Positions 1-64,000 of a DNA stretch of 64,000 nucleotides are shown one piece after another. Under the pieces are notes generated by a model. The model did no database searches. It had not been told where the DNA came from and saw nothing but the letters and a program-made list of their open reading frames with translations. How positions within the stretch are numbered: position 1 is the stretch's first letter; each line of letters begins with the position of its first letter. The stretch is from the NCBI RefSeq assembly GCF_014764385.1, contig NZ_CP061714.1, positions 1,984,001 to 2,048,000 of the forward strand. The letters are read 5' to 3'. Position numbers and translations under genes: made by a program. This DNA is from Luteimonas sp. MC1825. Its GTDB lineage: Bacteria > Pseudomonadota > Gammaproteobacteria > Xanthomonadales > Xanthomonadaceae.

Positions 1-383
1 CCGGCGGCGCGCAGTGCGTGCGCATGCCGGGCGAGCAGCGAGCCATTGGTGGTCAGCGCCAGGTCGTCGATGCCCGGCACCTGCGCCAGGCGCGCCACCA
101 GCGCCGGAAGGTCGCGGCGCAGCAGCGGCTCGCCACCGGTGATGCGCAGCTTGTGCACGCCCAGCCGCGCGAAGCCGCGCACCAGGGTCTCGATTTCATC
201 GAACGACAGGCGCGATGCGCTGTCGAGCCCGTGGTCATCTGCGATGCGCTCGGCCGGCATGCAGTAGCCGCAGCGGAAGTTGCAGGCGTCGATCACCGAC
301 AGGCGCAGCTCGCGCAGCGGCCGCCCGAGGCGATCGGCGGGCATCGCCGGCAGCAGGGCCTGCGGCTGCAACAGGGCGTTCAC
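1..383 (-). CDS. moaA: GTP 3',8-cyclase MoaA (N-terminal part, cut by window edge)
   Basis: The first 127 codons of a radical-SAM enzyme that converts GTP to a cyclic intermediate in the first step of molybdenum cofactor synthesis. The radical-SAM cysteine motif CNFRCGYC lies near residue 33, followed by MPAE, the glycine-rich ITGGEPLLR segment and ALTTNGSLL, all typical of MoaA. The start is taken as GTG at 383 because it overlaps the TGA of the upstream gene in a GTGA arrangement; an internal ATG at 344 is the alternative and loses 13 residues. The 3' end lies outside the window, so the C-terminal 4Fe-4S domain cannot be checked. Confidence 0.9.
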   Translation of the reverse strand, partial: MNALLQPQALLPAMPADRLGRPLRELRLSVIDACNFRCGYCMPAERIADDHGLDSASRLSFDEIETLVRGFARLGVHKLRITGGEPLLRRDLPALVARLAQVPGIDDLALTTNGSLLARHAHALRAA

Positions 384-1138
384 GGCGACAGTGCCGGATG
401 CGGCAGCGGATCAGCCAATGCCAGCACCTCGCCCGGGCCTGCGACGCGATGGCCGCGGGCGCGCATGGCGTCGCCATCGGCCGCGCTGGCGTAGTGGTAG
501 AGCACGCAGCGCGCGAGCAGTTCGCGCGGATATTCGCGTTCGAGGTCGGCGATGCCGCTGTGAGAGGGGTTGCCGTGCAGGCCGCAGTCGTGGGCCACCA
601 GTTCGCCCTCGCCGGCCATGGTGGCGAGCACCTCCGGGATCGGCCGCGTGTCGCCGCTCCACGCCAGGCTGCCGCGCAGGCGCAGCCCGTAGGCGCTGCG
701 CGGCCAGTGGTGGCGGACCTCGAATGTCTCCAGCCGCACGCCGTCGTGCCAGAACGCATCGCCCACCGGCACCACGCGGAACGCATCCCAGAAGTTGGCG
801 CCACCCTCGGCCAGCGCGTTGGGGTATTCGGCGATGCGCCGGTGCAGCAGCGGCAGCACGTCGACCGGGACATACACCGGCGTGCGCCCGCGCCGCGCGG
901 GATCGAAATAGTTGGCCACGAACAGCCGTTCGAACCCCGCCACGTGGTCGAGGTGCACGTGGGTGACGAACAACGCGGGCGGCGGCGCGCCGTAATGCGC
1001 CAGGTATGCGGTGAGGCCTTCGGCGCCGCAGTCGATCGCAAGCCACGGTGCGCCGTCGCGCTCCAGCGTGGCCATAGGCGAACCCAGCGCCACCGCCGAC
1101 GCGTTGCCGACACCCTGGAACCGCAGCGACCAGGCCAT
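380..1138 (-). CDS. MBL-fold metallohydrolase (RNase Z-like)
   Basis: A 252-residue metallo-beta-lactamase-fold hydrolase. The metal-binding signature HVHLDH lies near residue 60, with later metal-ligand candidates in WSGDTRP and AHDCGLHGN. The layout (open N-terminal strand region, single HxHxDH, late Asp and His) resembles RNase Z and related phosphodiesterases, but the substrate is unknown. The start ATG overlaps the kdkA stop as TGATG and the stop overlaps moaA as GTGA, so the three genes are probably translationally coupled. The pairing with kdkA and moaA does not by itself reveal a function. Confidence 0.85.
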   Translation of the reverse strand: MAWSLRFQGVGNASAVALGSPMATLERDGAPWLAIDCGAEGLTAYLAHYGAPPPALFVTHVHLDHVAGFERLFVANYFDPARRGRTPVYVPVDVLPLLHRRIAEYPNALAEGGANFWDAFRVVPVGDAFWHDGVRLETFEVRHHWPRSAYGLRLRGSLAWSGDTRPIPEVLATMAGEGELVAHDCGLHGNPSHSGIADLEREYPRELLARCVLYHYASAADGDAMRARGHRVAGPGEVLALADPLPHPALSP

Positions 1139-1899
1139 CAGATGCCCCGCGCCCAGCGCTTGTCATAGACGGCGCGCAGGCGGGCGAAGTCCGCGCGCAC
1201 CGCCTCCTCGCTGCGTTCGCCGCGCAATTTGAGCAGCGACCGCTCCAGGCGCGCCAGGTTGCGCGAGCGCCAGGCGGTGGCCGGTATGGTCATGCGCGAG
1301 CGGTCGAGGTCGATCACCCAGCCCTGCCCTGTGTCGTTGAACAGGATGTTGTGCGCATTGAGATCGGCATGGTCGAGGCCTTCACGATGGAAGCGCGCAA
1401 TCAGGTCGCCGGCCGCCTCCCAGGGCGCGTCGCCTTGCTGCTGCGCCGCCAGCGCCCCAAGCGACTGCACGTCCATCAGGCGCGTCATCAGGATCGATGC
1501 GCGATACCACATGCCTTCGCGCAGGTACGCGGCCGCGATCGGCTGCGGCACCGGCAGGCCGCGTCGCTTGAGCTCGCGCAGCAGCCGGAACTCGGCAAAG
1601 CTGCGCACGCGGTCGACGCCGCGCCACAGGTGGCGGTCACGGCTGACCGCCGCGGCCATCCCGCCACGCAGGTAGTGGCGCAATACGCAGGGACCGTGGC
1701 TGGCACCGTCGATGAACCAGGCGCCACCGCGACCGCTGCCCGACACCGGCGTGGCACGCGCGCCCCAGGCTTCGGGGTCGAACCAGCGCGGGTCGGCTTG
1801 CCGCAGCTGCGTCTGGTCGAACAGAATCGACCCGACGCCACGTTCCCGGGGTCCGGCGCGGAACGGCGTCAGGCTCTCGGTGGCATCGAAAATGGCCAT
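1138..1899 (-). CDS. kdkA: 3-deoxy-D-manno-octulosonic acid kinase
   Basis: A 253-residue kinase that phosphorylates Kdo of the lipopolysaccharide inner core at the cytoplasmic face of the inner membrane. Family features are the N-terminal WFDPEAWG, the VLRHYLRGG segment, the catalytic loop [11 protein letters not shown] near residue 175 and the metal-binding IDLDRSRM. The ATG at 1899 is preferred over a TTG immediately upstream. It lies 18 bases from the divergent glycosyltransferase, another probable LPS core gene, and is first in an operon with the metallohydrolase and moaA. Confidence 0.92.
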
Positions 1900-1917
1900 C
1901 AACCGAGTCTAACAAGC

Positions 1918-2994
1918 TTGCCAGCCCTCCCGCCTGCATCGCCCCGCTCGATCTGCCTGCTGCGCCTGTCCGCGCTGGGCGACGTGACCCACGTGCTGCC
2001 GCTGGTGCACTCTCTGCAGGCTGCCTGGCCCGGCGTGGAGCTGGCCTGGATCATCGGCAAGGGCGAGCAGCGCCTGCTCGAAGGCCTTCCCGGCGTGGAG
2101 TTCGTGGTCTACGACAAGAAGACCGGACTGCACGGAATGCGCGCACTGCGTCGTGAACTCGCCGGGCGCCGGTTCGACGCGCTGCTGCTGATGCAGCTCG
2201 CGCTGCGCGCCAACCTCCTGTCGACAGGCGTGCACGCGCGGCGGCGCATCGGTTACGACCGCGCGCGATCGAAGGAACTGCATGGCCTGTTTGTCAATGA
2301 ACGCATCCGCGGAGCCGCCGGCCCGCACGTGCTGGATGTGCTTGGCAGCTTCAGCGAGCCGCTGGGCGTGACCCGCGGCAAGGTTGAATGGCGGCTGCCG
2401 GTGCCCGATGAAGCGCACGCCTGGGCCCAGGCGCAATGGCCGCGCGACGCGGCGCCGACGCTGGTCATCTCGCCCTGCTCCAGCCATGCACGCCGCAACT
2501 GGCGCGCCGACCGTTACGCCGCCGTGGCGAACCATGCCGCGCAGCGCGGCTGGCGGGTCGTCCTCTGCGGCGGCCGCAGTACGCTGGAACGCGACACAGG
2601 CGACGCCATCCTGTCCGCGATGCGGGCGCCGGCACTGGACCTGATCGGCAGGGACACGCTGAAGCAGCTGCCCGCGCTGCTGGCCCGCGCCGACCTGGTC
2701 ATGACCCCCGACTCGGGCCCCATGCACATCGCAAATGCCATGGGCGCCAAGGTGCTGGGCCTGCACGCCGCCACCGACCCGCGGCGCAGCGGTCCCTATT
2801 CCGACATCCGCTACTGCGCCGACCGCTACGACGACGCGGCGCGGAGATACCTCGGCAAGCCCGCCGCGGAGCTGGCCTGGGGTACCAAGATCGAGGCGGA
2901 CGGCGTCATGGACCTGGTGACCGTCGACGACGCGATCAGCGCGTTCGAGCGTCGCCGCGCCGACCTGCGTCAGCCAGGCACGCCCGGGCTGTAA
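1918..2994 (+). CDS. Glycosyltransferase family 9 (heptosyltransferase-like)
   Basis: About 358 residues. ICLLRLSALGDVTHVLP at the N-terminus is the nucleotide-sugar heptosyltransferase signature, and MTPDSGPMHIANAMG near the C-terminus is the second hallmark of GT9. The predicted role is addition of heptose or a related sugar to the LPS core, in keeping with the divergent kdkA. No ATG lies close upstream; TTG at 1918 places the conserved motif about 10 residues in, as expected for the family, but no clear Shine-Dalgarno sequence is visible, so the start is provisional. The 3' end overlaps the convergent DUF6165 gene by 25 bases. Confidence 0.82.
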   Translation: MPALPPASPRSICLLRLSALGDVTHVLPLVHSLQAAWPGVELAWIIGKGEQRLLEGLPGVEFVVYDKKTGLHGMRALRRELAGRRFDALLLMQLALRANLLSTGVHARRRIGYDRARSKELHGLFVNERIRGAAGPHVLDVLGSFSEPLGVTRGKVEWRLPVPDEAHAWAQAQWPRDAAPTLVISPCSSHARRNWRADRYAAVANHAAQRGWRVVLCGGRSTLERDTGDAILSAMRAPALDLIGRDTLKQLPALLARADLVMTPDSGPMHIANAMGAKVLGLHAATDPRRSGPYSDIRYCADRYDDAARRYLGKPAAELAWGTKIEADGVMDLVTVDDAISAFERRRADLRQPGTPGL

Positions 2995-3377
2995 TCCTCG
3001 TACGACTTTTCCTCGACGTAGCTCGAGCCGAGCGCGAGGTTGATGTCCTTCTTGATCCGCGCGCGCACGTCGTTCTGCACGTAGACGCTGCGCGCGAGGG
3101 CGATGAACTCCTCGTCGAAGGCCTGGGCCTTTTCCTTGAGGCGGATGTCGTCCTCGATCACCCACAGGCGCTCGTTCACCGCCTTGAGCTCGGCCCGCAG
3201 GCGCACGATGTCGCCACCGGCGGCCGGGTGCGCCATCCAGGTCTTTTCCAGCGCCGACAGCTCGTTGCGCACGTTGGCCAGCTTGGCCGGATCGGTCATG
3301 CGTTCGGACTTGATCTGCAGGATGGCGATCTTGTCGAGCAGCTCGCCGAACGAGACGGGCACGGAAATTTCGGACAT
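2970..3377 (-). CDS. DUF6165 family protein
   Basis: A small soluble protein of 135 residues, highly charged and probably mostly alpha-helical, beginning with VPVSFGELLDKIAILQIKSERM. That opening matches DUF6165, often found near polysaccharide or LPS glycosyltransferase genes; the biochemical function is unknown. It converges with the GT9 gene, overlapping its last 25 bases, which fits a shared role in envelope glycans but does not prove it. Confidence 0.75.
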   Translation of the reverse strand: MSEISVPVSFGELLDKIAILQIKSERMTDPAKLANVRNELSALEKTWMAHPAAGGDIVRLRAELKAVNERLWVIEDDIRLKEKAQAFDEEFIALARSVYVQNDVRARIKKDINLALGSSYVEEKSYEDYSPGVPG

Positions 3378-3424
3378 GGGTCTCTGGCTACGGACGTCAG
3401 GGACGGCCAGTGTACGCGTTCGTC

Positions 3425-3453
3425 TTGTGGCCCCCGCCGGTGACCCGTATCAT
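3425..3453 (+). promoter_or_regulatory. Sigma-70 promoter of tRNA-Ser
   Basis: TTGTGG at 3425-3430, a 17-base spacer and TATCAT at 3448-3453, ending 29 bases before the mature tRNA-Ser. Spacing and position are as expected for a tRNA promoter. Confidence 0.6.
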
Positions 3454-3482
3454 TGCGCCCCCGGCCCTCGCGGTCGGGAACC

Positions 3483-3573
3483 GGAGAGGTGGCAGAGCGG
3501 TTGAATGTACCTGACTCGAAATCAGGCAGGCGTTTATAGCGCCTCGGGGGTTCGAATCCCCCCCTCTCCGCCA
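3483..3573 (+). tRNA. tRNA-Ser (CGA)
   Basis: Acceptor stem GGAGAGG pairs with CCTCTCC, the CCA is encoded, the anticodon loop is CTCGAAA (anticodon CGA, reading UCG), and there is a long variable arm as in class II tRNAs. The T-arm contains GGTTCGAATCC. Confidence 0.96.
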
Positions 3574-3617
3574 GATACGCAAGAGCCCCCGCAAGGGGGT
3601 TTTTGCGTATCTGGCGG
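3568..3617. repeat. 50-bp inverted repeat spanning the tRNA 3' end and its terminator
   Basis: Perfect 15-base arms at 3568-3582 and 3603-3617 enclose the terminator stem CCCCC-gcaa-GGGGG. The left arm includes the last bases and CCA of tRNA-Ser, so downstream DNA carries an inverted copy of the tRNA terminus. Confidence 0.85.
3586..3604 (+). terminator. Rho-independent terminator of tRNA-Ser
   Basis: Stem CCCCC/GGGGG around a GCAA tetraloop, followed by TTTTT. It is nested within the larger inverted repeat and sits 12 bases after the encoded CCA. Confidence 0.85.
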
Positions 3618-3755
3618 CGTTCGAAGTTCCACACATTGCCGTGTGCCATCATCCCTCCACCACCACGCCGCATCACACTGCATGCCCGCTGACCTGTTCC
3701 GCGCTTCCACGCCGTTCTTCCTGACAGCCACCCCGGGAGCCGAATCGGCCCGCGC

Positions 3756-4460
3756 ATGATCGAATTCGGCCATCTCACCCATGTCGGCTTGCGGCGCGAG
3801 CTGAACGAAGACACGTACTACGGCGACAGCGAGCTCGGGCTCTGGCTGGTTGCCGACGGCATGGGTGGCCACGAGTACGGCGAGGTCGCCAGCGCGCTCG
3901 CCCGCGAGGCGATCGTGCGCGAGACCCGCCAGGGCACGCCCCTGCCGCAGGCGATCCGCATCGCCGACGAGGAAATCATCAGCGCGTCGCGCAAGCGCCA
4001 GGACGCCTTGCCCATGGGCACCACCGTGGTCGCGGCGCGGATCACCGGCAACCGCTTCGAAGTCGCCTGGGTCGGCGACAGCCGCGTCTACGTCTGGCAC
4101 GAAGGCAAGCTGGCGCAGCTGTCGCAGGACCACAGCTATGTCCAGGAACTGATCAGCCAGGGCGCGATCAGCATCGACCAGGCGCGCAGCCATCCGCACC
4201 GCAACGTGGTGACCCAGGCGCTGGGCGTGACCGACCCGCAGGCGCTCAACGTCGAGACCATGTCGGGCGAACTCTCGCCGGGCATGCAGCTGCTGCTGTG
4301 CAGCGACGGCCTGACCGAGGAAGTCGACGACAACGGCATCGCCCGCGTGCTGGCGCACACCGAATGCAGCGCCCAGGAGTGCGTGGACGGCCTGGTGGCC
4401 GCGGCGCTCGACGGCGGCGGCTCGGACAACGTCACCGTGGTGCTGGTGCGCCGCCACTGA
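3756..4460 (+). CDS. PP2C-family protein serine/threonine phosphatase
   Basis: A 234-residue PPM/PP2C phosphatase, a metal-dependent cytoplasmic enzyme that dephosphorylates Ser/Thr. Motifs in order: RRELNEDTYY near residue 14, VADGMGGHEYGE near 35, AWVGDSRVYVW near 107, SDGLTEE near 187 and GGSDNVTVVLV at the end; these supply the acidic metal ligands. It stands alone between tRNA-Ser and dnaQ with no kinase or FHA gene beside it, so its substrate cannot be inferred. No signal peptide or transmembrane segment is seen. Confidence 0.9.
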   Translation: MIEFGHLTHVGLRRELNEDTYYGDSELGLWLVADGMGGHEYGEVASALAREAIVRETRQGTPLPQAIRIADEEIISASRKRQDALPMGTTVVAARITGNRFEVAWVGDSRVYVWHEGKLAQLSQDHSYVQELISQGAISIDQARSHPHRNVVTQALGVTDPQALNVETMSGELSPGMQLLLCSDGLTEEVDDNGIARVLAHTECSAQECVDGLVAAALDGGGSDNVTVVLVRRH

Positions 4461-4475
4461 CCCGGTGCGGCGGCG

Positions 4476-5207
4476 TCAGGCCGTCGCGTGCTCCGCCAAC
4501 GCGTCTTCGACGTCCCAGACCGCCCGCCCGGCGCGCTTGCGGATCGTGGCCAGCCGCGCCTCGTGCGCAGCCATGTCCGTCATGCCCACCGCCACCCGCG
4601 GCCGCGGCGCATCGCTCGCCGCCGGCGGCATGCGCATCATCGCCACCTGCTGCGGGTCCGTGTCCGATCCGGCCAGGCCGAGTTCGGTCTGGCCCGCGGT
4701 CATCGCCAGGTAGGCTTCGGCCAGCAGTTGCGCATCGAGCAACGCGCCGTGCAGTTGGCGATGCGAATTGTCGACACCCAGGCGCCTGCACAGCGCATCG
4801 AGTGAATTGCGTTGGCCCGGGAACCGCTGGCGCGCCATTTCCAGCGAGTCCAGCACCGCCGCCCGATCGCGGATGCGGCCATAGCCGTCACCGAGCAGCG
4901 ACAGCTCGTGGTCGAGGAAGCCGAGGTCGAACGCGGCGTTGTGGATCACCAGCTCGGCGCCGTCGATGAACGCCAGGAACTCGTCGACGATCGCCGCGAA
5001 CTTCGGCTTGTCGGCCAGGAATTCCAGGGTCAGCCCGGTGACTTCCTGCGCCCCGGGCTCGAACTCGCGTTCCGGATGGATGTACTGCTGCCAGGTGCGC
5101 CCGGTGGGCCGGCGCTCCACAAGTTCGACGCAGCCGATCTCGACCACGCGGTTGCCCTTGCGCCATTCCAGGCCGGTGGTTTCGGTATCGAGGACGATCT
5201 GGCGCAT
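4476..5207 (-). CDS. dnaQ: DNA polymerase III epsilon subunit (3'-5' proofreading exonuclease)
   Basis: A 243-residue DEDDh exonuclease of the replicative polymerase core. ExoI is VLDTETTGLEW at residues 5-15, ExoII HNAAFDLGFLDHEL lies near residue 98, and ExoIII contains HGALLDAQLLAEAY near 160. The poorly conserved C-terminal tail would bind the alpha subunit. It lies downstream of rnhA on the same strand; rnhA-dnaQ adjacency in one orientation or the other is common in gammaproteobacteria. Confidence 0.94.
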   Translation of the reverse strand: MRQIVLDTETTGLEWRKGNRVVEIGCVELVERRPTGRTWQQYIHPEREFEPGAQEVTGLTLEFLADKPKFAAIVDEFLAFIDGAELVIHNAAFDLGFLDHELSLLGDGYGRIRDRAAVLDSLEMARQRFPGQRNSLDALCRRLGVDNSHRQLHGALLDAQLLAEAYLAMTAGQTELGLAGSDTDPQQVAMMRMPPAASDAPRPRVAVGMTDMAAHEARLATIRKRAGRAVWDVEDALAEHATA

Positions 5208-5227
5208 GGCTTCCCGGGGGGATTGGA

Positions 5228-5258
5228 GTGGGGCGTGGGGCGTGGCGCGTGGCGTGTG
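5228..5258. repeat. Degenerate heptanucleotide tandem repeat between rnhA and dnaQ
   Basis: About four copies of a 7-base unit related to CGTGGGG/CGTGGCG fill most of the 55-base rnhA-dnaQ spacer. The copies are imperfect. Confidence 0.6.
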
Positions 5259-5262
5259 CGGG

Positions 5263-5718
5263 TCAGCGCAGCGCGGCGGCGGCGGCCTTGAACTTCACTG
5301 CTTCATCGCGTGCCAGCACATCGACGCGCTCGTTGTCGGGGTCGCCGGAGTGACCCTTCACCCAACGCCAGTCGATGCTGTGGCGGCCGGTGGCGGCGTG
5401 CAGGCGCTCCCACAGGTCGCGGTTCTTCACCGGATCGCCGCCTGAGGTCTTCCAGCCGCGGCGCACCCAGTTCTTCATCCACTCGGTGATGCCCTGGCGC
5501 ACGTATTGCGAGTCGGTGTGGAGGGTGACCTCGCAGGCCTCGGTCAGCGTCTCCAGCGCCACGATGGCCGCCATCAGCTCCATGCGGTTGTTGGTGGTCA
5601 GCGCTTCGCCGCCCGCGAGGACACGCTCGCGCGCACCGTAGCGCAGCAGGGCCGCCCAGCCTCCGGGGCCGGGATTGCCGAGGCAGGCCCCGTCGGTATG
5701 CACCTCGATCGACTTCAT
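5263..5718 (-). CDS. rnhA: Ribonuclease HI
   Basis: A 151-residue enzyme that cuts the RNA strand of RNA-DNA hybrids in the cytoplasm. The catalytic acidic residues appear in [11 protein letters not shown] (residue 8), TNNRMELMA (47), HTDSQYV (68) and [11 protein letters not shown] (about 134). Length is normal for the family. The ATG at 5718 overlaps the stop of the upstream methyltransferase as ATGA, indicating translational coupling; a longer reading frame upstream only covers that gene in another frame. Confidence 0.95.
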
Positions 5719-6377
5719 GCCGCGCTCGCTCCCTGCGGCATCGCCAGGACGCGTGCCTGGCGGACCGGGGTCAAGGGCATGGCGCGCTTCTCGGCGCGGA
5801 CGAGGTACGCGGCGCGGAATCCGGCACCGCTTTGCTCGCGCAGGTCGCCCTCGGTCCGCCAGCGCGGACCGATGCCATCGGACACCGCATCCGGTTGCAG
5901 GCCTGCGGCGCGCAGTCGCCGCCGCCACACCAGGGGTTCGGATGCGCGCAGGCCGTGGCCGAGCCAGTGCCAGCGGTAGGGCGACAGCGGATTGAGCAGG
6001 AACATCACCAGCCGGCCCCCGGGCACCAGGATGCGCGCAGCCTCCTCGAGCAGCGCGCGGCCACCGTCGTCGAGCGCGGCGACATGCTGCACAACCACCG
6101 TGCCGAACGCCTCGCTGGGCAGCGGCAGCGGCAGGCTGCAGCTCACCTCGCCCCGCCAGCCATCACCACAGGGCGACAGCGCCAGCCCGCGCCGGCCGGC
6201 GGGCCGGAGCGGCGGCAGCGGCGCCAGCCACAGCCAAGGCTGCGCCGGGCGCTCCGCGAGCGCACGTTCGACGGCGGATTGTTCGCTCTGCAGCAGGGCG
6301 CGGCCCGGCGTGCTGGCGAACCACAGGATGGCGGGAGCGGGTTGACCGGTCCGGAGAGGCAGGGGCATGGTCGCCAT
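5715..6377 (-). CDS. SAM-dependent methyltransferase, divergent
   Basis: About 220 residues with the later half of a class I methyltransferase fold. [31 protein letters not shown] and a following helical segment are the post-motif-I elements, while the usual glycine-rich motif I is not obvious. This family regularly accompanies rnhA and gloB in proteobacteria and is usually annotated as a generic methyltransferase; the substrate is unknown. ATG at 6377 is preferred, with ATG at 6368 possible; longer forms would run into divergent gloB. Confidence 0.78.
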
Positions 6378-6411
6378 TCTAGACGCCCCGCCCGACAAGG
6401 TCCCCGGTCCC

Positions 6412-7179
6412 ATGCAGTCGCTTGCCCTGCCCGCCTTCGCCGACAACTACATCTGGATGCTGCCGGACCTCGCCGGCGCGGGCGCGCTGGTGGTCGACCC
6501 CGGCCAGGCGGGCCCGGTCCTTGCCGCGGCCGATGCCGGGCTGCGGCCAACGGCGGTCCTGCTGACCCATCACCACGATGACCACGTGGGCGGCGTGCCC
6601 GAGCTCCTGCAACGTTGGCCCGGCCTGGCGGTGTATGCGCCGGCGGACGAGCGCATCCCCTTTGCCTGCTCCCGGGTGGGCGGCGGCGACCGGGTCGAGG
6701 CCGGTGGGCACGGCTTCGATGTGATCGCCGTGCCTGGCCATACCGTGAGCCACATCGCATTCCACGGCCACGGCCACTTGTTTTGCGGGGACACACTCTT
6801 CAGTCTCGGTTGCGGCCGCCTGTTCGAGGGGTCACCCGGGCAGATGCTCGCTTCCCTCGATCGGCTGTCCGCACTGCCGGGCGAAAGCCTGGTGTGTTGC
6901 GGCCACGAGTACACGCAGTCGAATGCCGCCTTCGCGAAGGCCGTCGACCCGGACAATCCGGCGCTTGAGCGTCGCATCGATGAGGTGACCGCCATGCGCC
7001 AGGCCGGACAGCCCACCCTTCCCGTCACGCTCGCCAGCGAGCGCGCCTGCAACCCGTTCCTGCGCGTCGACGCGCCCGCCGTCCGCGCCGCCGTCGCGGC
7101 CCATGAAGGTCGCGGGGATCTCGATCGGGTCGCGACCTTCGCCGCACTGCGGCGCTGGAAGGACGGTTTCCGCGCATGA
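6412..7179 (+). CDS. gloB: Hydroxyacylglutathione hydrolase (glyoxalase II)
   Basis: A 255-residue enzyme that hydrolyses S-D-lactoylglutathione to lactate and glutathione, completing methylglyoxal detoxification. The binuclear metal motif [10 protein letters not shown] lies near residue 50, with [10 protein letters not shown] and [17 protein letters not shown] further on and the glutathione-binding C-terminal domain after CCGHEYT. The ATG at 6412 gives [15 protein letters not shown], the normal family start; an upstream in-frame ATG at 6367 overlaps the divergent methyltransferase. The stop overlaps the next gene by four bases (ATGA). Confidence 0.94.
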
Positions 7180-8138
7180 CGCGCGCTTCAGGCTGCGCAG
7201 CCACGCTGCTGTTGGGCGTGCTGCTGTTGGCAGCGTTGCCCGCAGACGCCCAATCGCCAACCGCGGGCACGCAGGCGGCGCCGACCGTGCAGCTGGCGGT
7301 GCCGGCCAGCGGCAAGCCCGACGCGCATACCGGCGTCGACATCTACGAGGCGTTCGTCGGCGGCCTGGGCCAGCCAGCCTGCGAAGACGCGAGCCCGCGC
7401 TGGGAGTCGCACTTCGCGCACGTACCGGCGCAGCTGGCGGCCGTCGACAGCGAGGTGCTGCCGCTGTTCGGCTATGTCGTGGATGCGCTGCGCCAGGCGC
7501 ACCTGCCCACCGAGTACGCGCTCATCCCGTTCGTCGAAAGCGGCTACCGCCCCGGCGCCCGCAGTGCCAGCGGCCCCGCCGGCCTGTGGCAGTTCATCGC
7601 CCTCACCGCGCGCAACCACAGGATCCCGATGCGACCGGGCTTCGACGGCCGCCTGTCGCCGGTCGAGGCGACCCGCGCCGCGGTGCGTTACCTGAAGACC
7701 CTGCATGGCATGTTTGCCGGCGACTGGCGGCTTGCGGTGATGGCGTTCAACGCCGGCGAATACCGCGTGCTGGGTGCGCTCAAGCGCCACGACATGCGCG
7801 CCGCCAACGCCCGGCCGGAAGCACTCGAGAGCCTGTCCGGCATCACCCGCGCCTATGTGGTCAAGCTGCACGCGCTGTCGTGCCTGATGGTCGAGGCCGG
7901 GCGCCAGCGCGACTTCCGCGAAGCACTGGACCGTCCGGTGGCGCGCCTTGTCGCGATCGAACTGCCCGCCGACGCGGCCAGCCTGGACGCCTTCGCCGCC
8001 CGCCAGGGTCTCGACGCGGCGCGCCTGAAACGCCTGAATCCCGCCTTCGCTCCACAGGGCTCGAGCCGTGCGGGCGGCGTGCACGTACTGGTCCCGGCCG
8101 CGGCCGCGACCGCACCCCGGGGGGCCGTGGCAAACTAG
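7176..8138 (+). CDS. MltD-like lytic transglycosylase with C-terminal LysM-like segment
   Basis: A 320-residue exported peptidoglycan lyase. Residues 1-25 form a Sec signal peptide ending in ADA. The SLT domain has catalytic Glu in [11 protein letters not shown] near residue 120, then [10 protein letters not shown] and [11 protein letters not shown]. Residues from about 268 ([18 protein letters not shown] onward) resemble one divergent LysM peptidoglycan-binding repeat. MltD after gloB is a conserved gammaproteobacterial pairing and the ATGA overlap supports co-expression. The protein is shorter than E. coli MltD, which carries more LysM repeats. Confidence 0.88.
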
Positions 8139-8171
8139 GCGCTTCCGCACAACATCGGGTCCAACCACACC

Positions 8172-8975
8172 ATGGGATTCCTGCAGGGCAAGCGCGCACT
8201 CATCACCGGCATCGCCAGCCAGCGCTCCATCGCCAACGGCATCGCCGAGGCCATGCACCGCGAGGGCGCCGAGCTCGCCTTCACCTACCAGAACGAAAAG
8301 CTCAAGTCGCGCGTCGAAGACGTCGCCGGCCGGCTGGGTGGCGGGCCCGTGTACCCGCTCGATGTCGCCGACGACGCCCAGATCGAGGCGCTGTTCACTG
8401 CCCTCGGCCAGCACTGGGACGGCCTGGACATCCTGGTGCACGCGATCGCGTTCGCGCCGCGCGAGGCGATCACCGGCCAGTTCCTCGACGGCCTGACCCG
8501 CGAGAATTTCGCGTCGGCCCATGACATCTCGGCGTATTCGCTGGCGGCGCTGGCCAAGGCCGCGCGCCCGATGATGCAGGGGCGCAAGGGCGCGGTGCTG
8601 ACCCTGAGCTACCTGGGCGCGGTGCGCACCCTGCCGAGCTACAACGTGATGGGCGTGGCCAAGGCCAGCCTGGAAGCCACGGTGCGCTACCTGGCGCTCA
8701 ACCTCGGGCCGGAGGGCACGCGCGTCAACGCGATCTCGGCCGGACCCATCAAGACCCTGGCGGCGGCGGGCATCGGCGGGTTCCGCAAGATCCTCGGCCA
8801 TGTCGAGGCCTACACCCCGCTGCGCCGCAGCGTGACCATCGAGGACGTCGGCAACGTCGCCGCGTTCATGTGTTCGGACCTGGCGGCGGGCGTGACCGGC
8901 GAGGTGACGTATGTGGATGCCGGCTACAACATCGTCGGCATGACCGGGCTGGAAGACGCGCCTTCGGCCGACTGA
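8172..8975 (+). CDS. fabI: Enoyl-[acyl-carrier-protein] reductase (NADH)
   Basis: A 267-residue short-chain dehydrogenase that performs the last reduction of the type II fatty-acid elongation cycle and is the target of triclosan-type inhibitors. [17 protein letters not shown] at the N-terminus is the FabI cofactor-binding signature. The catalytic Tyr and Lys are in [11 protein letters not shown] with six residues between them, as in FabI rather than the spacing of three in Fab[14 protein letters not shown] and the C-terminal [11 protein letters not shown] also match. A bidirectional terminator follows. Confidence 0.96.
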
Positions 8976-8997
8976 CCGCGACACTGCGCCAGCAACG

Positions 8998-9025
8998 AAA
9001 AAGCCCGGCCTGAGCCGGGCTTTTT
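8998..9025. terminator. Bidirectional terminator between fabI and ppiD
   Basis: Perfect 12-base arms AAAAAGCCCGGC and GCCGGGCTTTTT around a four-base loop serve the convergent fabI and ppiD genes. Confidence 0.92.
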
Positions 9026-9053
9026 CATGCAGCGCGGAGACGCCGGGCGCAGG

Positions 9054-11033
9054 CTACAAACGCGCTTCGACGATGCTGATGTTCATGCGCCGGCGCAGGG
9101 CCCGCAGCATGGTTTCGGCATCTTCTTGGCCCGCCATCTGCGCGAACTGGCTGGCCAGCATGGCGCGCTCCTGCGGACTGGCGTCCTGCGGGTTGCCGGG
9201 CGTGACCTTGTCGACGGTGAACAGCACGATGCTGCCATCGTCCTGCACGAGCTTTCCGACCGAGGGCTTGCCTTCGACGGGTCCGGCGGCGGCGAAATAG
9301 GCGTCATTGGCCTCCGCCGACGGGACAGGCATGCCGCGACGCGCGCCGGGCACGCTGGCGTACTGCCAACCCGCGGCGGCGGCGATGGCCGCGAGCGATT
9401 CGCCGCCCGCAATGCGCGCGACATCGGCATCGGCCCTGGCGATCGCCGCGGCGCGGCCACGATCGGCGCGGATCGCCGCCACGACCTGATCGCGCACATC
9501 GGCCAGCGGCAGCTCGCGCTCCGGCTGGTGCGCCGTCACCCGGATGAGCACGCTGTGCGAGGGACCGATCTCGATCGGATCGCTGACGGTGCCGTCCTGC
9601 ACCAGTGCGTCCGAGAACGCGGCGCGCAGCACGGCGGGATGGGCGGCGATGCCCTGTGCGTCGCCACGCGTGAACGGGCCCAGCTTCTGCACCGGCAGCT
9701 TCGCTTCGCGCGCGGTCGGCGCAAGCGAACCGGGGTTGCGATAGACCTGGTCCACCAGGCGGCCGATCAGGTCGTTGAATGCGCGCTCGCCGTCGGTCGC
9801 CGACTGGGCGGCGGCCAGTTCGTCGCGCGCCGCTTCGAACGGCACCGACTTGCCGGCACTGACTTCGCGCAGCTGCAGCACGTGCCAGCCGAAGTCGGTC
9901 TGCACCGGCGCGCTCACCTGGCCGGGCTGCAGCGCGTACAGCGCGGTGTCGAACGCATCGCCCATGGTGTTGCGCTCGATCCACCCGAGGTCGCCACCCT
10001 GCGCCTTGGAGCCTTCGTCATCGGACTCGGCGCGCGCCACGGCCGCGAAATCCGCGCCTGCGGCCTGGACCTTCGCGGCGATCGCTTCGGCGCGTGCCTT
10101 GGCGGCGGCCTGCGCCGCGGCATCGGCGCCTTCGGGCACGCGGACCAGGATGTGCGACGCGAGTCGCTGCTCCGGCTCGACGAAGCGTGCCTTCTCCTGC
10201 TCGTAGCGCGCGCGCAGCGTGGCCTCGTCCGGCGCGGCCGGCGGCGGCAGCTTGCTGCCCTCGACCTCCACGTACTCGATGGACACCGACTCGGCTGCGC
10301 GGAAATCGCCGCGATGGCTCGCGTACCAGCCCTGGATGTCGGCCGCGCTGATGGCGCCGGTATCGGGCTGCGGCGCGGGCACCACGGCGAAGCTCACGTC
10401 GCGCTGTTCGCCGAGCAGCACCATGGTGCGGTCGAGCTGCGCCTTGGTGATGAACGCCGATCCCGCGACCTGGCGCGGCAGCATCAGCATCTGCAGGTCG
10501 GCGCGGATCTGGTCGTCGTACTCGCGCGGCGTGCGCGAAGGCACCCGCGACTGCAGCACCAGCTGGTAGCGCTGCGGATCGAAGCGACCGTCAACCTGGA
10601 AGTCCGGGATCGACTGGATCACCTCGGCCACCTGGGCGTTGCCGACCTCGATGCCGGCATTGCGCGCCGCGAGGCGCAGCACGGCCTGGTCGACGAGGCT
10701 GTCCAGCACGCGCAGCTTGTTGTCCATCGCCTCGAACTCGCGGCCGTCGAACGCTTCGCCCTGCTGCTCGCGCGCCTGCTGGCGGCTGCGCTCGAATTCG
10801 CTGCGGAAGGCCTCGGGCGAGACCTCCTCGGATGTCCAGAACAGCTTGCGGACGGGCCATGCGTCGGGTGCCGACGGCCACCATGCCGGTGGCGCCTGCA
10901 CCTTGGCGGCGTAGTTCGCGGAATTCTGGAACAGGTACTGCTCCATTCCGAAGAACGCGAATGGCACCGCCAGCAGGATGACGATGGCGACGGCGATCCA
11001 GCCGGAGGTCTTGTCTCGAAGGGCTTGCAGCAT
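9054..11033 (-). CDS. ppiD: PpiD-type periplasmic chaperone with SurA-like N-domain and parvulin domain
   Basis: A 659-residue inner-membrane-anchored periplasmic folding factor that meets newly exported outer-membrane proteins at the Sec translocon. One N-terminal transmembrane segment (residues about 11-29, ending before FFGMEQYLF) is followed by the SurA_N-like region and a parvulin rotamase domain around residues 265-365, with ASHILVRV, GGDLGWIERNTM and TDFGWHVLQL. The start is the ATG at 11033 (MLQALRDKTSGW), the usual PpiD opening; upstream in-frame codons lack family similarity. It lies downstream of lon-hup and the tRNAs, as in other gammaproteobacteria. Confidence 0.92.
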   Translation of the reverse strand: MLQALRDKTSGWIAVAIVILLAVPFAFFGMEQYLFQNSANYAAKVQAPPAWWPSAPDAWPVRKLFWTSEEVSPEAFRSEFERSRQQAREQQGEAFDGREFEAMDNKLRVLDSLVDQAVLRLAARNAGIEVGNAQVAEVIQSIPDFQVDGRFDPQRYQLVLQSRVPSRTPREYDDQIRADLQMLMLPRQVAGSAFITKAQLDRTMVLLGEQRDVSFAVVPAPQPDTGAISAADIQGWYASHRGDFRAAESVSIEYVEVEGSKLPPPAAPDEATLRARYEQEKARFVEPEQRLASHILVRVPEGADAAAQAAAKARAEAIAAKVQAAGADFAAVARAESDDEGSKAQGGDLGWIERNTMGDAFDTALYALQPGQVSAPVQTDFGWHVLQLREVSAGKSVPFEAARDELAAAQSATDGERAFNDLIGRLVDQVYRNPGSLAPTAREAKLPVQKLGPFTRGDAQGIAAHPAVLRAAFSDALVQDGTVSDPIEIGPSHSVLIRVTAHQPERELPLADVRDQVVAAIRADRGRAAAIARADADVARIAGGESLAAIAAAAGWQYASVPGARRGMPVPSAEANDAYFAAAGPVEGKPSVGKLVQDDGSIVLFTVDKVTPGNPQDASPQERAMLASQFAQMAGQEDAETMLRALRRRMNISIVEARL

Positions 11034-11115
11034 GTGTCGGCACGCGGGAATGACGTAGCCGCGCAGTCTAGCGCATGGCTCGCCGAAGCGCTCCGCATCC
11101 GCGGCCACGGACCCC

Positions 11116-11145
11116 AAAAGAAGAAGGCGCCCTTTCGGGCGCCTT
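11116..11145 (-). terminator. Terminator after tRNA-Asp
   Basis: GGCGCCC-tttc-GGGCGCC hairpin followed on the minus strand by a T-rich tract. It ends the tRNA-Val/tRNA-Asp transcript before ppiD. Confidence 0.75.
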
Positions 11146-11155
11146 CGGGTGTAAC

Positions 11156-11232
11156 TGGCGGAGTGGACGGGACTCGAACCCGCGACCTCCGGCGTGACAG
11201 GCCAGCATTCTAACCAACTGAACTACCACTCC
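11156..11232 (-). tRNA. tRNA-Asp (GTC)
   Basis: A 77-base tRNA with acceptor GGAGTGG/CCACTCC, anticodon loop CTGTCAC (GTC), T-arm GGGTTCGAGTCCC and encoded CCA. It is 32 bases downstream of tRNA-Val and probably cotranscribed with it. Confidence 0.96.
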
Positions 11233-11264
11233 GCTTTTTTGAACCTTGTACGAGCATCAGACCT

Positions 11265-11339
11265 TGGTGGGTGCTGAGGGGATCGAACCCCCGACCCTCT
11301 CCGTGTAAAGGAGACGCTCTACCGCTGAGCTAAGCACCC
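11265..11339 (-). tRNA. tRNA-Val (TAC)
   Basis: A 75-base tRNA with acceptor GGGTGCT/AGCACCC, anticodon loop TTTACAC (TAC), T-arm GGGGTTCGATCCCC and encoded ACCA. It starts 11 bases after the hup stop codon. Confidence 0.96.
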
Positions 11340-11350
11340 AAGCGGGTCGC

Positions 11351-11623
11351 TTAGTTTACGGCATCCTTCAGCGCCTTGCCAGCCTTGAAGACCGGATTCT
11401 TTGCGGCGGCGATGGCGATTTCCTCGCCGGTGCGCGGATTGCGACCGGTGCGGGCGGCGCGCTCGCGGACCTGGAAGGTACCGAAGCCGATCAGGGCAAC
11501 GGTGTCGCCCTTCGACAGCGCCTTGCCCACCGACGACAGCACGGCGTCGACGGCACGCGCGGCATCGGCCTTGGACAGGTTGGCTTCGTCGGCGACAGCC
11601 TGGACCAGATCGTTCTTGTTCAT
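11351..11623 (-). CDS. hup: DNA-binding protein HU
   Basis: A 90-residue nucleoid protein that bends and compacts DNA as a dimer. [18 protein letters not shown] at the start, [21 protein letters not shown] in the beta-arm and [17 protein letters not shown] at the end are diagnostic of HU-beta-type proteins. The internal ATG at 11623 is chosen over the longer frame because it matches the family length. It is downstream of lon, as in E. coli, but has its own strong promoter. Confidence 0.95.
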
Positions 11624-11742
11624 GTGTTCGTTGCTCCCTGCGCGGCCCGCAAGCCGCTCGAATGAGATGGCGGGCATGTTGGCGGCGGGCCGCTCGCATG
11701 TCCGGTGTCGCGTGCGATGGAGGTCGCGATGCGCAGCGCGAC

Positions 11743-11771
11743 TTTATACCAGCGCGATTTTGCCTGCGCAA
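11743..11771 (-). promoter_or_regulatory. Sigma-70 promoter of hup
   Basis: On the minus strand, TTGCGC (11766-11771), a 17-base spacer, then TATAAA (11743-11748). It lies about 120 bases upstream of the hup ATG and downstream of lon; the surrounding sequence is locally AT-rich. Confidence 0.65.
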
Positions 11772-11829
11772 GAAAAACCCGCTTCCATGCGTGCGTTCTG
11801 CTTCCCTGCGGACCGGTTCGCCGAGCCGA

Positions 11830-14256
<2,427 letters not shown>

Positions 14257-14300
14257 CGCTACTCCTGGAGGACGCGCGGCCTGGTGGCCGCATGGCCCTG

Positions 14301-14330
14301 TTTATGGGGTTCGGCGGGAACGGATGCAAG
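14301..14330 (-). promoter_or_regulatory. Heat-shock (sigma-32-like) promoter of lon
   Basis: On the minus strand CTTGCA (14325-14330), a 15-base spacer and CCCCATAAA (14301-14309), close to the sigma-32 consensus of a CTTGAA-type -35 and a CCCCATNT-type -10. The position upstream of lon is as expected for a heat-shock gene. Confidence 0.65.
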
Positions 14331-14460
14331 CACCGTGGACGCGCGTGGCGCCAGTGTGCTCAGGGGGCTCAGCGCGGCCCTGGGGTCGCGGGACCGAGGC
14401 GGGACGCCCGGCCAACGGCCATGCCCGGGCGCGTGGCCCGGGTCATTCCACCTGAACGGA

Positions 14461-14483
14461 CAGGCAGGCGCAGCGCCTGCCTG
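14461..14483. terminator. Perfect hairpin after clpX, possible terminator without a U-tract
   Basis: 11-base perfect arms CAGGCAGGCGC and GCGCCTGCCTG are separated by one base, 19 bases beyond the clpX stop on the minus strand. No T-run follows, so it may be a processing or pausing hairpin rather than an intrinsic terminator. Confidence 0.5.
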
Positions 14484-14501
14484 ATGCCGCGACCGCCTGT
14501 C

Positions 14502-15791
14502 TCAGTCGCCCGAGGCGGCCTTCGGCGCGGGGACGGCCGGGGTTTCGTAGATCAGGTACGGCTCGGACTTGTGCTCGATCACCGACTCGTCCACCACCAC
14601 CTTGCTGACGTTTTCCAGCGACGGCAGGTCGTACATGGTGTCGAGCAGCACCGATTCGACGATCGTGCGCAGGCCGCGCGCGCCGGTCTTGCGCTTGAGC
14701 GCCTTGCGGGCGATGGCGGCCAGTGCGTCGGGGCGGAACTCGAGCTCCACGCCCTCCATCTCGAACAGCTTGCGGAACTGCTTGGTGATCGCGTTCTTGG
14801 GCTCGGAGAGGATCTTGACCAGCGCCGCCTCGTCCAGCTCCTCGAGCGTCGCGACCACCGGCAGGCGGCCGACGAACTCGGGGATCAGGCCGAACTTGAT
14901 CAGGTCTTCCGGCTCGACGTCGGCCAGCACCTTGCCGATCTCGGTCTTGCGCTCGGAGCTCTTGAGCTTGGCGCCGAAACCGATGCCGCTGGAGTCCGTG
15001 CTGCGCTGCTGGATGATCTTGTCCAGGCCGGCGAACGCGCCACCGACGATGAAGAGGATATTGCGGGTGTCGACCTGCAGGAATTCCTGCTGCGGATGCT
15101 TGCGGCCACCCTGCGGCGGGACGCTGGCGACGGTGCCCTCGATGAGCTTCAGCAGCGCCTGCTGCACGCCCTCGCCCGACACGTCACGGGTGATCGACGG
15201 GTTCTCGCTCTTGCGCGAGATCTTGTCGATCTCGTCGATGTAGACGATGCCCTGCTGCGCCTTCTCGACGTCGTAGTCGCACTTCTGCAGGAGCTTCTGG
15301 ATGATGTTCTCGACGTCCTCGCCGACATAGCCGGCTTCGGTCAGGGTCGTTGCATCGGCCATGGTGAACGGCACGTTCAACAGGCGCGCCAAGGTCTCGG
15401 CAAGCAGCGTCTTGCCGGAGCCGGTGGGACCGACCAGCAGGATGTTGGACTTGGCGAGCTCGACCTCGTCGTTCTTGGAGCGGCTCTCGATGCGCTTGTA
15501 GTGGTTGTACACGGCCACGGCGAGCGTGCGCTTGGCGCGCAGCTGCCCGATCACGTACTGGTCCAGGACCTCGAGGATTTCCTTCGGCTTGGGCAGCGAG
15601 CTGCGCGCGGACTGCGCCTTCTCCTCGAGCTCCTCGCGGATGATGTCGTTGCACAGCTCGACGCATTCATCACAGATGAACACGCTCGGGCCCGCGATCA
15701 GCTTGCGGACCTCGTGCTGGCTCTTCCCGCAGAACGAGCAGTAGAGGATCTTGCTGCTGTCGCCGGAACGGCCCTGTCGGTCTTCGGTCAT
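14502..15791 (-). CDS. clpX: ATP-dependent Clp protease ATP-binding subunit ClpX
   Basis: A 429-residue AAA+ unfoldase that feeds substrates to ClpP. The N-terminal zinc-binding domain has CSFCGK and CDEC near residues 18-45, Walker A GPTGSGKT lies near 120, the pore loop GYVG near 150, Walker [10 protein letters not shown] near 180, and sensor II is in the C-terminal domain. ATG at 15791 ([11 protein letters not shown]) gives the usual length; the in-frame ATG 45 bases upstream adds residues unlike ClpX. The 123-base gap to clpP is occupied by no gene. Confidence 0.96.
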
Positions 15792-15914
15792 GCTCTCGTC
15801 AATCTGTGCTGCGATGGTCGGTTTCGAGAATAGCACCCGCCCGGGGCCGCAAACGCACCGGACGGCGGGTCCGCGGCTGGTTGGCCGCGGGGCTGGCAGG
15901 GGCTTGAGCCCCGA

Positions 15915-16541
15915 TCAGGCAGGCTGGATGGAGTCTTCCGGGCGGCGCTCGAGGACTTCATCGACCAGCCCGTAGTCACGGGCGGCCGCGGCGCTCTTGA
16001 AGTTGTCGCGCTCGGTGTCGTGGGCGACGGTTTCCAGCGACTGGCCGGTGTGGCGGGCCAGGATCTCGTTCAGTCGCTGCTTCATCGACAGGATCTCACG
16101 GGCGTGGATCTCGATGTCCGTGGCCTGGCCCTGGAACCCACCGAGCGGCTGGTGGATCATCACCCGCGAATTCGGCAGCGCGTAGCGCTTGCCGGCGGCG
16201 CCCGACGCCAGCAGCAGCGCGCCCATGCTGGCCGCCTGGCCGACGCAGATGGTGCTCACGTCGGGCTTGATGAACTGCATGGTGTCGTAGATCGCCATGC
16301 CCGCCGTGACGATGCCGCCCGGCGAGTTGATGTACAGGTTGATGTCCTTCTCGGGGTTCTCCGCCTCGAGGAACAGCATCTGCGCCACGATCACGTTGGC
16401 CACGTGGTCGTCGATGCCGCCGACCAGGAAGATCACCCGCTCCTTCAGCAGGCGCGAGTAGATGTCGTACGCGCGCTCGCCGCGGCTGGTCTGTTCGACC
16501 ACCATCGGAACGAGGTTGAGGGCCTTGGTCTGCATGCTCAT
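15915..16541 (-). CDS. clpP: ATP-dependent Clp protease proteolytic subunit
   Basis: A 208-residue serine peptidase that forms the tetradecameric chamber of ClpXP and ClpAP. The catalytic triad residues are visible in [11 protein letters not shown] (Ser), [13 protein letters not shown] (His) and the ERDNFKSA region (Asp). [15 protein letters not shown] near the N-terminus is the conserved family opening. Adjacent tig, clpX and lon form the standard protein-quality-control block, all on one strand. Confidence 0.97.
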
Positions 16542-16566
16542 GGGGATTCCTGTGCGACGGTCGCGG

Positions 16567-17862
16567 TCACGCCTGCGGCGCGATCGCTTCCTGGAAGGTC
16601 AGCTGCTGGTCGGTGTGCCTGGCGCGCTCGGCGATCCAGTCGATCACCTGCTCCTCCATCACCCGGTTCTGCAGTCCACCCATAAGCTGGGGATCGTTGC
16701 GGTACAAGTCAATGACCTGCTGGGGCTCCTCGTAGGTCGAGGCGATCAGGCGCAGGCTCTCGTCGAGGCGCTTGCGGTCGAGGATGAGCTGGTGGGTGCG
16801 CGCCACCTCGCCGACCAGCAGGCCGACCAGCACGCGCTTGCGCGCCGGCTCCATGAGCTCGAGGTGCGCATCGGCGGGGATGGTGACTTCGCGGCCCTGG
16901 CGGCGTGCCTGCTCCGCGACCTGCGCAGCCAGCGCGCGCGCCTCCTGCTCGACCAGCTTCGGCGGAAGCTCCACGTGGGCGTATGCGGCGACCAGCTGCT
17001 CGCCGACGGCGCGGCGCAGCCGGTTCATCAACGCGTTCTTCAGTTCACGGTCGAGGTTGGTGCGGATGTCGGAGCGGAACTGCTCCATCTCGCCGCTCTT
17101 CACGCCAAAGCTCTTGATGAACGCCGCATCCACTTCCGGCATCACCGGCTCGGACACCTGCTCGGCACGCAGGTGCACCTGGGCGGTCTTGCCGGCCAGC
17201 TGTGGGACGCGCCAGTCGGCCGGGAAGTTGACGTCGACCGTCTTCTCGTCGCCCTTGGCCATGCCCAGCAGCGCATTCTCGATGTCGGCGAACATCGCGC
17301 CCGACCCGATCACCGCCACGCCGCGCTCGACGCCTTCGGCCGGGAGGCGCTCGTCGCCGATCTGCGACCAGGTTTCGATGTCCACCGCGTCGCCCGCCTG
17401 CGCACCACGGGTCACCGCCGACCAGCTGCGGCGCTGCTGGCGCAGGTTCTCGATCATGCGGTCGATGTCGGACTCGGTGACCTCGGCCACGTGGCGCACG
17501 ACGTCGAGCCTGGCCACGTCGATCTCGCCGAAGTCGGGTACGACCTCGAACGTCGCGACATACGCCAGGCCTTCCTCGCCACGCTCGATGCGCGGCTGGC
17601 CGGCGATGCGCAGCGCGTTGTCGCGCACGGCGGCATCGAAACCTTCGCGCAGCATGCCGTCGAGGACCTCGTTGCGGACCTGCGCGCCGAAGCGCTGCTC
17701 TATCACCTTCGCCGGCACCTTGCCGGGACGGAAGCCCTTGATGCGCGCGGTGCGCCCGATCTCGCGCAGGCGGCCGCCCACCTGGTCCTCAAGCCGGTCA
17801 GCCGGCAGGCTGAAGGTCATCTTGCGCTCGAGGTTGCCCACCGACTTGACTGAAACTTGCAT
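16567..17862 (-). CDS. tig: Trigger factor
   Basis: A 431-residue ribosome-associated chaperone and peptidyl-prolyl isomerase. The ribosome-binding signature GFRPGKVP lies near residue 44, the FKBP-like domain near 150-245, and the C-terminal substrate-cradling domain follows. ATG at 17862 begins [15 protein letters not shown], as in other trigger factors; the longer frame upstream has no similarity. It precedes clpP by 25 bases. Confidence 0.95.
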
Positions 17863-18018
17863 ACCCACTCCTGCCACCGCGGACGCCGCCACGGATTGTG
17901 TTGATGGTGTAGCCGGCGGGCGGGCACAAGGCCTGGTCCGGGCGGCGGAACGGAACATTTTGGCGGATTCCGGCCGCTGCCGCCAGCACCGCCGGCGGCT
18001 GGCCCGCCGGGGCCCGGG

Positions 18019-18103
18019 TGGTGCGAAAGGCGGGACTCGAACCCGCACGCCGTGAGGCACTGGTACCTAAAACCAGGGCGTCTACCAATTCCGCCACTTT
18101 CGC
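18019..18103 (-). tRNA. tRNA-Leu (TAG)
   Basis: A class II tRNA of 85 bases with acceptor GCGAAAG/CTTTCGC, anticodon loop TTTAGGT (TAG), a long variable arm, T-arm GGGTTCGAGTCCC and encoded CCA. No clear promoter lies between it and the upstream terminator. Confidence 0.95.
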
Positions 18104-18133
18104 CTGCTACCCGCCGCCGTTTCCGCGGCGGGC

Positions 18134-18161
18134 AAAAAAAAACGCCCGGCAGTGCCGGGCG
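18134..18161 (-). terminator. Intrinsic terminator of tRNA-Lys
   Basis: On the minus strand, stem CGCCCGGC/GCCGGGCG is followed by nine consecutive T residues, 10 bases downstream of the tRNA-Lys CCA. Confidence 0.88.
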
Positions 18162-18170
18162 CCTTCGGAT

Positions 18171-18246
18171 TGGTGGGCCGTCAAGGATTCGAACCTTGGA
18201 CCTATTGATTAAGAGTCAACTGCTCTACCAACTGAGCTAACGGCCC
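18171..18246 (-). tRNA. tRNA-Lys (CTT)
   Basis: A 76-base tRNA with acceptor GGGCCGT, anticodon loop CTCTTAA (CTT), T-arm AGGTTCGAATCCT and encoded CCA. A promoter-like TTGTCA with an 18-base spacer and TAAAGT (18256-18285, minus strand) lies just upstream. Confidence 0.96.
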
Positions 18247-18255
18247 GAACGCGAA

Positions 18256-18285
18256 ACTTTACCGCAAGGCCCGGCCGCCTGACAA
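18256..18285 (-). promoter_or_regulatory. Candidate promoter of tRNA-Lys
   Basis: Minus-strand TTGTCA (18280-18285), 18-base spacer, TAAAGT (18256-18261), 10 bases from the mature tRNA end. Confidence 0.5.
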
Positions 18286-18307
18286 CCACGACCGCATGCC
18301 GGAATAC

Positions 18308-18385
<78 letters not shown>

Positions 18386-18449
18386 ATTGAAACCGATGCC
18401 GCCTGCCTGCCTGGCGATCACGCCGGGCCGGCAGCGCCAGCGGGCGCGC

Positions 18450-18478
18450 ATTGTAGCGCGCTCGACGGGCGATGTGTC
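18450..18478 (-). promoter_or_regulatory. Candidate promoter of tRNA-His
   Basis: Minus-strand GACACA (18473-18478), 17-base spacer, TACAAT (18450-18455). The -10 is strong; the -35 is weak, and overlapping GTGACA with 19 bases is the alternative. Confidence 0.5.
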
Positions 18479-18505
18479 ACGCCCGCCGCAAACGCCCGGT
18501 CGAAT

Positions 18506-18581
18506 TGGCGCGCCCGGCAGGACTCGAACCTGCAACCACCGGCTTAGAAGGCCGGTGCTCTATCCGTTGAGCTACGGGCGC
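18506..18581 (-). tRNA. tRNA-Arg (TCT)
   Basis: A 76-base tRNA with acceptor GCGCCCG, anticodon stem CCGGC/GCCGG around CTTCTAA (TCT), T-arm AGGTTCGAGTCCT and encoded CCA. Confidence 0.96.
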
Positions 18582-18628
18582 AGGTGCGTGACGTGCGGAG
18601 CGGCGCGCCATGGAACGGCGCCTGCCGG

Positions 18629-18705
18629 TGGTCGGGGTAGAGGGATTCGAACCCCCGACATCCTGCTCCCAAAGCAGGCGCGCTACCAGACTGCGCTATA
18701 CCCCG
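18629..18705 (-). tRNA. tRNA-Pro (TGG)
   Basis: A 77-base tRNA with acceptor CGGGGTA, anticodon stem CCTGC/GCAGG around TTTGGGA (TGG), T-arm GGGTTCGAATCCC and encoded CCA. It leads the minus-strand tRNA cluster. Confidence 0.96.
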
Positions 18706-18742
18706 CCGAGTGCGGACCCGCCGGCGTACCGGACGGGAGTCC

Positions 18743-18771
18743 ATTGTCGGGAGCGCCCCGCGGAGTGTCAA
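18743..18771 (-). promoter_or_regulatory. Sigma-70 promoter heading the tRNA-Pro/Arg cluster
   Basis: Minus-strand TTGACA (perfect -35, 18766-18771), 17-base spacer, GACAAT (18743-18748), 37 bases before tRNA-Pro. Confidence 0.75.
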
Positions 18772-18874
18772 CGCAGGCCTTGCCGCGCCTTCAGCCGGCC
18801 CCACATGCCTTGTGACCGCGTGACGGCGTGTATCCTCGCGGCAGCCAACTCCATCTGATCCGGGGGATCATCAC

Positions 18875-19636
18875 ATGCGCAGCGGAAATCCCGTCCTCTC
18901 CGACTCCACGTTCCTCGACCTGGGCAGCGGCACCGTCGTCACCCGGGACGCCGGCGCGATGACCCTCAACGGCACGATCAACAAGACCGCCTTCCTGCTG
19001 CTGCTGACGGTGCTCACCGCGGCCTTCGCCTGGAGCCAGGCGTTCAGCGCGACGGGCGAGCTCGCCCCCGGCTTCTCGGTCTACGTGTGGGGCGGCGCCA
19101 TCGGCGGCTTCGTGATCGCCATGGTCACCGTGTTCAAGAAGGAATGGTCGCCGGTCACCGCGCCCCTGTACGCGCTGGTCGAGGGCTTCTTCCTCGGCGC
19201 GATCTCAGCGATGTTCAACCACATGTACGAAGGCATCGTGATGCAGGCGGTGCTGCTGACATTCGGCACGCTGTTCGCGCTGCTGTTCGCCTACCGCTCG
19301 GGGCTGATCAAGGCCACCGAGAACTTCAAGCTGGGCGTGGTCGCGGCCACCGGCGGCATCGCGCTGGTGTACCTGGCCAGCATCGTGCTGCGCATGTTCG
19401 GCATCAACATGCCGTTCATCCACGACAGCGGGCTGATCGGCATCGGATTCAGCCTGTTCGTGATCGTGATCGCGGCGCTCAACCTGGTGCTGGACTTCGA
19501 TTTCATCGAGACCGGTGTCGAAAAGGGCGCACCCAGGTACATGGAGTGGTACGGCGCGTTCGGCCTGATGGTGACGCTGGTGTGGCTGTACATCGAGTTC
19601 CTGCGCCTGCTGTCGAAGCTGCAGTCGCGCAACTGA
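18875..19636 (+). CDS. BAX inhibitor-1/YccA family membrane protein
   Basis: A 253-residue inner-membrane protein with about seven hydrophobic segments, starting near residue 38 (TAFLLLLTVLTAAFAW). It belongs to the TMBIM/Bax inhibitor-1 family in its longer actinobacterial/proteobacterial form with a hydrophilic N-terminus. TMBIM proteins are pH-sensitive ion leak channels in characterised members and YccA modulates FtsH, but the function here is unknown. ATG 18875 follows GGGGGA. It is monocistronic and ends at a bidirectional terminator. Confidence 0.85.
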   Translation: MRSGNPVLSDSTFLDLGSGTVVTRDAGAMTLNGTINKTAFLLLLTVLTAAFAWSQAFSATGELAPGFSVYVWGGAIGGFVIAMVTVFKKEWSPVTAPLYALVEGFFLGAISAMFNHMYEGIVMQAVLLTFGTLFALLFAYRSGLIKATENFKLGVVAATGGIALVYLASIVLRMFGINMPFIHDSGLIGIGFSLFVIVIAALNLVLDFDFIETGVEKGAPRYMEWYGAFGLMVTLVWLYIEFLRLLSKLQSRN

Positions 19637-19659
19637 CGCCTGCCGCACGGCGTCACCGT

Positions 19660-19683
19660 AAAGGGCGCCTCCGGGCGCCCTTT
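19660..19683. terminator. Bidirectional terminator between the BI-1 gene and the antiporter
   Basis: Arms AAAGGGCGCC and GGCGCCCTTT around a TCCG loop, situated between two convergent genes. Confidence 0.85.
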
Positions 19684-19692
19684 CCCATGGCG

Positions 19693-21024
19693 TCAGGTGC
19701 CATCGCCCGGTGCGGCGCGGGGTGGCGTGGGCGCGCGCCTGGGCCACGCCATGAACCCGATGGCCACTACCGCCAGGATCCAGCAGTAGTAGACCGCGCC
19801 GCTCAGCGCAACCGGCGACACCGACGCAAGCGAGGCCGCGAGCAGGATCTGCGCGCCATACGGCAGCAGGCCCTGGGGTACGCAGGCGAAGATGTCGAGC
19901 ACACTGGCCGCGCGTGGCGGGCTGATGCCGTGGCGTGAAGCGATGTCCTTGGCCACGCCGCCGCTCACCAGGATCGCCACGGTGTTGTTGGCGGTGAACA
20001 CGTCCGCGGTGGCGGACAGCGCGGCGATGCTGAACTCGCCGGTGCGACGCCCGCGATGGCCCCGCGCGAAGCGCGCGATCACCTGCGCCAGCCACTCCAG
20101 CCCACCGCTGGCCTTCATCAGCGCACCCAGGCCGCCGATCAGCAACGACAGCAGCAGGATCTCGACCATGCCTTCAAACCCGATCCAGACGTCGCCGGCA
20201 AACTGCACCACGTCGTAGTCGTTGCCGAGCGCCAGCCCGAACCCGGCCGACAGCGCCAGGCCGATCGCAAGCACGACCAGCACGTCCAGGCCCAGCAGTG
20301 CCAGCACCAGCACCAGCGCGTAGGGCAGCGCCAGCCAGGGCGACGCGGAGACATCGGCAGTGACCGGTGCCGAATCGCCCAGGAACGCGAGCAGCACCAT
20401 GGTGGCCAGCGCCGCCGGGAGCGCGATCCTGAAGTTCTCGCGGAACTTGTCGCGCATCTCCGCGCCCTGGCTGCGCGTCGCGGCAATGGTGGTGTCGGAG
20501 ATGATCGACAGGTTGTCGCCGAACATCGCCCCGCCGAGGACCGCGCCCAGTACCACCACGCGATCAAGACCCGAGGCATCCGCCACGCCGAGCGCAATCG
20601 GCACCACGGCCGCGATCGTGCCCATGGACGTGCCGATAGCCAGCGAGATCAGCGCCGCCAGCACGAACAGGCCCGGCAGGATCAGCCCGGGCGGGAGCGC
20701 ACCGATGCCCAGCGCCACCACGGCGTCCACCGCGCCGATCGCCTTGGACACATACGCGAACGCGCCCGCCAGCAGGAAGATCAGGCACATCATCATGATG
20801 TTGGGATCACCCATGCCGCGCAGCAGGATCTCGCCGGCCGGCAGGCCCCGTCGGTGGGCCAGCCACGCACCCAGCCCCAGCGCCGGCAGGATCGCCACCG
20901 GAGCGCGTAACTGGTAGAAGCCCATCGCCTCGCCCTGGGCCGTGAAGTACAGGCCCGCGCCGAAGAACAGCGCCAGGAACAGCAGCAACGGGGTCAGCGC
21001 GAGCGCGCTGGGACGGACTTCCAT
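19693..21024 (-). CDS. NhaC-family Na+/H+ antiporter
   Basis: A 443-residue polytopic inner-membrane protein with about 10-12 transmembrane segments. GTSMGTIAAVVPIALGVA and GGAMFGDNLSIISDTTIAAT match the NhaC signature, and ATADVFTANNTVAILVSG the second conserved repeat. It probably exchanges Na+ for H+, though some relatives exchange malate-lactate or amino acids, so the substrate is inferred. ATG 21024 (MEVRPSALALTP) is preferred to the upstream in-frame start because the first membrane segment follows at a normal distance. Confidence 0.85.
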   Translation of the reverse strand: MEVRPSALALTPLLLFLALFFGAGLYFTAQGEAMGFYQLRAPVAILPALGLGAWLAHRRGLPAGEILLRGMGDPNIMMMCLIFLLAGAFAYVSKAIGAVDAVVALGIGALPPGLILPGLFVLAALISLAIGTSMGTIAAVVPIALGVADASGLDRVVVLGAVLGGAMFGDNLSIISDTTIAATRSQGAEMRDKFRENFRIALPAALATMVLLAFLGDSAPVTADVSASPWLALPYALVLVLALLGLDVLVVLAIGLALSAGFGLALGNDYDVVQFAGDVWIGFEGMVEILLLSLLIGGLGALMKASGGLEWLAQVIARFARGHRGRRTGEFSIAALSATADVFTANNTVAILVSGGVAKDIASRHGISPPRAASVLDIFACVPQGLLPYGAQILLAASLASVSPVALSGAVYYCWILAVVAIGFMAWPRRAPTPPRAAPGDGT

Positions 21025-21160
21025 CGCTCTATCCGGATAAAGGGATCGGCGATTGTGGGGCGTGGCAGCGTCCCTGTCGACGCGCGCCACAGGATGACGT
21101 CGTTCCAGAAACGGAACGGGCGCCGAAGCGCCCGTCCAATTGCAATGCTGGTGCCGTGGA

Positions 21161-22171
21161 TCAGGCCACGCGGCTGGCGATCGCCTTGGCGAACGTCATG
21201 GTGGTGCCCTCGCCTCCCAGGTCCGGGGTCAGCGAATCGCGGGCCTCGAGCGTGGCCACGATGGCCGCGCGCAGGCGTGTCGCCTTCTCCGGCATGCCGA
21301 GATGGTCGAGCATCTGCGCGGCGCCGAGCAGCAGGGCGCAGGGGTTGGCGATGCCCTTGCCGGCGATGTCCGGGGCCGAGCCGTGCACCGCCTCGAAGAT
21401 CGCGGCATCGGCGCCGATGTTCGCACCGGGAGCCAGGCCGAGGCCACCGACCAGGCCGGCGCACAGGTCGGAAATGATGTCGCCGAACAGGTTGGTGGTC
21501 ACGATGACGTCGAACTGCTCCGGGCGCATCACCAGCTGCATGCAGGTGTTGTCCACGATCATCTCGTTGCATTCGATGTCGGGGTACAGCGCGGCCACTT
21601 CGCGGGCAACGTTCAGGAACAGGCCCGAGGTGGACTTCAGGATGTTCGCCTTGTGCACAACGGTGACCTTCTTGCGACCGGTGCGGCGCGCCAGCTCGAA
21701 CGCGTAGCGCACGATGCGCTCCGACCCCTTGCGCGTGGTGCGCGTGATCGAGATGGCGCTGGAGCCGTCGGCCGCAGTCTCCTGGCCTTCGGCGCTGTAC
21801 GCACCCTCGGTGTTCTCGCGCACCGTGACCACGTCGACGCCTTCGCTGAAGCGCGAACGGGTGTTGGGGAAGGACGTTGCCGGGCGCACGTTGGCGTACA
21901 GGTCGAACCGCCGGCGCAGCTCGACGTTGATCGACGAGAAGCCGCCGCCCACCGGGGTGGTCAGCGGGCTCTTCAGCGCCACGCGGTTCCTGCCGATGGA
22001 GTCGAGCGTGGCCTGCGGCAGCAGCTCGCCGTGCTTTTCCAGCGCGACCAGGCCGGCGTCGGCTTCTTCGTAGACAAGGTCGAGGTCCATCGCCTCGAGC
22101 ACGAGCAGGGTGGCGTCCATGATCTCCGGGCCGATACCGTCGCCGCGGATGACCGTGATGGTGTGGGTCAT
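21161..22171 (-). CDS. NAD-type isocitrate dehydrogenase (IMDH/ICDH family)
   Basis: A 336-residue beta-decarboxylating dehydrogenase that would oxidise isocitrate to 2-oxoglutarate in the TCA cycle. TVIRGDGIGPEI opens the protein, SPLTTPVGGGFSSINVEL and RRRFDLYANVRP form the substrate site, VTVVHKANILK carries the catalytic Lys, and NLFGDIISDLCAGLVGG the metal-binding Asp residues. The ANVRP context and GANIGADAAIFEAVHGSAPDIAGK favour the NAD-type isocitrate enzyme known from xanthomonads over 3-isopropylmalate dehydrogenase. ATG 22171 is chosen; ATG 22186 is possible. Confidence 0.85.
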   Translation of the reverse strand: MTHTITVIRGDGIGPEIMDATLLVLEAMDLDLVYEEADAGLVALEKHGELLPQATLDSIGRNRVALKSPLTTPVGGGFSSINVELRRRFDLYANVRPATSFPNTRSRFSEGVDVVTVRENTEGAYSAEGQETAADGSSAISITRTTRKGSERIVRYAFELARRTGRKKVTVVHKANILKSTSGLFLNVAREVAALYPDIECNEMIVDNTCMQLVMRPEQFDVIVTTNLFGDIISDLCAGLVGGLGLAPGANIGADAAIFEAVHGSAPDIAGKGIANPCALLLGAAQMLDHLGMPEKATRLRAAIVATLEARDSLTPDLGGEGTTMTFAKAIASRVA

Positions 22172-22306
22172 TGTGTTGGGGTCCATGCAGGAAGACGCCG
22201 GGCGGGGGGCACGTGGCGTCGAGAGGCTTGAATCAGCAAGCAATTATGCCGCAAGCCGCGCTCGGCCGTGCGCTCCGAGGGCCGGACACCGCAGTCCGGC
22301 CACGCC

Positions 22307-22699
22307 TCAGTCGTGCACGTGCGGCCCGGCGACGGCCTCGCCGGCCTCCAGCCGGTCGAGGAAATCGACCGCGCGGCGCATGTGCGGGATCACGATGCTG
22401 CCGCCCACCACCAGCCCGACCGAGAACGCCTCGAACATCTCGTCGCGTCCCACCCCCGCCTCGCGGCACTGCGCCACGTGGTAGCTGATGCAGTCGTCGC
22501 AGCGCAGCACCAGTGACGCCACCAGGCCGAGCAGTTCCTTGGTCTTCACGTCCAGCGCGCCAGCCTGGTAGGTCTGGGTGTCGAGTGCGAAGAAGCGCCG
22601 CACCACCTGGTTGGGCTCGGCCAGAATCCGCTCGTTCATGCGCTGGCGGAAGGCGGTGAACTCGCGCAGGCGCGCGTCTTCGGCGGAATCCGTACTCAT
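22307..22699 (-). CDS. AhpD-like/carboxymuconolactone decarboxylase family protein
   Basis: A 130-residue alpha-helical protein of the AhpD-like superfamily. The redox motif RCDDCISYHV near residue 68 has both cysteines and the downstream His of the peroxidase-type members. This suggests a thiol reductant or alkylhydroperoxidase role, not proven. The ATG overlaps the glutaredoxin stop as ATGA, so the two thiol proteins are coupled. Confidence 0.8.
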   Translation of the reverse strand: MSTDSAEDARLREFTAFRQRMNERILAEPNQVVRRFFALDTQTYQAGALDVKTKELLGLVASLVLRCDDCISYHVAQCREAGVGRDEMFEAFSVGLVVGGSIVIPHMRRAVDFLDRLEAGEAVAGPHVHD

Positions 22700-22974
22700 G
22701 CGCCCTTCCCCGCCAGCAGCGGCTCCAGGCCGCCGGCGCGGTGCAGCGCCATCAGGTCGTCATAGCCGCCCACGTGCACGTCGCCGACGAAGATCTGCGG
22801 CACCGAGGTGCGGCGCGCCAGGGCGACCATCTTCTCGCGTTCGGCGGGATCGGTGTCGATGCGCACCTCTTTCCACTCCAGGCCCCGACTGCGCAGGAAG
22901 TTCTTGGCGGCCACGCAGTAGCCGCAGATGGCGCTGGTGTACAGGGTGATCTCGGGGGCGATGGACTCGTTCAA
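22696..22974 (-). CDS. grxC: Glutaredoxin 3 (GrxC-type)
   Basis: A 92-residue dithiol glutaredoxin reducing protein disulfides with glutathione in the cytoplasm. The active site ICGYCVAAK lies near residue 17, and TSVPQIFVGDVHVGGYDDL carries the cis-proline and glutathione-binding GG-D motif. The start is set at TTG 22974, preceded by GGAGAG at five bases and giving family length; an ATG at 23043 would add 23 residues unlike glutaredoxin. It is coupled to the AhpD-like gene. Confidence 0.88.
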   Translation of the reverse strand: MNESIAPEITLYTSAICGYCVAAKNFLRSRGLEWKEVRIDTDPAEREKMVALARRTSVPQIFVGDVHVGGYDDLMALHRAGGLEPLLAGKGA

Positions 22975-23189
22975 TGTGCTCTCCGGAAACTTGCGCGACG
23001 TGGTGCGGTCGATTGTGGGGGCAAGCGCCGCGATTTCCAGCACCCGCAGGGGTGGCGCGTGCCATCCGGCGCAGCCGGCCGGGATGGATTAACGTCGGAT
23101 TCACGCCCTGGGCGCCCCAGCCCACCATGCTGTCCGTCGCCGCTGCACGTTTCCAAAGCCGCCCTCCGCCCGACCGAGCCCCACGACCC

Positions 23190-24773
23190 ATGCGCCTGCT
23201 GTCCGCCACCACCGCCGTACTGGTCCTCGCACTCGCGGCCGGCCACGCCCCCGCACAGGAGCAGCGCCTGCCCGACATCGGCTCCTCCGCCGCCACCCTG
23301 CTCGGCCCGGCGCAACAGGAGGAATACGGCAGCATGCTTCTGGCGCAACTGCGCCACTACGGCTACGTGCTCGACGATCCGCTGGTCGACAGCTGGCTGC
23401 GCGGGCTCGGCAACCGGCTGTCGGCATCCAGTGACAGGCCGACGCAGGACTTCACCTTCTTCATGATGAAGGACCGGTCGGTCAACGCCTTCGCCACGCT
23501 CGGCGGCTACATCGGCACCAATGCCGGCCTGGTCCTGACCGCCGGCAGCGAGGACGAGGTCGCGGGGGTGCTCGCGCACGAGGTCGCCCATGTCACCCAG
23601 TCGCACGTGCTGCGCGGGGTGGAGCGTGCACAGCGCGACAGCGTGCCGATGCTGCTGGCGATGCTCGGCGCGATCGCGGTCGCCAGCCAGTCCGACAGCA
23701 GTTCCTCCGGCGAGGCCGCCATGGCCGCGGTCGCCAGTGCCCAGGGCTTGGCCTTGCAGCGGCAGATCGATTACACGCGCTCCAACGAATCGGAGGCCGA
23801 CCGGCTCGGCATGCGCACCCTGGCGCGCAGCGGCTACGACACGGCGGCGATGGCCCGGATGTTCGAGCGCATGCAGGCCCTGTCGCGCACCAACCAGGGG
23901 GGTGAACGCGAGCGCCTGCCCGACTACCTGCGCACCCACCCGGTCACGACCACCCGCATCAGCGAGGCGCGCCAGCTGGCCGAACAGCACGCAGCCGCGC
24001 CGGGCAACCCGGCGCTGGCCACCCGCGGGCTGGCCGGTGACAACCCGCTGCTGCCGCATGCGCTGCGCATCGGCACCCCGTCGGCCTCCACAGGCGACGG
24101 CCGTTTCGCGTGGGCCCGCGAGCGGCTGCGCGTGCTGAGCGCGGACACCCCGGCCGCGGCGATCGCGGAATACCAGCGCCTCGCGCGTGCGGCTGCCCTG
24201 GATGACGCGCAACGCTACGGGTTCGGCCTGGCGCAGCTGCTTGCCGGCAATGGCGCCGCGGCCGCAGGGGAGTTCGAGGCCCTCCTGCCAGCGCATGGCG
24301 ACGACACCTGGCTCGCCATCGGACTCGCCCAGGCCGACGCGCGCCGCGGGCGCCACGCCGCAGCGGACGCGCGTTTCGAGGCCCTGGTCCAGCGCATGCC
24401 GCGCAATCGCGCGGTGGTGCTTGCCTACGCCGAGATGCTTGGCGAACGGAACAATGCCGACGCCGGCCGCCGTGCCCAGGACATCCTGCGGCCGCTGCTC
24501 GGCAGCTCGAGCGAAGACCCGGTGTTCCAGCGCACCTTTGCGCGTGCCAGCGAGATCGCCGGCGACCCGGTCCGCGCCGGCGAGGCCTGGGCGGAATCGT
24601 CATTCCTCAACGGCCGCGCCGAAGCGGCCCTGATGCAGCTCAACACGCTGCGCCGCCGCGAGGACCTCGACTATTACGCACGCGCCCGCATCGACGCGCG
24701 CATCGCCGCGATCACCCCGATCGTGCTCGAGCTGCAGCGCCAGGGAATCCGCGACCCCGATCTGCGCCGCTGA
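23190..24773 (+). CDS. bepA: BepA-like periplasmic M48 metalloprotease with TPR domain
   Basis: A 527-residue exported zinc protease. The signal peptide (residues 1-22) ends at APAQ. The zinc motif HEVAH lies near residue 131, with the third ligand Glu in SNESEADRLGM near 203. The C-terminal half consists of TPR-like helices (about residues 320-520). In E. coli, BepA degrades stalled or misassembled outer-membrane proteins such as LptD at the BAM complex; the same role is inferred. ATG 23190 is chosen because it begins the signal peptide. Confidence 0.88.
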   Translation: MRLLSATTAVLVLALAAGHAPAQEQRLPDIGSSAATLLGPAQQEEYGSMLLAQLRHYGYVLDDPLVDSWLRGLGNRLSASSDRPTQDFTFFMMKDRSVNAFATLGGYIGTNAGLVLTAGSEDEVAGVLAHEVAHVTQSHVLRGVERAQRDSVPMLLAMLGAIAVASQSDSSSSGEAAMAAVASAQGLALQRQIDYTRSNESEADRLGMRTLARSGYDTAAMARMFERMQALSRTNQGGERERLPDYLRTHPVTTTRISEARQLAEQHAAAPGNPALATRGLAGDNPLLPHALRIGTPSASTGDGRFAWARERLRVLSADTPAAAIAEYQRLARAAALDDAQRYGFGLAQLLAGNGAAAAGEFEALLPAHGDDTWLAIGLAQADARRGRHAAADARFEALVQRMPRNRAVVLAYAEMLGERNNADAGRRAQDILRPLLGSSSEDPVFQRTFARASEIAGDPVRAGEAWAESSFLNGRAEAALMQLNTLRRREDLDYYARARIDARIAAITPIVLELQRQGIRDPDLRR

Positions 24774-24798
24774 GGAAGGCCCGGCCGCCCCGGCGCCG

Positions 24799-24831
24799 TG
24801 TCACCAAACCGTCACCAAACCGTCGTCTAAT
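24799..24831 (+). promoter_or_regulatory. Pho box (PhoB binding site) upstream of phoB
   Basis: Three head-to-tail 11-base units: TGTCACCAAAC, CGTCACCAAAC and CGTCGTCTAAT. The 11-base periodicity with a TGTCA-like half and a following A-rich part is that of PhoB operators, implying autoregulation under phosphate starvation. Confidence 0.8.
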
Positions 24832-24863
24832 GCTTGCGTCCCCCCTCCGCGAGCCGTGAACGC

Positions 24864-25553
24864 GTGCAAAAGCGCATCCTCATCGTCGACGACGAGCCGG
24901 CCATCCGCGACATGGTTGCCTTCGCGCTCCGCAAGGGCGATTACGACCCGGTCCACGCCGGCGATGCCCGACAGGCCCAGGAAGCGATCGTGGACCGCGT
25001 GCCAGACCTGATCCTGCTCGACTGGATGCTGCCCGGCACCAGCGGCATCGAGCTGGCACGGCGCTGGCGGCGCGAGCCGCTGACGCGCGACGTGCCGATC
25101 ATCATGCTGACCGCGCGCGGCGAGGAGAATGACCGCGTCGGCGGCCTGGAAGCCGGCGTCGACGACTACGTGGTCAAGCCATTCTCCTCGCGTGAACTGC
25201 TCGCCCGGATCCGCGCGGTGATGCGCCGCTCGCGCGAGGACGACGAGGACGGCAGCGTCCACGTCGGCGGACTGCGCATCGACGGCGCCGCCCATCGCGT
25301 GTTCGCCGGCGCCGAACCGGTCGCGATCGGGCCCACCGAATACCGCCTGCTGCATTTCTTCATGACCCATCCCGACCGGGTGTACTCGCGCTCGCAGCTG
25401 CTCGACCATGTCTGGGGCGGCAGCGTCTATGTCGAGGAGCGTACGGTCGACGTGCATATCCGCCGCCTTCGCAAGACGCTGGAACCGGTCAGCCTCGATG
25501 CCATGGTGCAGACGGTGCGTGGCGCGGGTTACCGATTCTCCGCCTCCGTCTAG
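24864..25553 (+). CDS. phoB: Phosphate regulon response regulator PhoB
   Basis: A 229-residue OmpR-family regulator that activates phosphate-starvation genes. The receiver domain has acidic DDE at residues 9-11, phosphoacceptor Asp in [10 protein letters not shown] near 53, and KPFSS near 105. The winged-helix domain includes [20 protein letters not shown] at 24864 gives exactly the E. coli PhoB length; the TTG 30 bases upstream extends the protein without similarity. A Pho box lies directly upstream and phoR follows within 10 bases. Confidence 0.95.
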
Positions 25554-25562
25554 ACTGGCGGC

Positions 25563-26915
25563 ATGCCGCCCACCGCAAAATCCGCCTGGCTGCGCACCCT
25601 GGCCACCCTGGCCACGGTGCTCGCGGGCGCGCTTGCCCTCGGGTTCGCGGTCGGCAAGCCCTGGCCGGCGCTCGCGCTAACGGCGCTGGCGCTGCTGGCC
25701 GGCCATGTGCTGCGCTTGCGCCGCCTGCTGACGCGCGTGGACACCCGCCAGCGCATGCCACCGCCGGGCCACGGCCGCGGCACCTGGAGCGAGGTGGAAC
25801 GCCTGCTGCACCGTCGACGCCAGGATGCCCGCACGCGTGACCGGCGGCTGGTCGAAATGCTGCGGGCCTACCGTACCGTGGCCGCGGTGCTGCCGGACGC
25901 GCTGGTGATCGTGGACCGCAACAGCCAGCGGCTGCTCTGGTCGAACAGCGCCGCGACCACCCTGCTCGGCCTCGATTACCCGCGCGACCAGGGGGCGAGC
26001 ATCAGCGAACGGCTGCAGCCGCTGCCGATGGCGCGCTGGCTCAGCGCCGGCCGCCATGCGGAGCCGATGTTCGACGTCGCCTCGCCCGTCGATGCCGGCG
26101 TGCGCCTCAGCTTGCGCCTGATCCCCTATTCCGACTCGCTGTGGCTGCTGGTCGCGCGCGACGTGGGCAAGATGGTGCGCCTCGAGCAGATGCGTCGCGA
26201 CTTCGTCGCCAATGTCTCGCACGAACTGCGCACCCCGCTGACCGTGGTGCACGGTTACCTGGACATGTTCGACCCGGAGGACAACCCGGAATGGGCTCCG
26301 ATGCTGGAGGAAATGCGCAGGCAGTCGCAGCGCATGACCCAGCTGGTCGAGGACCTGCTGACCCTGTCGCGGCTGGAAGCCCAGGAGGCGCTGCCGGACG
26401 AGCCCGTGTCGATGGCATCGATGCTGGCCACGCTGCGGCGCGAGGCCGAGGCGCTCAGCAAGGGCCGCCACGTGATCACGGTCGAGGACCATGCCGGTGT
26501 CGACCTGGCGGGCTCCACCCGGGAACTGCACAGCGCGTTCTCGAACCTCGTGGCCAACGCCGTGCGCTATACGCCCAGCGGTGGCGCGATCTCGATCGGG
26601 TTCATGCGCAACGCGGAGGGTGGCGCGGATCTCGCAGTGCGCGACAGCGGCTACGGCATCCCGGCCGACCACCTTCCGCGACTGACCGAACGCTTCTACC
26701 GCGTCTCCACCAGCCGCACGCGCGAGACCGGCGGCACCGGCCTGGGGCTCGCGATCGCCAAGCACGTGCTGCAGCTGCACCAGGCCCGCCTCGGCATCGA
26801 GAGCGAGGTCGGGCGCGGCAGCACGTTCACCTGCCACTTCGTCGCCGCGCGCATCGTCGAGCGCGACGACGACGACCACCACGGAGAACAGCGCGCCCAT
26901 GAGCACGCCCGGTAA
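25563..26915 (+). CDS. phoR: Phosphate regulon sensor histidine kinase PhoR
   Basis: A 450-residue membrane kinase. Two hydrophobic segments lie at about residues 10-50. A PAS-like region (VLPDALVIVDRN) is followed by the H-box FVANVSHELRTPLTVVHGY near 220, the N-box AFSNLVANAVRYTP and the G boxes DSGYGIP and GTGLGLAIAKH. It phosphorylates PhoB and takes its phosphate signal from the Pst/PhoU system in relatives. The last 17 bases overlap ppk. Confidence 0.95.
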   Translation: MPPTAKSAWLRTLATLATVLAGALALGFAVGKPWPALALTALALLAGHVLRLRRLLTRVDTRQRMPPPGHGRGTWSEVERLLHRRRQDARTRDRRLVEMLRAYRTVAAVLPDALVIVDRNSQRLLWSNSAATTLLGLDYPRDQGASISERLQPLPMARWLSAGRHAEPMFDVASPVDAGVRLSLRLIPYSDSLWLLVARDVGKMVRLEQMRRDFVANVSHELRTPLTVVHGYLDMFDPEDNPEWAPMLEEMRRQSQRMTQLVEDLLTLSRLEAQEALPDEPVSMASMLATLRREAEALSKGRHVITVEDHAGVDLAGSTRELHSAFSNLVANAVRYTPSGGAISIGFMRNAEGGADLAVRDSGYGIPADHLPRLTERFYRVSTSRTRETGGTGLGLAIAKHVLQLHQARLGIESEVGRGSTFTCHFVAARIVERDDDDHHGEQRAHEHAR

Positions 26916-29070
26916 GACGCCCAGGCGGCGCGCAAGCGCGCCCCGGTCCAACAAGCTGGCGACCTCGACGCAGGCCCCGGCGCCCGTTGACACGCAGGGC
27001 ACCCAGGAGCAGTCCGACGCCGACCCGCTGCGCGATCCGGCCCTGTACCTCAACCGCGAGCTGTCGCAGCTGGACTTCAACTTCCGGGTCCTCGCCCAGG
27101 CGCAGGACGCGTCCATGCCGTTGCTGGAACGGCTGCGCTTCCTGTGCATCTCGTGCACCAACCTCGACGAGTTCTTCGAGATCCGCGCCGCCACCGTGCG
27201 CCATGCGCAGGACTTCGACATGCCGCTTCCGGTCGATGGGCTGGCACCGGCCACCGTGCTCAGGCGCATCCACGAACGCACCGCGGACCTCGTGGACGCG
27301 CAATACCAGTGCTGGAACGACGTGCTGCGCCCGGCGCTGGCCGACGCCGGCGTGCGCGTGCTGTCGCGCGACACCTGGAACACGCGCCAGAAGCGCTGGC
27401 TGCGCGCGTATTTCCGCGAGGAGATCCTGCCGGTGCTGTCGCCGCTCGGACTCGACCCGTCGCATCCGTTTCCGAAAATCCTCAACAAGTCGCTGAACCT
27501 GGTGGTGGTGCTGAAGGGCAAGGATGCATTCGGGCGCAGCGGGCACCTGGCGATCGTGCGCGCACCGCGCTCGCTGCCGCGCATCATCCGCCTGCCCGAA
27601 CGCGTATCCGGCGGCGAGCACGACTTCGTGTTCCTGTCGGCGATGCTGTCGGAGTTCGTCGACGACCTGTTCCCGGGCATGACGGTGAAAGGGGCGTACC
27701 AGTTCCGGGTCACCCGCAACTCGGAGTTGATCGTCGACGAGGACGAGATCGAGAACCTCGCGCTGGCGCTGCGCGACGAGCTGGTCGGCCGCGGCTACCT
27801 GCGCGCGATGCGCCTGGAGATCGCCTCCGATTGCCCCAAGCCGATCGTCGAGGGCCTGCTGCGCAACTTCGACCTGCCCGAAAACGCGGTGTACCGCATC
27901 AACGGGCCGGTCAACCTCAACCGCGTGATCCAGGTGTACAACGAGGTCGACCGCCCGGAACTGAAATTCCCCGCGTTCCAGCCGCGGCAGCTGTCGGGCG
28001 GTGACGCGATGTTCGAGCGCATCGCCGCGGGCGACGTGCTCCTGCACCACCCCTTCGACGCGTTCACGCCGGTACTGGAACTGCTCAAGCAGGCATCCAC
28101 CGACCCGGGCGTGCTGGCGATCAAGCAGACGCTGTACCGCACCGGCAAGGACTCGGCGATCGTCGAGCACCTGGTGCAGGCGGCGCGCAACGGCAAGGAC
28201 GTCACGGTGGTGGTCGAGCTGCGGGCGCGCTTCGACGAGGAGGCCAACCTCGGCCTGGCCGACCGCCTGCAGGACGCCGGGGTGCAGGTGGTGTACGGGG
28301 TGGTCGGCTACAAGACCCACGCCAAGATGCTGCTGGTGGTACGCCGCGAGGGCAAGCGCATGCGTCGCTACGTGCACATGGGCACCGGCAATTACCACAG
28401 CGGCACCGCGCGCGCGTACACCGACATCGGGCTGCTCACCGCCGACCCCGGGATCGGCAGCGACGTGCACCAGATCTTCCAGCAGATTTCCGGGTTGGCG
28501 CCGGCGATCCGGCTCAAGCGCCTGCTGCAATCGCCGTTCACCCTGCACGCGGGCGTGATGGCGCGCATCGAGCGCGAGGCCGGCTTCGCGCAGGACGGGC
28601 GCGCGGGCCGCATCATCGCCAAGATGAACGCCTTGAACGAGCCGCAGGTGGTGCGTGCGCTGTATGCCGCTTCGCAGGCCGGCGTGCAGATCGACCTGAT
28701 CGTGCGCGGTGCATGCACCCTGCGCCCGGGAATCCCGGGCGTTTCCGACAACATCCGCGTGCGCTCCATCGTCGGCCGCTTCCTCGAGCACAGCCGCGTG
28801 TACTGGTTCGGCAACGACGGCGCGCCGGAAACCTTCTGTGCCAGCGCCGACTGGCTGGAGCGCAACCTGCTGCGCCGCGTTGAAACCTGCTTCCCCATCA
28901 TCGACCCGGTGATCGCCGAACGCGTGCGCCGGGAAACGCTCGAGAACTACCTTGCCGACAACACCACTGCCTGGGAGCTGCAGGACGATGGCAGCTACCG
29001 CCAGCTCGCGCCCGCGGAGGGCGAGCCGCCACATTCCGCGCAGGCGGCACTGATGGCGGGGACCGGATGA
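26899..29070 (+). CDS. ppk1: Polyphosphate kinase 1
   Basis: A 723-residue enzyme that reversibly makes long-chain polyphosphate from ATP. The N-domain starts at YLNRELSQLDFNFRVLAQ near residue 50, and the two phospholipase-D-like C-terminal domains contain GYKTHAKMLLVVRR (phosphohistidine region) and HMGTGNYHSGTARAYTDIGLL. The N-terminal 45 residues are a basic, low-complexity extension. It overlaps phoR upstream and ppx downstream, so phosphate sensing and polyphosphate turnover appear to be one transcription unit. Confidence 0.96.
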   Translation: MSTPGKTPRRRASAPRSNKLATSTQAPAPVDTQGTQEQSDADPLRDPALYLNRELSQLDFNFRVLAQAQDASMPLLERLRFLCISCTNLDEFFEIRAATVRHAQDFDMPLPVDGLAPATVLRRIHERTADLVDAQYQCWNDVLRPALADAGVRVLSRDTWNTRQKRWLRAYFREEILPVLSPLGLDPSHPFPKILNKSLNLVVVLKGKDAFGRSGHLAIVRAPRSLPRIIRLPERVSGGEHDFVFLSAMLSEFVDDLFPGMTVKGAYQFRVTRNSELIVDEDEIENLALALRDELVGRGYLRAMRLEIASDCPKPIVEGLLRNFDLPENAVYRINGPVNLNRVIQVYNEVDRPELKFPAFQPRQLSGGDAMFERIAAGDVLLHHPFDAFTPVLELLKQASTDPGVLAIKQTLYRTGKDSAIVEHLVQAARNGKDVTVVVELRARFDEEANLGLADRLQDAGVQVVYGVVGYKTHAKMLLVVRREGKRMRRYVHMGTGNYHSGTARAYTDIGLLTADPGIGSDVHQIFQQISGLAPAIRLKRLLQSPFTLHAGVMARIEREAGFAQDGRAGRIIAKMNALNEPQVVRALYAASQAGVQIDLIVRGACTLRPGIPGVSDNIRVRSIVGRFLEHSRVYWFGNDGAPETFCASADWLERNLLRRVETCFPIIDPVIAERVRRETLENYLADNTTAWELQDDGSYRQLAPAEGEPPHSAQAALMAGTG

Positions 29071-30605
29071 TGAACGACACGCGCGCATCGGCCACCGCCT
29101 CGCAATCGCAGCCGCTGGAGGACGGCGACATGCTGGCGGCCATCGACCTCGGCTCGAACAGCTACCACATGGTCGTTGCGCGCTACACGCTGGGCCAGCT
29201 GCGCGTCGTCGACCGCCTGCGCGAGACCGTGCGCATGGCCGAAGGACTCGATGCCAAGGGCGGGCTGGTCACCGAGGTGCGCCAGCGCGCCCTGCAATGC
29301 CTGGCGCGTTTCGGCCAGCGCATCCGCGATATCCCCCCGCACCGCGTGCGCGCCATCGCCACCAATACCGTGCGCCGCCTCGCCGCGCCGCAGGCGTTCC
29401 TGATGCCTGCCGAGACCGCGCTCGGCCATGCGATCGAGGTCGTGGCCGGCCGCGAGGAGGCGCGCCTGGTCTACCTCGGCGTAGCACACGCGCAGCCGCC
29501 CAAGAACGACCAGCGCCGGCTGGTGATCGACGTCGGCGGCGGCTCGACCGAATGCATCATCGGCCGCGGATTCACCACCATCGAACGCGAGAGCGTGCAG
29601 GTCGGGTCGATCGCCACCACGCGCCGCTTCTTCTCCAACGGCCGCCTGTCACGGCGCAAATGGCGCGATGCCCTGATCGAGGTCTCCGCCGAATTCCAGC
29701 AGTTCGCCAGCGCCTACCGCAGCCTCGGCTGGCACGAAGCGATCGGCACATCGGGCACCAGCAAGGCGATCGGCGAGATCTGCGCCACCATGAAGCTCAC
29801 CAAGGGCGCGATCACCGCCGAGGCCCTGGCCACCGTGCGCGAGCGGCTGCTGCGCGCAGAGCTCATCGACGACATCGACCTGCCGTCGCTGTCGGCCGAC
29901 CGTCGCCCGATCATCGCCGGCGGACTGCTCGCACTGGAAGCCGCGTTCGACACGCTCGGGCTGCAGCGCATGATGGTCAGCAAAGCCGCGCTGCGCGAGG
30001 GCGTGCTGTACGACATGCTGGGACGCGCCGGCGATGCCGATCCGCGCGAGGCGTCGATCGCGGCACTGGTGCTCCGCTATGGCATCGACCAGGCGCAGGG
30101 CGCACGGGTCGCGGCCACGGCCCTGGCGTTGTTCGACCAGGTCGCGGCGGCGTGGTCGCTGTCGCCCGACGACCGGCTGATGCTGGACTGGGCCGCACAG
30201 CTGCACGAGCTGGGGCTCTCCATCGCGCACAGCCAGTACCAGGTGCACGGCGCCTACGTGGTCGAGTATTCCGACATCGCCGGCTTCTCGCGCCAGGAGC
30301 AGCAGTTCCTGGCGGCGCTGGTGCGCACGCATCGGCGCAAGGTCCCGAAGTCGGCGTTCGAGGCACTTCCCGACCGCCTGTTGCCCGAGGCGCGGCGCCT
30401 GGCGATCCTGCTGCGCCTGGCGGTCCTGCTGCACCGCGGCCACGAAGAAGCCCATATCCCGGGCCTGCGCGTGGTCGCCGAAGGCAGCATGCTGTCGCTG
30501 GACCTCCCGACGCGCTGGCTCGGCGAGCGTCCGCTGCTGCAGGCCGACCTGGACGGCGAGCCGGGCGAGATCGGCGCCCTCGGCATCGTGTTCCGGATGG
30601 GCTGA
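29067..30605 (+). CDS. ppx: Exopolyphosphatase
   Basis: A 512-residue Ppx/GppA-family hydrolase. The ASKHA-fold motifs AAIDLGSNSYHMVVARY near residue 24 and VIDVGGGSTECIIG near 152 form the phosphate-binding loops, and the C-terminal helical domain from about 320 has HELGLSIAHSQYQVHGAY. It releases terminal phosphate from polyphosphate; GppA activity on pppGpp cannot be excluded by sequence. The start overlaps the ppk1 stop by four bases (ATGA); two ATGs are adjacent. Confidence 0.94.
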   Translation: MMNDTRASATASQSQPLEDGDMLAAIDLGSNSYHMVVARYTLGQLRVVDRLRETVRMAEGLDAKGGLVTEVRQRALQCLARFGQRIRDIPPHRVRAIATNTVRRLAAPQAFLMPAETALGHAIEVVAGREEARLVYLGVAHAQPPKNDQRRLVIDVGGGSTECIIGRGFTTIERESVQVGSIATTRRFFSNGRLSRRKWRDALIEVSAEFQQFASAYRSLGWHEAIGTSGTSKAIGEICATMKLTKGAITAEALATVRERLLRAELIDDIDLPSLSADRRPIIAGGLLALEAAFDTLGLQRMMVSKAALREGVLYDMLGRAGDADPREASIAALVLRYGIDQAQGARVAATALALFDQVAAAWSLSPDDRLMLDWAAQLHELGLSIAHSQYQVHGAYVVEYSDIAGFSRQEQQFLAALVRTHRRKVPKSAFEALPDRLLPEARRLAILLRLAVLLHRGHEEAHIPGLRVVAEGSMLSLDLPTRWLGERPLLQADLDGEPGEIGALGIVFRMG

Positions 30606-30644
30606 AGCGTGGCGCGGGAGCCGCGTGCGGCGCTTGCGCGCCGA

Positions 30645-31283
30645 TCAGTCCTTGGCGCGCGCCGAATAGATGCGCACTTCGGTCCTGCCGTCCGGCTTGG
30701 GCACGAACACCATCTGCGTCTGCGACAGCACGTCGCCGCCCGCGGCGGTGATGTAGAACAGGCCCCAGTCCTGGGCATCGCCCATGCGGTCGAAGCTGCC
30801 GACGATGCGACAGCTGGCCTTCCTGCACGCGATGTCGACGTTGCCCGGCGTCAGCCCGGTCGCAGCCATGGTGTCCCCGGAGATGGTGGCCACCAGCGTG
30901 CGTTCGGTGGACGGCCCGGTCGCCGGATCGGCGACGTCCCGCGCGAACTGCGCCTCGAGCTCGCGCAGCTGCCGGTCGCGCGCCGCCGCCGCCTCTTCTG
31001 CTGATTGCGTCCGTCCCATCGCGGTCGCCTCATCGCCATCGCGCGCGCCCATGCCCACGCCCAGACCCGGATCCGGTTGCGCCGGACGGCGTCGCAGCCC
31101 GTCGGCGCCACCGGTTTCCAGCGCGGCCATGCGCTCGGTCAATTGCGCGATCGCGTCGGCGTCGGGCTTGGCGCGGTCCTTCGGCCCCCACACCAGTGTG
31201 GCCACCAGCGCGATCACCGCGAGCGCCGCGATCATCCACGGCAGGCGTTCCCGGAAACCCTTCTTGTTCGGCTCGACGCTCAT
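30645..31283 (-). CDS. Hypothetical membrane-anchored protein
   Basis: A 212-residue protein with a basic N-terminus (MSVEPNKKGFRERLP), one transmembrane segment at about 16-33 (MIAALAVIALVATLVWG) and a probable periplasmic remainder. Residues about 85-120 are Glu/Arg/Ala-rich and could form a coiled coil; the C-terminal part contains two Cys in IACRKASCRIVG that might form a disulfide. No enzyme motif was recognised. It is convergent to ppx and divergent from a lipoprotein gene. Confidence 0.7.
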   Translation of the reverse strand: MSVEPNKKGFRERLPWMIAALAVIALVATLVWGPKDRAKPDADAIAQLTERMAALETGGADGLRRRPAQPDPGLGVGMGARDGDEATAMGRTQSAEEAAAARDRQLRELEAQFARDVADPATGPSTERTLVATISGDTMAATGLTPGNVDIACRKASCRIVGSFDRMGDAQDWGLFYITAAGGDVLSQTQMVFVPKPDGRTEVRIYSARAKD

Positions 31284-31442
31284 CGTTGCTCCTGCGGACC
31301 AGGGCCGTGGTGGCCGAGGCAAGGCATGCACTTTAAACGCAAGCGAGCCACGGATTCCGCCACCTCACCAGCCCGCCGCGCCTACCATCCGCTACCGTAT
31401 CGCCCGATGCTATGCTCGGCGCACCCGTCACAGGAGCATGGA

Positions 31443-31919
31443 ATGACGCATCGCGTTCTGCTCGCACTGGCCTTGGCCTGCCTTGTACTCGCGGGCTGCA
31501 CCAGCGGCCCGGTGCGCCGGGTCTCCGAGCCCGCCGCCAGCATCCAGCAGCTCACCGTGGCCGCCGACGGGAGCTGGTCGGTGGAGCTGAGGCTGCAGAA
31601 CTACAGCAGCGTCCCGATGCGCTTCGACAGCCTCACCTTGGATGTCCGTATCGGCGACCAGGCCGCAGGCAAGCTCCTCCACCAGCCGGCGTTGACCGTC
31701 GGGCCCGAGTCCGCCGACGTCGTCAGCGTCACGATGCGTCCCGACGCGGGCGCACGCATGGTCCTGGCCGACGCACTCGCCTCGCGGCGCGGCGTGGATT
31801 ACGCGCTGGAAGGCAGCATCGACGCCGCGCCTGCAGATCGCAGCTCATCCCGCAGCTACAGGATCCTCCGCAAGAGCGCGCTGAGCCCGATGCCGGGCCT
31901 GCCCGGCGTGCTGCGCTGA
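31443..31919 (+). CDS. Lipoprotein with LEA14-like fold
   Basis: A 158-residue lipoprotein: signal peptide with lipobox LVLAGC, acylated Cys at about residue 19. The mature part (LTVAADGSWSVELRLQNYSSVPMRF onward) looks like the single beta-sandwich of LEA14/WHy proteins, which bind no known ligand; the assignment rests on pattern similarity. AGGAG precedes the ATG. It lies 54 bases before the acyl-CoA dehydrogenase gene. Confidence 0.72.
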   Translation: MTHRVLLALALACLVLAGCTSGPVRRVSEPAASIQQLTVAADGSWSVELRLQNYSSVPMRFDSLTLDVRIGDQAAGKLLHQPALTVGPESADVVSVTMRPDAGARMVLADALASRRGVDYALEGSIDAAPADRSSSRSYRILRKSALSPMPGLPGVLR

Positions 31920-31973
31920 GCGCCTGCGACAGGCACGACGCACCCCACCCAGACCAGGACACCGCGCGAACCC

Positions 31974-33764
31974 ATGAGCAATTACCAGGCCCCGATCGAC
32001 GATGTGCGTTTCGTGCTCAACGACGTGTTCAACGCCCAGGCGTTGTTCGCGCGCCTCGGATTCCACGATGCCAGCGCGGACGTGGTGGATGCCGTGCTCG
32101 AGGAAGCCGCGCGGTTCACCGGCAGCGTGCTCGCCCCGCTCAATGCCGTCGGCGACCAGCAGGGCTGCCACCACGACCCCGCGACGGGCGATGTCAGCAC
32201 GCCGGACGGCTTCAAGGCGGCCTATGCTCAGTTCATCGACGCCGGCTGGCCGGGCCTCACTGCCGACCCGGCGTTCGGTGGACAGGGAATGCCGCACATG
32301 CTCGGGCTGTCGGTCAACGAGATGGTCAACGCGGCCAACCTTGCCTGGGGCAACTTCCCGCTGCTGTCGCACGGCGCGGTGATGGCCATCGAGCGCCACG
32401 GCGAGGACTGGCAGCGCGACGTGTTCCTGAAGCCGCTGGTCGAAGGCCGCTGGACCGGCACCATGTGCCTGACCGAACCGCACTGTGGCACCGACCTGGG
32501 CCTGCTGCGGACGCGGGCCGAGCCTGCCGCGGACGGCACCTACGCGATCCACGGCACCAAGATCTTCATCACCGCCGGCGAGCACGACTTCACCGACAAC
32601 ATCGTGCACCTGGTGCTGGCGCGGTTGCCCGACGCACCGCCCGGGCCCAAAGGCATCTCGCTGTTCGTGGCGCCCAAGCTCAAGGTCGGCCGCGACGGCA
32701 GCATCGGCGCACGCAACGCGCTGCGCTGCGGGTCGATCGAGCACAAGATGGGCATCAAGGGCTCGGCCACCTGCGTCATGAATTTCGACGGCGCAGAAGC
32801 CTACCTGGTCGGCGAGGCGCACGGCGGCCTCAAGGCCATGTTCACCATGATGAACTCGGCGCGCATCGGGGTGGGCCTGCAGGGGCTGGGACTCTCCGAG
32901 CGCGCGTACCAGAACGCACTGCGCTACTCGCGCGAGCGCCTGCAGTCGCGTTCGCTGTCCGGGGCGAAGTTCCCGGACAAGCCCGCCGACCCGATCATTG
33001 TCCACCCCGACGTGCGGCGCATGCTGCTCTCCATCAAGTCGCTGGTGGAAGGCAGCCGCATGCTCGCGCTGCAGGCGGCCAGCCTGCTCGACATCGCCTC
33101 GCATTCCAGCGATGCCGACGAGCGCGCGCGCGCCGAGACCCTGGTCGGGTTCCTCACGCCGATCTCCAAGGCCTGCCAGACCGAATGGGGCATCGAAAAC
33201 ACCTACAACGCGCTGCAGTGCTTCGGTGGCCACGGCTACATCGTCGAGCACGGCATGGAGCAGCTCGCGCGCGACGCGCGCATCACCACGCTGTATGAGG
33301 GCACCACCGGCATCCAGGCGCTGGACCTGATCGGGCGCAAGACGGCGTCCTCGCAGGGCGCCGGCCTGAAGCTCTTCCTGGCCGAGGTGGAGGCGTTCTG
33401 CGCCGCCCATGCCGATGATCCGGAACTGGGCGCCGATGTCGCCATCCTGCGTGCCAAGGCCGCGGAGTGGACGGTGCTGACCAGGAACGTGCTGCAGCGC
33501 GCGGCCGAGAATCCGGAGGAGCTTGGCGCGGCCAGCCACGACTACCTGTTTTATTCCGGCTACGTGGTGCTGGCCTACTGGTGGCTGCGCGCCGCCGCCG
33601 CGGCGCGTGAGTCGTCGCGGAGCCAGGCGTTCAAGGACGCCAAGCGCGAGACCGCGCGCTTCTATTTCGCGCGCATCCTGCCACGCACCCTGGCGCACGC
33701 CGAGGCGATGGCTTCGGGCGCCGCATCGCTGATGACGCTCGAGGCCGACGCCTTCGACGCCTGA
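31974..33764 (+). CDS. Acyl-CoA dehydrogenase (large, DmdC-like family)
   Basis: A 596-residue FAD flavoenzyme. MCLTEPHCGTDLGLL near residue 163 and IFITAGEHD contact FAD, CFGGHGYIVEHGMEQLARDARI near 410 and TTLYEGTTGIQALDL carry the catalytic Glu region. The extra C-terminal domain (about residues 465-596) marks the long subfamily that includes 3-methylmercaptopropionyl-CoA dehydrogenases, but most members act on fatty acyl-CoA and the substrate here is unknown. It is not in an evident beta-oxidation operon. Confidence 0.88.
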   Translation: MSNYQAPIDDVRFVLNDVFNAQALFARLGFHDASADVVDAVLEEAARFTGSVLAPLNAVGDQQGCHHDPATGDVSTPDGFKAAYAQFIDAGWPGLTADPAFGGQGMPHMLGLSVNEMVNAANLAWGNFPLLSHGAVMAIERHGEDWQRDVFLKPLVEGRWTGTMCLTEPHCGTDLGLLRTRAEPAADGTYAIHGTKIFITAGEHDFTDNIVHLVLARLPDAPPGPKGISLFVAPKLKVGRDGSIGARNALRCGSIEHKMGIKGSATCVMNFDGAEAYLVGEAHGGLKAMFTMMNSARIGVGLQGLGLSERAYQNALRYSRERLQSRSLSGAKFPDKPADPIIVHPDVRRMLLSIKSLVEGSRMLALQAASLLDIASHSSDADERARAETLVGFLTPISKACQTEWGIENTYNALQCFGGHGYIVEHGMEQLARDARITTLYEGTTGIQALDLIGRKTASSQGAGLKLFLAEVEAFCAAHADDPELGADVAILRAKAAEWTVLTRNVLQRAAENPEELGAASHDYLFYSGYVVLAYWWLRAAAAARESSRSQAFKDAKRETARFYFARILPRTLAHAEAMASGAASLMTLEADAFDA

Positions 33765-33845
33765 CCTGCGTCTGCCGCCCCGCCGCCGGCCAGCTCCGGC
33801 GGCGCTACACAAGCCGTAGTCGAGGGCGTATAAGCTGTTGTTCCC

Positions 33846-34502
33846 ATGGAACCCGACAGAGCGAAACTTCGCCTCGTCCGCGGCATGGGCCCCGCCCCGC
33901 CGGCCGCCGTTGGCCTCCCGGCAGGCGCCGGCCGACATGCGCTTGACCGCGTACGCCTGCTGTCCCTGGATGCCCACGGCCGCGCCCTCGACTGGATGAG
34001 CTGGCAGGACGCGACCTGCCTCTACGTGCGCGGCGCCGTGGCCTGGACGCTGGGCGATCCCTGCCTCGCGGTGCGCGGCGGCACCTGCCGCGCCACCGGC
34101 CTGCGCAGCCTCGTGGAACTCCATCCGATCGTCGCCGCGCGCAGCCAGGCGCGCTCGCGCGCGCTCAACCCGACGCCCGCGCTGACCAACACCGCGCTGT
34201 TCGCCCGCGACCAGCACCTGTGCCTGTACTGCGGGCGCGACGTGGCGCATCGCCACCTGACCCGCGACCATGTGCATCCGCTCTCGCAGGGCGGCGAGGA
34301 CGCCTGGGAGAACGTGGTCACCGCCTGTTTTCCGTGCAATTCGCGCAAGGGCGGGCGCACGCCGCAGCAGGCGTCGATGCCGCTGCTCGCGGTGCCGTAC
34401 CGGCCGAGCTGGATCGAGCACCTGATCCTCTCCAACCGCAACATCCTCGCCGACCAGATGGCATTCCTGAAGAGCCAGTTGCCGAAGAAACCGCGCCACT
34501 GA
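33846..34502 (+). CDS. HNH endonuclease family protein
   Basis: A 218-residue protein with a zinc-supported HNH domain in the C-terminal half: LCLYCGR near residue 122, LTRDHVHPLSQGG, ENVVTACFPCNSRKGGR. The N-terminal half (LLSLDAHGRALDWMSWQDA) is the conserved leader of chromosomal HNH proteins found across gammaproteobacteria outside phage or restriction islands. Nuclease activity is likely; the target is unknown. Two CxxC pairs are intact. Confidence 0.82.
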   Translation: MEPDRAKLRLVRGMGPAPPAAVGLPAGAGRHALDRVRLLSLDAHGRALDWMSWQDATCLYVRGAVAWTLGDPCLAVRGGTCRATGLRSLVELHPIVAARSQARSRALNPTPALTNTALFARDQHLCLYCGRDVAHRHLTRDHVHPLSQGGEDAWENVVTACFPCNSRKGGRTPQQASMPLLAVPYRPSWIEHLILSNRNILADQMAFLKSQLPKKPRH

Positions 34503-34600
34503 GCGACATCCGCGCGTGCCGCCACGAACAAGCGCGACCACGGTCACCAAACGCCCGGCGCAGGTGACGCGCAGCAGCCGCAACTGCCGCAGCGCGCGCG

Positions 34601-34629
34601 TTGACGCAGCTGCCACGCTCCCGGACACT
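34601..34629 (+). promoter_or_regulatory. Candidate promoter of the linker-rich protein gene
   Basis: TTGACG (34601-34606), 17-base spacer, GACACT (34624-34629), 33 bases before the ATG at 34662. The -35 is close to consensus, the -10 weaker. Confidence 0.45.
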
Positions 34630-34661
34630 CGCTCATCACTGTTTCCGGAGCATGTTCGCCC

Positions 34662-35840
34662 ATGTCGCTGACCCTCGGCCTGACCGGCATGGACCCGGCT
34701 ACAGAAACGGCGTTGAAGGCCGCGTTCGACGATGGCAACGCACGCCTCGGCGGCGCGTGGCGCCTGCTCCCGGAAGCCGAAGCCGACCACGTCGTCGTCG
34801 ACATGGACAGCATGTACGGTCCGATGAGCTGGCTGCGCCTGCATGCCGCCGGACGCCACGTGATCGGGCTGACGTCGGCGGCGCGGAGCCAGACCGAGTT
34901 CCGCCTTGGAAGGCCATTTGATGGCGCCCAGGTCGCAGAGCTGCTGGCCGAAGTCGCGCGCAGCGTCGGTGTCGAGCTTGCCGCCACGCCGGCGCCCGGG
35001 ATCGGAAGCGCCGCCGCGAATGCGGCTCCCGCGGCCGCGGAACAGCACGAAGCGGTTGCACCCGCACCGGTTGCAGCCAACGCCATGTCCGCGGCACTGG
35101 ATGCAGTGGAAGCCGCCCCACCACCCGTGGCGCCCGCGCCACCCGCAGCGGTGGCAGCGCTGCCGGAACCTCCCATGCAGGCGGTCCCGCCGGATGAGGA
35201 TTCCGGCGGCACCGTCGAGATGCTGCCGGTCGAAGAGGCCGAGGAGCTGATTGAGGAACCTCCACCCGTGCCCGACGACCTCGCCGCGTGGCTCCGTCCC
35301 GGCGCGCTGTCCGGCCGCGTGCGATTCCGCCGCGCGTCGGGTCCGACCCTGTTCATCGATGCGGACAACGACAGGTGGCACGGCCCGACGCCCCTGAATC
35401 CGCTCGCCGGCTATTTCGAAGGCGCGCTCGAGGCCTCCGACTTCGCACCGGTCGACGCCGCCACCTGGGCGCGCGAGACCGCCGCTGCGGGCGCGCCGCA
35501 GCCGCTGGCTCGCCTGCGCTGGCTCGGTGGCCTGCTCGCCGGCGGCGGCGCCCTGCTGCCCGGGGAAGACCCCGCCGGGCGGTTTGCACTCACCAAGTGG
35601 CCGCAGACCGAGCGCGAATATCCGCGCCACTTCCGCATCGCGACCGCGATGATGAAAGGACCCGCAACGGTGGCCGAGATCGCCGAAGCCAGCGGCATCC
35701 CCGAGGCCGACGTCGCCGACTTCATCAATGCCAATCTGGCCACGGGCTACGCCGAGGCCGTGGTAGAGGCACCGCCGGTCGTCGAAGAGCCGGTCAAGGC
35801 GCGCGCCGGCGGCTTGCTGGGGCGCCTGCGCAACCGCTGA
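34662..35840 (+). CDS. Uncharacterised protein with Ala/Pro-rich linker
   Basis: A 392-residue cytoplasmic protein of unknown function. Residues 1-105 look like an alpha/beta domain reminiscent of a degenerate receiver ([26 protein letters not shown]). Residues about 110-195 are an Ala/Pro/Val-rich linker ending in a Glu-rich patch. From about 200 a second domain contains [14 protein letters not shown], a Trp-rich stretch, and a helical segment ending in [20 protein letters not shown] that resembles a winged-helix. No catalytic motif was recognised. It could be a regulatory or scaffold protein; that is inference. Confidence 0.65.
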
Positions 35841-35907
35841 ACGGGGGCCAGCCACGCGGCGCCCCGCCGCCACGCGCCGCGGGGCCCTGCCGTCTTACAA
35901 TGTGCGG

Positions 35908-37821
35908 ATGATCGACTCCACCCGCCATCCGCGCCTTGCGCGCATCGACAACCCGGCCCGCCTGCGCGAATTCGACGAGGCCGAGCTGCCCGCGATCGCC
36001 GACGAGCTGCGCGCCTACCTCATTGAATCCGTCGGCAAGAGCGGCGGCCATTTCGGCGCGGGCCTTGGCGTGGTGGAGCTGACCACCGCCCTGCACTATC
36101 TTTACGACACCCCGCGCGACCGCATCGTCTGGGACGTCGGCCACCAGGCGTATCCGCACAAGATCCTGACCGGGCGCCGCGACAGCATCCACACGGTCAA
36201 GCAGAAGGACGGCGTTGCGCCGTTCCCCAAGCGCGAGGAAAGCGAGTACGACACGTTCGGCGTCGGTCACTCCTCCACCAGCATCTCGGCCGCGCTGGGC
36301 ATGGCGATCGCCGCCGCGCGCGCCGGTGACGACCGCAAGGTGGTGGCGGTGATCGGCGACGGCGCAATGACCGCCGGCATGGCCTACGAGGCGCTCAACC
36401 ACGCCGGCGGCATGGACCCCGAGCCCAACCTGCTGGTGGTGCTCAACGACAACCGCATGTCGATCAGCGAGAACGTCGGCGGGCTGACCAAGATGCTGGG
36501 CCGCGCCACCGGCAGCCAGACGCTCAACGCGTTGCGCGAGGGCGGCAAGAAGCTGCTCGGCGACAAGCGCGGCGCGCCGGCGAAATTCGTGCGCCGCTGG
36601 GAAGAGCACTGGAAGGGCATGTTCGTGCCGTCCACGCTGTTCGAGGAAATGGGCTTCCACTACACCGGCCCGATCGACGGCAATGACATCAAGGCGCTGG
36701 TCTCGGCGCTCAAGGTGGTGCGGGGCATGAAGGGCCCGCAGCTGCTGCACGTCATCACCACCAAGGGCAAGGGCTACGAGCGCGCCGAAGGCGACCAGAT
36801 CGGCTACCACGCCGTCTCGCCGTTCGACCCCGACCAGGGCCTGGTGTCCAAGCCCGGCGCGGTCAAGAAGCCCACCTACACCGACGTCTTCGGCGACTGG
36901 CTGTGCGACATGGCCGCGGCCGACGACACGCTGATGGCGATCACCCCGGCGATGCGCGAAGGCTCGGGCCTGGTGCGCTTCAGCAAGGAGTACCCGGCGC
37001 GCTATTTCGATGTCGCCATCGCCGAGCAGCACGCGGTCACGCTGGCCGCGGGCATGGCCTGCGAGGGCGCGAAGCCCGTCGTCGCCATCTATTCGACGTT
37101 CCTCCAGCGCGGCTACGACCAGCTGGTGCACGACGTCGCCGTCCAGCAGCTCGACGTGCTGTTCGCGATCGACCGCGGCGGCGTGGTCGGCCCCGATGGC
37201 GCCACCCACGCCGGCAACCTCGACCTCAGCTACCTGCGCTGCGTGCCGCACATGGTGGTGATGGCGCCGGCCGACGAACGCGAGTGCCGGCAGATGCTGA
37301 CCACCGGTTTCCGCCACCCGGGCCCGGCCGCGGTGCGCTATCCGCGTGGCAGTGGCACCGGCATCGCCGCCGGCGACGCACTCGAGACGCTGCCGATCGG
37401 CAAGGCCGAACTCCGTCGCGCCGGCACGCGCGTCGCGCTGCTGGCGTTTGGCGCTACGGTGCCGGCGGCCGAAGCGGTCGCCACCGAGCTCGGCCTCACC
37501 CTGGTCAACATGCGTTTCATCAAGCCGCTCGACCGCGAACTGCTGCTGCAGCTGGCCGCGAGCCACGAGGGCTTTGTCACCATCGAGGACAACGTGGTGA
37601 TGGGCGGTGCCGGCTCCGCGGTGTCGGAGCTCCTGGCGGCTGAAAACGTGTTGTTGCCGGTCCTGCACCTCGGCCTGCCGGACGCCTTCCAGCACCACGC
37701 CAGCCGCGAGGACCTGCTGGCCGAGGCCGGCATCGACGCCGCAGGCATCCGCGCCGCCGTCCTGGCGCGCTGGCCACAGGCCGAGCAGCCCGCGGCGGCG
37801 CCGCGCACCGCCGCCGGCTGA
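35908..37821 (+). CDS. dxs: 1-deoxy-D-xylulose-5-phosphate synthase
   Basis: A 637-residue thiamine-diphosphate enzyme that condenses pyruvate and glyceraldehyde 3-phosphate in the first step of the MEP isoprenoid pathway. [35 protein letters not shown] near residue 75, the TPP motif [32 protein letters not shown], and the C-terminal [15 protein letters not shown] (DRAG-like signature) are all present. ATG 35908 is preferred over a GTG six bases upstream. Confidence 0.96.
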
Positions 37822-37829
37822 CGGCCGCC

Positions 37830-37857
37830 CGCTGACCGCTGAACGCTGAACGCCGAA
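37830..37857. repeat. Heptanucleotide tandem repeat after dxs
   Basis: Four copies of a 7-base unit: CGCTGAC, CGCTGAA, CGCTGAA, CGCCGAA, in the 43-base spacer between the convergent dxs and GumN-like genes. Confidence 0.65.
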
Positions 37858-37864
37858 GCCGGAC

Positions 37865-38899
37865 TCAGGGTGCCTGGATCTCGTAGCCGCGCTCGCGCAG
37901 CTGCGCGAGCAGGCCGTCCTCCGCCAGCAGTTGCGACATCGGCAGCGCGGCGAAGCTCACCGGGTTCTCCGCCAGCGCCTTGTCTGCATTCGCCAGCCAC
38001 GCCTGGTCGGCCCGCGCGCGCAAGTCGTTGAATCCCAGGCGCCGCGCCAGCGCGCTGGCGGTGAGCGCCTCCATGCAGGTCCGGTAATGGTCGTCGTAGG
38101 GAAGCGCGCCGAGCGCTTCAAGGTCGCCGTCGGCCCAGGCATTGGCGCGCGCACGCATGTTGTCGAGGTCGGTCTCGATGCGAGCCATGGTGCCCGCGAA
38201 ACACTCGCGGTCGGCGAGGTCGCTGTCGTTGAGCTCCTTCAACACGGCCTTGGGGTCCTCGAGCGTCAGGGCGACCTTGCTCTCGACCAGTGGCACGCCG
38301 GCGTCCCTCGCCGCCCTGCGCACCACCGGCGTGACCACGCCGCCCATGCGCAACCCCGACTTCTTCAGCGCCGCCTCGTACAACTCCTGCGCGGCCACCA
38401 GCGGCCGCCGCTTTTCCACGCCGCGGTCGTGGCCCATGTAACGCGCCTTGAGCAACTGCCAGCGCGCGTAGAGGTCGGCGGAGACCACGTCGCGCAGCGG
38501 CCGCTTGGCCGGGTTGTTGCGTGCGCGCAGCATCGCCGGCACCAGTGCCAGGCCCCGGAACATCCCGATGTCGGAATTCACCGCGACGTAAGGCGCCTCG
38601 ATCACCGCCTGCGAGCGCGCGATGACGGCCTCGACGTCGGCCGAATTCCAGTCCATGCGCCGCGGCAGCGGCGACACGGTGCCGAGGATGTGCAGCACGT
38701 GGCCTCCCTTCGACACCTTCCACATGCCGGGACCGGGCCGCGTGCCCGACACCACCAGCGCCTCGAGATCGCGGATGGCCGGTCCGGAAGTCGGGGCGGC
38801 GGGCTGGGCGCCTGCGAGCTTGCCGACGGCGACCAGGCACAGCACGCCGGCCACGGCCCATGCCTGGCCGCGCCTGCGGACGGATTGCGAAAGAGTCAT
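37865..38899 (-). CDS. TraB/GumN family protein
   Basis: A 344-residue exported or membrane-tethered protein with a hydrophobic N-terminal segment (AWAVAGVLCLVAVGKLAGA) acting as signal peptide. MWKVSKGGHVLHILGTVSPLP is the conserved TraB/GumN N-terminal motif, and VEKRRPLVAAQELYEAAL lies in the middle. The family includes GumN of the xanthan cluster and has been proposed to be metalloprotease-like, but no function is established here. It is divergent from the diguanylate cyclase gene. Confidence 0.82.
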   Translation of the reverse strand: MTLSQSVRRRGQAWAVAGVLCLVAVGKLAGAQPAAPTSGPAIRDLEALVVSGTRPGPGMWKVSKGGHVLHILGTVSPLPRRMDWNSADVEAVIARSQAVIEAPYVAVNSDIGMFRGLALVPAMLRARNNPAKRPLRDVVSADLYARWQLLKARYMGHDRGVEKRRPLVAAQELYEAALKKSGLRMGGVVTPVVRRAARDAGVPLVESKVALTLEDPKAVLKELNDSDLADRECFAGTMARIETDLDNMRARANAWADGDLEALGALPYDDHYRTCMEALTASALARRLGFNDLRARADQAWLANADKALAENPVSFAALPMSQLLAEDGLLAQLRERGYEIQAP

Positions 38900-39030
38900 G
38901 CGCGGTCCCTGCCTGTGGATGCGACACCATTCGAGCGCGCCCGGGGACGAAGGTTCCTGTCGGCGCGCCAGCCGGTCGCGCACTATAATCACGATGCGCC
39001 GGGCATCGCCCCGGCCCATGGGGGGATGCG

Positions 39031-40116
39031 TTGCAGGACCCACAGACGGCTCGCCCGGGGCCGACACACGCCACGGGTTTCAACTTGACCCGCGCACGTA
39101 CGGCGCTGCCGCGTCGCATCTACCCGTACCGCGTCCTCGGCATGGCACTTGGTGCGCTGGCGATTGCGACCGTCCTGGCCGAACTGCAGGCGGGGCCGCT
39201 GCTCTGGGCGCTGTGCGCGTTCACCGGCGTGGCCTGGCCACAGCTCGCCCATGTGCTGGCGCGGCGCAGCGCTTCGCCCTTCGTTGCCGAGCAACGCAAC
39301 CTGGTCATGGATTCCGCGCTCGCGGCGCTGTGGGTACCGCTGCTGCACTTCAACCTGTTGCCGGCCGTGCTGCTGATCGCCCTTCCCGCCGCTGACAAGA
39401 TCAATACCGATATCCCGGGGCTGTACAGGCGCACCTTGCTGCCGACATGTGCCGCGGTGCTCGCGGGCGGCCTCGCGACCGGGTTCGCGTTTGCGCCCGC
39501 GTCCAGCACCGGCGTCGTGCTGGCCTGCCTGCCGATGCTGTTGATCCACACGTTCGCCGTCAGCCACGGGCGCCGGCAACTGGTGAGGAAGGTGCTGCGC
39601 AAGAACCAGGAACTCGACCTGCTCAGCCGCACCGACATGCTCACCGGGCTGCGCTCGCGCGACCACTGGGAGCGCGAGGTCGCGCGCACGCTGCACGAGG
39701 TGCATGCAGGGGCCGGGCCGGCCGTGCTGGTGATGATCGACGTGGACGGCTTCAAGCAGGCCAACGACCGCTACGGCCACATCGCCGGTGACGCGCTGTT
39801 GCGCGAGGTGGCCGCGCTGCTGCTGCGCGCCCTGCGACCCGCAGATGTGGCTGGTCGCTTCGGCGGGGACGAGTTCGCGGTGGTGTGCCCGGCGACCGCG
39901 CTGCCCGAGGCGGCCGCGCTCGCCGAGGCGTTCCGTGCCGCGGTCGAGAACATCCGCCTGCCACAGGCGCCGGACCTGGCCCACTCGGTGAGCATCGGCA
40001 TCGCCGCGGCGCGGCCCAACCATGCGCGCATCGAGGACTGGGTCAACGCCGCCGATGCCGCGTTGTACGAGGCCAAGCGCAACGGTCGAAACCGCATGAT
40101 GCTCGCGCGCAAGTGA
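39031..40116 (+). CDS. MASE2-GGDEF diguanylate cyclase
   Basis: A 361-residue inner-membrane protein. Residues about 30-185 carry several hydrophobic helices of the MASE2 type (RIYPYRVLGMALGALAIATV). The GGDEF domain has IDVDGFKQANDRYGH and the intact active site GRFGGDEFAVV near residue 282. An RPAD inhibitory site lies five residues before GGDEF, so product feedback is likely. It should make cyclic di-GMP from two GTP. TTG 39031 follows GGGGGA closely and there is no ATG before the first membrane helix, so TTG is the best start. Confidence 0.88.
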   Translation: MQDPQTARPGPTHATGFNLTRARTALPRRIYPYRVLGMALGALAIATVLAELQAGPLLWALCAFTGVAWPQLAHVLARRSASPFVAEQRNLVMDSALAALWVPLLHFNLLPAVLLIALPAADKINTDIPGLYRRTLLPTCAAVLAGGLATGFAFAPASSTGVVLACLPMLLIHTFAVSHGRRQLVRKVLRKNQELDLLSRTDMLTGLRSRDHWEREVARTLHEVHAGAGPAVLVMIDVDGFKQANDRYGHIAGDALLREVAALLLRALRPADVAGRFGGDEFAVVCPATALPEAAALAEAFRAAVENIRLPQAPDLAHSVSIGIAAARPNHARIEDWVNAADAALYEAKRNGRNRMMLARK

Positions 40117-40134
40117 GCGCCACTCCACGAGGTG

Positions 40135-40168
40135 AATAAAAAACGGCCCGCGAGTGATCGCAGGCCGT
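40135..40168 (-). terminator. Terminator of tRNA-Pro(GGG)
   Basis: On the minus strand, ACGGCCTGCGA and TCGCGGGCCGT arms (one mismatch) around a four-base loop, followed by TTTTTTATT. It lies 17 bases after the tRNA CCA. Confidence 0.8.
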
Positions 40169-40184
40169 TGAAGTCACACAGATT

Positions 40185-40261
40185 TGGTCGGGGTAGCCGG
40201 ATTTGAACCGACGACCACTTGTCCCCCAGACAAGTGCGCTACCAGGCTGCGCTATACCCCG
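40185..40261 (-). tRNA. tRNA-Pro (GGG)
   Basis: A 77-base tRNA with acceptor CGGGGTA/TACCCCG, anticodon stem CTTGT/ACAAG around CTGGGGG (GGG), T-arm CGGTTCAAATCCG and encoded CCA. Confidence 0.96.
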
Positions 40262-40272
40262 GATGGGTGCGG

Positions 40273-40278
40273 ATTATA
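40273..40278 (-). promoter_or_regulatory. -10 element of the tRNA-Pro(GGG) promoter
   Basis: Perfect TATAAT on the minus strand, 11 bases upstream of the mature tRNA. No convincing -35 at 16-18 bases, so expression may rely on the strong -10. Confidence 0.5.
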
Positions 40279-40319
40279 GCCGGCGCAGCGCCTTCATGCG
40301 CGCCCTGCCGGCAGGTTGT

Positions 40320-40676
40320 TCAACGACGCAGGAGCTGCAGGACGTCCTCGAGCTCCATGCGCACCTGGCGGATGATCTGGCTGCTGAGCGCCGACTCCTG
40401 CTTGGCGCCCTCGCCTTCGAGCCGCAGGCGGGCGCCGCCGATGGTATAGCCCTGTTCGTACAGCAGGCCACGGATCTGCCGCACCATCAGCACGTCGTGG
40501 CGCTGGTAGTAGCGCCGGTTGCCGCGGCGCTTGACCGGGCTGAGGCTCGGGAATTCGGTCTCCCAGTAGCGCAGCACGTGCGGCTTGACGTCGCACAGCT
40601 CGCTGACCTCACCAATGGTGAAGTAGCGCTTGGCCGGGATGGGGGGGAGTTCGCGGTTGCTGCCGGGATCAAGCAT
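40320..40676 (-). CDS. MerR-family transcriptional regulator (ihfA-associated)
   Basis: A 118-residue DNA-binding protein. The N-terminal winged-helix has [25 protein letters not shown] near residue 18 and [13 protein letters not shown], then a helical dimerisation region. It lacks the long effector domain of metal or drug sensors. This short MerR protein is a conserved neighbour of ihfA in many gammaproteobacteria but its target is unknown. The start overlaps the ihfA end by eight bases, so the two are coupled. Confidence 0.88.
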
Positions 40677-40971
40677 GGGTGCCTCCGGCGTACGCTTCCA
40701 CGCGTTCCTTGAGCTTCTGGCCGGGGCGGAAGGTGACCACCGTGCGCGCGGAGATCGGGATCTCCTCCCCGGTCTTGGGGTTGCGGCCGGGGCGCTGGTT
40801 CTTGCGGCGCAGGTCGAAGTTTCCGAAGCCCGACAGCTTGACCTGGCGACCACCCTGCAGGGCCTCGCGCAGGGCGACGAAGAACGCGTCCACGAATTCC
40901 TTCGCTTCGCGCTTGTTCAGGCCAACCTCTTCGTACAACCGTTCGGCCATTTCCGCCTTCGTCAACGCCAT
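40669..40971 (-). CDS. ihfA: Integration host factor alpha subunit
   Basis: A 100-residue nucleoid protein forming the sequence-specific DNA-bending IHF heterodimer. [25 protein letters not shown] opens the protein; [24 protein letters not shown] is the beta-arm that intercalates at its Pro, and [20 protein letters not shown] completes the family pattern. It lies 13 bases after pheT in the standard pheST-ihfA order. Confidence 0.96.
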
Positions 40972-40984
40972 GCCAACTCCCTGC

Positions 40985-43360
40985 TCAACCCCTGATCCGC
41001 GCTCCGTGCGCCGCCGCCACCGCACTGGTGACCGCACCCACCACCGCATCCACATCGCGGTCGGTCAGCGTGCGTGAATCGTCCTGCAGAATCAAGCCCA
41101 TCGCGACACTCTTGAATCCCGTTTCTACGCCTTTCCCGGCGTAGACGTCGAACAGGCGCAGACCGCGCAGGACCGGTCCAGCGGCACTCCGGGCAGAGGC
41201 TTCAAGATCCGCCCAGGCGACCGCGTCGGCGACGATGAATGCGAGGTCGCGGCGCACGGACGGGAACCTGGACTGCGCGCGGGCGCGCGGTACCGCGCGC
41301 GCGCGCAGTGCAGCCAGGTCGAGTTCGAACGCCACCACGGGATGGTCGAGCCCCAGCGCCTGCTGCAGGCGCGGGTGCAGTTCGGCGATCGCACCGACCA
41401 GCTGCCCGTCGCGCAGCACGTCCGCGGCCCGGCCTGGATGCGCCCAGGGGGGCGTGGCCGGTCGGAACGCCAGCGCGGTACCGGAGAGCGCCGCGAGGCC
41501 TTCCAGATCGCCCTTGAGGTCATGGAAGTCGACCCGGCGCGCGGCGGCGCCCCACTGCTCGCCGGCCGCATCGCCACAGGCCACGGCGGCGATGCGCGGC
41601 GTCTCCACCGGCGCTTCACCCGCGACCGCAGCGGTGAACACCTTGCCGAGCTCGAACAGGCGCACGCGCACCTGCTGCCGCGCGACATTGCGCGCCAGCG
41701 CGTCCACCAGGCCCGGCAGCAGCCGGGGCCGCATCACGCCGAGCTCGGCGCTGAGCGGGTTGGCCAGCGGCACCAGCGCCTCGTCGGCCTGCCACGTGGC
41801 AAGCAGGCCGGCATCGACGAAGGCGTAATTGATGGCTTCCAGGTAGCCACGGGCGGCGAGCGCGCGGCGCAGGTCGTGTTCGGGCAACTCGGTTTCCGAC
41901 GCCGCCACCAGGCGCATCGCGCCGCCGGGCAGCGTGGTGGGGATGGCGTCGTAGCCGTGGATGCGGGCCACCTCCTCGATAAGGTCCTCTTCGATCGCGA
42001 GGTCGAAGCGGCGGGTCGGCGCGGTGACGGTCCAGCCTTCATCACCCACCTCCACGCCCAGGCCCAGCGCACGCAGGATGCGCTCCACATCGGCATCGGC
42101 AATGGCGATGCCCAGCACGCGTGCAAGACGCGCACGGCGCAGGGGAATCGTCGTCGGCCGCGGCAGGTGCTGCGCATGGTCCACCGCGACCACCGGGCCG
42201 GGCACGCCGCCGGCGATGTCGAGGATCAGCCGCGTGGCGTATTCCATGGCGGTGCGCGGCAGTTCCGGATCGACGCCGCGCTCGAAGCGGTGGCCGGCGT
42301 CGGTATGCAGGCCCAGCTTGCGGCCACGGCCAATGATCGCGGCCGGCGCGAAATGTGCGGCCTCGAGGAAGACGTCGCGGGTCGCGTCTGTCACGCGCGT
42401 GTCGAAGCCGCCCATCAGCCCCGCCAGGCCGATCGCACGGTCCGCGTCGGTGATCACCAGGAAGCCTGCATCCAGTGCGACATCGCGGCCATCGAGCAGC
42501 TTCAGCGCCTCGCCGTCGCGCGCGCGGCGCACGCCGACCGGCCCCTGCAGCAGGCTGCGGTCGTAGGCGTGCATCGGCTGGCCGAGTTCGAGCATCACGT
42601 ACTGGGTGACATCCACCAGCAACGACAGCGGACGGATGCCGCTGCGGCGCAGGCGCTCGGCCATCCAGGGCGGCGTGGCGCGGCCCGCGTCGACACCACC
42701 GATCACCCGGCCGACATAGCGCGGCGCATCGGCGCCGGCATCCAGCGTGACCGCGAGCGTGGCGTTGCCCTGCGCGGGTACGGGGGTGGCGTCGAGCTCG
42801 ACCACCGTGCTGCCGCAGGCCGCCGCCACGTCGTAGGCGATGCCGCGCACGCTGAAGCAGTCGGCGCGGTTGGGCGTCAGCTTGAGTTCGATGCTGGCGT
42901 CGGGCAGGCCCAGGTAGTCCGCCAGCGACGCGCCAACCGGGGCATCCGCAGGCAGTTCGAGCAGGCCCGAGGCATCGGCGTCGATGCCGAGCTCTTTCGC
43001 CGAACACAGCATGCCGTTGGAGTCGACGCCACGCAGCTTCGCGGCCGTGATGGTCAGCGTGCCGACCTGGGCACCGATGGTGGCCAGCGGCGCGAGCAGG
43101 CCGGGGCGCGCATTCGGCGCGCCACACACGATCTGCAGCAGCGCATCGCCGCCGGCGTCGACCTGGCAGACCTGCAGGCGGTCGGCTTCAGGATGCTTTT
43201 CGGCGGACACGATGCGCGCCACCACCACGCCGTCGAGCGCGGCGCCCAGCGGCGTGAGTTCCTCGACCTCCAGGCCGATCGCGGTCAGCGTGGCCGCGAG
43301 CTCATCGCGCGAGGCGGTGGTGGAGACGTGCTGGCGCAGCCAGTTCTCGGAAAATTTCAT
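40985..43360 (-). CDS. pheT: Phenylalanyl-tRNA synthetase beta subunit
   Basis: A 791-residue subunit of the alpha2-beta2 PheRS. In order: the N-terminal [12 protein letters not shown], an EMAP-like tRNA-binding domain (residues about 40-150, with [22 protein letters not shown]), B3/B4 editing domain, B5 domain near 400-470, the catalytic-like core, and a C-terminal FDX-ACB domain ([12 protein letters not shown]). Length is normal. It begins nine bases after the pheS stop. Confidence 0.96.
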
Positions 43361-43369
43361 GCGGCGGCC

Positions 43370-44857
<1,488 letters not shown>

Positions 44858-45055
44858 TCAGAGATACGGCAGCATGCGATCGAGACGACCGCTGTCGCAC
44901 GCAGGAATGTGGTTCGTCTGACGGAGGTTGCGCTTCCGCTTCGTCGCCTTCTTGGTGAGGATATGGCTACGGTTCGCGTGGCCTGCCTTGTACTTGCCGG
45001 ACGCGGTCTTCCTGAAGCGCTTGGCCGCGCCCCGGTGCGTCTTGATCTTGGGCAT
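44858..45055 (-). CDS. rpmI: 50S ribosomal protein L35
   Basis: A 65-residue very basic protein of the large subunit. [20 protein letters not shown] and [16 protein letters not shown] are the family signatures. It is preceded by a 258-base spacer after infC with its own candidate promoter, and followed closely by rplT. Confidence 0.98.
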
Positions 45056-45209
45056 TGCTGGGATCCCTGTTTGGTTTCTGTCACTGGCCCGGGCGGTGGC
45101 TTGCGCCACGCTTTCCGTCCTGCCCCTGCCGGTCTTAGGCCCTGGAATCCACTGCGGATCCAGGACGGGTCCATCCGGCACGCCGCCAAAACGGCACACC
45201 GAGCCGCGC

Positions 45210-45239
45210 ATTATGCACGGACTCGGGCACCTCGGGCAA
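45210..45239 (-). promoter_or_regulatory. Candidate internal promoter of rpmI-rplT
   Basis: Minus-strand TTGCCC (45234-45239), 18-base spacer, CATAAT (45210-45215), in the infC-rpmI spacer about 155 bases before rpmI. Confidence 0.5.
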
Positions 45240-45293
45240 ATCACCGGGTTCATGCGCCTTCCCGCGTGCCGCAGCGGGAGGGGTGTCGCGTCA

Positions 45294-45308
45294 CGCGCCG
45301 ATGGCGCG
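45294..45308 (-). terminator. Short GC hairpin overlapping the 3' end region after infC
   Basis: CGCGCC-gat-GGCGCG stem next to the infC stop codon with no T-run. It could slow or partly terminate transcription between infC and rpmI. The rest of the 45056-45313 spacer holds no recognisable gene. Confidence 0.35.
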
Positions 45309-45313
45309 CGGCA

Positions 45314-45835
45314 TCACTTCTTCTTGGGCGCGATCATCATGACCATCTGCCGGCCTTCAAGGCGCGGCCTGGACTCGATGACGATGTCCTCGCCGAGATC
45401 GGTCTCGATCCGGCCGGCCATCTCGCGGCCCAGCTCCTGATGGCTCATCTCGCGGCCACGGAAACGGATGTTGACCTTGATCTTGTCGCCTTCCTCGAGG
45501 AACCCGCGCATCTTGCGCAGCTTGATCTGGTAGTCGCCCTCGTCGGTCACCGGACGGAACTTGACTTCCTTGATCTCGACCTGGCGGGTCTTCTTCTTGG
45601 CTTCGTTCGCCTTCTTCTGCGTCTCGAACTTGAACTTGCCGAAGTCCATGACCTTGCACACAGGCGGATCGGCATTGGGCTGGATCTCGACGAGGTCGAG
45701 TCCTTCCTCTTCGGCCATGGCGATGGCCTCGTCGCGCGAAAGCACGCCGATCATCTCGCCGTCCGAACCGATCACGCGCACGCGCGGCACGCGGATTTCG
45801 CCGTTCCTTCTATTCTGCTTGTCAGGTGTGCTGAT
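45314..45835 (-). CDS. infC: Translation initiation factor IF-3 (AUC start)
   Basis: A 173-residue factor that binds the 30S subunit and checks start-codon selection. [23 protein letters not shown] opens the N-domain, and the C-domain holds [29 protein letters not shown] and [10 protein letters not shown]. The start is ATC at 45835, preceded by GGAG at eight bases and beginning the family-typical STPDKQN. No ATG fits; a GTG 24 bases upstream adds eight residues and has no ribosome-binding site. A non-AUG start is the known basis of IF3 autoregulation. Confidence 0.92.
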
Positions 45836-45928
45836 GTTGCAATCTCCGTGGGTGAACACTACCGGGCAGGACCCGGATGCCGGGCCCCATGGCGCCTGCC
45901 ATCTGGCGGGCGCGAGGCTACATGATAC

Positions 45929-47836
45929 TCAGCAAGGGGCCCGTTCTGCATGCACGCGGGCGATGAAGTCCGAAAGCGGCATGCTGCCCAGGTCCTCCCC
46001 CGCCAGGGTGCGCACGGCGACCGCCCGGGTCTCCTTCTCGCGGTCGCCCACCACCAGCAGGTAGGGCACCCGCTGCATCGTGTGCTCGCGGATCTTGTAG
46101 CCAACCTTCTCGTTGCGCAGGTCGGATTCGACCCGAAGCCCTTGATTGACAAGGATATTCCGCACTTCTTCGACCCAGTCGGCCTGGGCGTCGGTGATGT
46201 TCATCACCACCGCCTGCACCGGGGCCAGCCAGGCCGGGAAGCTGCCGGCGTGGTGCTCGATCAGGATGCCGATGAAGCGCTCCATGGAGCCCACGATGGC
46301 GCGGTGCAGCATGACCGGGATCTGTTTCTGGCTGTTTTCGTCGACGTATTCGGCGCCCAGGCGGCCCGGCATCATGAAATCGACCTGCATCGTGCCCAGC
46401 TGCCAGGTGCGGCCGATGGCGTCCTTCAGGTGGTACTCGATCTTCGGGCCGTAGAACGCGCCCTCGCCCGGAAGCTCGGTCCACTCCACGCCGGCCGACC
46501 GCAGCGCCGAGCGCAGGGCTGTCTCGGCCTTGTCCCAGGTGGCGTCGTCGCCGAGCCGCGAATCCGGGCGCAGGGCGAGCTTCACCTGCACCTCCTCGAA
46601 GCCGAAGTCGGCGTAGACCTTCATGGCCTGGGCGTGGAACGCGGTCACCTCGGACTCGATCTGGCCCTCGGTGCAGAACACGTGGCCGTCGTCCTGGGTG
46701 AAGCCGCGCACGCGCAGGATGCCGTGCAGCGCGCCCGAGGGCTCGTTGCGGTGGCAGGCGCCGAACTCGCCGTAGCGGATCGGCAGGTCGCGGTAGCTGT
46801 GCAGGCCCTGGTTGAACACCTGCACGTGGCCCGGGCAGTTCATGGGCTTCACCGCGTAGGTCCGCTTCTCGGACTCGGTGAAGAACATGTTCTCCTTGTA
46901 GTTGTCCCAATGGCCGGACTTCTGCCACAGGCTCACGTCCAGCACCTGCGGGCAGCGCACCTCGCCGTAGCCGCTCGTGCGGTACACGCCGCGCATGTAC
47001 TGCTCCACCACCTGCCAGATGGCCCAGCCCTTGGGGTGCCAGAACACCAGGCCCGGTGCCTCTTCCTGCAGGTGGAACAGCTCCTGCTGCTTGCCGATGC
47101 GGCGGTGGTCGCGCTTCTCGGCTTCCTCGATGCGCTGCACGTAGGCCTTGAGCTGCTTGGCATCGGCCCAGGCGGTGCCGTAGATGCGCTGCAGCTGCTC
47201 GTTCTTGGAGTCGCCGCGCCAGTAGGCGCCGGACACACGCGTCAGCTTGAACGCCTTCAGGAAGCGCGTGTTGGGCACGTGCGGGCCGCGGCACATGTCC
47301 ACGTACTCCTGGTGGTGGTACAGGCCCATCTCGGTGACGTCCGGCCCCATGTCCTTGATGAGGCGCAGCTTGTAGTCCTCGCCGCGCGTCTGGAAGACAC
47401 CGATGACCTCCTCGCGCGGGGTCATGCGCTTGATGACGTCGTACTCGGTATCGATCAGCTCGCGCATGCGGGCTTCGATCGCGGCCATGTCGTCCGGCGT
47501 GAAGGGCTGCGCGCGCCAGACGTCGTAGTAGAACCCGTCCTCGATCACCGGCCCGATCACCATCATGGCGTCCGGGTACAGCTGCTTGACCGCGTGGCCC
47601 ACCAGGTGCGCGCAGGAGTGGCGGATGATCTCCACGCCCTCGGCATCCTTGGGGGTCAGGATCTGCAGGCTGGCGTCGTGGTCGATGAGGTCGGAGGCGT
47701 CGACCTGGCGGCCGTCGACCTTGCCGGCCACGGTGGCCTTGGCCAGGCCGGGGCCGATGGACTGCGCGACCTCCATGACGGAGACGGGGTGGTCGAACTC
47801 GCGGCGGCTGCCGTCGGGGAGCGTGATCGTGATCAT
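45929..47836 (-). CDS. thrS: Threonyl-tRNA synthetase
   Basis: A 635-residue class II synthetase. The N-terminal TGS domain ([14 protein letters not shown], residues 1-65) is followed by the second additional domain with [17 protein letters not shown] near 74 (editing of mischarged serine), the catalytic core with [10 protein letters not shown] (zinc Cys) and [12 protein letters not shown] near 365, and the anticodon-binding domain from about 535. ATG 47836 is chosen over an upstream frame running through the leader. A leader peptide with Thr codons and a terminator lie upstream. Confidence 0.96.
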
Positions 47837-47886
47837 GTATGGGCTGCTGGCTGGGCGGTCGGCAAGGGCTGCAGGCCGCGGACAAG

Positions 47887-47911
47887 AAAAAAGCGCCACG
47901 CGGGCGCCTTC
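47887..47911 (-). terminator. Terminator in the thrS leader (candidate attenuator)
   Basis: On the minus strand AAGGCGCC-CGCGT-GGCGC followed by TTTTTT; counting G-U and A-U closing pairs the stem is about eight base pairs. It lies between the leader peptide stop and the thrS ATG, 51 bases before the latter. Confidence 0.7.
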
Positions 47912-47933
47912 CGTAATCGGCCGCGGGCGGGAA

Positions 47934-47960
47934 TCAGCGGTGGGCGGTGGTAGTGCTCAT
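47934..47960 (-). CDS. Threonine-rich leader peptide of thrS (MSTTTAHR)
   Basis: An eight-codon open frame ATG AGC ACT ACC ACC GCC CAC CGC TGA with three consecutive Thr codons, 23 bases upstream of a terminator that precedes thrS. The codon choice and arrangement are those of a transcription attenuator: stalling at Thr codons when charged tRNA-Thr is scarce would favour read-through. The ribosome-binding site is weak (GAG about nine bases upstream). Alternative folds are visible, for example CGCGG after the peptide with CCGCG inside the terminator. Function is inferred. Confidence 0.6.
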
Positions 47961-48018
47961 GTCGCACGCTCGGCCGGCGTTGCCGCGGGCCACCTTTGCG
48001 CCAAGGGTGGAGCGCCCG

Positions 48019-48024
48019 ATTCTA
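48019..48024 (-). promoter_or_regulatory. -10 element of the thrS operon promoter
   Basis: TAGAAT on the minus strand, about 59 bases upstream of the leader peptide ATG and just after virB6. The -35 is not conspicuous. It would give a leader of about 175 bases before thrS. Confidence 0.45.
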
Positions 48025-48051
48025 GAACAAATCGTCCGCGGCGGCGCCGGG

Positions 48052-49191
48052 CTACCCGGAATGTCCGGCGGGGCGGATGACATCGACATCGACCTTCGCG
48101 GACCGCTGTCCCGCAAGTCGCATCGCCCCCGCCGGGTCGCTGGCCTCCATCGCGGACGCGGCGCCATGCCCTGCGGCGACCGGGGCATGGGCTGCGGCGA
48201 CGCCGGGAGGCAGTCCGGACCCGGGTGGCGCGCCCTGCCCCGACCCTGGCGACAGGGCGTTGAGCGCGTTGTAGGCGGAGAACTGCCCGAGCACGCCGTT
48301 GAAGAAAACGGCGGCCATCGGCGGCGCGCCGATGATGAGCATGGTCAGGATCAATCCCATGCCGCCCTGCTGCATCGCCATCGCGGTCAGGCTCTCTTGG
48401 CTGGCACCCGTGGTCCAGCCTGCAACCCAGAATGCAATGCCAACCGCGATCACCATGTCGAGTGCCAGCGTAACCATCACCGTGAGCAGCGCCAGCGAAA
48501 ACAGCGTGCCGATGCCGTAGTAGAGCCATTTGGTGAACAGCTGCTGCGTTGCGCGGAACAGCAGGCACAGGATGAAGATGGGCCCGAGTCCGACCACCAG
48601 CGCGACGGCCACCTTGTTGAGCAGCAGGGTTGCCGCCGCCATGATCGCAGGGCCGCCGAGGCCGACGCCCGTGAACCACAACGCCCGGTCCTTCCGCTTG
48701 TCAGTCAGCAGGTCGTCGCCCGAATCCACCGAGTCGATCGCCGCCAACGCCACCTGCATGATCGCCAGCGTCCGGTCGATATCCGCATAGGGCCCGCCAT
48801 CACCCTCGCCCGTGATTGTCTCCGCGACAACTTCACTGAGGCCCTGCGTGAGCGTGCGGTAGATCGACCCGGAGCCGGCGGCAGCCCCGGTGGCGATCCC
48901 GATGACCAGCACCGCCTTGAGTGCGTCGGTGACCAGCGCCATCATCGGCTCGCGCGACTGACCGGTGGCGATCCGGTAACCATGCACGAGTATCCACAGC
49001 GTCAGCAGGCTCAGTGCGGCCGTACCCACCACCCGCAACACGCGACCCAGCAGGTTGCCGGCGAATTCGCTGATCTCGTCGTCAAGGAAGCTGCTGATCT
49101 CATGGAAAAAGACCATGTTGGGGAGGGCCGCCTGGCCTTGCATCCAGTCGATCATCCCCATGCCAATCCGCAGCGCGTCATCGATGGCCAT
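48052..49191 (-). CDS. virB6: T4SS inner-membrane channel protein VirB6
   Basis: A 379-residue polytopic protein, the last gene of the virB operon. At least five hydrophobic segments lie at about 50-75, 90-105, 180-215, 230-265 and 280-300, with the conserved central Trp-containing loop. It matches the TrbL/VirB6 family that forms the inner-membrane part of the translocation channel. The C-terminal 70 residues are hydrophilic, Ala/Gly/Pro-rich, and probably disordered. It starts 13 bases after the virB5-like gene; no effector or immunity gene follows before thrS. Confidence 0.85.
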   Translation of the reverse strand: MAIDDALRIGMGMIDWMQGQAALPNMVFFHEISSFLDDEISEFAGNLLGRVLRVVGTAALSLLTLWILVHGYRIATGQSREPMMALVTDALKAVLVIGIATGAAAGSGSIYRTLTQGLSEVVAETITGEGDGGPYADIDRTLAIMQVALAAIDSVDSGDDLLTDKRKDRALWFTGVGLGGPAIMAAATLLLNKVAVALVVGLGPIFILCLLFRATQQLFTKWLYYGIGTLFSLALLTVMVTLALDMVIAVGIAFWVAGWTTGASQESLTAMAMQQGGMGLILTMLIIGAPPMAAVFFNGVLGQFSAYNALNALSPGSGQGAPPGSGLPPGVAAAHAPVAAGHGAASAMEASDPAGAMRLAGQRSAKVDVDVIRPAGHSG

Positions 49192-49204
49192 GGTCGGGGC
49201 GCCT

Positions 49205-49951
49205 TCAGCGCTCGCGCACGCGTGCGGTACGTAGCGCGAGCTTCAAGGCGACGCCTTGCACGAGCTCATCGGCGCCCGAGCTCCTGAAAGTCTTGTTGGC
49301 CGCGCGCACCTGGTCGGCCTGCAGGGTCCGCAAGGTGGCGTCGTATGCGCCGAGCAAGGTCTCTGCGTTCTGCACGTCGTTCTGCAGTTGCCCCTGGATC
49401 GCAAGGATGCGGTTTGTATTCGAGGCCAGCTTGCCCTGCTCGTCCGCGCCGATGCCAGCGCGCTCGGCGTACGTGGCCCGCAACTCGCCGTCGCGCGCCT
49501 CGACATCCTCGAGCATCGCCACCATCGCATTGAACCTGCGGTTCTCTGTGTTGACGATGGCGCTGCAATACATGTGCTGCTCTACGCCGGCAGGATTGTT
49601 GCGGGGCTCAGTGCCACAGCGGTCAGCCAGGCCATCATCCAGGCCACGCTCGGCGAACTGTTCGCGGTGTCCGGGACTGCCGTCGTAGGCTGCCCCCGCC
49701 ACCAGCGCCTGCTGGTACTGCTTTTCCAGGCTGCTCAGCTGGTCGATCTGGCTCTGGTAGTCCTGCCACATCTGCTGGTACTGCGCGATCCAGCCGAGGA
49801 TCGTCTTGATCGTGTGTGGCATGTCCACCACCGCGACCTGGGCGTTGGCCGGGCCAGCCACCAGCACCGTCGCAAGCAGCATGCCCGCCGCCACCCGCGA
49901 GGGGCTCGCTGCCACCCCGCCTCCACGCCCGCCGACTTCCTTGTCGTCCAT
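49205..49951 (-). CDS. virB5: T4SS minor pilin VirB5-like protein
   Basis: A 248-residue exported protein. The signal peptide (residues about 15-40) ends in ANAQ; mature sequence begins VAVVDMPHTIKTILGWIAQYQQMWQDYQSQIDQLSSLEKQYQQAL, with the long helix of VirB5/TraC proteins, and a central segment holds two Cys. ATG 49951 follows AAGGAG. VirB5 caps the pilus tip in conjugative systems; position between virB4 and virB6 supports the call. Confidence 0.8.
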   Translation of the reverse strand: MDDKEVGGRGGGVAASPSRVAAGMLLATVLVAGPANAQVAVVDMPHTIKTILGWIAQYQQMWQDYQSQIDQLSSLEKQYQQALVAGAAYDGSPGHREQFAERGLDDGLADRCGTEPRNNPAGVEQHMYCSAIVNTENRRFNAMVAMLEDVEARDGELRATYAERAGIGADEQGKLASNTNRILAIQGQLQNDVQNAETLLGAYDATLRTLQADQVRAANKTFRSSGADELVQGVALKLALRTARVRER

Positions 49952-49988
49952 GTCCCGCTCCTTGGTTGAGTCTTCTATTCCCTGTGCT

Positions 49989-52457
49989 TCAATTCGCACG
50001 CACGTCCCCGCTACTGTCGTGCGGCGTGCTGTCGCCATGCCTGCCGGTGCCACGTCGCGCAGCCTGGAAAGCCTCCAGCCATTGCACCGGACGCAGATCG
50101 TCCGCCGGGATGCCGTGGATGCGCGCCTGCTCGGCCAGGACCCGATGCATCACTTCGATGTTGTCGGTCGATGCAGATATCACGGCGAGTGCGTCGTCCA
50201 GGCCATCCAGGTCGAGCCGGCAGACGCTGGAGGCATGCCCCTGTTTGACAAGGAAGCACCGTGACCGCTCGTCGAGCGACAGCACCACGCGAAACTCGGC
50301 CTCGGTCAGCTTCAAGCCATCCACGTAATCGGCGCGGTTGGCGTTCGGGTTGGGCAACAGGACCAGGGTCGCTGTCTGCTCCACAAGTGCCGCGGCGATG
50401 TCGCTGGACAGCGCATCCTCCGGGCTCTGTGTCGCAAAGATGCCCAAGCCATTTTGCTTGCGGATGGTCTTCTGCTTGTTGCGCGCGAAATCCTTGAGCG
50501 CACCGCCGCCATCGAGGATCTTCCAGAACTCGTCCATCACGTAGATCAGCCGGCGCCCGTCGATCAACCCCTCGAGGCGATGCAGCAGGTAGCGCACCAC
50601 CGGGACCCGCACCTCCGCGTTGTCGACGACGTCGGTGTAATCGAAACCGATGATGTTGGCGCGCGAAAGATCGACCGTGTCGACCGGATTGTCGAACACC
50701 CAGCCAAGGCTGTGGCCGGTGGTCCACTTGCGCAGGCGCGCATAGAGGCCGTCGTCACCCATGTTGGGCAGGCTCTTCTGGAAGTTGGCCATGCTGCGCA
50801 GTGGCGGCGGCGTGTCGAGGATGCCCTCCACGGCCCGGTGGATGTCATCGTCCTCGCGCGCGGTGTACGAGGCTTTCCCGGCGAGGATCCGGGTCAGTTC
50901 GGCGAGGAACTGCACGTTGGCCTCCGTGCGCTCGCACTGGAAGGGATTGAACCCGGTTGCGCGGCCGTTTTCCAGCGCCAGGTAGTTGCCGCCGCACGCC
51001 CTCACGAAGATCTCGGCGCCACGGTCCTTGTCGAAAAAGAAGATCGTCGGTGCCGGCTCAAGTTTCTGCACCTGGCTGAGAAGGAAGTTCACGAGCGCCG
51101 TCTTCCCGGTCCCGGACTTGCCGATGACCATGGTGTTTCCGAGGGCCTTCTCGCCACGCGAATCCTCTGCGGCGAGGGTTGCGTGGAAGTTGAAGAAGTA
51201 CGGCTGACCGTTGGTGGCCTGCAGGGTGGTCACGCACTCTCCCCAAGGATTCCTGGCCCGCTTCCCACTGGCGAAGTTGTGCAGCGGCGAGAGGCCCAGG
51301 AAGTTCAACGAGCTGACGTTGGCCAGTCGAGTGCGATACCGCCAGTTGCCGGGAAGCTGGGCATAGAATGCCGAAGCCACCGCCAAGTCCTCCTTGGCGG
51401 ACACGAATCCTGCGTTTGAAAGCTCCGCCCGCGCCGCCGCGATGTTGTGCGACAGCGCCTGCTGGTTTGCGGCATGCACGGCGAGCGAGAAATGGAACTC
51501 GCCGAGCACGAAGTTGCCGGACGCCAACTGGTCCATTGCATGGTCCAGTTCGGCGATCTGGCTGACCGCCTTGTCTCCCGAAGACACCATCATGCCTTTG
51601 GTGCGCTCCAGCACCCGGAGTGCGTCCTGGCGACCCATCGGGCTGAACGACTGGGTCATGACATATTCGAAATCCAGGTATTTCAGGCCGTTCAGGATCC
51701 CGGGCCAGGTGGCGTCGCAATACTCCTTGATGTTGAGGATGGCGCCGTACTCGTGTCGCCCGCACGGGGTGGCCACCACGAAATCGCCCGTCCGTGCGGA
51801 GAACGTGTGCCGACTGACCGGCAGGTAGTCGGCGATCGGTGCCGCCAGCACCGGCACCGGCTCGTCGAGGCGGTTGAGGATGTAGCCGTAAAACTCCAGG
51901 ACTTCGGAAAACAGGACGCCGTTGTCGGCTTCGTACATCCCGAGGCGCTGCGGGGCGTAGTCGGCCAGCACCGCCTCGACGTTGCCTGCCAGCTCCTGCA
52001 GGCGCGCCACCGCCTGTTCCTGTTCCGCGCGCAGGCGCCGCAGGTCGGAACTGTGCTCCGACATCCGTCTTCCCGACACGACCGGTCGGTACAGCATGCC
52101 GAGGTACAGCTCGTTCTGCAGCGCATCGTGCTCCGAAAGACGCGCGAAGTAGGCATCCGACAAGGCCTGGTTGAACGCCTGTGCGAACCGTCCGCCACCC
52201 TTGATGGCACGCCTGCGTCGGATGTCGTGCGCCCAGAAGGCCACATTGCTGGAATCCGGCGCGCGCAGCGACTGCAACAGCCGATTGAACGTGGCATGGC
52301 GGTGTTCCAGGTCCCACGCCTCGCGACCGACGAATGGCAGGCCGGCCAGGCGCCATGCCACCAGGAAATCGCCACCCGTGGTCTTCACCACCGTGGGTGA
52401 CACGTGCGACGACAGCGGCACGAACTCCGCCACTGTCGCATCGGCGGCGGCGCCCAT
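49989..52457 (-). CDS. virB4: T4SS ATPase VirB4
   Basis: An 822-residue cytoplasmic/inner-membrane ATPase that energises assembly. The N-terminal CagE/TrbE/VirB domain is followed by Walker A VIGKSGTGKTALVNF near residue 450, Walker B LIYVMDEFWKILD near 640 and IFATQSPEDAL. ATG 52457 overlaps the virB3 stop as TGATG; in-frame sequence further upstream lies over virB3. It is normal in length for VirB4 and shows no internal break. Confidence 0.95.
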   Translation of the reverse strand: MGAAADATVAEFVPLSSHVSPTVVKTTGGDFLVAWRLAGLPFVGREAWDLEHRHATFNRLLQSLRAPDSSNVAFWAHDIRRRRAIKGGGRFAQAFNQALSDAYFARLSEHDALQNELYLGMLYRPVVSGRRMSEHSSDLRRLRAEQEQAVARLQELAGNVEAVLADYAPQRLGMYEADNGVLFSEVLEFYGYILNRLDEPVPVLAAPIADYLPVSRHTFSARTGDFVVATPCGRHEYGAILNIKEYCDATWPGILNGLKYLDFEYVMTQSFSPMGRQDALRVLERTKGMMVSSGDKAVSQIAELDHAMDQLASGNFVLGEFHFSLAVHAANQQALSHNIAAARAELSNAGFVSAKEDLAVASAFYAQLPGNWRYRTRLANVSSLNFLGLSPLHNFASGKRARNPWGECVTTLQATNGQPYFFNFHATLAAEDSRGEKALGNTMVIGKSGTGKTALVNFLLSQVQKLEPAPTIFFFDKDRGAEIFVRACGGNYLALENGRATGFNPFQCERTEANVQFLAELTRILAGKASYTAREDDDIHRAVEGILDTPPPLRSMANFQKSLPNMGDDGLYARLRKWTTGHSLGWVFDNPVDTVDLSRANIIGFDYTDVVDNAEVRVPVVRYLLHRLEGLIDGRRLIYVMDEFWKILDGGGALKDFARNKQKTIRKQNGLGIFATQSPEDALSSDIAAALVEQTATLVLLPNPNANRADYVDGLKLTEAEFRVVLSLDERSRCFLVKQGHASSVCRLDLDGLDDALAVISASTDNIEVMHRVLAEQARIHGIPADDLRPVQWLEAFQAARRGTGRHGDSTPHDSSGDVRAN

Positions 52458-52759
52458 CACGAGGCTCCACGCACACGACAGTTGCTCGGCGCGAACGACC
52501 ACGCCCCACCGCGCAGCTGGAGGTTGCGCACGCCCAGGCGCATGCGCCAGCGCAATCCCAGCAGGCGGAACACCATCTCGTCGCGACGCGCCATCTGTCG
52601 CATTGCCAACACCGCTGGCGGCAGCAGGACAAGCAGCAGCAGGTTCACGTAGACCGCCAGCAGCAGGCACGCGCCGGCACCGATGAAGAACGGCACGTAC
52701 GGCACGCCCAGGAACATGGCAGGGCGCGTGCAGCCGCGAAAGAGCACATCCCTATGCAT
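52457..52759 (-). CDS. virB3: T4SS protein VirB3
   Basis: A 100-residue inner-membrane protein. HRDVLFRGCTRPAMFLGVPYVPF is the VirB3 N-terminal signature, followed by one long or two short membrane helices (residues about 21-50) and a basic tail. VirB3 works together with VirB4, and here the two genes overlap (TGATG). Its start overlaps the virB2 stop by eight bases. Confidence 0.92.
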   Translation of the reverse strand: MHRDVLFRGCTRPAMFLGVPYVPFFIGAGACLLLAVYVNLLLLVLLPPAVLAMRQMARRDEMVFRLLGLRWRMRLGVRNLQLRGGAWSFAPSNCRVRGAS

Positions 52760-53138
52760 GCGACACCGGAAGCATCGCTCCCAGCATGGCCGTGCACTCG
52801 CCCGCTTCCGGGCCGAGCAGCATCCTCGCGATCTGCGCGGCCGCGCCGATCAGCAGGCCACCGATCAGGATTGGCGCGACGTCTGCAATGCGCTTGTGCG
52901 CGAACGCGATCTGGTAGCCGGCGAAGATGATGGCGATCGTGACCACGGCGATCGACGCCATGTTCAACAGGCCATTGACGTTTTCGAAGAAGCCGCAGAC
53001 CTTGGTGTCCGCCCCGCCAAACCCCTGGGCGAGCGCCAGGTACGGCGCTGGAGCCAGCGCCACGATCGTGGCGGCAGAAACCCGCCGGCGCATGCCGAAA
53101 TGCCGCTGGTGTCCCCTGCCTTGCTTGCGTGCGTTCAT
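52752..53138 (-). CDS. virB2: T4SS major pilin VirB2
   Basis: A 128-residue pilin precursor. A long basic signal region (MNARKQGRGHQRHFGMRRR, cleavage after ALAQ near residue 38) precedes the mature pilin of about 90 residues, with hydrophobic segments ASIAVVTIAIIFAGYQIAFA and APILIGGLLIGAAAQIA separated by the HKRIAD loop. This topology is typical of TrbC/VirB2. Mature Cys residues near the ends could form a disulfide. Confidence 0.9.
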   Translation of the reverse strand: MNARKQGRGHQRHFGMRRRVSAATIVALAPAPYLALAQGFGGADTKVCGFFENVNGLLNMASIAVVTIAIIFAGYQIAFAHKRIADVAPILIGGLLIGAAAQIARMLLGPEAGECTAMLGAMLPVSHA

Positions 53139-53190
53139 GGTGCGTCCTTGCGTGGGTGATGGATGCCCGCCATCCCGGCGGGGGCGATTC

Positions 53191-53883
53191 TCAGAAGACG
53201 AGTGCGGTGTCGCGCCCGGCAGGCGCCGCCACGGATAGGTCAGCGGCCGTTGCAACCGCCGGCTGCGAAGTCGAAACCGGCGGTGGCGGAACGGCTTGCG
53301 CACCCGGCTCCACTGCGCCAGGTGCTGATGCCCCCCTGCGACCCGCGAGACTCTGGCGATGGGGCTGGGCGGGACTGTCGTTTCCTGGCCTGCGTGGTGG
53401 CGAGGGGGGGGCCGCCACGGCAATCGCGAGCGCGGCGGGCGCAGCGGCGTCCCGCGCGATCGACGCGCGGATCTTCCGCACGTAGCCGTCGCGGAAGCCG
53501 GTGCTGAAGTTTCCGGAGTAGTAGCAGCTGAACGCCTTGTCCCAGTCCCCCCCGGCGCGCACATGGCAGTCGGCGAGGATGCGGGAGCCGGCGACCAGGT
53601 TGGGGCACGGGTCGAATGCCAGCGCGTAGTCCGCAAGCCCCTGCTTCGCGAGGTTGTGCAGGTTCACCTGCGCCAGGCCGAGTGAGAAGTTGAAGCCGTC
53701 GCGTTCCAGCTGCCTGGCGGTCGCTATCGCCTCGGCCAGGTTGCGGGGCTGGCGGGCCAGGCGCGTGCCGACCACGCCAATCGCATACGGGTTGTACGAC
53801 GACTCGACGCGCACGATGTGGTGCATCACCTCAGCCGGCACGGCCAGGTCCTGGCAGGCGAGTGCCTCGATGCCCGGGATCAT
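53191..53883 (-). CDS. virB1: T4SS lytic transglycosylase VirB1
   Basis: A 230-residue protein whose first 150 residues are an SLT-type lytic transglycosylase: catalytic Glu in HIVRVESSYNPYAIGVVG near residue 27, FSLGLAQVNLHNL near 68 and AFSCYYSGNFSTG. The C-terminal part is an Ala/Pro-rich tail. It would open peptidoglycan for channel assembly. There is no obvious Sec signal peptide: the catalytic domain begins at residue 1. The ATG overlaps the virB11 stop by four bases. Confidence 0.9.
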   Translation of the reverse strand: MIPGIEALACQDLAVPAEVMHHIVRVESSYNPYAIGVVGTRLARQPRNLAEAIATARQLERDGFNFSLGLAQVNLHNLAKQGLADYALAFDPCPNLVAGSRILADCHVRAGGDWDKAFSCYYSGNFSTGFRDGYVRKIRASIARDAAAPAALAIAVAAPPSPPRRPGNDSPAQPHRQSLAGRRGASAPGAVEPGAQAVPPPPVSTSQPAVATAADLSVAAPAGRDTALVF

Positions 53884-54959
53884 GGTCCGCCCCCGGCTTG
53901 TCCGGCCGTCATGCGCATCGGCTCGAAGTCGATACCGGTGACATGCCGCCGCCCGCCGCGTGCGCTGATGTGGACGAGGATGTCGATCGTCGACATGAGC
54001 AGGCGCTGGATGGTGGCGAACTCCAGCCCCGCGCCTTCGGGGGAGCCCTTGACCATGAGTGCGAGCTGGTCCCAGGCCTGCGCGGTGCTTCCGGCATGAC
54101 AGCTGGTGATCGAGCCGGGGTGTCCGGATGCGCAATTTCGTATGAAGTAGAAGGCTTCGTCGCCGCGCAGTTCGGCGAGGATGATCCGGTCCGGCTTCAT
54201 CCGCAGGCAGGCTTCCATGCAGCCCTTTGCGGTGATATTGGCCGTGCCTTGCCCCCCCTTGGAATACAGCAGGTGGACGACGTTCGGCTGGCTGATGAAC
54301 AGTTCGCGGGCATCCTCGATGGTCACCAGGCGCTCATCGGGGTCAATGTGCTCGACCAGCGACTTCATGAAGGTGGTCTTGCCACTCCCCGTCGCGCCTG
54401 CGACCACGATGTTCCTGCGCTGCTGGACGGCGCACCGGAAGAAATCGACGTACCTGCCCGCGGCGCGCAGCGACAGGAGCTCGCGGTCGCCGGCATCGAG
54501 CGCGCCGGTCACCGGCTGCACCGCATCGAAGAATCCGTCGGACCGGTACGCGTCGAGGCTGCGGGTGCCCCGGGACGGCAGGCGGATGGTGATCGACACC
54601 TTGCCGGCGTCACAGGCGGGGGGCATCACGAACTGTGCGCGCTGGCCGGTCGGGAAGGTCAGCGAGACCACGGGATCGGCATCGGTAATGCGCTGGCCGG
54701 TACCGCTTTCGTTGACCACCGCCGTGCAGAACTGGCGGGCGCGCTCGAACGTGAGGCCGGGAACCTGGACGCGCTGCCATTTGCCGCGCAGCTCGAGCCA
54801 GACCTCGCCCGGACGGTTGATGCAGATTTCCGTGACGTCGGGGGAGGTCATGTAGCCGATGATGCCCAGCACTTCGTACTGGTACTCGAGGAAGCCGCCA
54901 GGCGCGCCACCGCGCGGGGGCTCGTGCGGCATCGCTGGCACGGAGCTGCCATCGGCCAT
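53880..54959 (-). CDS. virB11: T4SS traffic ATPase VirB11
   Basis: A 359-residue hexameric ATPase at the cytoplasmic face. Walker A VVAGATGSGKTTFMKSL lies near residue 185, followed by the Asp box TIEDARELF, Walker B DRIILAELRGDEAF and the His box SCHAGSTAQAWDQL. ATG 54959 overlaps the virB10 stop as TGATG; a GTG one codon upstream overlaps as GTGA and is equally possible. All ATPase motifs are intact. Confidence 0.95.
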   Translation of the reverse strand: MADGSSVPAMPHEPPRGGAPGGFLEYQYEVLGIIGYMTSPDVTEICINRPGEVWLELRGKWQRVQVPGLTFERARQFCTAVVNESGTGQRITDADPVVSLTFPTGQRAQFVMPPACDAGKVSITIRLPSRGTRSLDAYRSDGFFDAVQPVTGALDAGDRELLSLRAAGRYVDFFRCAVQQRRNIVVAGATGSGKTTFMKSLVEHIDPDERLVTIEDARELFISQPNVVHLLYSKGGQGTANITAKGCMEACLRMKPDRIILAELRGDEAFYFIRNCASGHPGSITSCHAGSTAQAWDQLALMVKGSPEGAGLEFATIQRLLMSTIDILVHISARGGRRHVTGIDFEPMRMTAGQAGGGP

Positions 54960-56101
54960 CACAGCTTCGCCACCACGGCGGAGAAATCGACGTCGCGGGC
55001 GACGTACACGTTCACCACGGTGCCATGCTGGATCGTCACCGTCGGCGGCCTGCGGCTGTCCAGTGCCTGGTTTGCGAGTCGCTCCATGGTCCTTCCGGTC
55101 GCGCTCTCGTAAGGCGACTGGACAACCACGCCTGCCGGGCCGATGGTCGACGATGTCGGCCCTTCCTCTGCAGCCGCGTATTTGAAGGCGTCACTCAGCA
55201 GGCTGATCAGGAGCGCCGAGGCGACCCGGCTGCCCCAATGCGCGCTGTAATCGCCCGGATGCCCGGCCCCGCCGAGGTTGTCGACGCCAGGACTCGCCAT
55301 CGCGACGTCCAGCCCGCCAGGCGTCGAGATGCGGTCCCAGACGACTGCCACGCGCGGACCCGTCGGCTCCGTGTCGTAGCGCCCAAGCACCTTTGAACCG
55401 CGTGGCAGCAGCAGTTGCCGGCCGTTGATCGAATACACAGGTTCGGTGACAACGCAGGAGGTGAATCCGGGGATGTCAGTGATGATGCGCGTCTCAAGCA
55501 CGCAGCGGATGTAGGTGCCACGGACCAGCAGCGCGTCCGGCCGCGTGATGTGTCGCGCACGCGAGGTGGTGGTCGGCTCAGCCTCGACCTGGGCGGACTC
55601 TGCCGCTGGAAGGCCGGCGAGCATGGCCTGCATGTATGCGTCCGGTCCCTTCGGCAGCCTGTCGCCATCGCCCGACTGCATCCTCCGTTCGCGCAGCGAC
55701 GGACCTGCGGGAGCACGGGGGATGGCGAAGGTGGGCAATGCCGGCGCCGCTTGCTGGCCAGTGCTGGGCATCACCGGGATCGGCATGGCGGGCATTGGCG
55801 GTATCGTCTCGACGTTCGGCTCGCGTGGTGCTGCCGTCCGTGGCAGTTCGGGAATGACGAGTGCCTGCTCACGCGGTCCGGCAGGCGTGGCCGCTTCGCC
55901 ACTCACGGCGCGCAGCGTCCATACGACGGCAAGCACCAGCAGCAGCACGATCCCGGCCAGGAACACCAGCGCCTTGCGATTCAGGCGGCGCATGTCCTCG
56001 GTGCGCAGGACTGGCGCGGAGGCGTCCAGGTCGGGGCTTGCCTGGCGCGCCGCATAGTGGCCGGCGCGGCCGTCCGGCGACCGGATGTCACGCTCGCTCA
56101 T
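54959..56101 (-). CDS. virB10: T4SS core complex protein VirB10
   Basis: A 380-residue protein spanning both membranes. A cytoplasmic N-terminus of about 42 residues is followed by a transmembrane helix (ALVFLAGIVLLLVLAVVW), a Pro/Met-rich periplasmic linker (about 70-145) and the TrbI/VirB10 C-terminal beta-barrel with its outer-membrane antenna (LLVRGTYIRCVLETRI near 190, NGRQLLLPRGSKVLGRYD, NQALDSRRPPTVTIQHGT). It forms the core with VirB7 and VirB9. The ATG overlaps the virB9 stop by four bases. Confidence 0.95.
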   Translation of the reverse strand: MSERDIRSPDGRAGHYAARQASPDLDASAPVLRTEDMRRLNRKALVFLAGIVLLLVLAVVWTLRAVSGEAATPAGPREQALVIPELPRTAAPREPNVETIPPMPAMPIPVMPSTGQQAAPALPTFAIPRAPAGPSLRERRMQSGDGDRLPKGPDAYMQAMLAGLPAAESAQVEAEPTTTSRARHITRPDALLVRGTYIRCVLETRIITDIPGFTSCVVTEPVYSINGRQLLLPRGSKVLGRYDTEPTGPRVAVVWDRISTPGGLDVAMASPGVDNLGGAGHPGDYSAHWGSRVASALLISLLSDAFKYAAAEEGPTSSTIGPAGVVVQSPYESATGRTMERLANQALDSRRPPTVTIQHGTVVNVYVARDVDFSAVVAKL

Positions 56102-56853
56102 CGGGGGTTCCTCCTCAGGCCGACGACGTTGCGCCCGTGGCGGACCACGAGATACGGATAGGTGCCATGCACCACCACCGTGCTGCCTTCGACGGTCGTA
56201 TTGACGACGAAGTCCTCACCATCCTCGCGCTCGCGGCCGAACACCACCGGGAAACCCCCGGTTGGCAACCTCGCCTGATCGCCCATTCGCACGTAGGTGA
56301 AGCTGCCGTCGTCGTACACATTGGCGGGCACCAGCCACGCCTGCCCGCGCCGCACGGCATAGTCGTAGTCGTAGTTGTACTGCCGCGTCCTGTCGAGAGT
56401 AATGCTCAGGCCCGCGGTAGGCGATTCCTCGGCGGGCGCCTTGAAGCTTTCGTCGGGCGGGTAACGGAACGCGATCTTGTACTGCACGCCAGCACGCCGT
56501 GCCTGCTCGAGGGAGGTCCAGTCACTTGCCACGACCTTGAGCTCGAAAATGTAGGCGTGCGACTGCGTGCGCACCAGCATGTTGGTGTCGACGTCGGCAT
56601 CCCGCGGCCGGAGATAGAACACGGTACCGCGCCGGGTCAGGTCCCAGCCGCTGCTGAAGCCGGTGCTGTAGTCGAGGATCTCCTCGGCGGGATCGAGCTC
56701 GATCTGGGTGGCGATGCCGAGTGCGGTATGCACCGGGTAGACCTGGTCTGGCTCGTACTCGTAGACGTCGACTTGCTGGGCGTGCACGGGTCCCGCGACA
56801 AGCCAGCAGGCCAGTGACATGACGACCAGTGCGGTGGCCAGGCTTCTGGTCAC
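56098..56853 (-). CDS. virB9: T4SS outer-membrane core protein VirB9
   Basis: A 251-residue periplasmic/outer-membrane core protein. The signal peptide ends at VHAQ (about residue 26). The N-domain has YPVHTALGIATQIELDPAEEI, and the C-domain with PANVYDDGSFTYVRMG and VVHGTYPYLVVRHGRNVVGLRR is the VirB7/VirB10-binding part. It starts at GTG, overlapping the virB8 stop as GTGA. Confidence 0.95.
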   Translation of the reverse strand: MTRSLATALVVMSLACWLVAGPVHAQQVDVYEYEPDQVYPVHTALGIATQIELDPAEEILDYSTGFSSGWDLTRRGTVFYLRPRDADVDTNMLVRTQSHAYIFELKVVASDWTSLEQARRAGVQYKIAFRYPPDESFKAPAEESPTAGLSITLDRTRQYNYDYDYAVRRGQAWLVPANVYDDGSFTYVRMGDQARLPTGGFPVVFGREREDGEDFVVNTTVEGSTVVVHGTYPYLVVRHGRNVVGLRRNPR

Positions 56854-57689
56854 GGGCCAGCCTCCCGTTGTTCGCCCGGCGCGGCCTGGGGATCGCTGTT
56901 GTCCGCCACCGCGTCATCGGACACGGGCTCGAGCGCTGCGTCCGCCGCCTCCGATTCAGCGGGCGGCAACGCGGCGTAGTCGTTGTCGGCCCGGTAACTC
57001 GTCACCTGGAATCCAAGCGGGTTTTCGAGGCGATCAGGCTCATCCATCTTCAGGGCCAGGTTGTATGTGAAGCCGAGCGTTGCAATGCGGCTGTCCAATG
57101 GACGGGTCGCACCGGATGATTTTTCGTAGACGCTGCGCTGGAAGCGCACCGTGGCCCCGCCGGGCTGTCCGTCTGGCCCATCGAGAAGCTGGATGCTGAG
57201 GATGCGCACACGGATCGCGCGCATCCGTCCAAGCGTGTTGAACGGGCTGCGGGGATTGTTGGCGGCGTGGAGCGCCGCGTACTCGCGTCCGACCTCCGGC
57301 ACCGTCATCGCATGCACCGCGCGCCAGTCGCGCAGGTTCATCATCGCGACGTCATAGGATTCACGCAGCCCCACGAAGCGCGCGACGTTCGCGCGGTTGA
57401 TGGCTTCGCTGGCGGTCAGCGCGCGATGACGGAAGTCTTCATCGAGGCGGGCGATGGTGGCATTGCCACTGTAGGCATCGGCCATCACCAGGAACGGCAC
57501 GCGTTCCTTCAAGGGCAGGATGCGGAAGTAGCCGGCGCCCAGCAGGAGCGCGGTCACCGCGGCGACGAGCGCGACCAGCCACGCGCGGCGTTCGCTGCGA
57601 CGCGCGAGGTCGACGATGGTGATTTCGTAGTCTGTCGCCTTGGCGATCGCTTCCTCGATCGCCGGCGACGCCAGTTTCCTTCCGAACAT
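56850..57689 (-). CDS. virB8: T4SS inner-membrane scaffold VirB8
   Basis: A 279-residue bitopic protein. A cytoplasmic N-terminus with DYEITIVDLARRSERRAW is followed by a membrane helix (about 36-55) and a periplasmic NTF2-like domain (about 65-235, with RDWRAVHAMTVPEVGREYAAL). The C-terminal 50 residues are an acidic Ala-rich extension. It nucleates assembly of the secretion apparatus. No Shine-Dalgarno sequence is striking. Confidence 0.92.
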   Translation of the reverse strand: MFGRKLASPAIEEAIAKATDYEITIVDLARRSERRAWLVALVAAVTALLLGAGYFRILPLKERVPFLVMADAYSGNATIARLDEDFRHRALTASEAINRANVARFVGLRESYDVAMMNLRDWRAVHAMTVPEVGREYAALHAANNPRSPFNTLGRMRAIRVRILSIQLLDGPDGQPGGATVRFQRSVYEKSSGATRPLDSRIATLGFTYNLALKMDEPDRLENPLGFQVTSYRADNDYAALPPAESEAADAALEPVSDDAVADNSDPQAAPGEQREAGP

Positions 57690-57736
57690 GATGCAATCCG
57701 TGCAAGGTTCGTGTTGGTTGGTTCTGTCGCCCGCGG

Positions 57737-58150
57737 TCAGCCCGGGTCCGCCTCCCGTCTCGTCACCACCAGCCGGTCCCCATCGACCGCCACCAGGACA
57801 TCATGCGCGGCATAGACCTCGCTCAACTGCGCGGCGGCGTCTTCGAGGCGCTGCGCACGGAGCGCCTGCACCGGCAGGTGCAGCGTGAAATCGGCATGGT
57901 GGCGATAATCGAGCGTCATCTGGGTATCGCGTGCCCAGCGCGCCAGCAGGCTGCGCAGGGTGCGATCGAGCGGAGAGGCCTGGAACACGTACGCCCCGCG
58001 CAGCGGGATGGCGTGCGTCGTATCGGCGTATCGGTTGACCGGCTGCCAGCGACCGCGGACGTCCGGCGCATCGCGCGTTGCGCAGGCACTGAGCATCAAC
58101 GCCACGAGGGCGGCACTGCAGCACCCGACCACGTCATCCTTGACGTCCAT
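57737..58150 (-). CDS. virB7: T4SS lipoprotein VirB7 with C-terminal N0 domain
   Basis: A 137-residue lipoprotein: the lipobox LMLSAC places the acylated Cys at residue 23, followed by a short segment with RWQPVNRY, then a C-terminal domain (about 50-135: FQASPLDRTLRSLLARWARDTQMTLDYR and following) that resembles the N0/STN fold of secretins and TonB receptors. This combination is the hallmark of the xanthomonad killing-type T4SS, where N0 domains surround the outer-membrane core. The N-terminus MDVKDD is unusually acidic for a signal peptide. GGGGAGGGGG precedes the ATG. First gene of the operon. Confidence 0.85.
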   Translation of the reverse strand: MDVKDDVVGCCSAALVALMLSACATRDAPDVRGRWQPVNRYADTTHAIPLRGAYVFQASPLDRTLRSLLARWARDTQMTLDYRHHADFTLHLPVQALRAQRLEDAAAQLSEVYAAHDVLVAVDGDRLVVTRREADPG

Positions 58151-58425
58151 GTCCCCCTCCCCGGCGACAAGCTTGAATTAGAGGCCGGAACGATCCTTGT
58201 CCTCGGCCGTGGAACTCCGTGTGTGTCGTGGCCCCCTGGCTACGACGCGAGCGCTGCGGTGGACTACATGCGCCATGAGCTGACGCTACGGGTCGATCGG
58301 TGACCGGTCAATACACGCAAGCGAGCATTTCTGTGATCGCGTCCAGAAAATGGACAAGTCTCATAGGGACTTCGGATATCTCCGGTGCAGTCCGGAATGC
58401 AATACAGGCGCATTACCATGGACGC
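58151..58425. other. Intergenic region between virB7 and the divergent phosphodiesterase gene
   Basis: 275 bases, less GC-rich than its surroundings, that must hold the promoters of the virB operon (minus) and of the phosphodiesterase gene (plus). A GTCCA-gaaaa-TGGAC inverted repeat lies near 58345-58359 and palindromic GACCGGTC near 58301-58308. No convincing -35/-10 pair and no virD4 or other gene is seen; the weak frames present lack family features. Confidence 0.5.
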
Positions 58426-59715
58426 ATGCATGCAGCCACAAGAACCGCCTCCCTGTTTGCCGCACTCGCCTTCGCTCTGCTGGCATCCGCCTGCTCGACG
58501 CCGACGGCGCTGCAGCCTGTCGTCGATGCCGGGGGGACTGCCCCCGCAACTGCGTCCGATACGCTGCTGCTGATCTCCATCGACGGCCTGCACCCGGACC
58601 GCATCAACGCAGACGACTCGCCGAATCTCGTCCGCCTCGCCGCCAACGGCGTGCAGGCGCGCTGGATGACGCCCTCCTACCCGTCGCTCACCTTCCCCAA
58701 CCACTACACCATCGCCACCGGGCTGCGGCCCGACCGCCACGGCATCGTCCACAACTCCATGCACGACGCGGAACTCGGCACGTTCCGCCTGTCCGACCGC
58801 GACGCGGTGGGCACCAGCGGCTGGTGGGGCGGCGAGCCGATCTGGGTAGGCGCCGAAAACGCCGGCCTGCGCACCGCCACCATGTTCTGGCCGGGCTCCG
58901 AGGCCGAGGTGGCCGGCGTGCGGCCCACGCGCTGGCATGTGTATGACGAATCCGCATCCGCCGCCCAGCGCGCGGCCACCGTAGCCGGCTGGCTGCTGGA
59001 GCCGGACGCCACGCGCCCGCGCCTGGCCACGCTGTACTTCCACGATGTCGACACCGCGGCCCACACCTACGGCCCGGGCTCGGCGGAGGCGCGCGCGGCG
59101 CTCGTGGGCGTCGACGCCGCGTTCGGCAGCCTGCTGGACGCGTTGCAGCGCGAGGGGCGCCTGGAGCACACCAACATCGTGCTGGTCTCCGACCACGGCA
59201 TGGCCGAGGTGCCGCCCGGCCACCAGCTGTCCATCGACGACCTGGTGACCATGGAGCAGGCGCGCGTGGTGAGCATCGGCCAGGTACTCCAGGTGCAACC
59301 GAACGCGGGCCATGAATCCGAAGTGGCCACGCGCCTGCTGGGGCAGCATGCGCACCACGAATGCTGGCGCCGCGAGGACCTGCCGGCACGCTGGCACTAC
59401 GGCACGCACCCGCGCGTGCCGGCGATCGTCTGCCAGATGGACGAGGGCTGGGACGCGGTGCTGCCGCGGATTATTGAAGCCCGTGCACAGGGCGGCATGC
59501 GCGGCTCGCACGGCTACGACCCGGCGCTGCCGTCGATGCGCGCGGTGTTCATCGCCAGCGGCCCGGCGTTCCGCCGTGGCGCGGTCATCGATGCGATCGA
59601 CAACGTCGACGTGTATCCGTTGCTGGCGCGGCTCCTGGGCATCGCGCCCGCCGACAACGACGGCGATCCCGAGGCGCTGCTGCCGGCGCTGGTGCCAGCC
59701 GTCGCAAGGCCCTGA
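58426..59715 (+). CDS. Exported lipoprotein phosphodiesterase of the NPP (ectonucleotide pyrophosphatase) family
   Basis: A 429-residue alkaline-phosphatase-superfamily enzyme. The N-terminus has a lipobox-like LLASAC near residue 21. Metal and active-site residues: SIDGLHPD near 48, the nucleophile Thr in PSLTFPNHYTIATG, HDVDTAAHTYGP near 205, VSDHGMAEV near 255 and GSHGYDP near 360. It should hydrolyse phosphodiester or pyrophosphate bonds of nucleotides outside the inner membrane. ATG 58426 is chosen because it starts the signal peptide. Confidence 0.9.
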   Translation: MHAATRTASLFAALAFALLASACSTPTALQPVVDAGGTAPATASDTLLLISIDGLHPDRINADDSPNLVRLAANGVQARWMTPSYPSLTFPNHYTIATGLRPDRHGIVHNSMHDAELGTFRLSDRDAVGTSGWWGGEPIWVGAENAGLRTATMFWPGSEAEVAGVRPTRWHVYDESASAAQRAATVAGWLLEPDATRPRLATLYFHDVDTAAHTYGPGSAEARAALVGVDAAFGSLLDALQREGRLEHTNIVLVSDHGMAEVPPGHQLSIDDLVTMEQARVVSIGQVLQVQPNAGHESEVATRLLGQHAHHECWRREDLPARWHYGTHPRVPAIVCQMDEGWDAVLPRIIEARAQGGMRGSHGYDPALPSMRAVFIASGPAFRRGAVIDAIDNVDVYPLLARLLGIAPADNDGDPEALLPALVPAVARP

Positions 59716-59791
59716 ACCGCGCCCGGAAGGCTCGGGCCCTGATGTCCGAAAGCGGCGAGTCCGACGCGCCGGGCGGTGCTAGCCTGCGTCC

Positions 59792-61348
59792 ATGGCCTCC
59801 CCCGTCCTCCCCGATCCGCAGGTCTGCGAACAGGCGCGACGCAGCCGCGACCCACGCTTCGACGGACTGTTCTTCACCGCCGTGCACAGCACGCGCATCT
59901 ATTGCCGGCCGGTGTGCCCGGCGCCGTTCGCAACGCGTGTCTCGTACTTCGCCAACGCCGCGGCCGCCGAGGCGGCGGGCTTCCGCCCCTGCCTGCGCTG
60001 CCGGCCCGAGCTGTCGCCGCACGACGGCGCGTGGCGACGCGGCGATGCGGCGCTGGCGCGCGCGCTCACGCTGATCGACCAGGGCGCGCTGGCCGACGCG
60101 CCGCTGGCGGCCTTGGCCGCGCGGGTCGGCATCGGCGAGCGGCAGCTGCGGCGGCTGTTCGTGGAGCGCCTCGGCGCGCCGCCGGTGGGCGTGCACGGCA
60201 CGCGCCGGCTGCTGTTCGCCAAGCAGCTGCTGACCGAGACCGCGCTGCCGATCACCGATGTAGCGCTTGCGGCCGGCTTCGGCAGCCTGCGGCGCTTCAA
60301 CACGACGTTCAAGGACGCCTACCGGATGGCGCCGCGCGACTTGCGCCGGCAGCCCGGCGCGGCGCGCAACACCGGGGCCGAGGCGCTGGTGCTGCGCCTC
60401 GGCTACCGGCCGCCGTACGACTTCGCGGCGATGCTTGCGTTCCTGCGCGGGCGCGCGCTGCCGGGCGTGGAAGTGGTGGACGCGTCCGGCTATGCGCGCG
60501 TGATCGCCGGCAGCAACGGCGGCCCGGACGGCTGGCTGCGCGTCAGCGCCTGGCCGGGCGGCGAACACGCGCTGAAGCTGGAGCTGCACGCGCCGCTGGC
60601 CGCGCGCCTGCTCGATATCGTGCAGCGCCTGCGGCGCATGTTCGACCTCGACGCCGACCCGCAGGCCATCACCAGCACGCTGTCGGGCGACCCGCGCCTG
60701 CGGCCGCTGCTGCGCGCGCATCCCGGGCTGCGCCTGCCGAGCGGCTGGGACGGGTTCGAGATCGCGGTGCGCGCGGTGCTTGGCCAGCAGGTGAGCGTGG
60801 CCGCGGCACGCACGCTCGCCACGCGCATGGCGCGGCAGTTCGGCACCACGCTGGCCACGCCGTTCGCAAGCGGCCTCGAACACCTGTTCCCGACGCCCGA
60901 AGCCCTCGCCGATGCCGACCTCGCCGCCATCGGCCTGACCCGCGCGCGCGCCGATACGGTGCGCGGCGTGGCGCGCGCGCTGCTCGACCGCCGCGTGGAT
61001 TTCCGCCCCGAGCGCACGCTTGCGGACTTCACCGAACGCTGGGTCGCGCTGCCGGGCATCGGCCCGTGGACCGCGCAGTACATCGCCATGCGTGCGCTCG
61101 GCCATCCCGATGCGTTCCCGGCCGAAGACCTGGTGCTGCAGAAGGCCGCGGCGCCCGACGACGGCCGGCTCACCGCGAAGGCCCTGGGCCTGCGCGCCGA
61201 AGCGTGGCGACCATGGCGTGCCTACGCCGTCATCCATCTCTGGCGCGATGCGGCCGCCACGGCACCCCCGACCAGGACGCGGGTCTCCGCGCCCGTGCCA
61301 GCGCGCCGCCGCGCGCGTCCCTCCACCGCAGAGGCACCACGCCCATGA
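59792..61348 (+). CDS. alkA: Ada-type regulator fused to 3-methyladenine DNA glycosylase II
   Basis: A 518-residue multidomain repair protein. Residues 10-80 form the Ada zinc domain with all four Cys (IYCRPVCPAP and CLRC), which in E. coli accepts methyl from phosphotriesters. An AraC-type HTH follows (about 85-185, with LPITDVALAAGFGSLRRFNTTF), then the AlkA N-domain (about 205-310) and the HhH-GPD glycosylase domain with GQQVSVAAARTLATRM and LPGIGPWTAQYIAMRALGHPDAF, where the catalytic Asp lies. The basic tail is disordered. It is coupled to ogt. Confidence 0.93.
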   Translation: MASPVLPDPQVCEQARRSRDPRFDGLFFTAVHSTRIYCRPVCPAPFATRVSYFANAAAAEAAGFRPCLRCRPELSPHDGAWRRGDAALARALTLIDQGALADAPLAALAARVGIGERQLRRLFVERLGAPPVGVHGTRRLLFAKQLLTETALPITDVALAAGFGSLRRFNTTFKDAYRMAPRDLRRQPGAARNTGAEALVLRLGYRPPYDFAAMLAFLRGRALPGVEVVDASGYARVIAGSNGGPDGWLRVSAWPGGEHALKLELHAPLAARLLDIVQRLRRMFDLDADPQAITSTLSGDPRLRPLLRAHPGLRLPSGWDGFEIAVRAVLGQQVSVAAARTLATRMARQFGTTLATPFASGLEHLFPTPEALADADLAAIGLTRARADTVRGVARALLDRRVDFRPERTLADFTERWVALPGIGPWTAQYIAMRALGHPDAFPAEDLVLQKAAAPDDGRLTAKALGLRAEAWRPWRAYAVIHLWRDAAATAPPTRTRVSAPVPARRRARPSTAEAPRP

Positions 61349-61887
61349 CCCTCGTCTACCAGCACGTCGACACACCGATCGGCGTACTCACCCTAGCCGC
61401 GGACGACAGCGGCCTGCAGCGAATCGACTTTCCGCCCCCCAGGCTGCCGCCCGCCGGCTCCGCATGGCGCGAGGGCAGCAACGCGGTGATCGCGGAGACC
61501 CGCCGACAGCTGGAGGAATACTTCAACGGCCGTCGGCGCTCGTTCGACCTGCCGCTGGCGCCGCAGGGCACCGAATTCCAGCGCAGCGTGTGGACCGAAC
61601 TCGCCGCGATTCCCTACGGACGCACCTGGAGCTACCGCGACCTCGCGCAGCGCATCGGCAAGCCCAGCGCAATGCGCGCGGTGGGCGCCGCGAACGGCCG
61701 CAATCCGTTGCCGATCGTGCTGCCCTGCCATCGCGTGATCGGCGCCGACGGCTCGCTCACCGGCTTCGGCGGCGGCCTGCCGACCAAGGCGTTCCTGCTG
61801 CGGCTGGAAGGTGCCCTGCCGCCGGGCGATGACGACCTGTTCGCCACCGCCGCGCAGGCATCGCGGGCGGCCACGCTGTCGCGCTGA
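61345..61887 (+). CDS. ogt: Methylated-DNA-[protein]-cysteine S-methyltransferase
   Basis: A 180-residue suicide repair protein that removes alkyl groups from O6-methylguanine. The acceptor Cys is in LPIVLPCHRVIGADG near residue 132; the DNA-binding part has FQRSVWTELAAIPYGRTWSYRDLA and GAANGRNPLP, and GFGGGLPTKAFLLRLEGA ends the domain. The ATG overlaps the alkA stop as ATGA, giving an alkylation-damage operon in which sensor, glycosylase and methyltransferase are made together. Confidence 0.95.
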   Translation: MTLVYQHVDTPIGVLTLAADDSGLQRIDFPPPRLPPAGSAWREGSNAVIAETRRQLEEYFNGRRRSFDLPLAPQGTEFQRSVWTELAAIPYGRTWSYRDLAQRIGKPSAMRAVGAANGRNPLPIVLPCHRVIGADGSLTGFGGGLPTKAFLLRLEGALPPGDDDLFATAAQASRAATLSR

Positions 61888-61890
61888 GGC

Positions 61891-63144
61891 TCAGGCCAGC
61901 AGCCGCACCAGCGCCTGGCGATAGCGGCCGGCCACCGCATCGCGGTCGCGGTGGCGGCCTTCGCTCACCAGCGTCACGCCCGCCACTTCGACCTCGCGCA
62001 CGCAGGGCACGTTGCCGCTGAAGATCCAGCGGTCGGCGACATCCGACGCCGTGGCACCGGCGAAGACCGCGGCCTCGCCGTCCAGCAGCACATGATCGTC
62101 GCCAGGCTCGAACCCGGTGGACCTGGCGGCACTTGCCATCACCCCATGCAGCAAGGTCTCGCCGACACTGGTCGAAGCCGCGGACACCGCGATGTTGCGA
62201 TGGCGCGTATCCAGGCGCTGCCCATATTCGAGCCAGCGCAGCTCCTCCACCGGCGACACCGAGATGTGCGAATCGGAACCGATGCCCCAGCTGCCGCCGG
62301 CATCCAGGTAGTCGCGCAGCCGGAACAGGCCGTCGCCGAGATTGGCCTCGGTGGTCGGGCAGATCGCGACCGTGGCGCCGCTGGCGGCAATGCCGGCGAG
62401 TTCCGCGTTGTCCAAGTGGGTGGCATGCACAAGCGTCCAGCGCTCATCGACATCGGCGTGGCCGAGCAGCCATTCCACCGGCCGCGCGTCGCGCAGCGCC
62501 AGGCAGTCCTGCACCTCGCCGATCTGCTCGGCGACGTGGATGTGGATACGCGCATCGGCCGGCAGCGCGGCCAGCACCTCGCGCATCGCCACCTCGGGCA
62601 CCGCGCGCAGGCTGTGCAGCGCGCAGCCGATCCGCACGCCGTCGCCTGTGTGCGCGCGCAGGGCGTCGAACAGGCGCAGGTAACTGTCGACGTCGTGCCC
62701 GAAGCGCTTCTGCCGCTCGCCCAGCGCGTGGCCGTCGAAGCCACCGGTCATGTACAGCACCGGCAGCAGGGTGATGCGGATGCCGGTATCGCGCGCGGCG
62801 GCGAGCAGCGCATCGGCCATCGCCGTGTGCACCGCGTACGGCCGGCCGTCAGGCTGGTGGTGCACGTAGTGGAACTCGCAGACGCTGCCGTAGCCGGCCT
62901 CCAGCATCTCGACGTACAGCTGCGAGGCGACGGCGTGCAGCAGGTCGGGATCGAAGCGCGCGGCCATCCGGTACATGGTTTCGCGCCAGGTCCAGAACGA
63001 ATCCTCGGGATGCGTCTGGCGCTCGGCCATGCCGGCCATCGCGCGCTGGAAGGCGTGCGAATGCAGGTTGGCGATCGCGGGCACGCGCCAGCCACCGGCA
63101 ACCGGCTGGACGAGCGGCGGAAGTGGAGTCGCGGTGGCAGGCAT
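61891..63144 (-). CDS. hutF: Formimidoylglutamate deiminase
   Basis: A 417-residue amidohydrolase that deaminates N-formimino-L-glutamate to N-formyl-L-glutamate in the histidine degradation branch using HutF/HutG. Metal ligands: [17 protein letters not shown] near residue 27, [14 protein letters not shown] near 207, HATHLD near 245 and [12 protein letters not shown] near 300. The N-terminal beta-domain is shorter than usual: the HxH motif begins at residue 28, where relatives have about 60 residues before it. An upstream in-frame GTG/ATG extension to 63210 adds 22 residues of no similarity. Confidence 0.9.
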
Positions 63145-63236
63145 GGCGGGGGGCTTGCGTCGGGAGTGCGCTAGGCTACCGCGTCGCCACCCTGCCGACA
63201 GGCCCGCCATGCCTCGCGCTCCAGAACACCGTCCGG

Positions 63237-64000
63237 ATGTCCAACATGCCTGAGCGCTGGGACGGGCTGCTGCACAACGCCACGCTGGCGACCTTGGACA
63301 GCGACGCCGGCTACGGCCTGGTGCGCGACGGCGCGCTGGCCTGGCGCGACGGCCGCATCGTCTTCGCTGGGCCGGCCTTGTCCCTGCCCGCCGCGCTGGA
63401 CACCCTGGCCGACGACGTCATCGATGTCGGCGGCGACCTGGTCACTCCCGCGCTGGTCGACTGCCACACCCATCTGGTGTTCGCCGGCGACCGCGCCGCG
63501 GAGTTCGAGCAACGCCTGATGGGCGCGAGTTACGAGGAGATCGCGCGCGCCGGCGGCGGCATCGTGTCCACGGTGCGCGCCACCCGCGCCGCCGACGAGG
63601 ACGCGCTGCTTGCCGAGTCGCTGCCGCGCGCCCGCGCGCTGCTGCGCGACGGCGTGGCGACGCTGGAGATCAAGTCGGGCTACGGCCTGGACTTCGACAA
63701 CGAACGCAAGATGCTGCGCGTGGCGCGACGCATCGGCGACACGCTCGGCATCGGTGTGCGCACCACCTTCCTTGGCGCGCACGCGCTGCCGCCGGAGTTC
63801 GCCGGCAATCCCGACGGCTATATCGACGCGGTGCTCGACTGGCTGCCGCGCCTGCACGCCGAGGGCCTGGTGGACGCGGTGGACGCGTTCTGCGAACGCA
63901 TCGCGTTCACCGGCGCGCAGACGCGGCGCGTGTTCGAAGCGGCGCGCGCGCTCGGCCTGCGGGTGAAGCTGCACGCCGACCAGCTGAGCGACGGCGACGG
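63237..64000 (+). CDS. hutI: Imidazolonepropionase (5' part, cut by window end)
   Basis: 254 codons of an amidohydrolase that opens the imidazolone ring to formiminoglutamate in histidine degradation. [21 protein letters not shown] near residue 75 carries the first metal ligands, [14 protein letters not shown] and [20 protein letters not shown] follow, and [13 protein letters not shown] carries the next His. ATG 63237 or 63246 (both in frame) could be the start. It is divergent from hutF with a 92-base shared promoter region. Confidence 0.92.

Follow-up and report, generated by a model that had tools for sequence, protein, structure and literature searches.

A conserved threonine-codon leader and intrinsic terminator upstream of thrS in Luteimonas sp. 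MC1825 and its order suggest ribosome-read attenuation

The window analyzed in this work, a whole stretch of 64,000 nucleotides from Luteimonas sp. MC1825 (contig NZ_CP061714.1, positions 1,984,001 to 2,048,000), carries on its minus strand the genes thrS, infC, rpmI, rplT, pheS and pheT, in this order after a short leader region. In this region, an original prediction made from the letters of this stretch had placed a threonine attenuator. The features are the following, in the direction of transcription:
49989..52670, minus strand: VirB4-family gene, further upstream (TIGR00929, 708 bits).
48052..49191, minus strand: long frame just upstream of the thrS leader, without NCBIfam match.
48019..48024, minus strand: -10-like TAGAAT, candidate promoter of the leader, read from the sequence, no matching -35 being recognised.
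47991..47994, minus strand: GGTG, probable half of a Shine-Dalgarno sequence, invariant in the alignment.
47972..47991, minus strand: hairpin P1, GGCC-C-GCG-GCAA-CGC-C-GGCC with a C.C mismatch, based on covariation.
47934..47960, minus strand: leader frame MSTTTAHR* of 8 codons, sequence ATGAGCACTACCACCGCCCACCGCTGA, based on the sequence and on conservation.
47946..47954, minus strand: Thr codons 3 to 5 (ACT ACC ACC), proposed sensor, of which codons 3 and 4 are conserved.
47921..47925, minus strand: putative antiterminator 5' strand, CGCGG, based on a duplex search with the terminator.
47899..47903, minus strand: putative antiterminator 3' strand, CCGCG, made of the last base of the terminator 5' arm and of the loop, based on duplex and folding tests.
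47887..47911, minus strand: intrinsic terminator, with the stem-loop GAAGGCGCC-CGCGT-GGCGCTTTT at 47911-47889 and a U6 tract at 47892-47887.
45929..47836, minus strand: thrS, threonyl-tRNA synthetase, proposed regulated gene (TIGR00418, 708 bits; ATG at 47836-47834).
45314..45859, minus strand: infC (IF3), downstream of thrS (TIGR00168).
44485..45052, minus strand: rpmI (L35) and rplT (L20) (TIGR00001 and TIGR01032).
40985..44368, minus strand: pheS and pheT (TIGR00468 and TIGR00472).

The promoter-like box, the frame, the antiterminator segment and the terminator upstream of thrS are real. Reading the minus strand confirmed the elements that the original prediction had listed, at their positions and in their order: the TAGAAT box, the eight-codon frame with three consecutive Thr codons, the terminator hairpin with its U6 tract, and the thrS ATG located 3' of the latter. 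The two segments for which it had proposed an alternative pairing, CGCGG and CCGCG, are also present. The leader element was found in one copy only in its own genome, at up to three mismatches. The sequence of the window is by itself insufficient as proof, since a generic scan for promoters and terminators listed none in the leader region, the fold of the 173-nt leader is not more stable than those of shuffled sequences (z +0.93) and the criteria used for terminators also fire in control windows. The observation is judged real because of its conservation among relatives.

The thrS loci were collected at the levels of the genus, family, order and class using the TIGR00418 model, which matched 51 of 52, 190 of 198, 184 of 200 and 227 of 232 genomes, respectively (these sets overlap), and more loci were added by coordinates. 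For the order, 171 loci were read, of which 60 and 30 were the best-scoring ones and 80 were picked by hand, usually with one or two loci per genus; for the class, 80 loci were read. The named genomes of the order include Xanthomonas, Stenotrophomonas and Lysobacter. As judged by eye, the thrS start was placed too far upstream in five of the 171 loci (L072, L084, L087, L092 and L146). This analysis revealed a Thr leader before thrS in 141 of the 171 loci of the order and in 97 of the 101 loci of the family of the window (f1), Thr leaders of differing sequence being present in ten of the twelve families. The leaders of the window's type (type A), which carry the block AGGTGGCC-hairpin-GGYCGAGYGTGYGAC-ATG-NNN-ACT-AC, were found in 93 of the 101 f1 loci and in 16 of the 17 loci of f12, the family that includes Rhodanobacter. 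A search of CGAGYGTGYGACATGNNNACTA regardless of thrS, with one mismatch allowed, matched 162 of the 198 genomes of the family, apparently once each (none for the reversed control), and four of the 232 genomes of the class, all four belonging to the family of the window. For the named genomes, 76 of the 80 CGAGYGTGYGACATGNNNACTA matches among those listed have a ThrRS start at most 900 nt away.

Two other types of leaders were distinguished. Type B leaders (MTRTG.. and alike) follow a block resembling TAGTTCGAACGAACACGATCACCATG and occur in f2, in f3 and in two f1 loci. The MTR.. leaders of L105, L106 and L137-L141 (f2, f3 and one f1 genus) come after another conserved block, around TAGTTCGAACGAACACGATCACCATGAC, which has a small hairpin of its own. 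Type C leaders (MKTTT.., M..TRTT.., MCQQATTTTTP), whose peptides were assigned by reading and not by rule, occur in families f4, f6, f7, f8 and f10. Of the 20 type C loci, 18 have a TANNNT whose end lies 6-7 nt from the ATG on its upstream side (an average of 0.47 per position over the 20 loci at other distances up to 54 nt), and therefore their mRNA is predicted to be leaderless. The 30 loci of the order in which no Thr leader was found comprise all 12 of f9, 10 of the 18 of f8, two of the eight of f7, the sole f5 locus, four of the 101 of f1 (L100, L006, L011 and L019) and one of the 17 of f12, which indicates that thrS can do without such a leader. Three of them (L006, L011 and L019) belong to the genus of the window; their Thr leader is gone and thrS is preceded by a tRNA-Val(GAC) gene and a terminator-like hairpin. 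A tRNA-Val(GAC) gene also lies upstream of thrS in 18 further loci, which were chosen for their tRNA-like text and which belong to f1, f3, f4 and f11 when they carry leaders; L077, L168 and L175 are devoid of leader. This distribution suggests an ancestral arrangement tRNA-Val - leader - thrS. In some relatives, GAGCACTACC is common to the leader and to the tRNA-Val gene that precedes it, and the leader might conceivably derive from this gene.

Among the 109 type A leaders, codon 3 encodes Thr in all cases (ACT in 108) and codon 4 in 100 (ACC 88, ACG 8, ACT 3, ACA 1). Most of these leaders have 8 codons (n = 96) and all have 6 to 9; the stop codon (TGA 102, TAG 5, TAA 2) is codon 9 in 96 leaders and lies at codons 7-10 in all 109. 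The amino acid varies freely at codons 2, 5 and 6, while codon 7 is mostly His or Gln and codon 8 mostly Arg or Cys. Since the most constant position of codons 5-6 is the third base, the Thr codons are those that look selected as amino acids. This third-base constancy, which differs from the pattern expected for a conserved amino acid, is a point against an attenuator, and the near invariance of ACT at codon 3 could also reflect a constraint at the RNA level. ACT is a rare codon in the GC-rich family f1: it accounts for 18 of the 1564 threonines encoded by 61 thrS genes of this family and for two of the 136 encoded by six frames of the window. The leader-bearing f8 loci are AT-rich (24-34% G+C upstream) and read MKTTT with ACG as first Thr codon; in their thrS genes, ACG represents 0-4 of the 25-32 Thr codons, ACC being equally rare or rarer in some of them. 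Upstream of thrS, the short ATG frames whose end lies 5-50 nt ahead of a terminator have 33% threonine among their residues in f1 and f12 (110 frames) and 36% in eight other families (30 frames), compared to 5.5% for frames of shuffled upstream sequence (934 frames, not tied to terminators). A short upstream frame rich in cognate codons thus precedes thrS, and its conservation points to translation.

A terminator was found at 75 nt or less from the leader stop in 104 of the 109 type A loci, and in 90 of these 104 the distance between its stem and the first base of the stop codon is 23-31 nt. This places an intrinsic terminator between the frame and the gene. The five type A loci without recognisable terminator (L020, L023, L053, L113 and L132), which seem to have lost it, keep the sensor frame, with one Thr codon only in L053; control has probably been lost there or works in another way. 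The same criteria fire in 18 of 106 upstream control windows, and the leader is not unusually stable. Furthermore, a same-strand frame ends at 48052. These points could be accounted for by a plain terminator of this upstream gene accompanied by a chance frame containing Thr codons, thrS being expressed without any leader control. Such an arrangement is very unlikely, since the frame, the Thr codons, the stop, the spacing and the antiterminator are conserved and since promoter-like boxes lie upstream of the leader: of 107 type A loci, 72 have a -10-like TANNHT (TAGAAT in 27, TACCAT in 15) at 8-50 nt from the block on its upstream side, versus 9 of 107 for a control stretch. Transcription starting downstream of the terminator, a case that the original prediction had named as incompatible with attenuation, is spoken against by the fact that the window carries no TANNNT between the terminator and thrS.

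The segment that follows the leader stop pairs with the 5' arm and loop of the terminator, and the letters of both change together. The alternative pairing initially proposed for the window is retained in its relatives by compensatory changes: CGCGG:CCGCG in the window becomes CGAGG:CCTCG in many relatives, CAAGG:CCTTG in L058, CCAGG:CCTGG in L037 and CGAAG:CTTCG in L050. A first permutation test used 99 distinct pairs. In f1, the duplex of the leaders is stronger with their own terminator (-11.30) than with permuted terminators (-10.28, sd 0.17), none of the 200 permutations being as good. When only one locus per genus is kept (n = 39), the values are -11.09 and -10.29, a median of 0 and at most 2 of 100 permutations being as good. 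This covariation was not seen in f12, where 106 of the 200 permutations were as good.

Folding predictions, which are equilibrium folds and not kinetics, were made with codon 4 in the A site for the stalled state and with a leading edge of the ribosome assumed to lie about 13-14 nt ahead. For the window, the predicted probability of the terminator is 0.89 with a ribosome at the stop codon, 0.24 with a ribosome stalled at Thr and 0.22 without ribosome. In f1 (mean of 87 leaders), it is 0.86 at the stop and 0.26 when stalled, compared to 0.74 and 0.66 with shuffled spacers; in f12, it is 0.94 and 0.57, compared to 0.91 and 0.85 with shuffled spacers. By set cut-offs, 61 of 103 leaders (of the 104 loci, L131 was left out) are switch-like, versus 43 of 309 with shuffled spacers; 42 of the 103 are not switch-like in these equilibrium folds. 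According to the covariation and to these models, f1 leaders would have an antiterminator that excludes the terminator, blocked by a ribosome at the stop and free when the ribosome is stalled at the sensor.

The start region of type A leaders is also highly conserved. P1 was aligned for 106 of the 109 type A loci, corresponding to 91 distinct sequences (L022, L128 and L131 were left out). Its seven pairs are paired in 96.7% of the cells, and six of the seven show changes on both sides; none of 500 shuffles reached its pairing score and slid versions score far lower. Among 66 distinct hairpins, 47 retain the C.C mismatch and 6 have a pair of any kind at that position, while the loops differ in length and sequence among relatives. 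The GGTG (alignment columns 3-6) is identical in the 91 distinct sequences, although it was part of the pattern used for selecting them. Five leaders are devoid of hairpin: four have GAGGTG directly before the start (L108, L122, L146 and L147) and one has AGGAG (L090). In E. coli, the available excerpts of one article (PMC3858243) describe for thrS a bipartite ribosome-binding site interrupted by a hairpin. Given this likeness and the GAGGTG of hairpin-less leaders, we infer that P1 and the GGUG before the leader start most likely constitute a ribosome-binding site split by a hairpin. Two other structures of this region were dropped by eye: a stem GUGC/GCAC around the leader AUG, broken where codon 2 is GAC, AGG or GCA, and a pairing GGUGG:CUACC of the block with the Thr codons, broken where the block is GGUGACC.

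The conservation of P1, GGUG and the GAGYGUGYGAC stretch seems to exceed the needs of an ordinary ribosome-binding site, a part of this conservation being required by the selecting pattern. The leader might hence be translated while sensing would be done mainly by the conserved RNA of the P1 region, to which some protein or ligand would bind and so control the translation of the leader, the Thr codons being secondary. This is decidedly unlikely: Thr codons and terminator are kept without P1 elsewhere (types B and C, hairpin-less leaders of f11, L108, L122), and P1 keeps its pairing while its loop and sequence vary.

Comparison of relatives, which the original prediction had proposed as a check, thus showed that the frame with its Thr codons and its stop, the terminator and the pairing of the antiterminator are conserved, with compensatory changes, and supports its interpretation as a whole. 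Judging from these comparative data, which include a conserved hairpin and, in the family of the window, antiterminator covariation, thrS is very probably preceded by a transcription attenuator read by the ribosome and set by the supply of charged tRNA-Thr. RNA polymerase would start about 18 nt upstream of GGUG and a ribosome would initiate on the 8-codon leader. When Thr-tRNA is plentiful, the ribosome would reach the stop and cover CGCGG, so that the terminator would form and thrS would not be transcribed. When Thr-tRNA is short, it would stall at ACT-ACC (codons 3-4), leaving CGCGG free to pair with CCGCG in the 5' arm and loop of the terminator; the polymerase would then read into thrS. 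Read-through probably extends into infC-rpmI-rplT-pheST, the gene order suggesting a co-induction of infC-rpmI-rplT (and pheST). As antitermination is also predicted for the RNA of the window when no ribosome translates it, such a switch would need an efficient translation of the leader, which P1 and GGUG would provide. The start site, the stalling, the read-through, the sense of control and the role of the hairpin are all putative steps of this model.

A terminated leader of about 126 nt and its small peptide might also act mainly in trans, as rnTrpL and peTrpL do in Sinorhizobium, where the available part of PMC7298713 provides the precedent of a leaderless trp attenuator RNA and its peptide. 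This is extremely improbable for thrS, since the peptide is only loosely conserved outside the Thr codons; moreover, an action in trans would be compatible with attenuation in cis. Type C leaders resemble this Sinorhizobium trpL by their frame, which is predicted to start at the RNA 5' end (same excerpt of PMC7298713). The amino acid is Trp there, and leaders of the window's type differ by a predicted 5' UTR of about 50 nt.

Attenuators with leader peptides are well known in amino-acid operons such as thrL/thrABC, trp, his and pheA of E. coli. The thrS leader resembles them by its short frame carrying cognate codons, its mutually exclusive antiterminator and terminator and its U tract followed by the gene. 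Unlike them, it precedes an aminoacyl-tRNA synthetase gene and not a biosynthetic operon, and it encodes a peptide of 8 amino acids with only two conserved Thr codons, the first being fixed as the rare ACT. Attenuation in proteobacteria has reportedly been the subject of a study by Vitreschak et al. in 2004. The pheM-pheST attenuator of E. coli already places a synthetase gene under the control of a leader peptide in which the cognate amino acid abounds. The leader described here does likewise with Thr and not Phe, and it heads the whole thrS-infC-rpmI-rplT-pheST cluster. In Firmicutes, thrS is controlled by a T-box riboswitch that reads tRNA-Thr charging and includes a terminator and an antiterminator. 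The block AGGTGGCCCGCGG resembles by eye the T-box sequence, but unlike in a T-box a covarying hairpin and a reading frame come after it. The T-box was rejected: its covariance model matched nothing in the window at gathering score and nothing in 47780-48080 with a cut-off relaxed to E 5, and the sequence upstream of the block differs between relatives (by eye) and is short for a specifier stem. No Rfam family was found at the leader at gathering score, the sole match up to E 5 in 47780-48080 being an unrelated sRNA (10 bits); the Thr_leader family of Rfam is RF00506, according to the available text of PMC2659441. In the literature searched, outside of which most subscription papers lay, no description of a thrS leader peptide was found, including in the accessible parts of PMC2965389, PMC4833913, PMC2659441, PMC3858243, PMC6542539 and PMC7298713. 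This is a known regulatory principle at a gene and in a lineage for which we found no report, with an unusual conserved start region. The covarying hairpin P1 between GGUG and the leader AUG, the rare ACT, the distribution across the order, which includes leaderless-looking versions, and the contrast to the operator described below were absent from the original prediction.

thrS is a classic case of a synthetase that represses its own translation via tRNA mimicry. In E. coli, ThrRS binds a tRNA-Thr-like operator and represses thrS, according to the available portions of PMC3858243 and PMC6542539. We searched for operator-like hairpins, defined by a 9-nt loop with NGTA or NGTG, within 50 nt of the thrS start. 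Such hairpins were detected in 44 of the 80 thrS loci of the class outside the order (1 of 80 for a control stretch), often as GTGGCC-(loop with CGTA)-GGTCAC, whereas only five of the 171 loci of the order carry one (control 2), none with the GUGGCC/GGUCAC stem and none in the window. This count dropped 10 of 90 class loci in which no start was found, among which L226, L246 and L254 had an operator-like hairpin, and some of the thrS starts kept in the class are doubtful (L184, L206, L218 and L255). A looser scan gave 17 of 171 in the order, several of which are terminators (including the match in L001), and 13 of 28 in the class. The identity of these hairpins as ThrRS operators is suggested by their anticodon-like loop and by the E. 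coli case. Conversely, no Thr leader before a terminator was found in the 80 thrS loci of the class outside the order.

The thrS leaders share with the E. coli operator the gene concerned, a feedback on Thr-tRNA charging and a ribosome-binding site interrupted by a hairpin (PMC3858243, available excerpts). Unlike there, where ThrRS binds a mimic of the anticodon arm and blocks ribosomes at thrS, here codons would be read and transcription stopped. Control by an operator of E. coli type, in which ThrRS would bind a tRNA-Thr-like RNA and repress thrS, the frame being incidental, has this precedent in its favor (PMC3858243 and PMC6542539, available excerpts); the P1 strands GUGGCC and GGYC are also similar to the operator-like hairpins of other Gammaproteobacteria. 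It is nevertheless highly improbable, considering the rarity of the anticodon-like loop inside the order, the variable length and sequence of the P1 loops, the distance of about 135 nt between P1 and thrS with a terminator in between, and the fact that 18 of the 20 type C leaders offer no RNA ahead of the ATG in which an operator structure could form.

With an operator-like hairpin outside the order and a Thr leader inside, the order seems to have traded one type of feedback for another. We tentatively propose, as a possibility to which we give somewhat less than even chances, that the ThrRS operator of other Gammaproteobacteria was replaced in the ancestor of the order by a codon-reading attenuator. 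This attenuator would consist of leaderless frames read from the first base of the transcript and, in Lysobacteraceae and Rhodanobacteraceae, of a frame whose Shine-Dalgarno sequence is interrupted by a covarying hairpin. In these two families, a pair of codons, of which the first is fixed as a rare Thr codon, would adjust the synthetase, and with it IF3, L35, L20 and PheRS, to the supply of threonine. P1 might even descend from the old ThrRS operator. Most of the order thus appears to use ribosome-read attenuation of thrS instead of tRNA mimicry, the operator and the attenuator forming a natural pair of solutions to one control problem. A leader of eight codons with two conserved sensor codons would be a very small sensor. 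Furthermore, with this choice of rare codons (ACT in GC-rich genomes, ACG in AT-rich ones), ideas on codon sensitivity can be tested by comparing species, and the various start architectures of one leader (leaderless, plain Shine-Dalgarno and Shine-Dalgarno split by a hairpin) invite direct comparison.

Two other observations were made in the window. Between rplT and pheS (44366-44420, minus strand), a hairpin GGGGAAGGGCGCAAGTCCTTCCCC is directly followed by the frame ATGTTTCGTTTTGGCTCCCCGAAGGTGCCCTGA (10 residues), whose stop overlaps the pheS start (TGATG). This frame may be the equivalent of pheM, the Phe leader of E. coli; a crude search of the region preceding pheS in the 80 loci of named genomes, part of which extend that far, revealed no other candidate. 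The Rfam family sX4 (RF02223, 79 bits) matches positions 3473-3604 and covers there a tRNA-Ser(CGA) gene (3483-3573), and therefore this family may partly correspond to a tRNA with its flanks.
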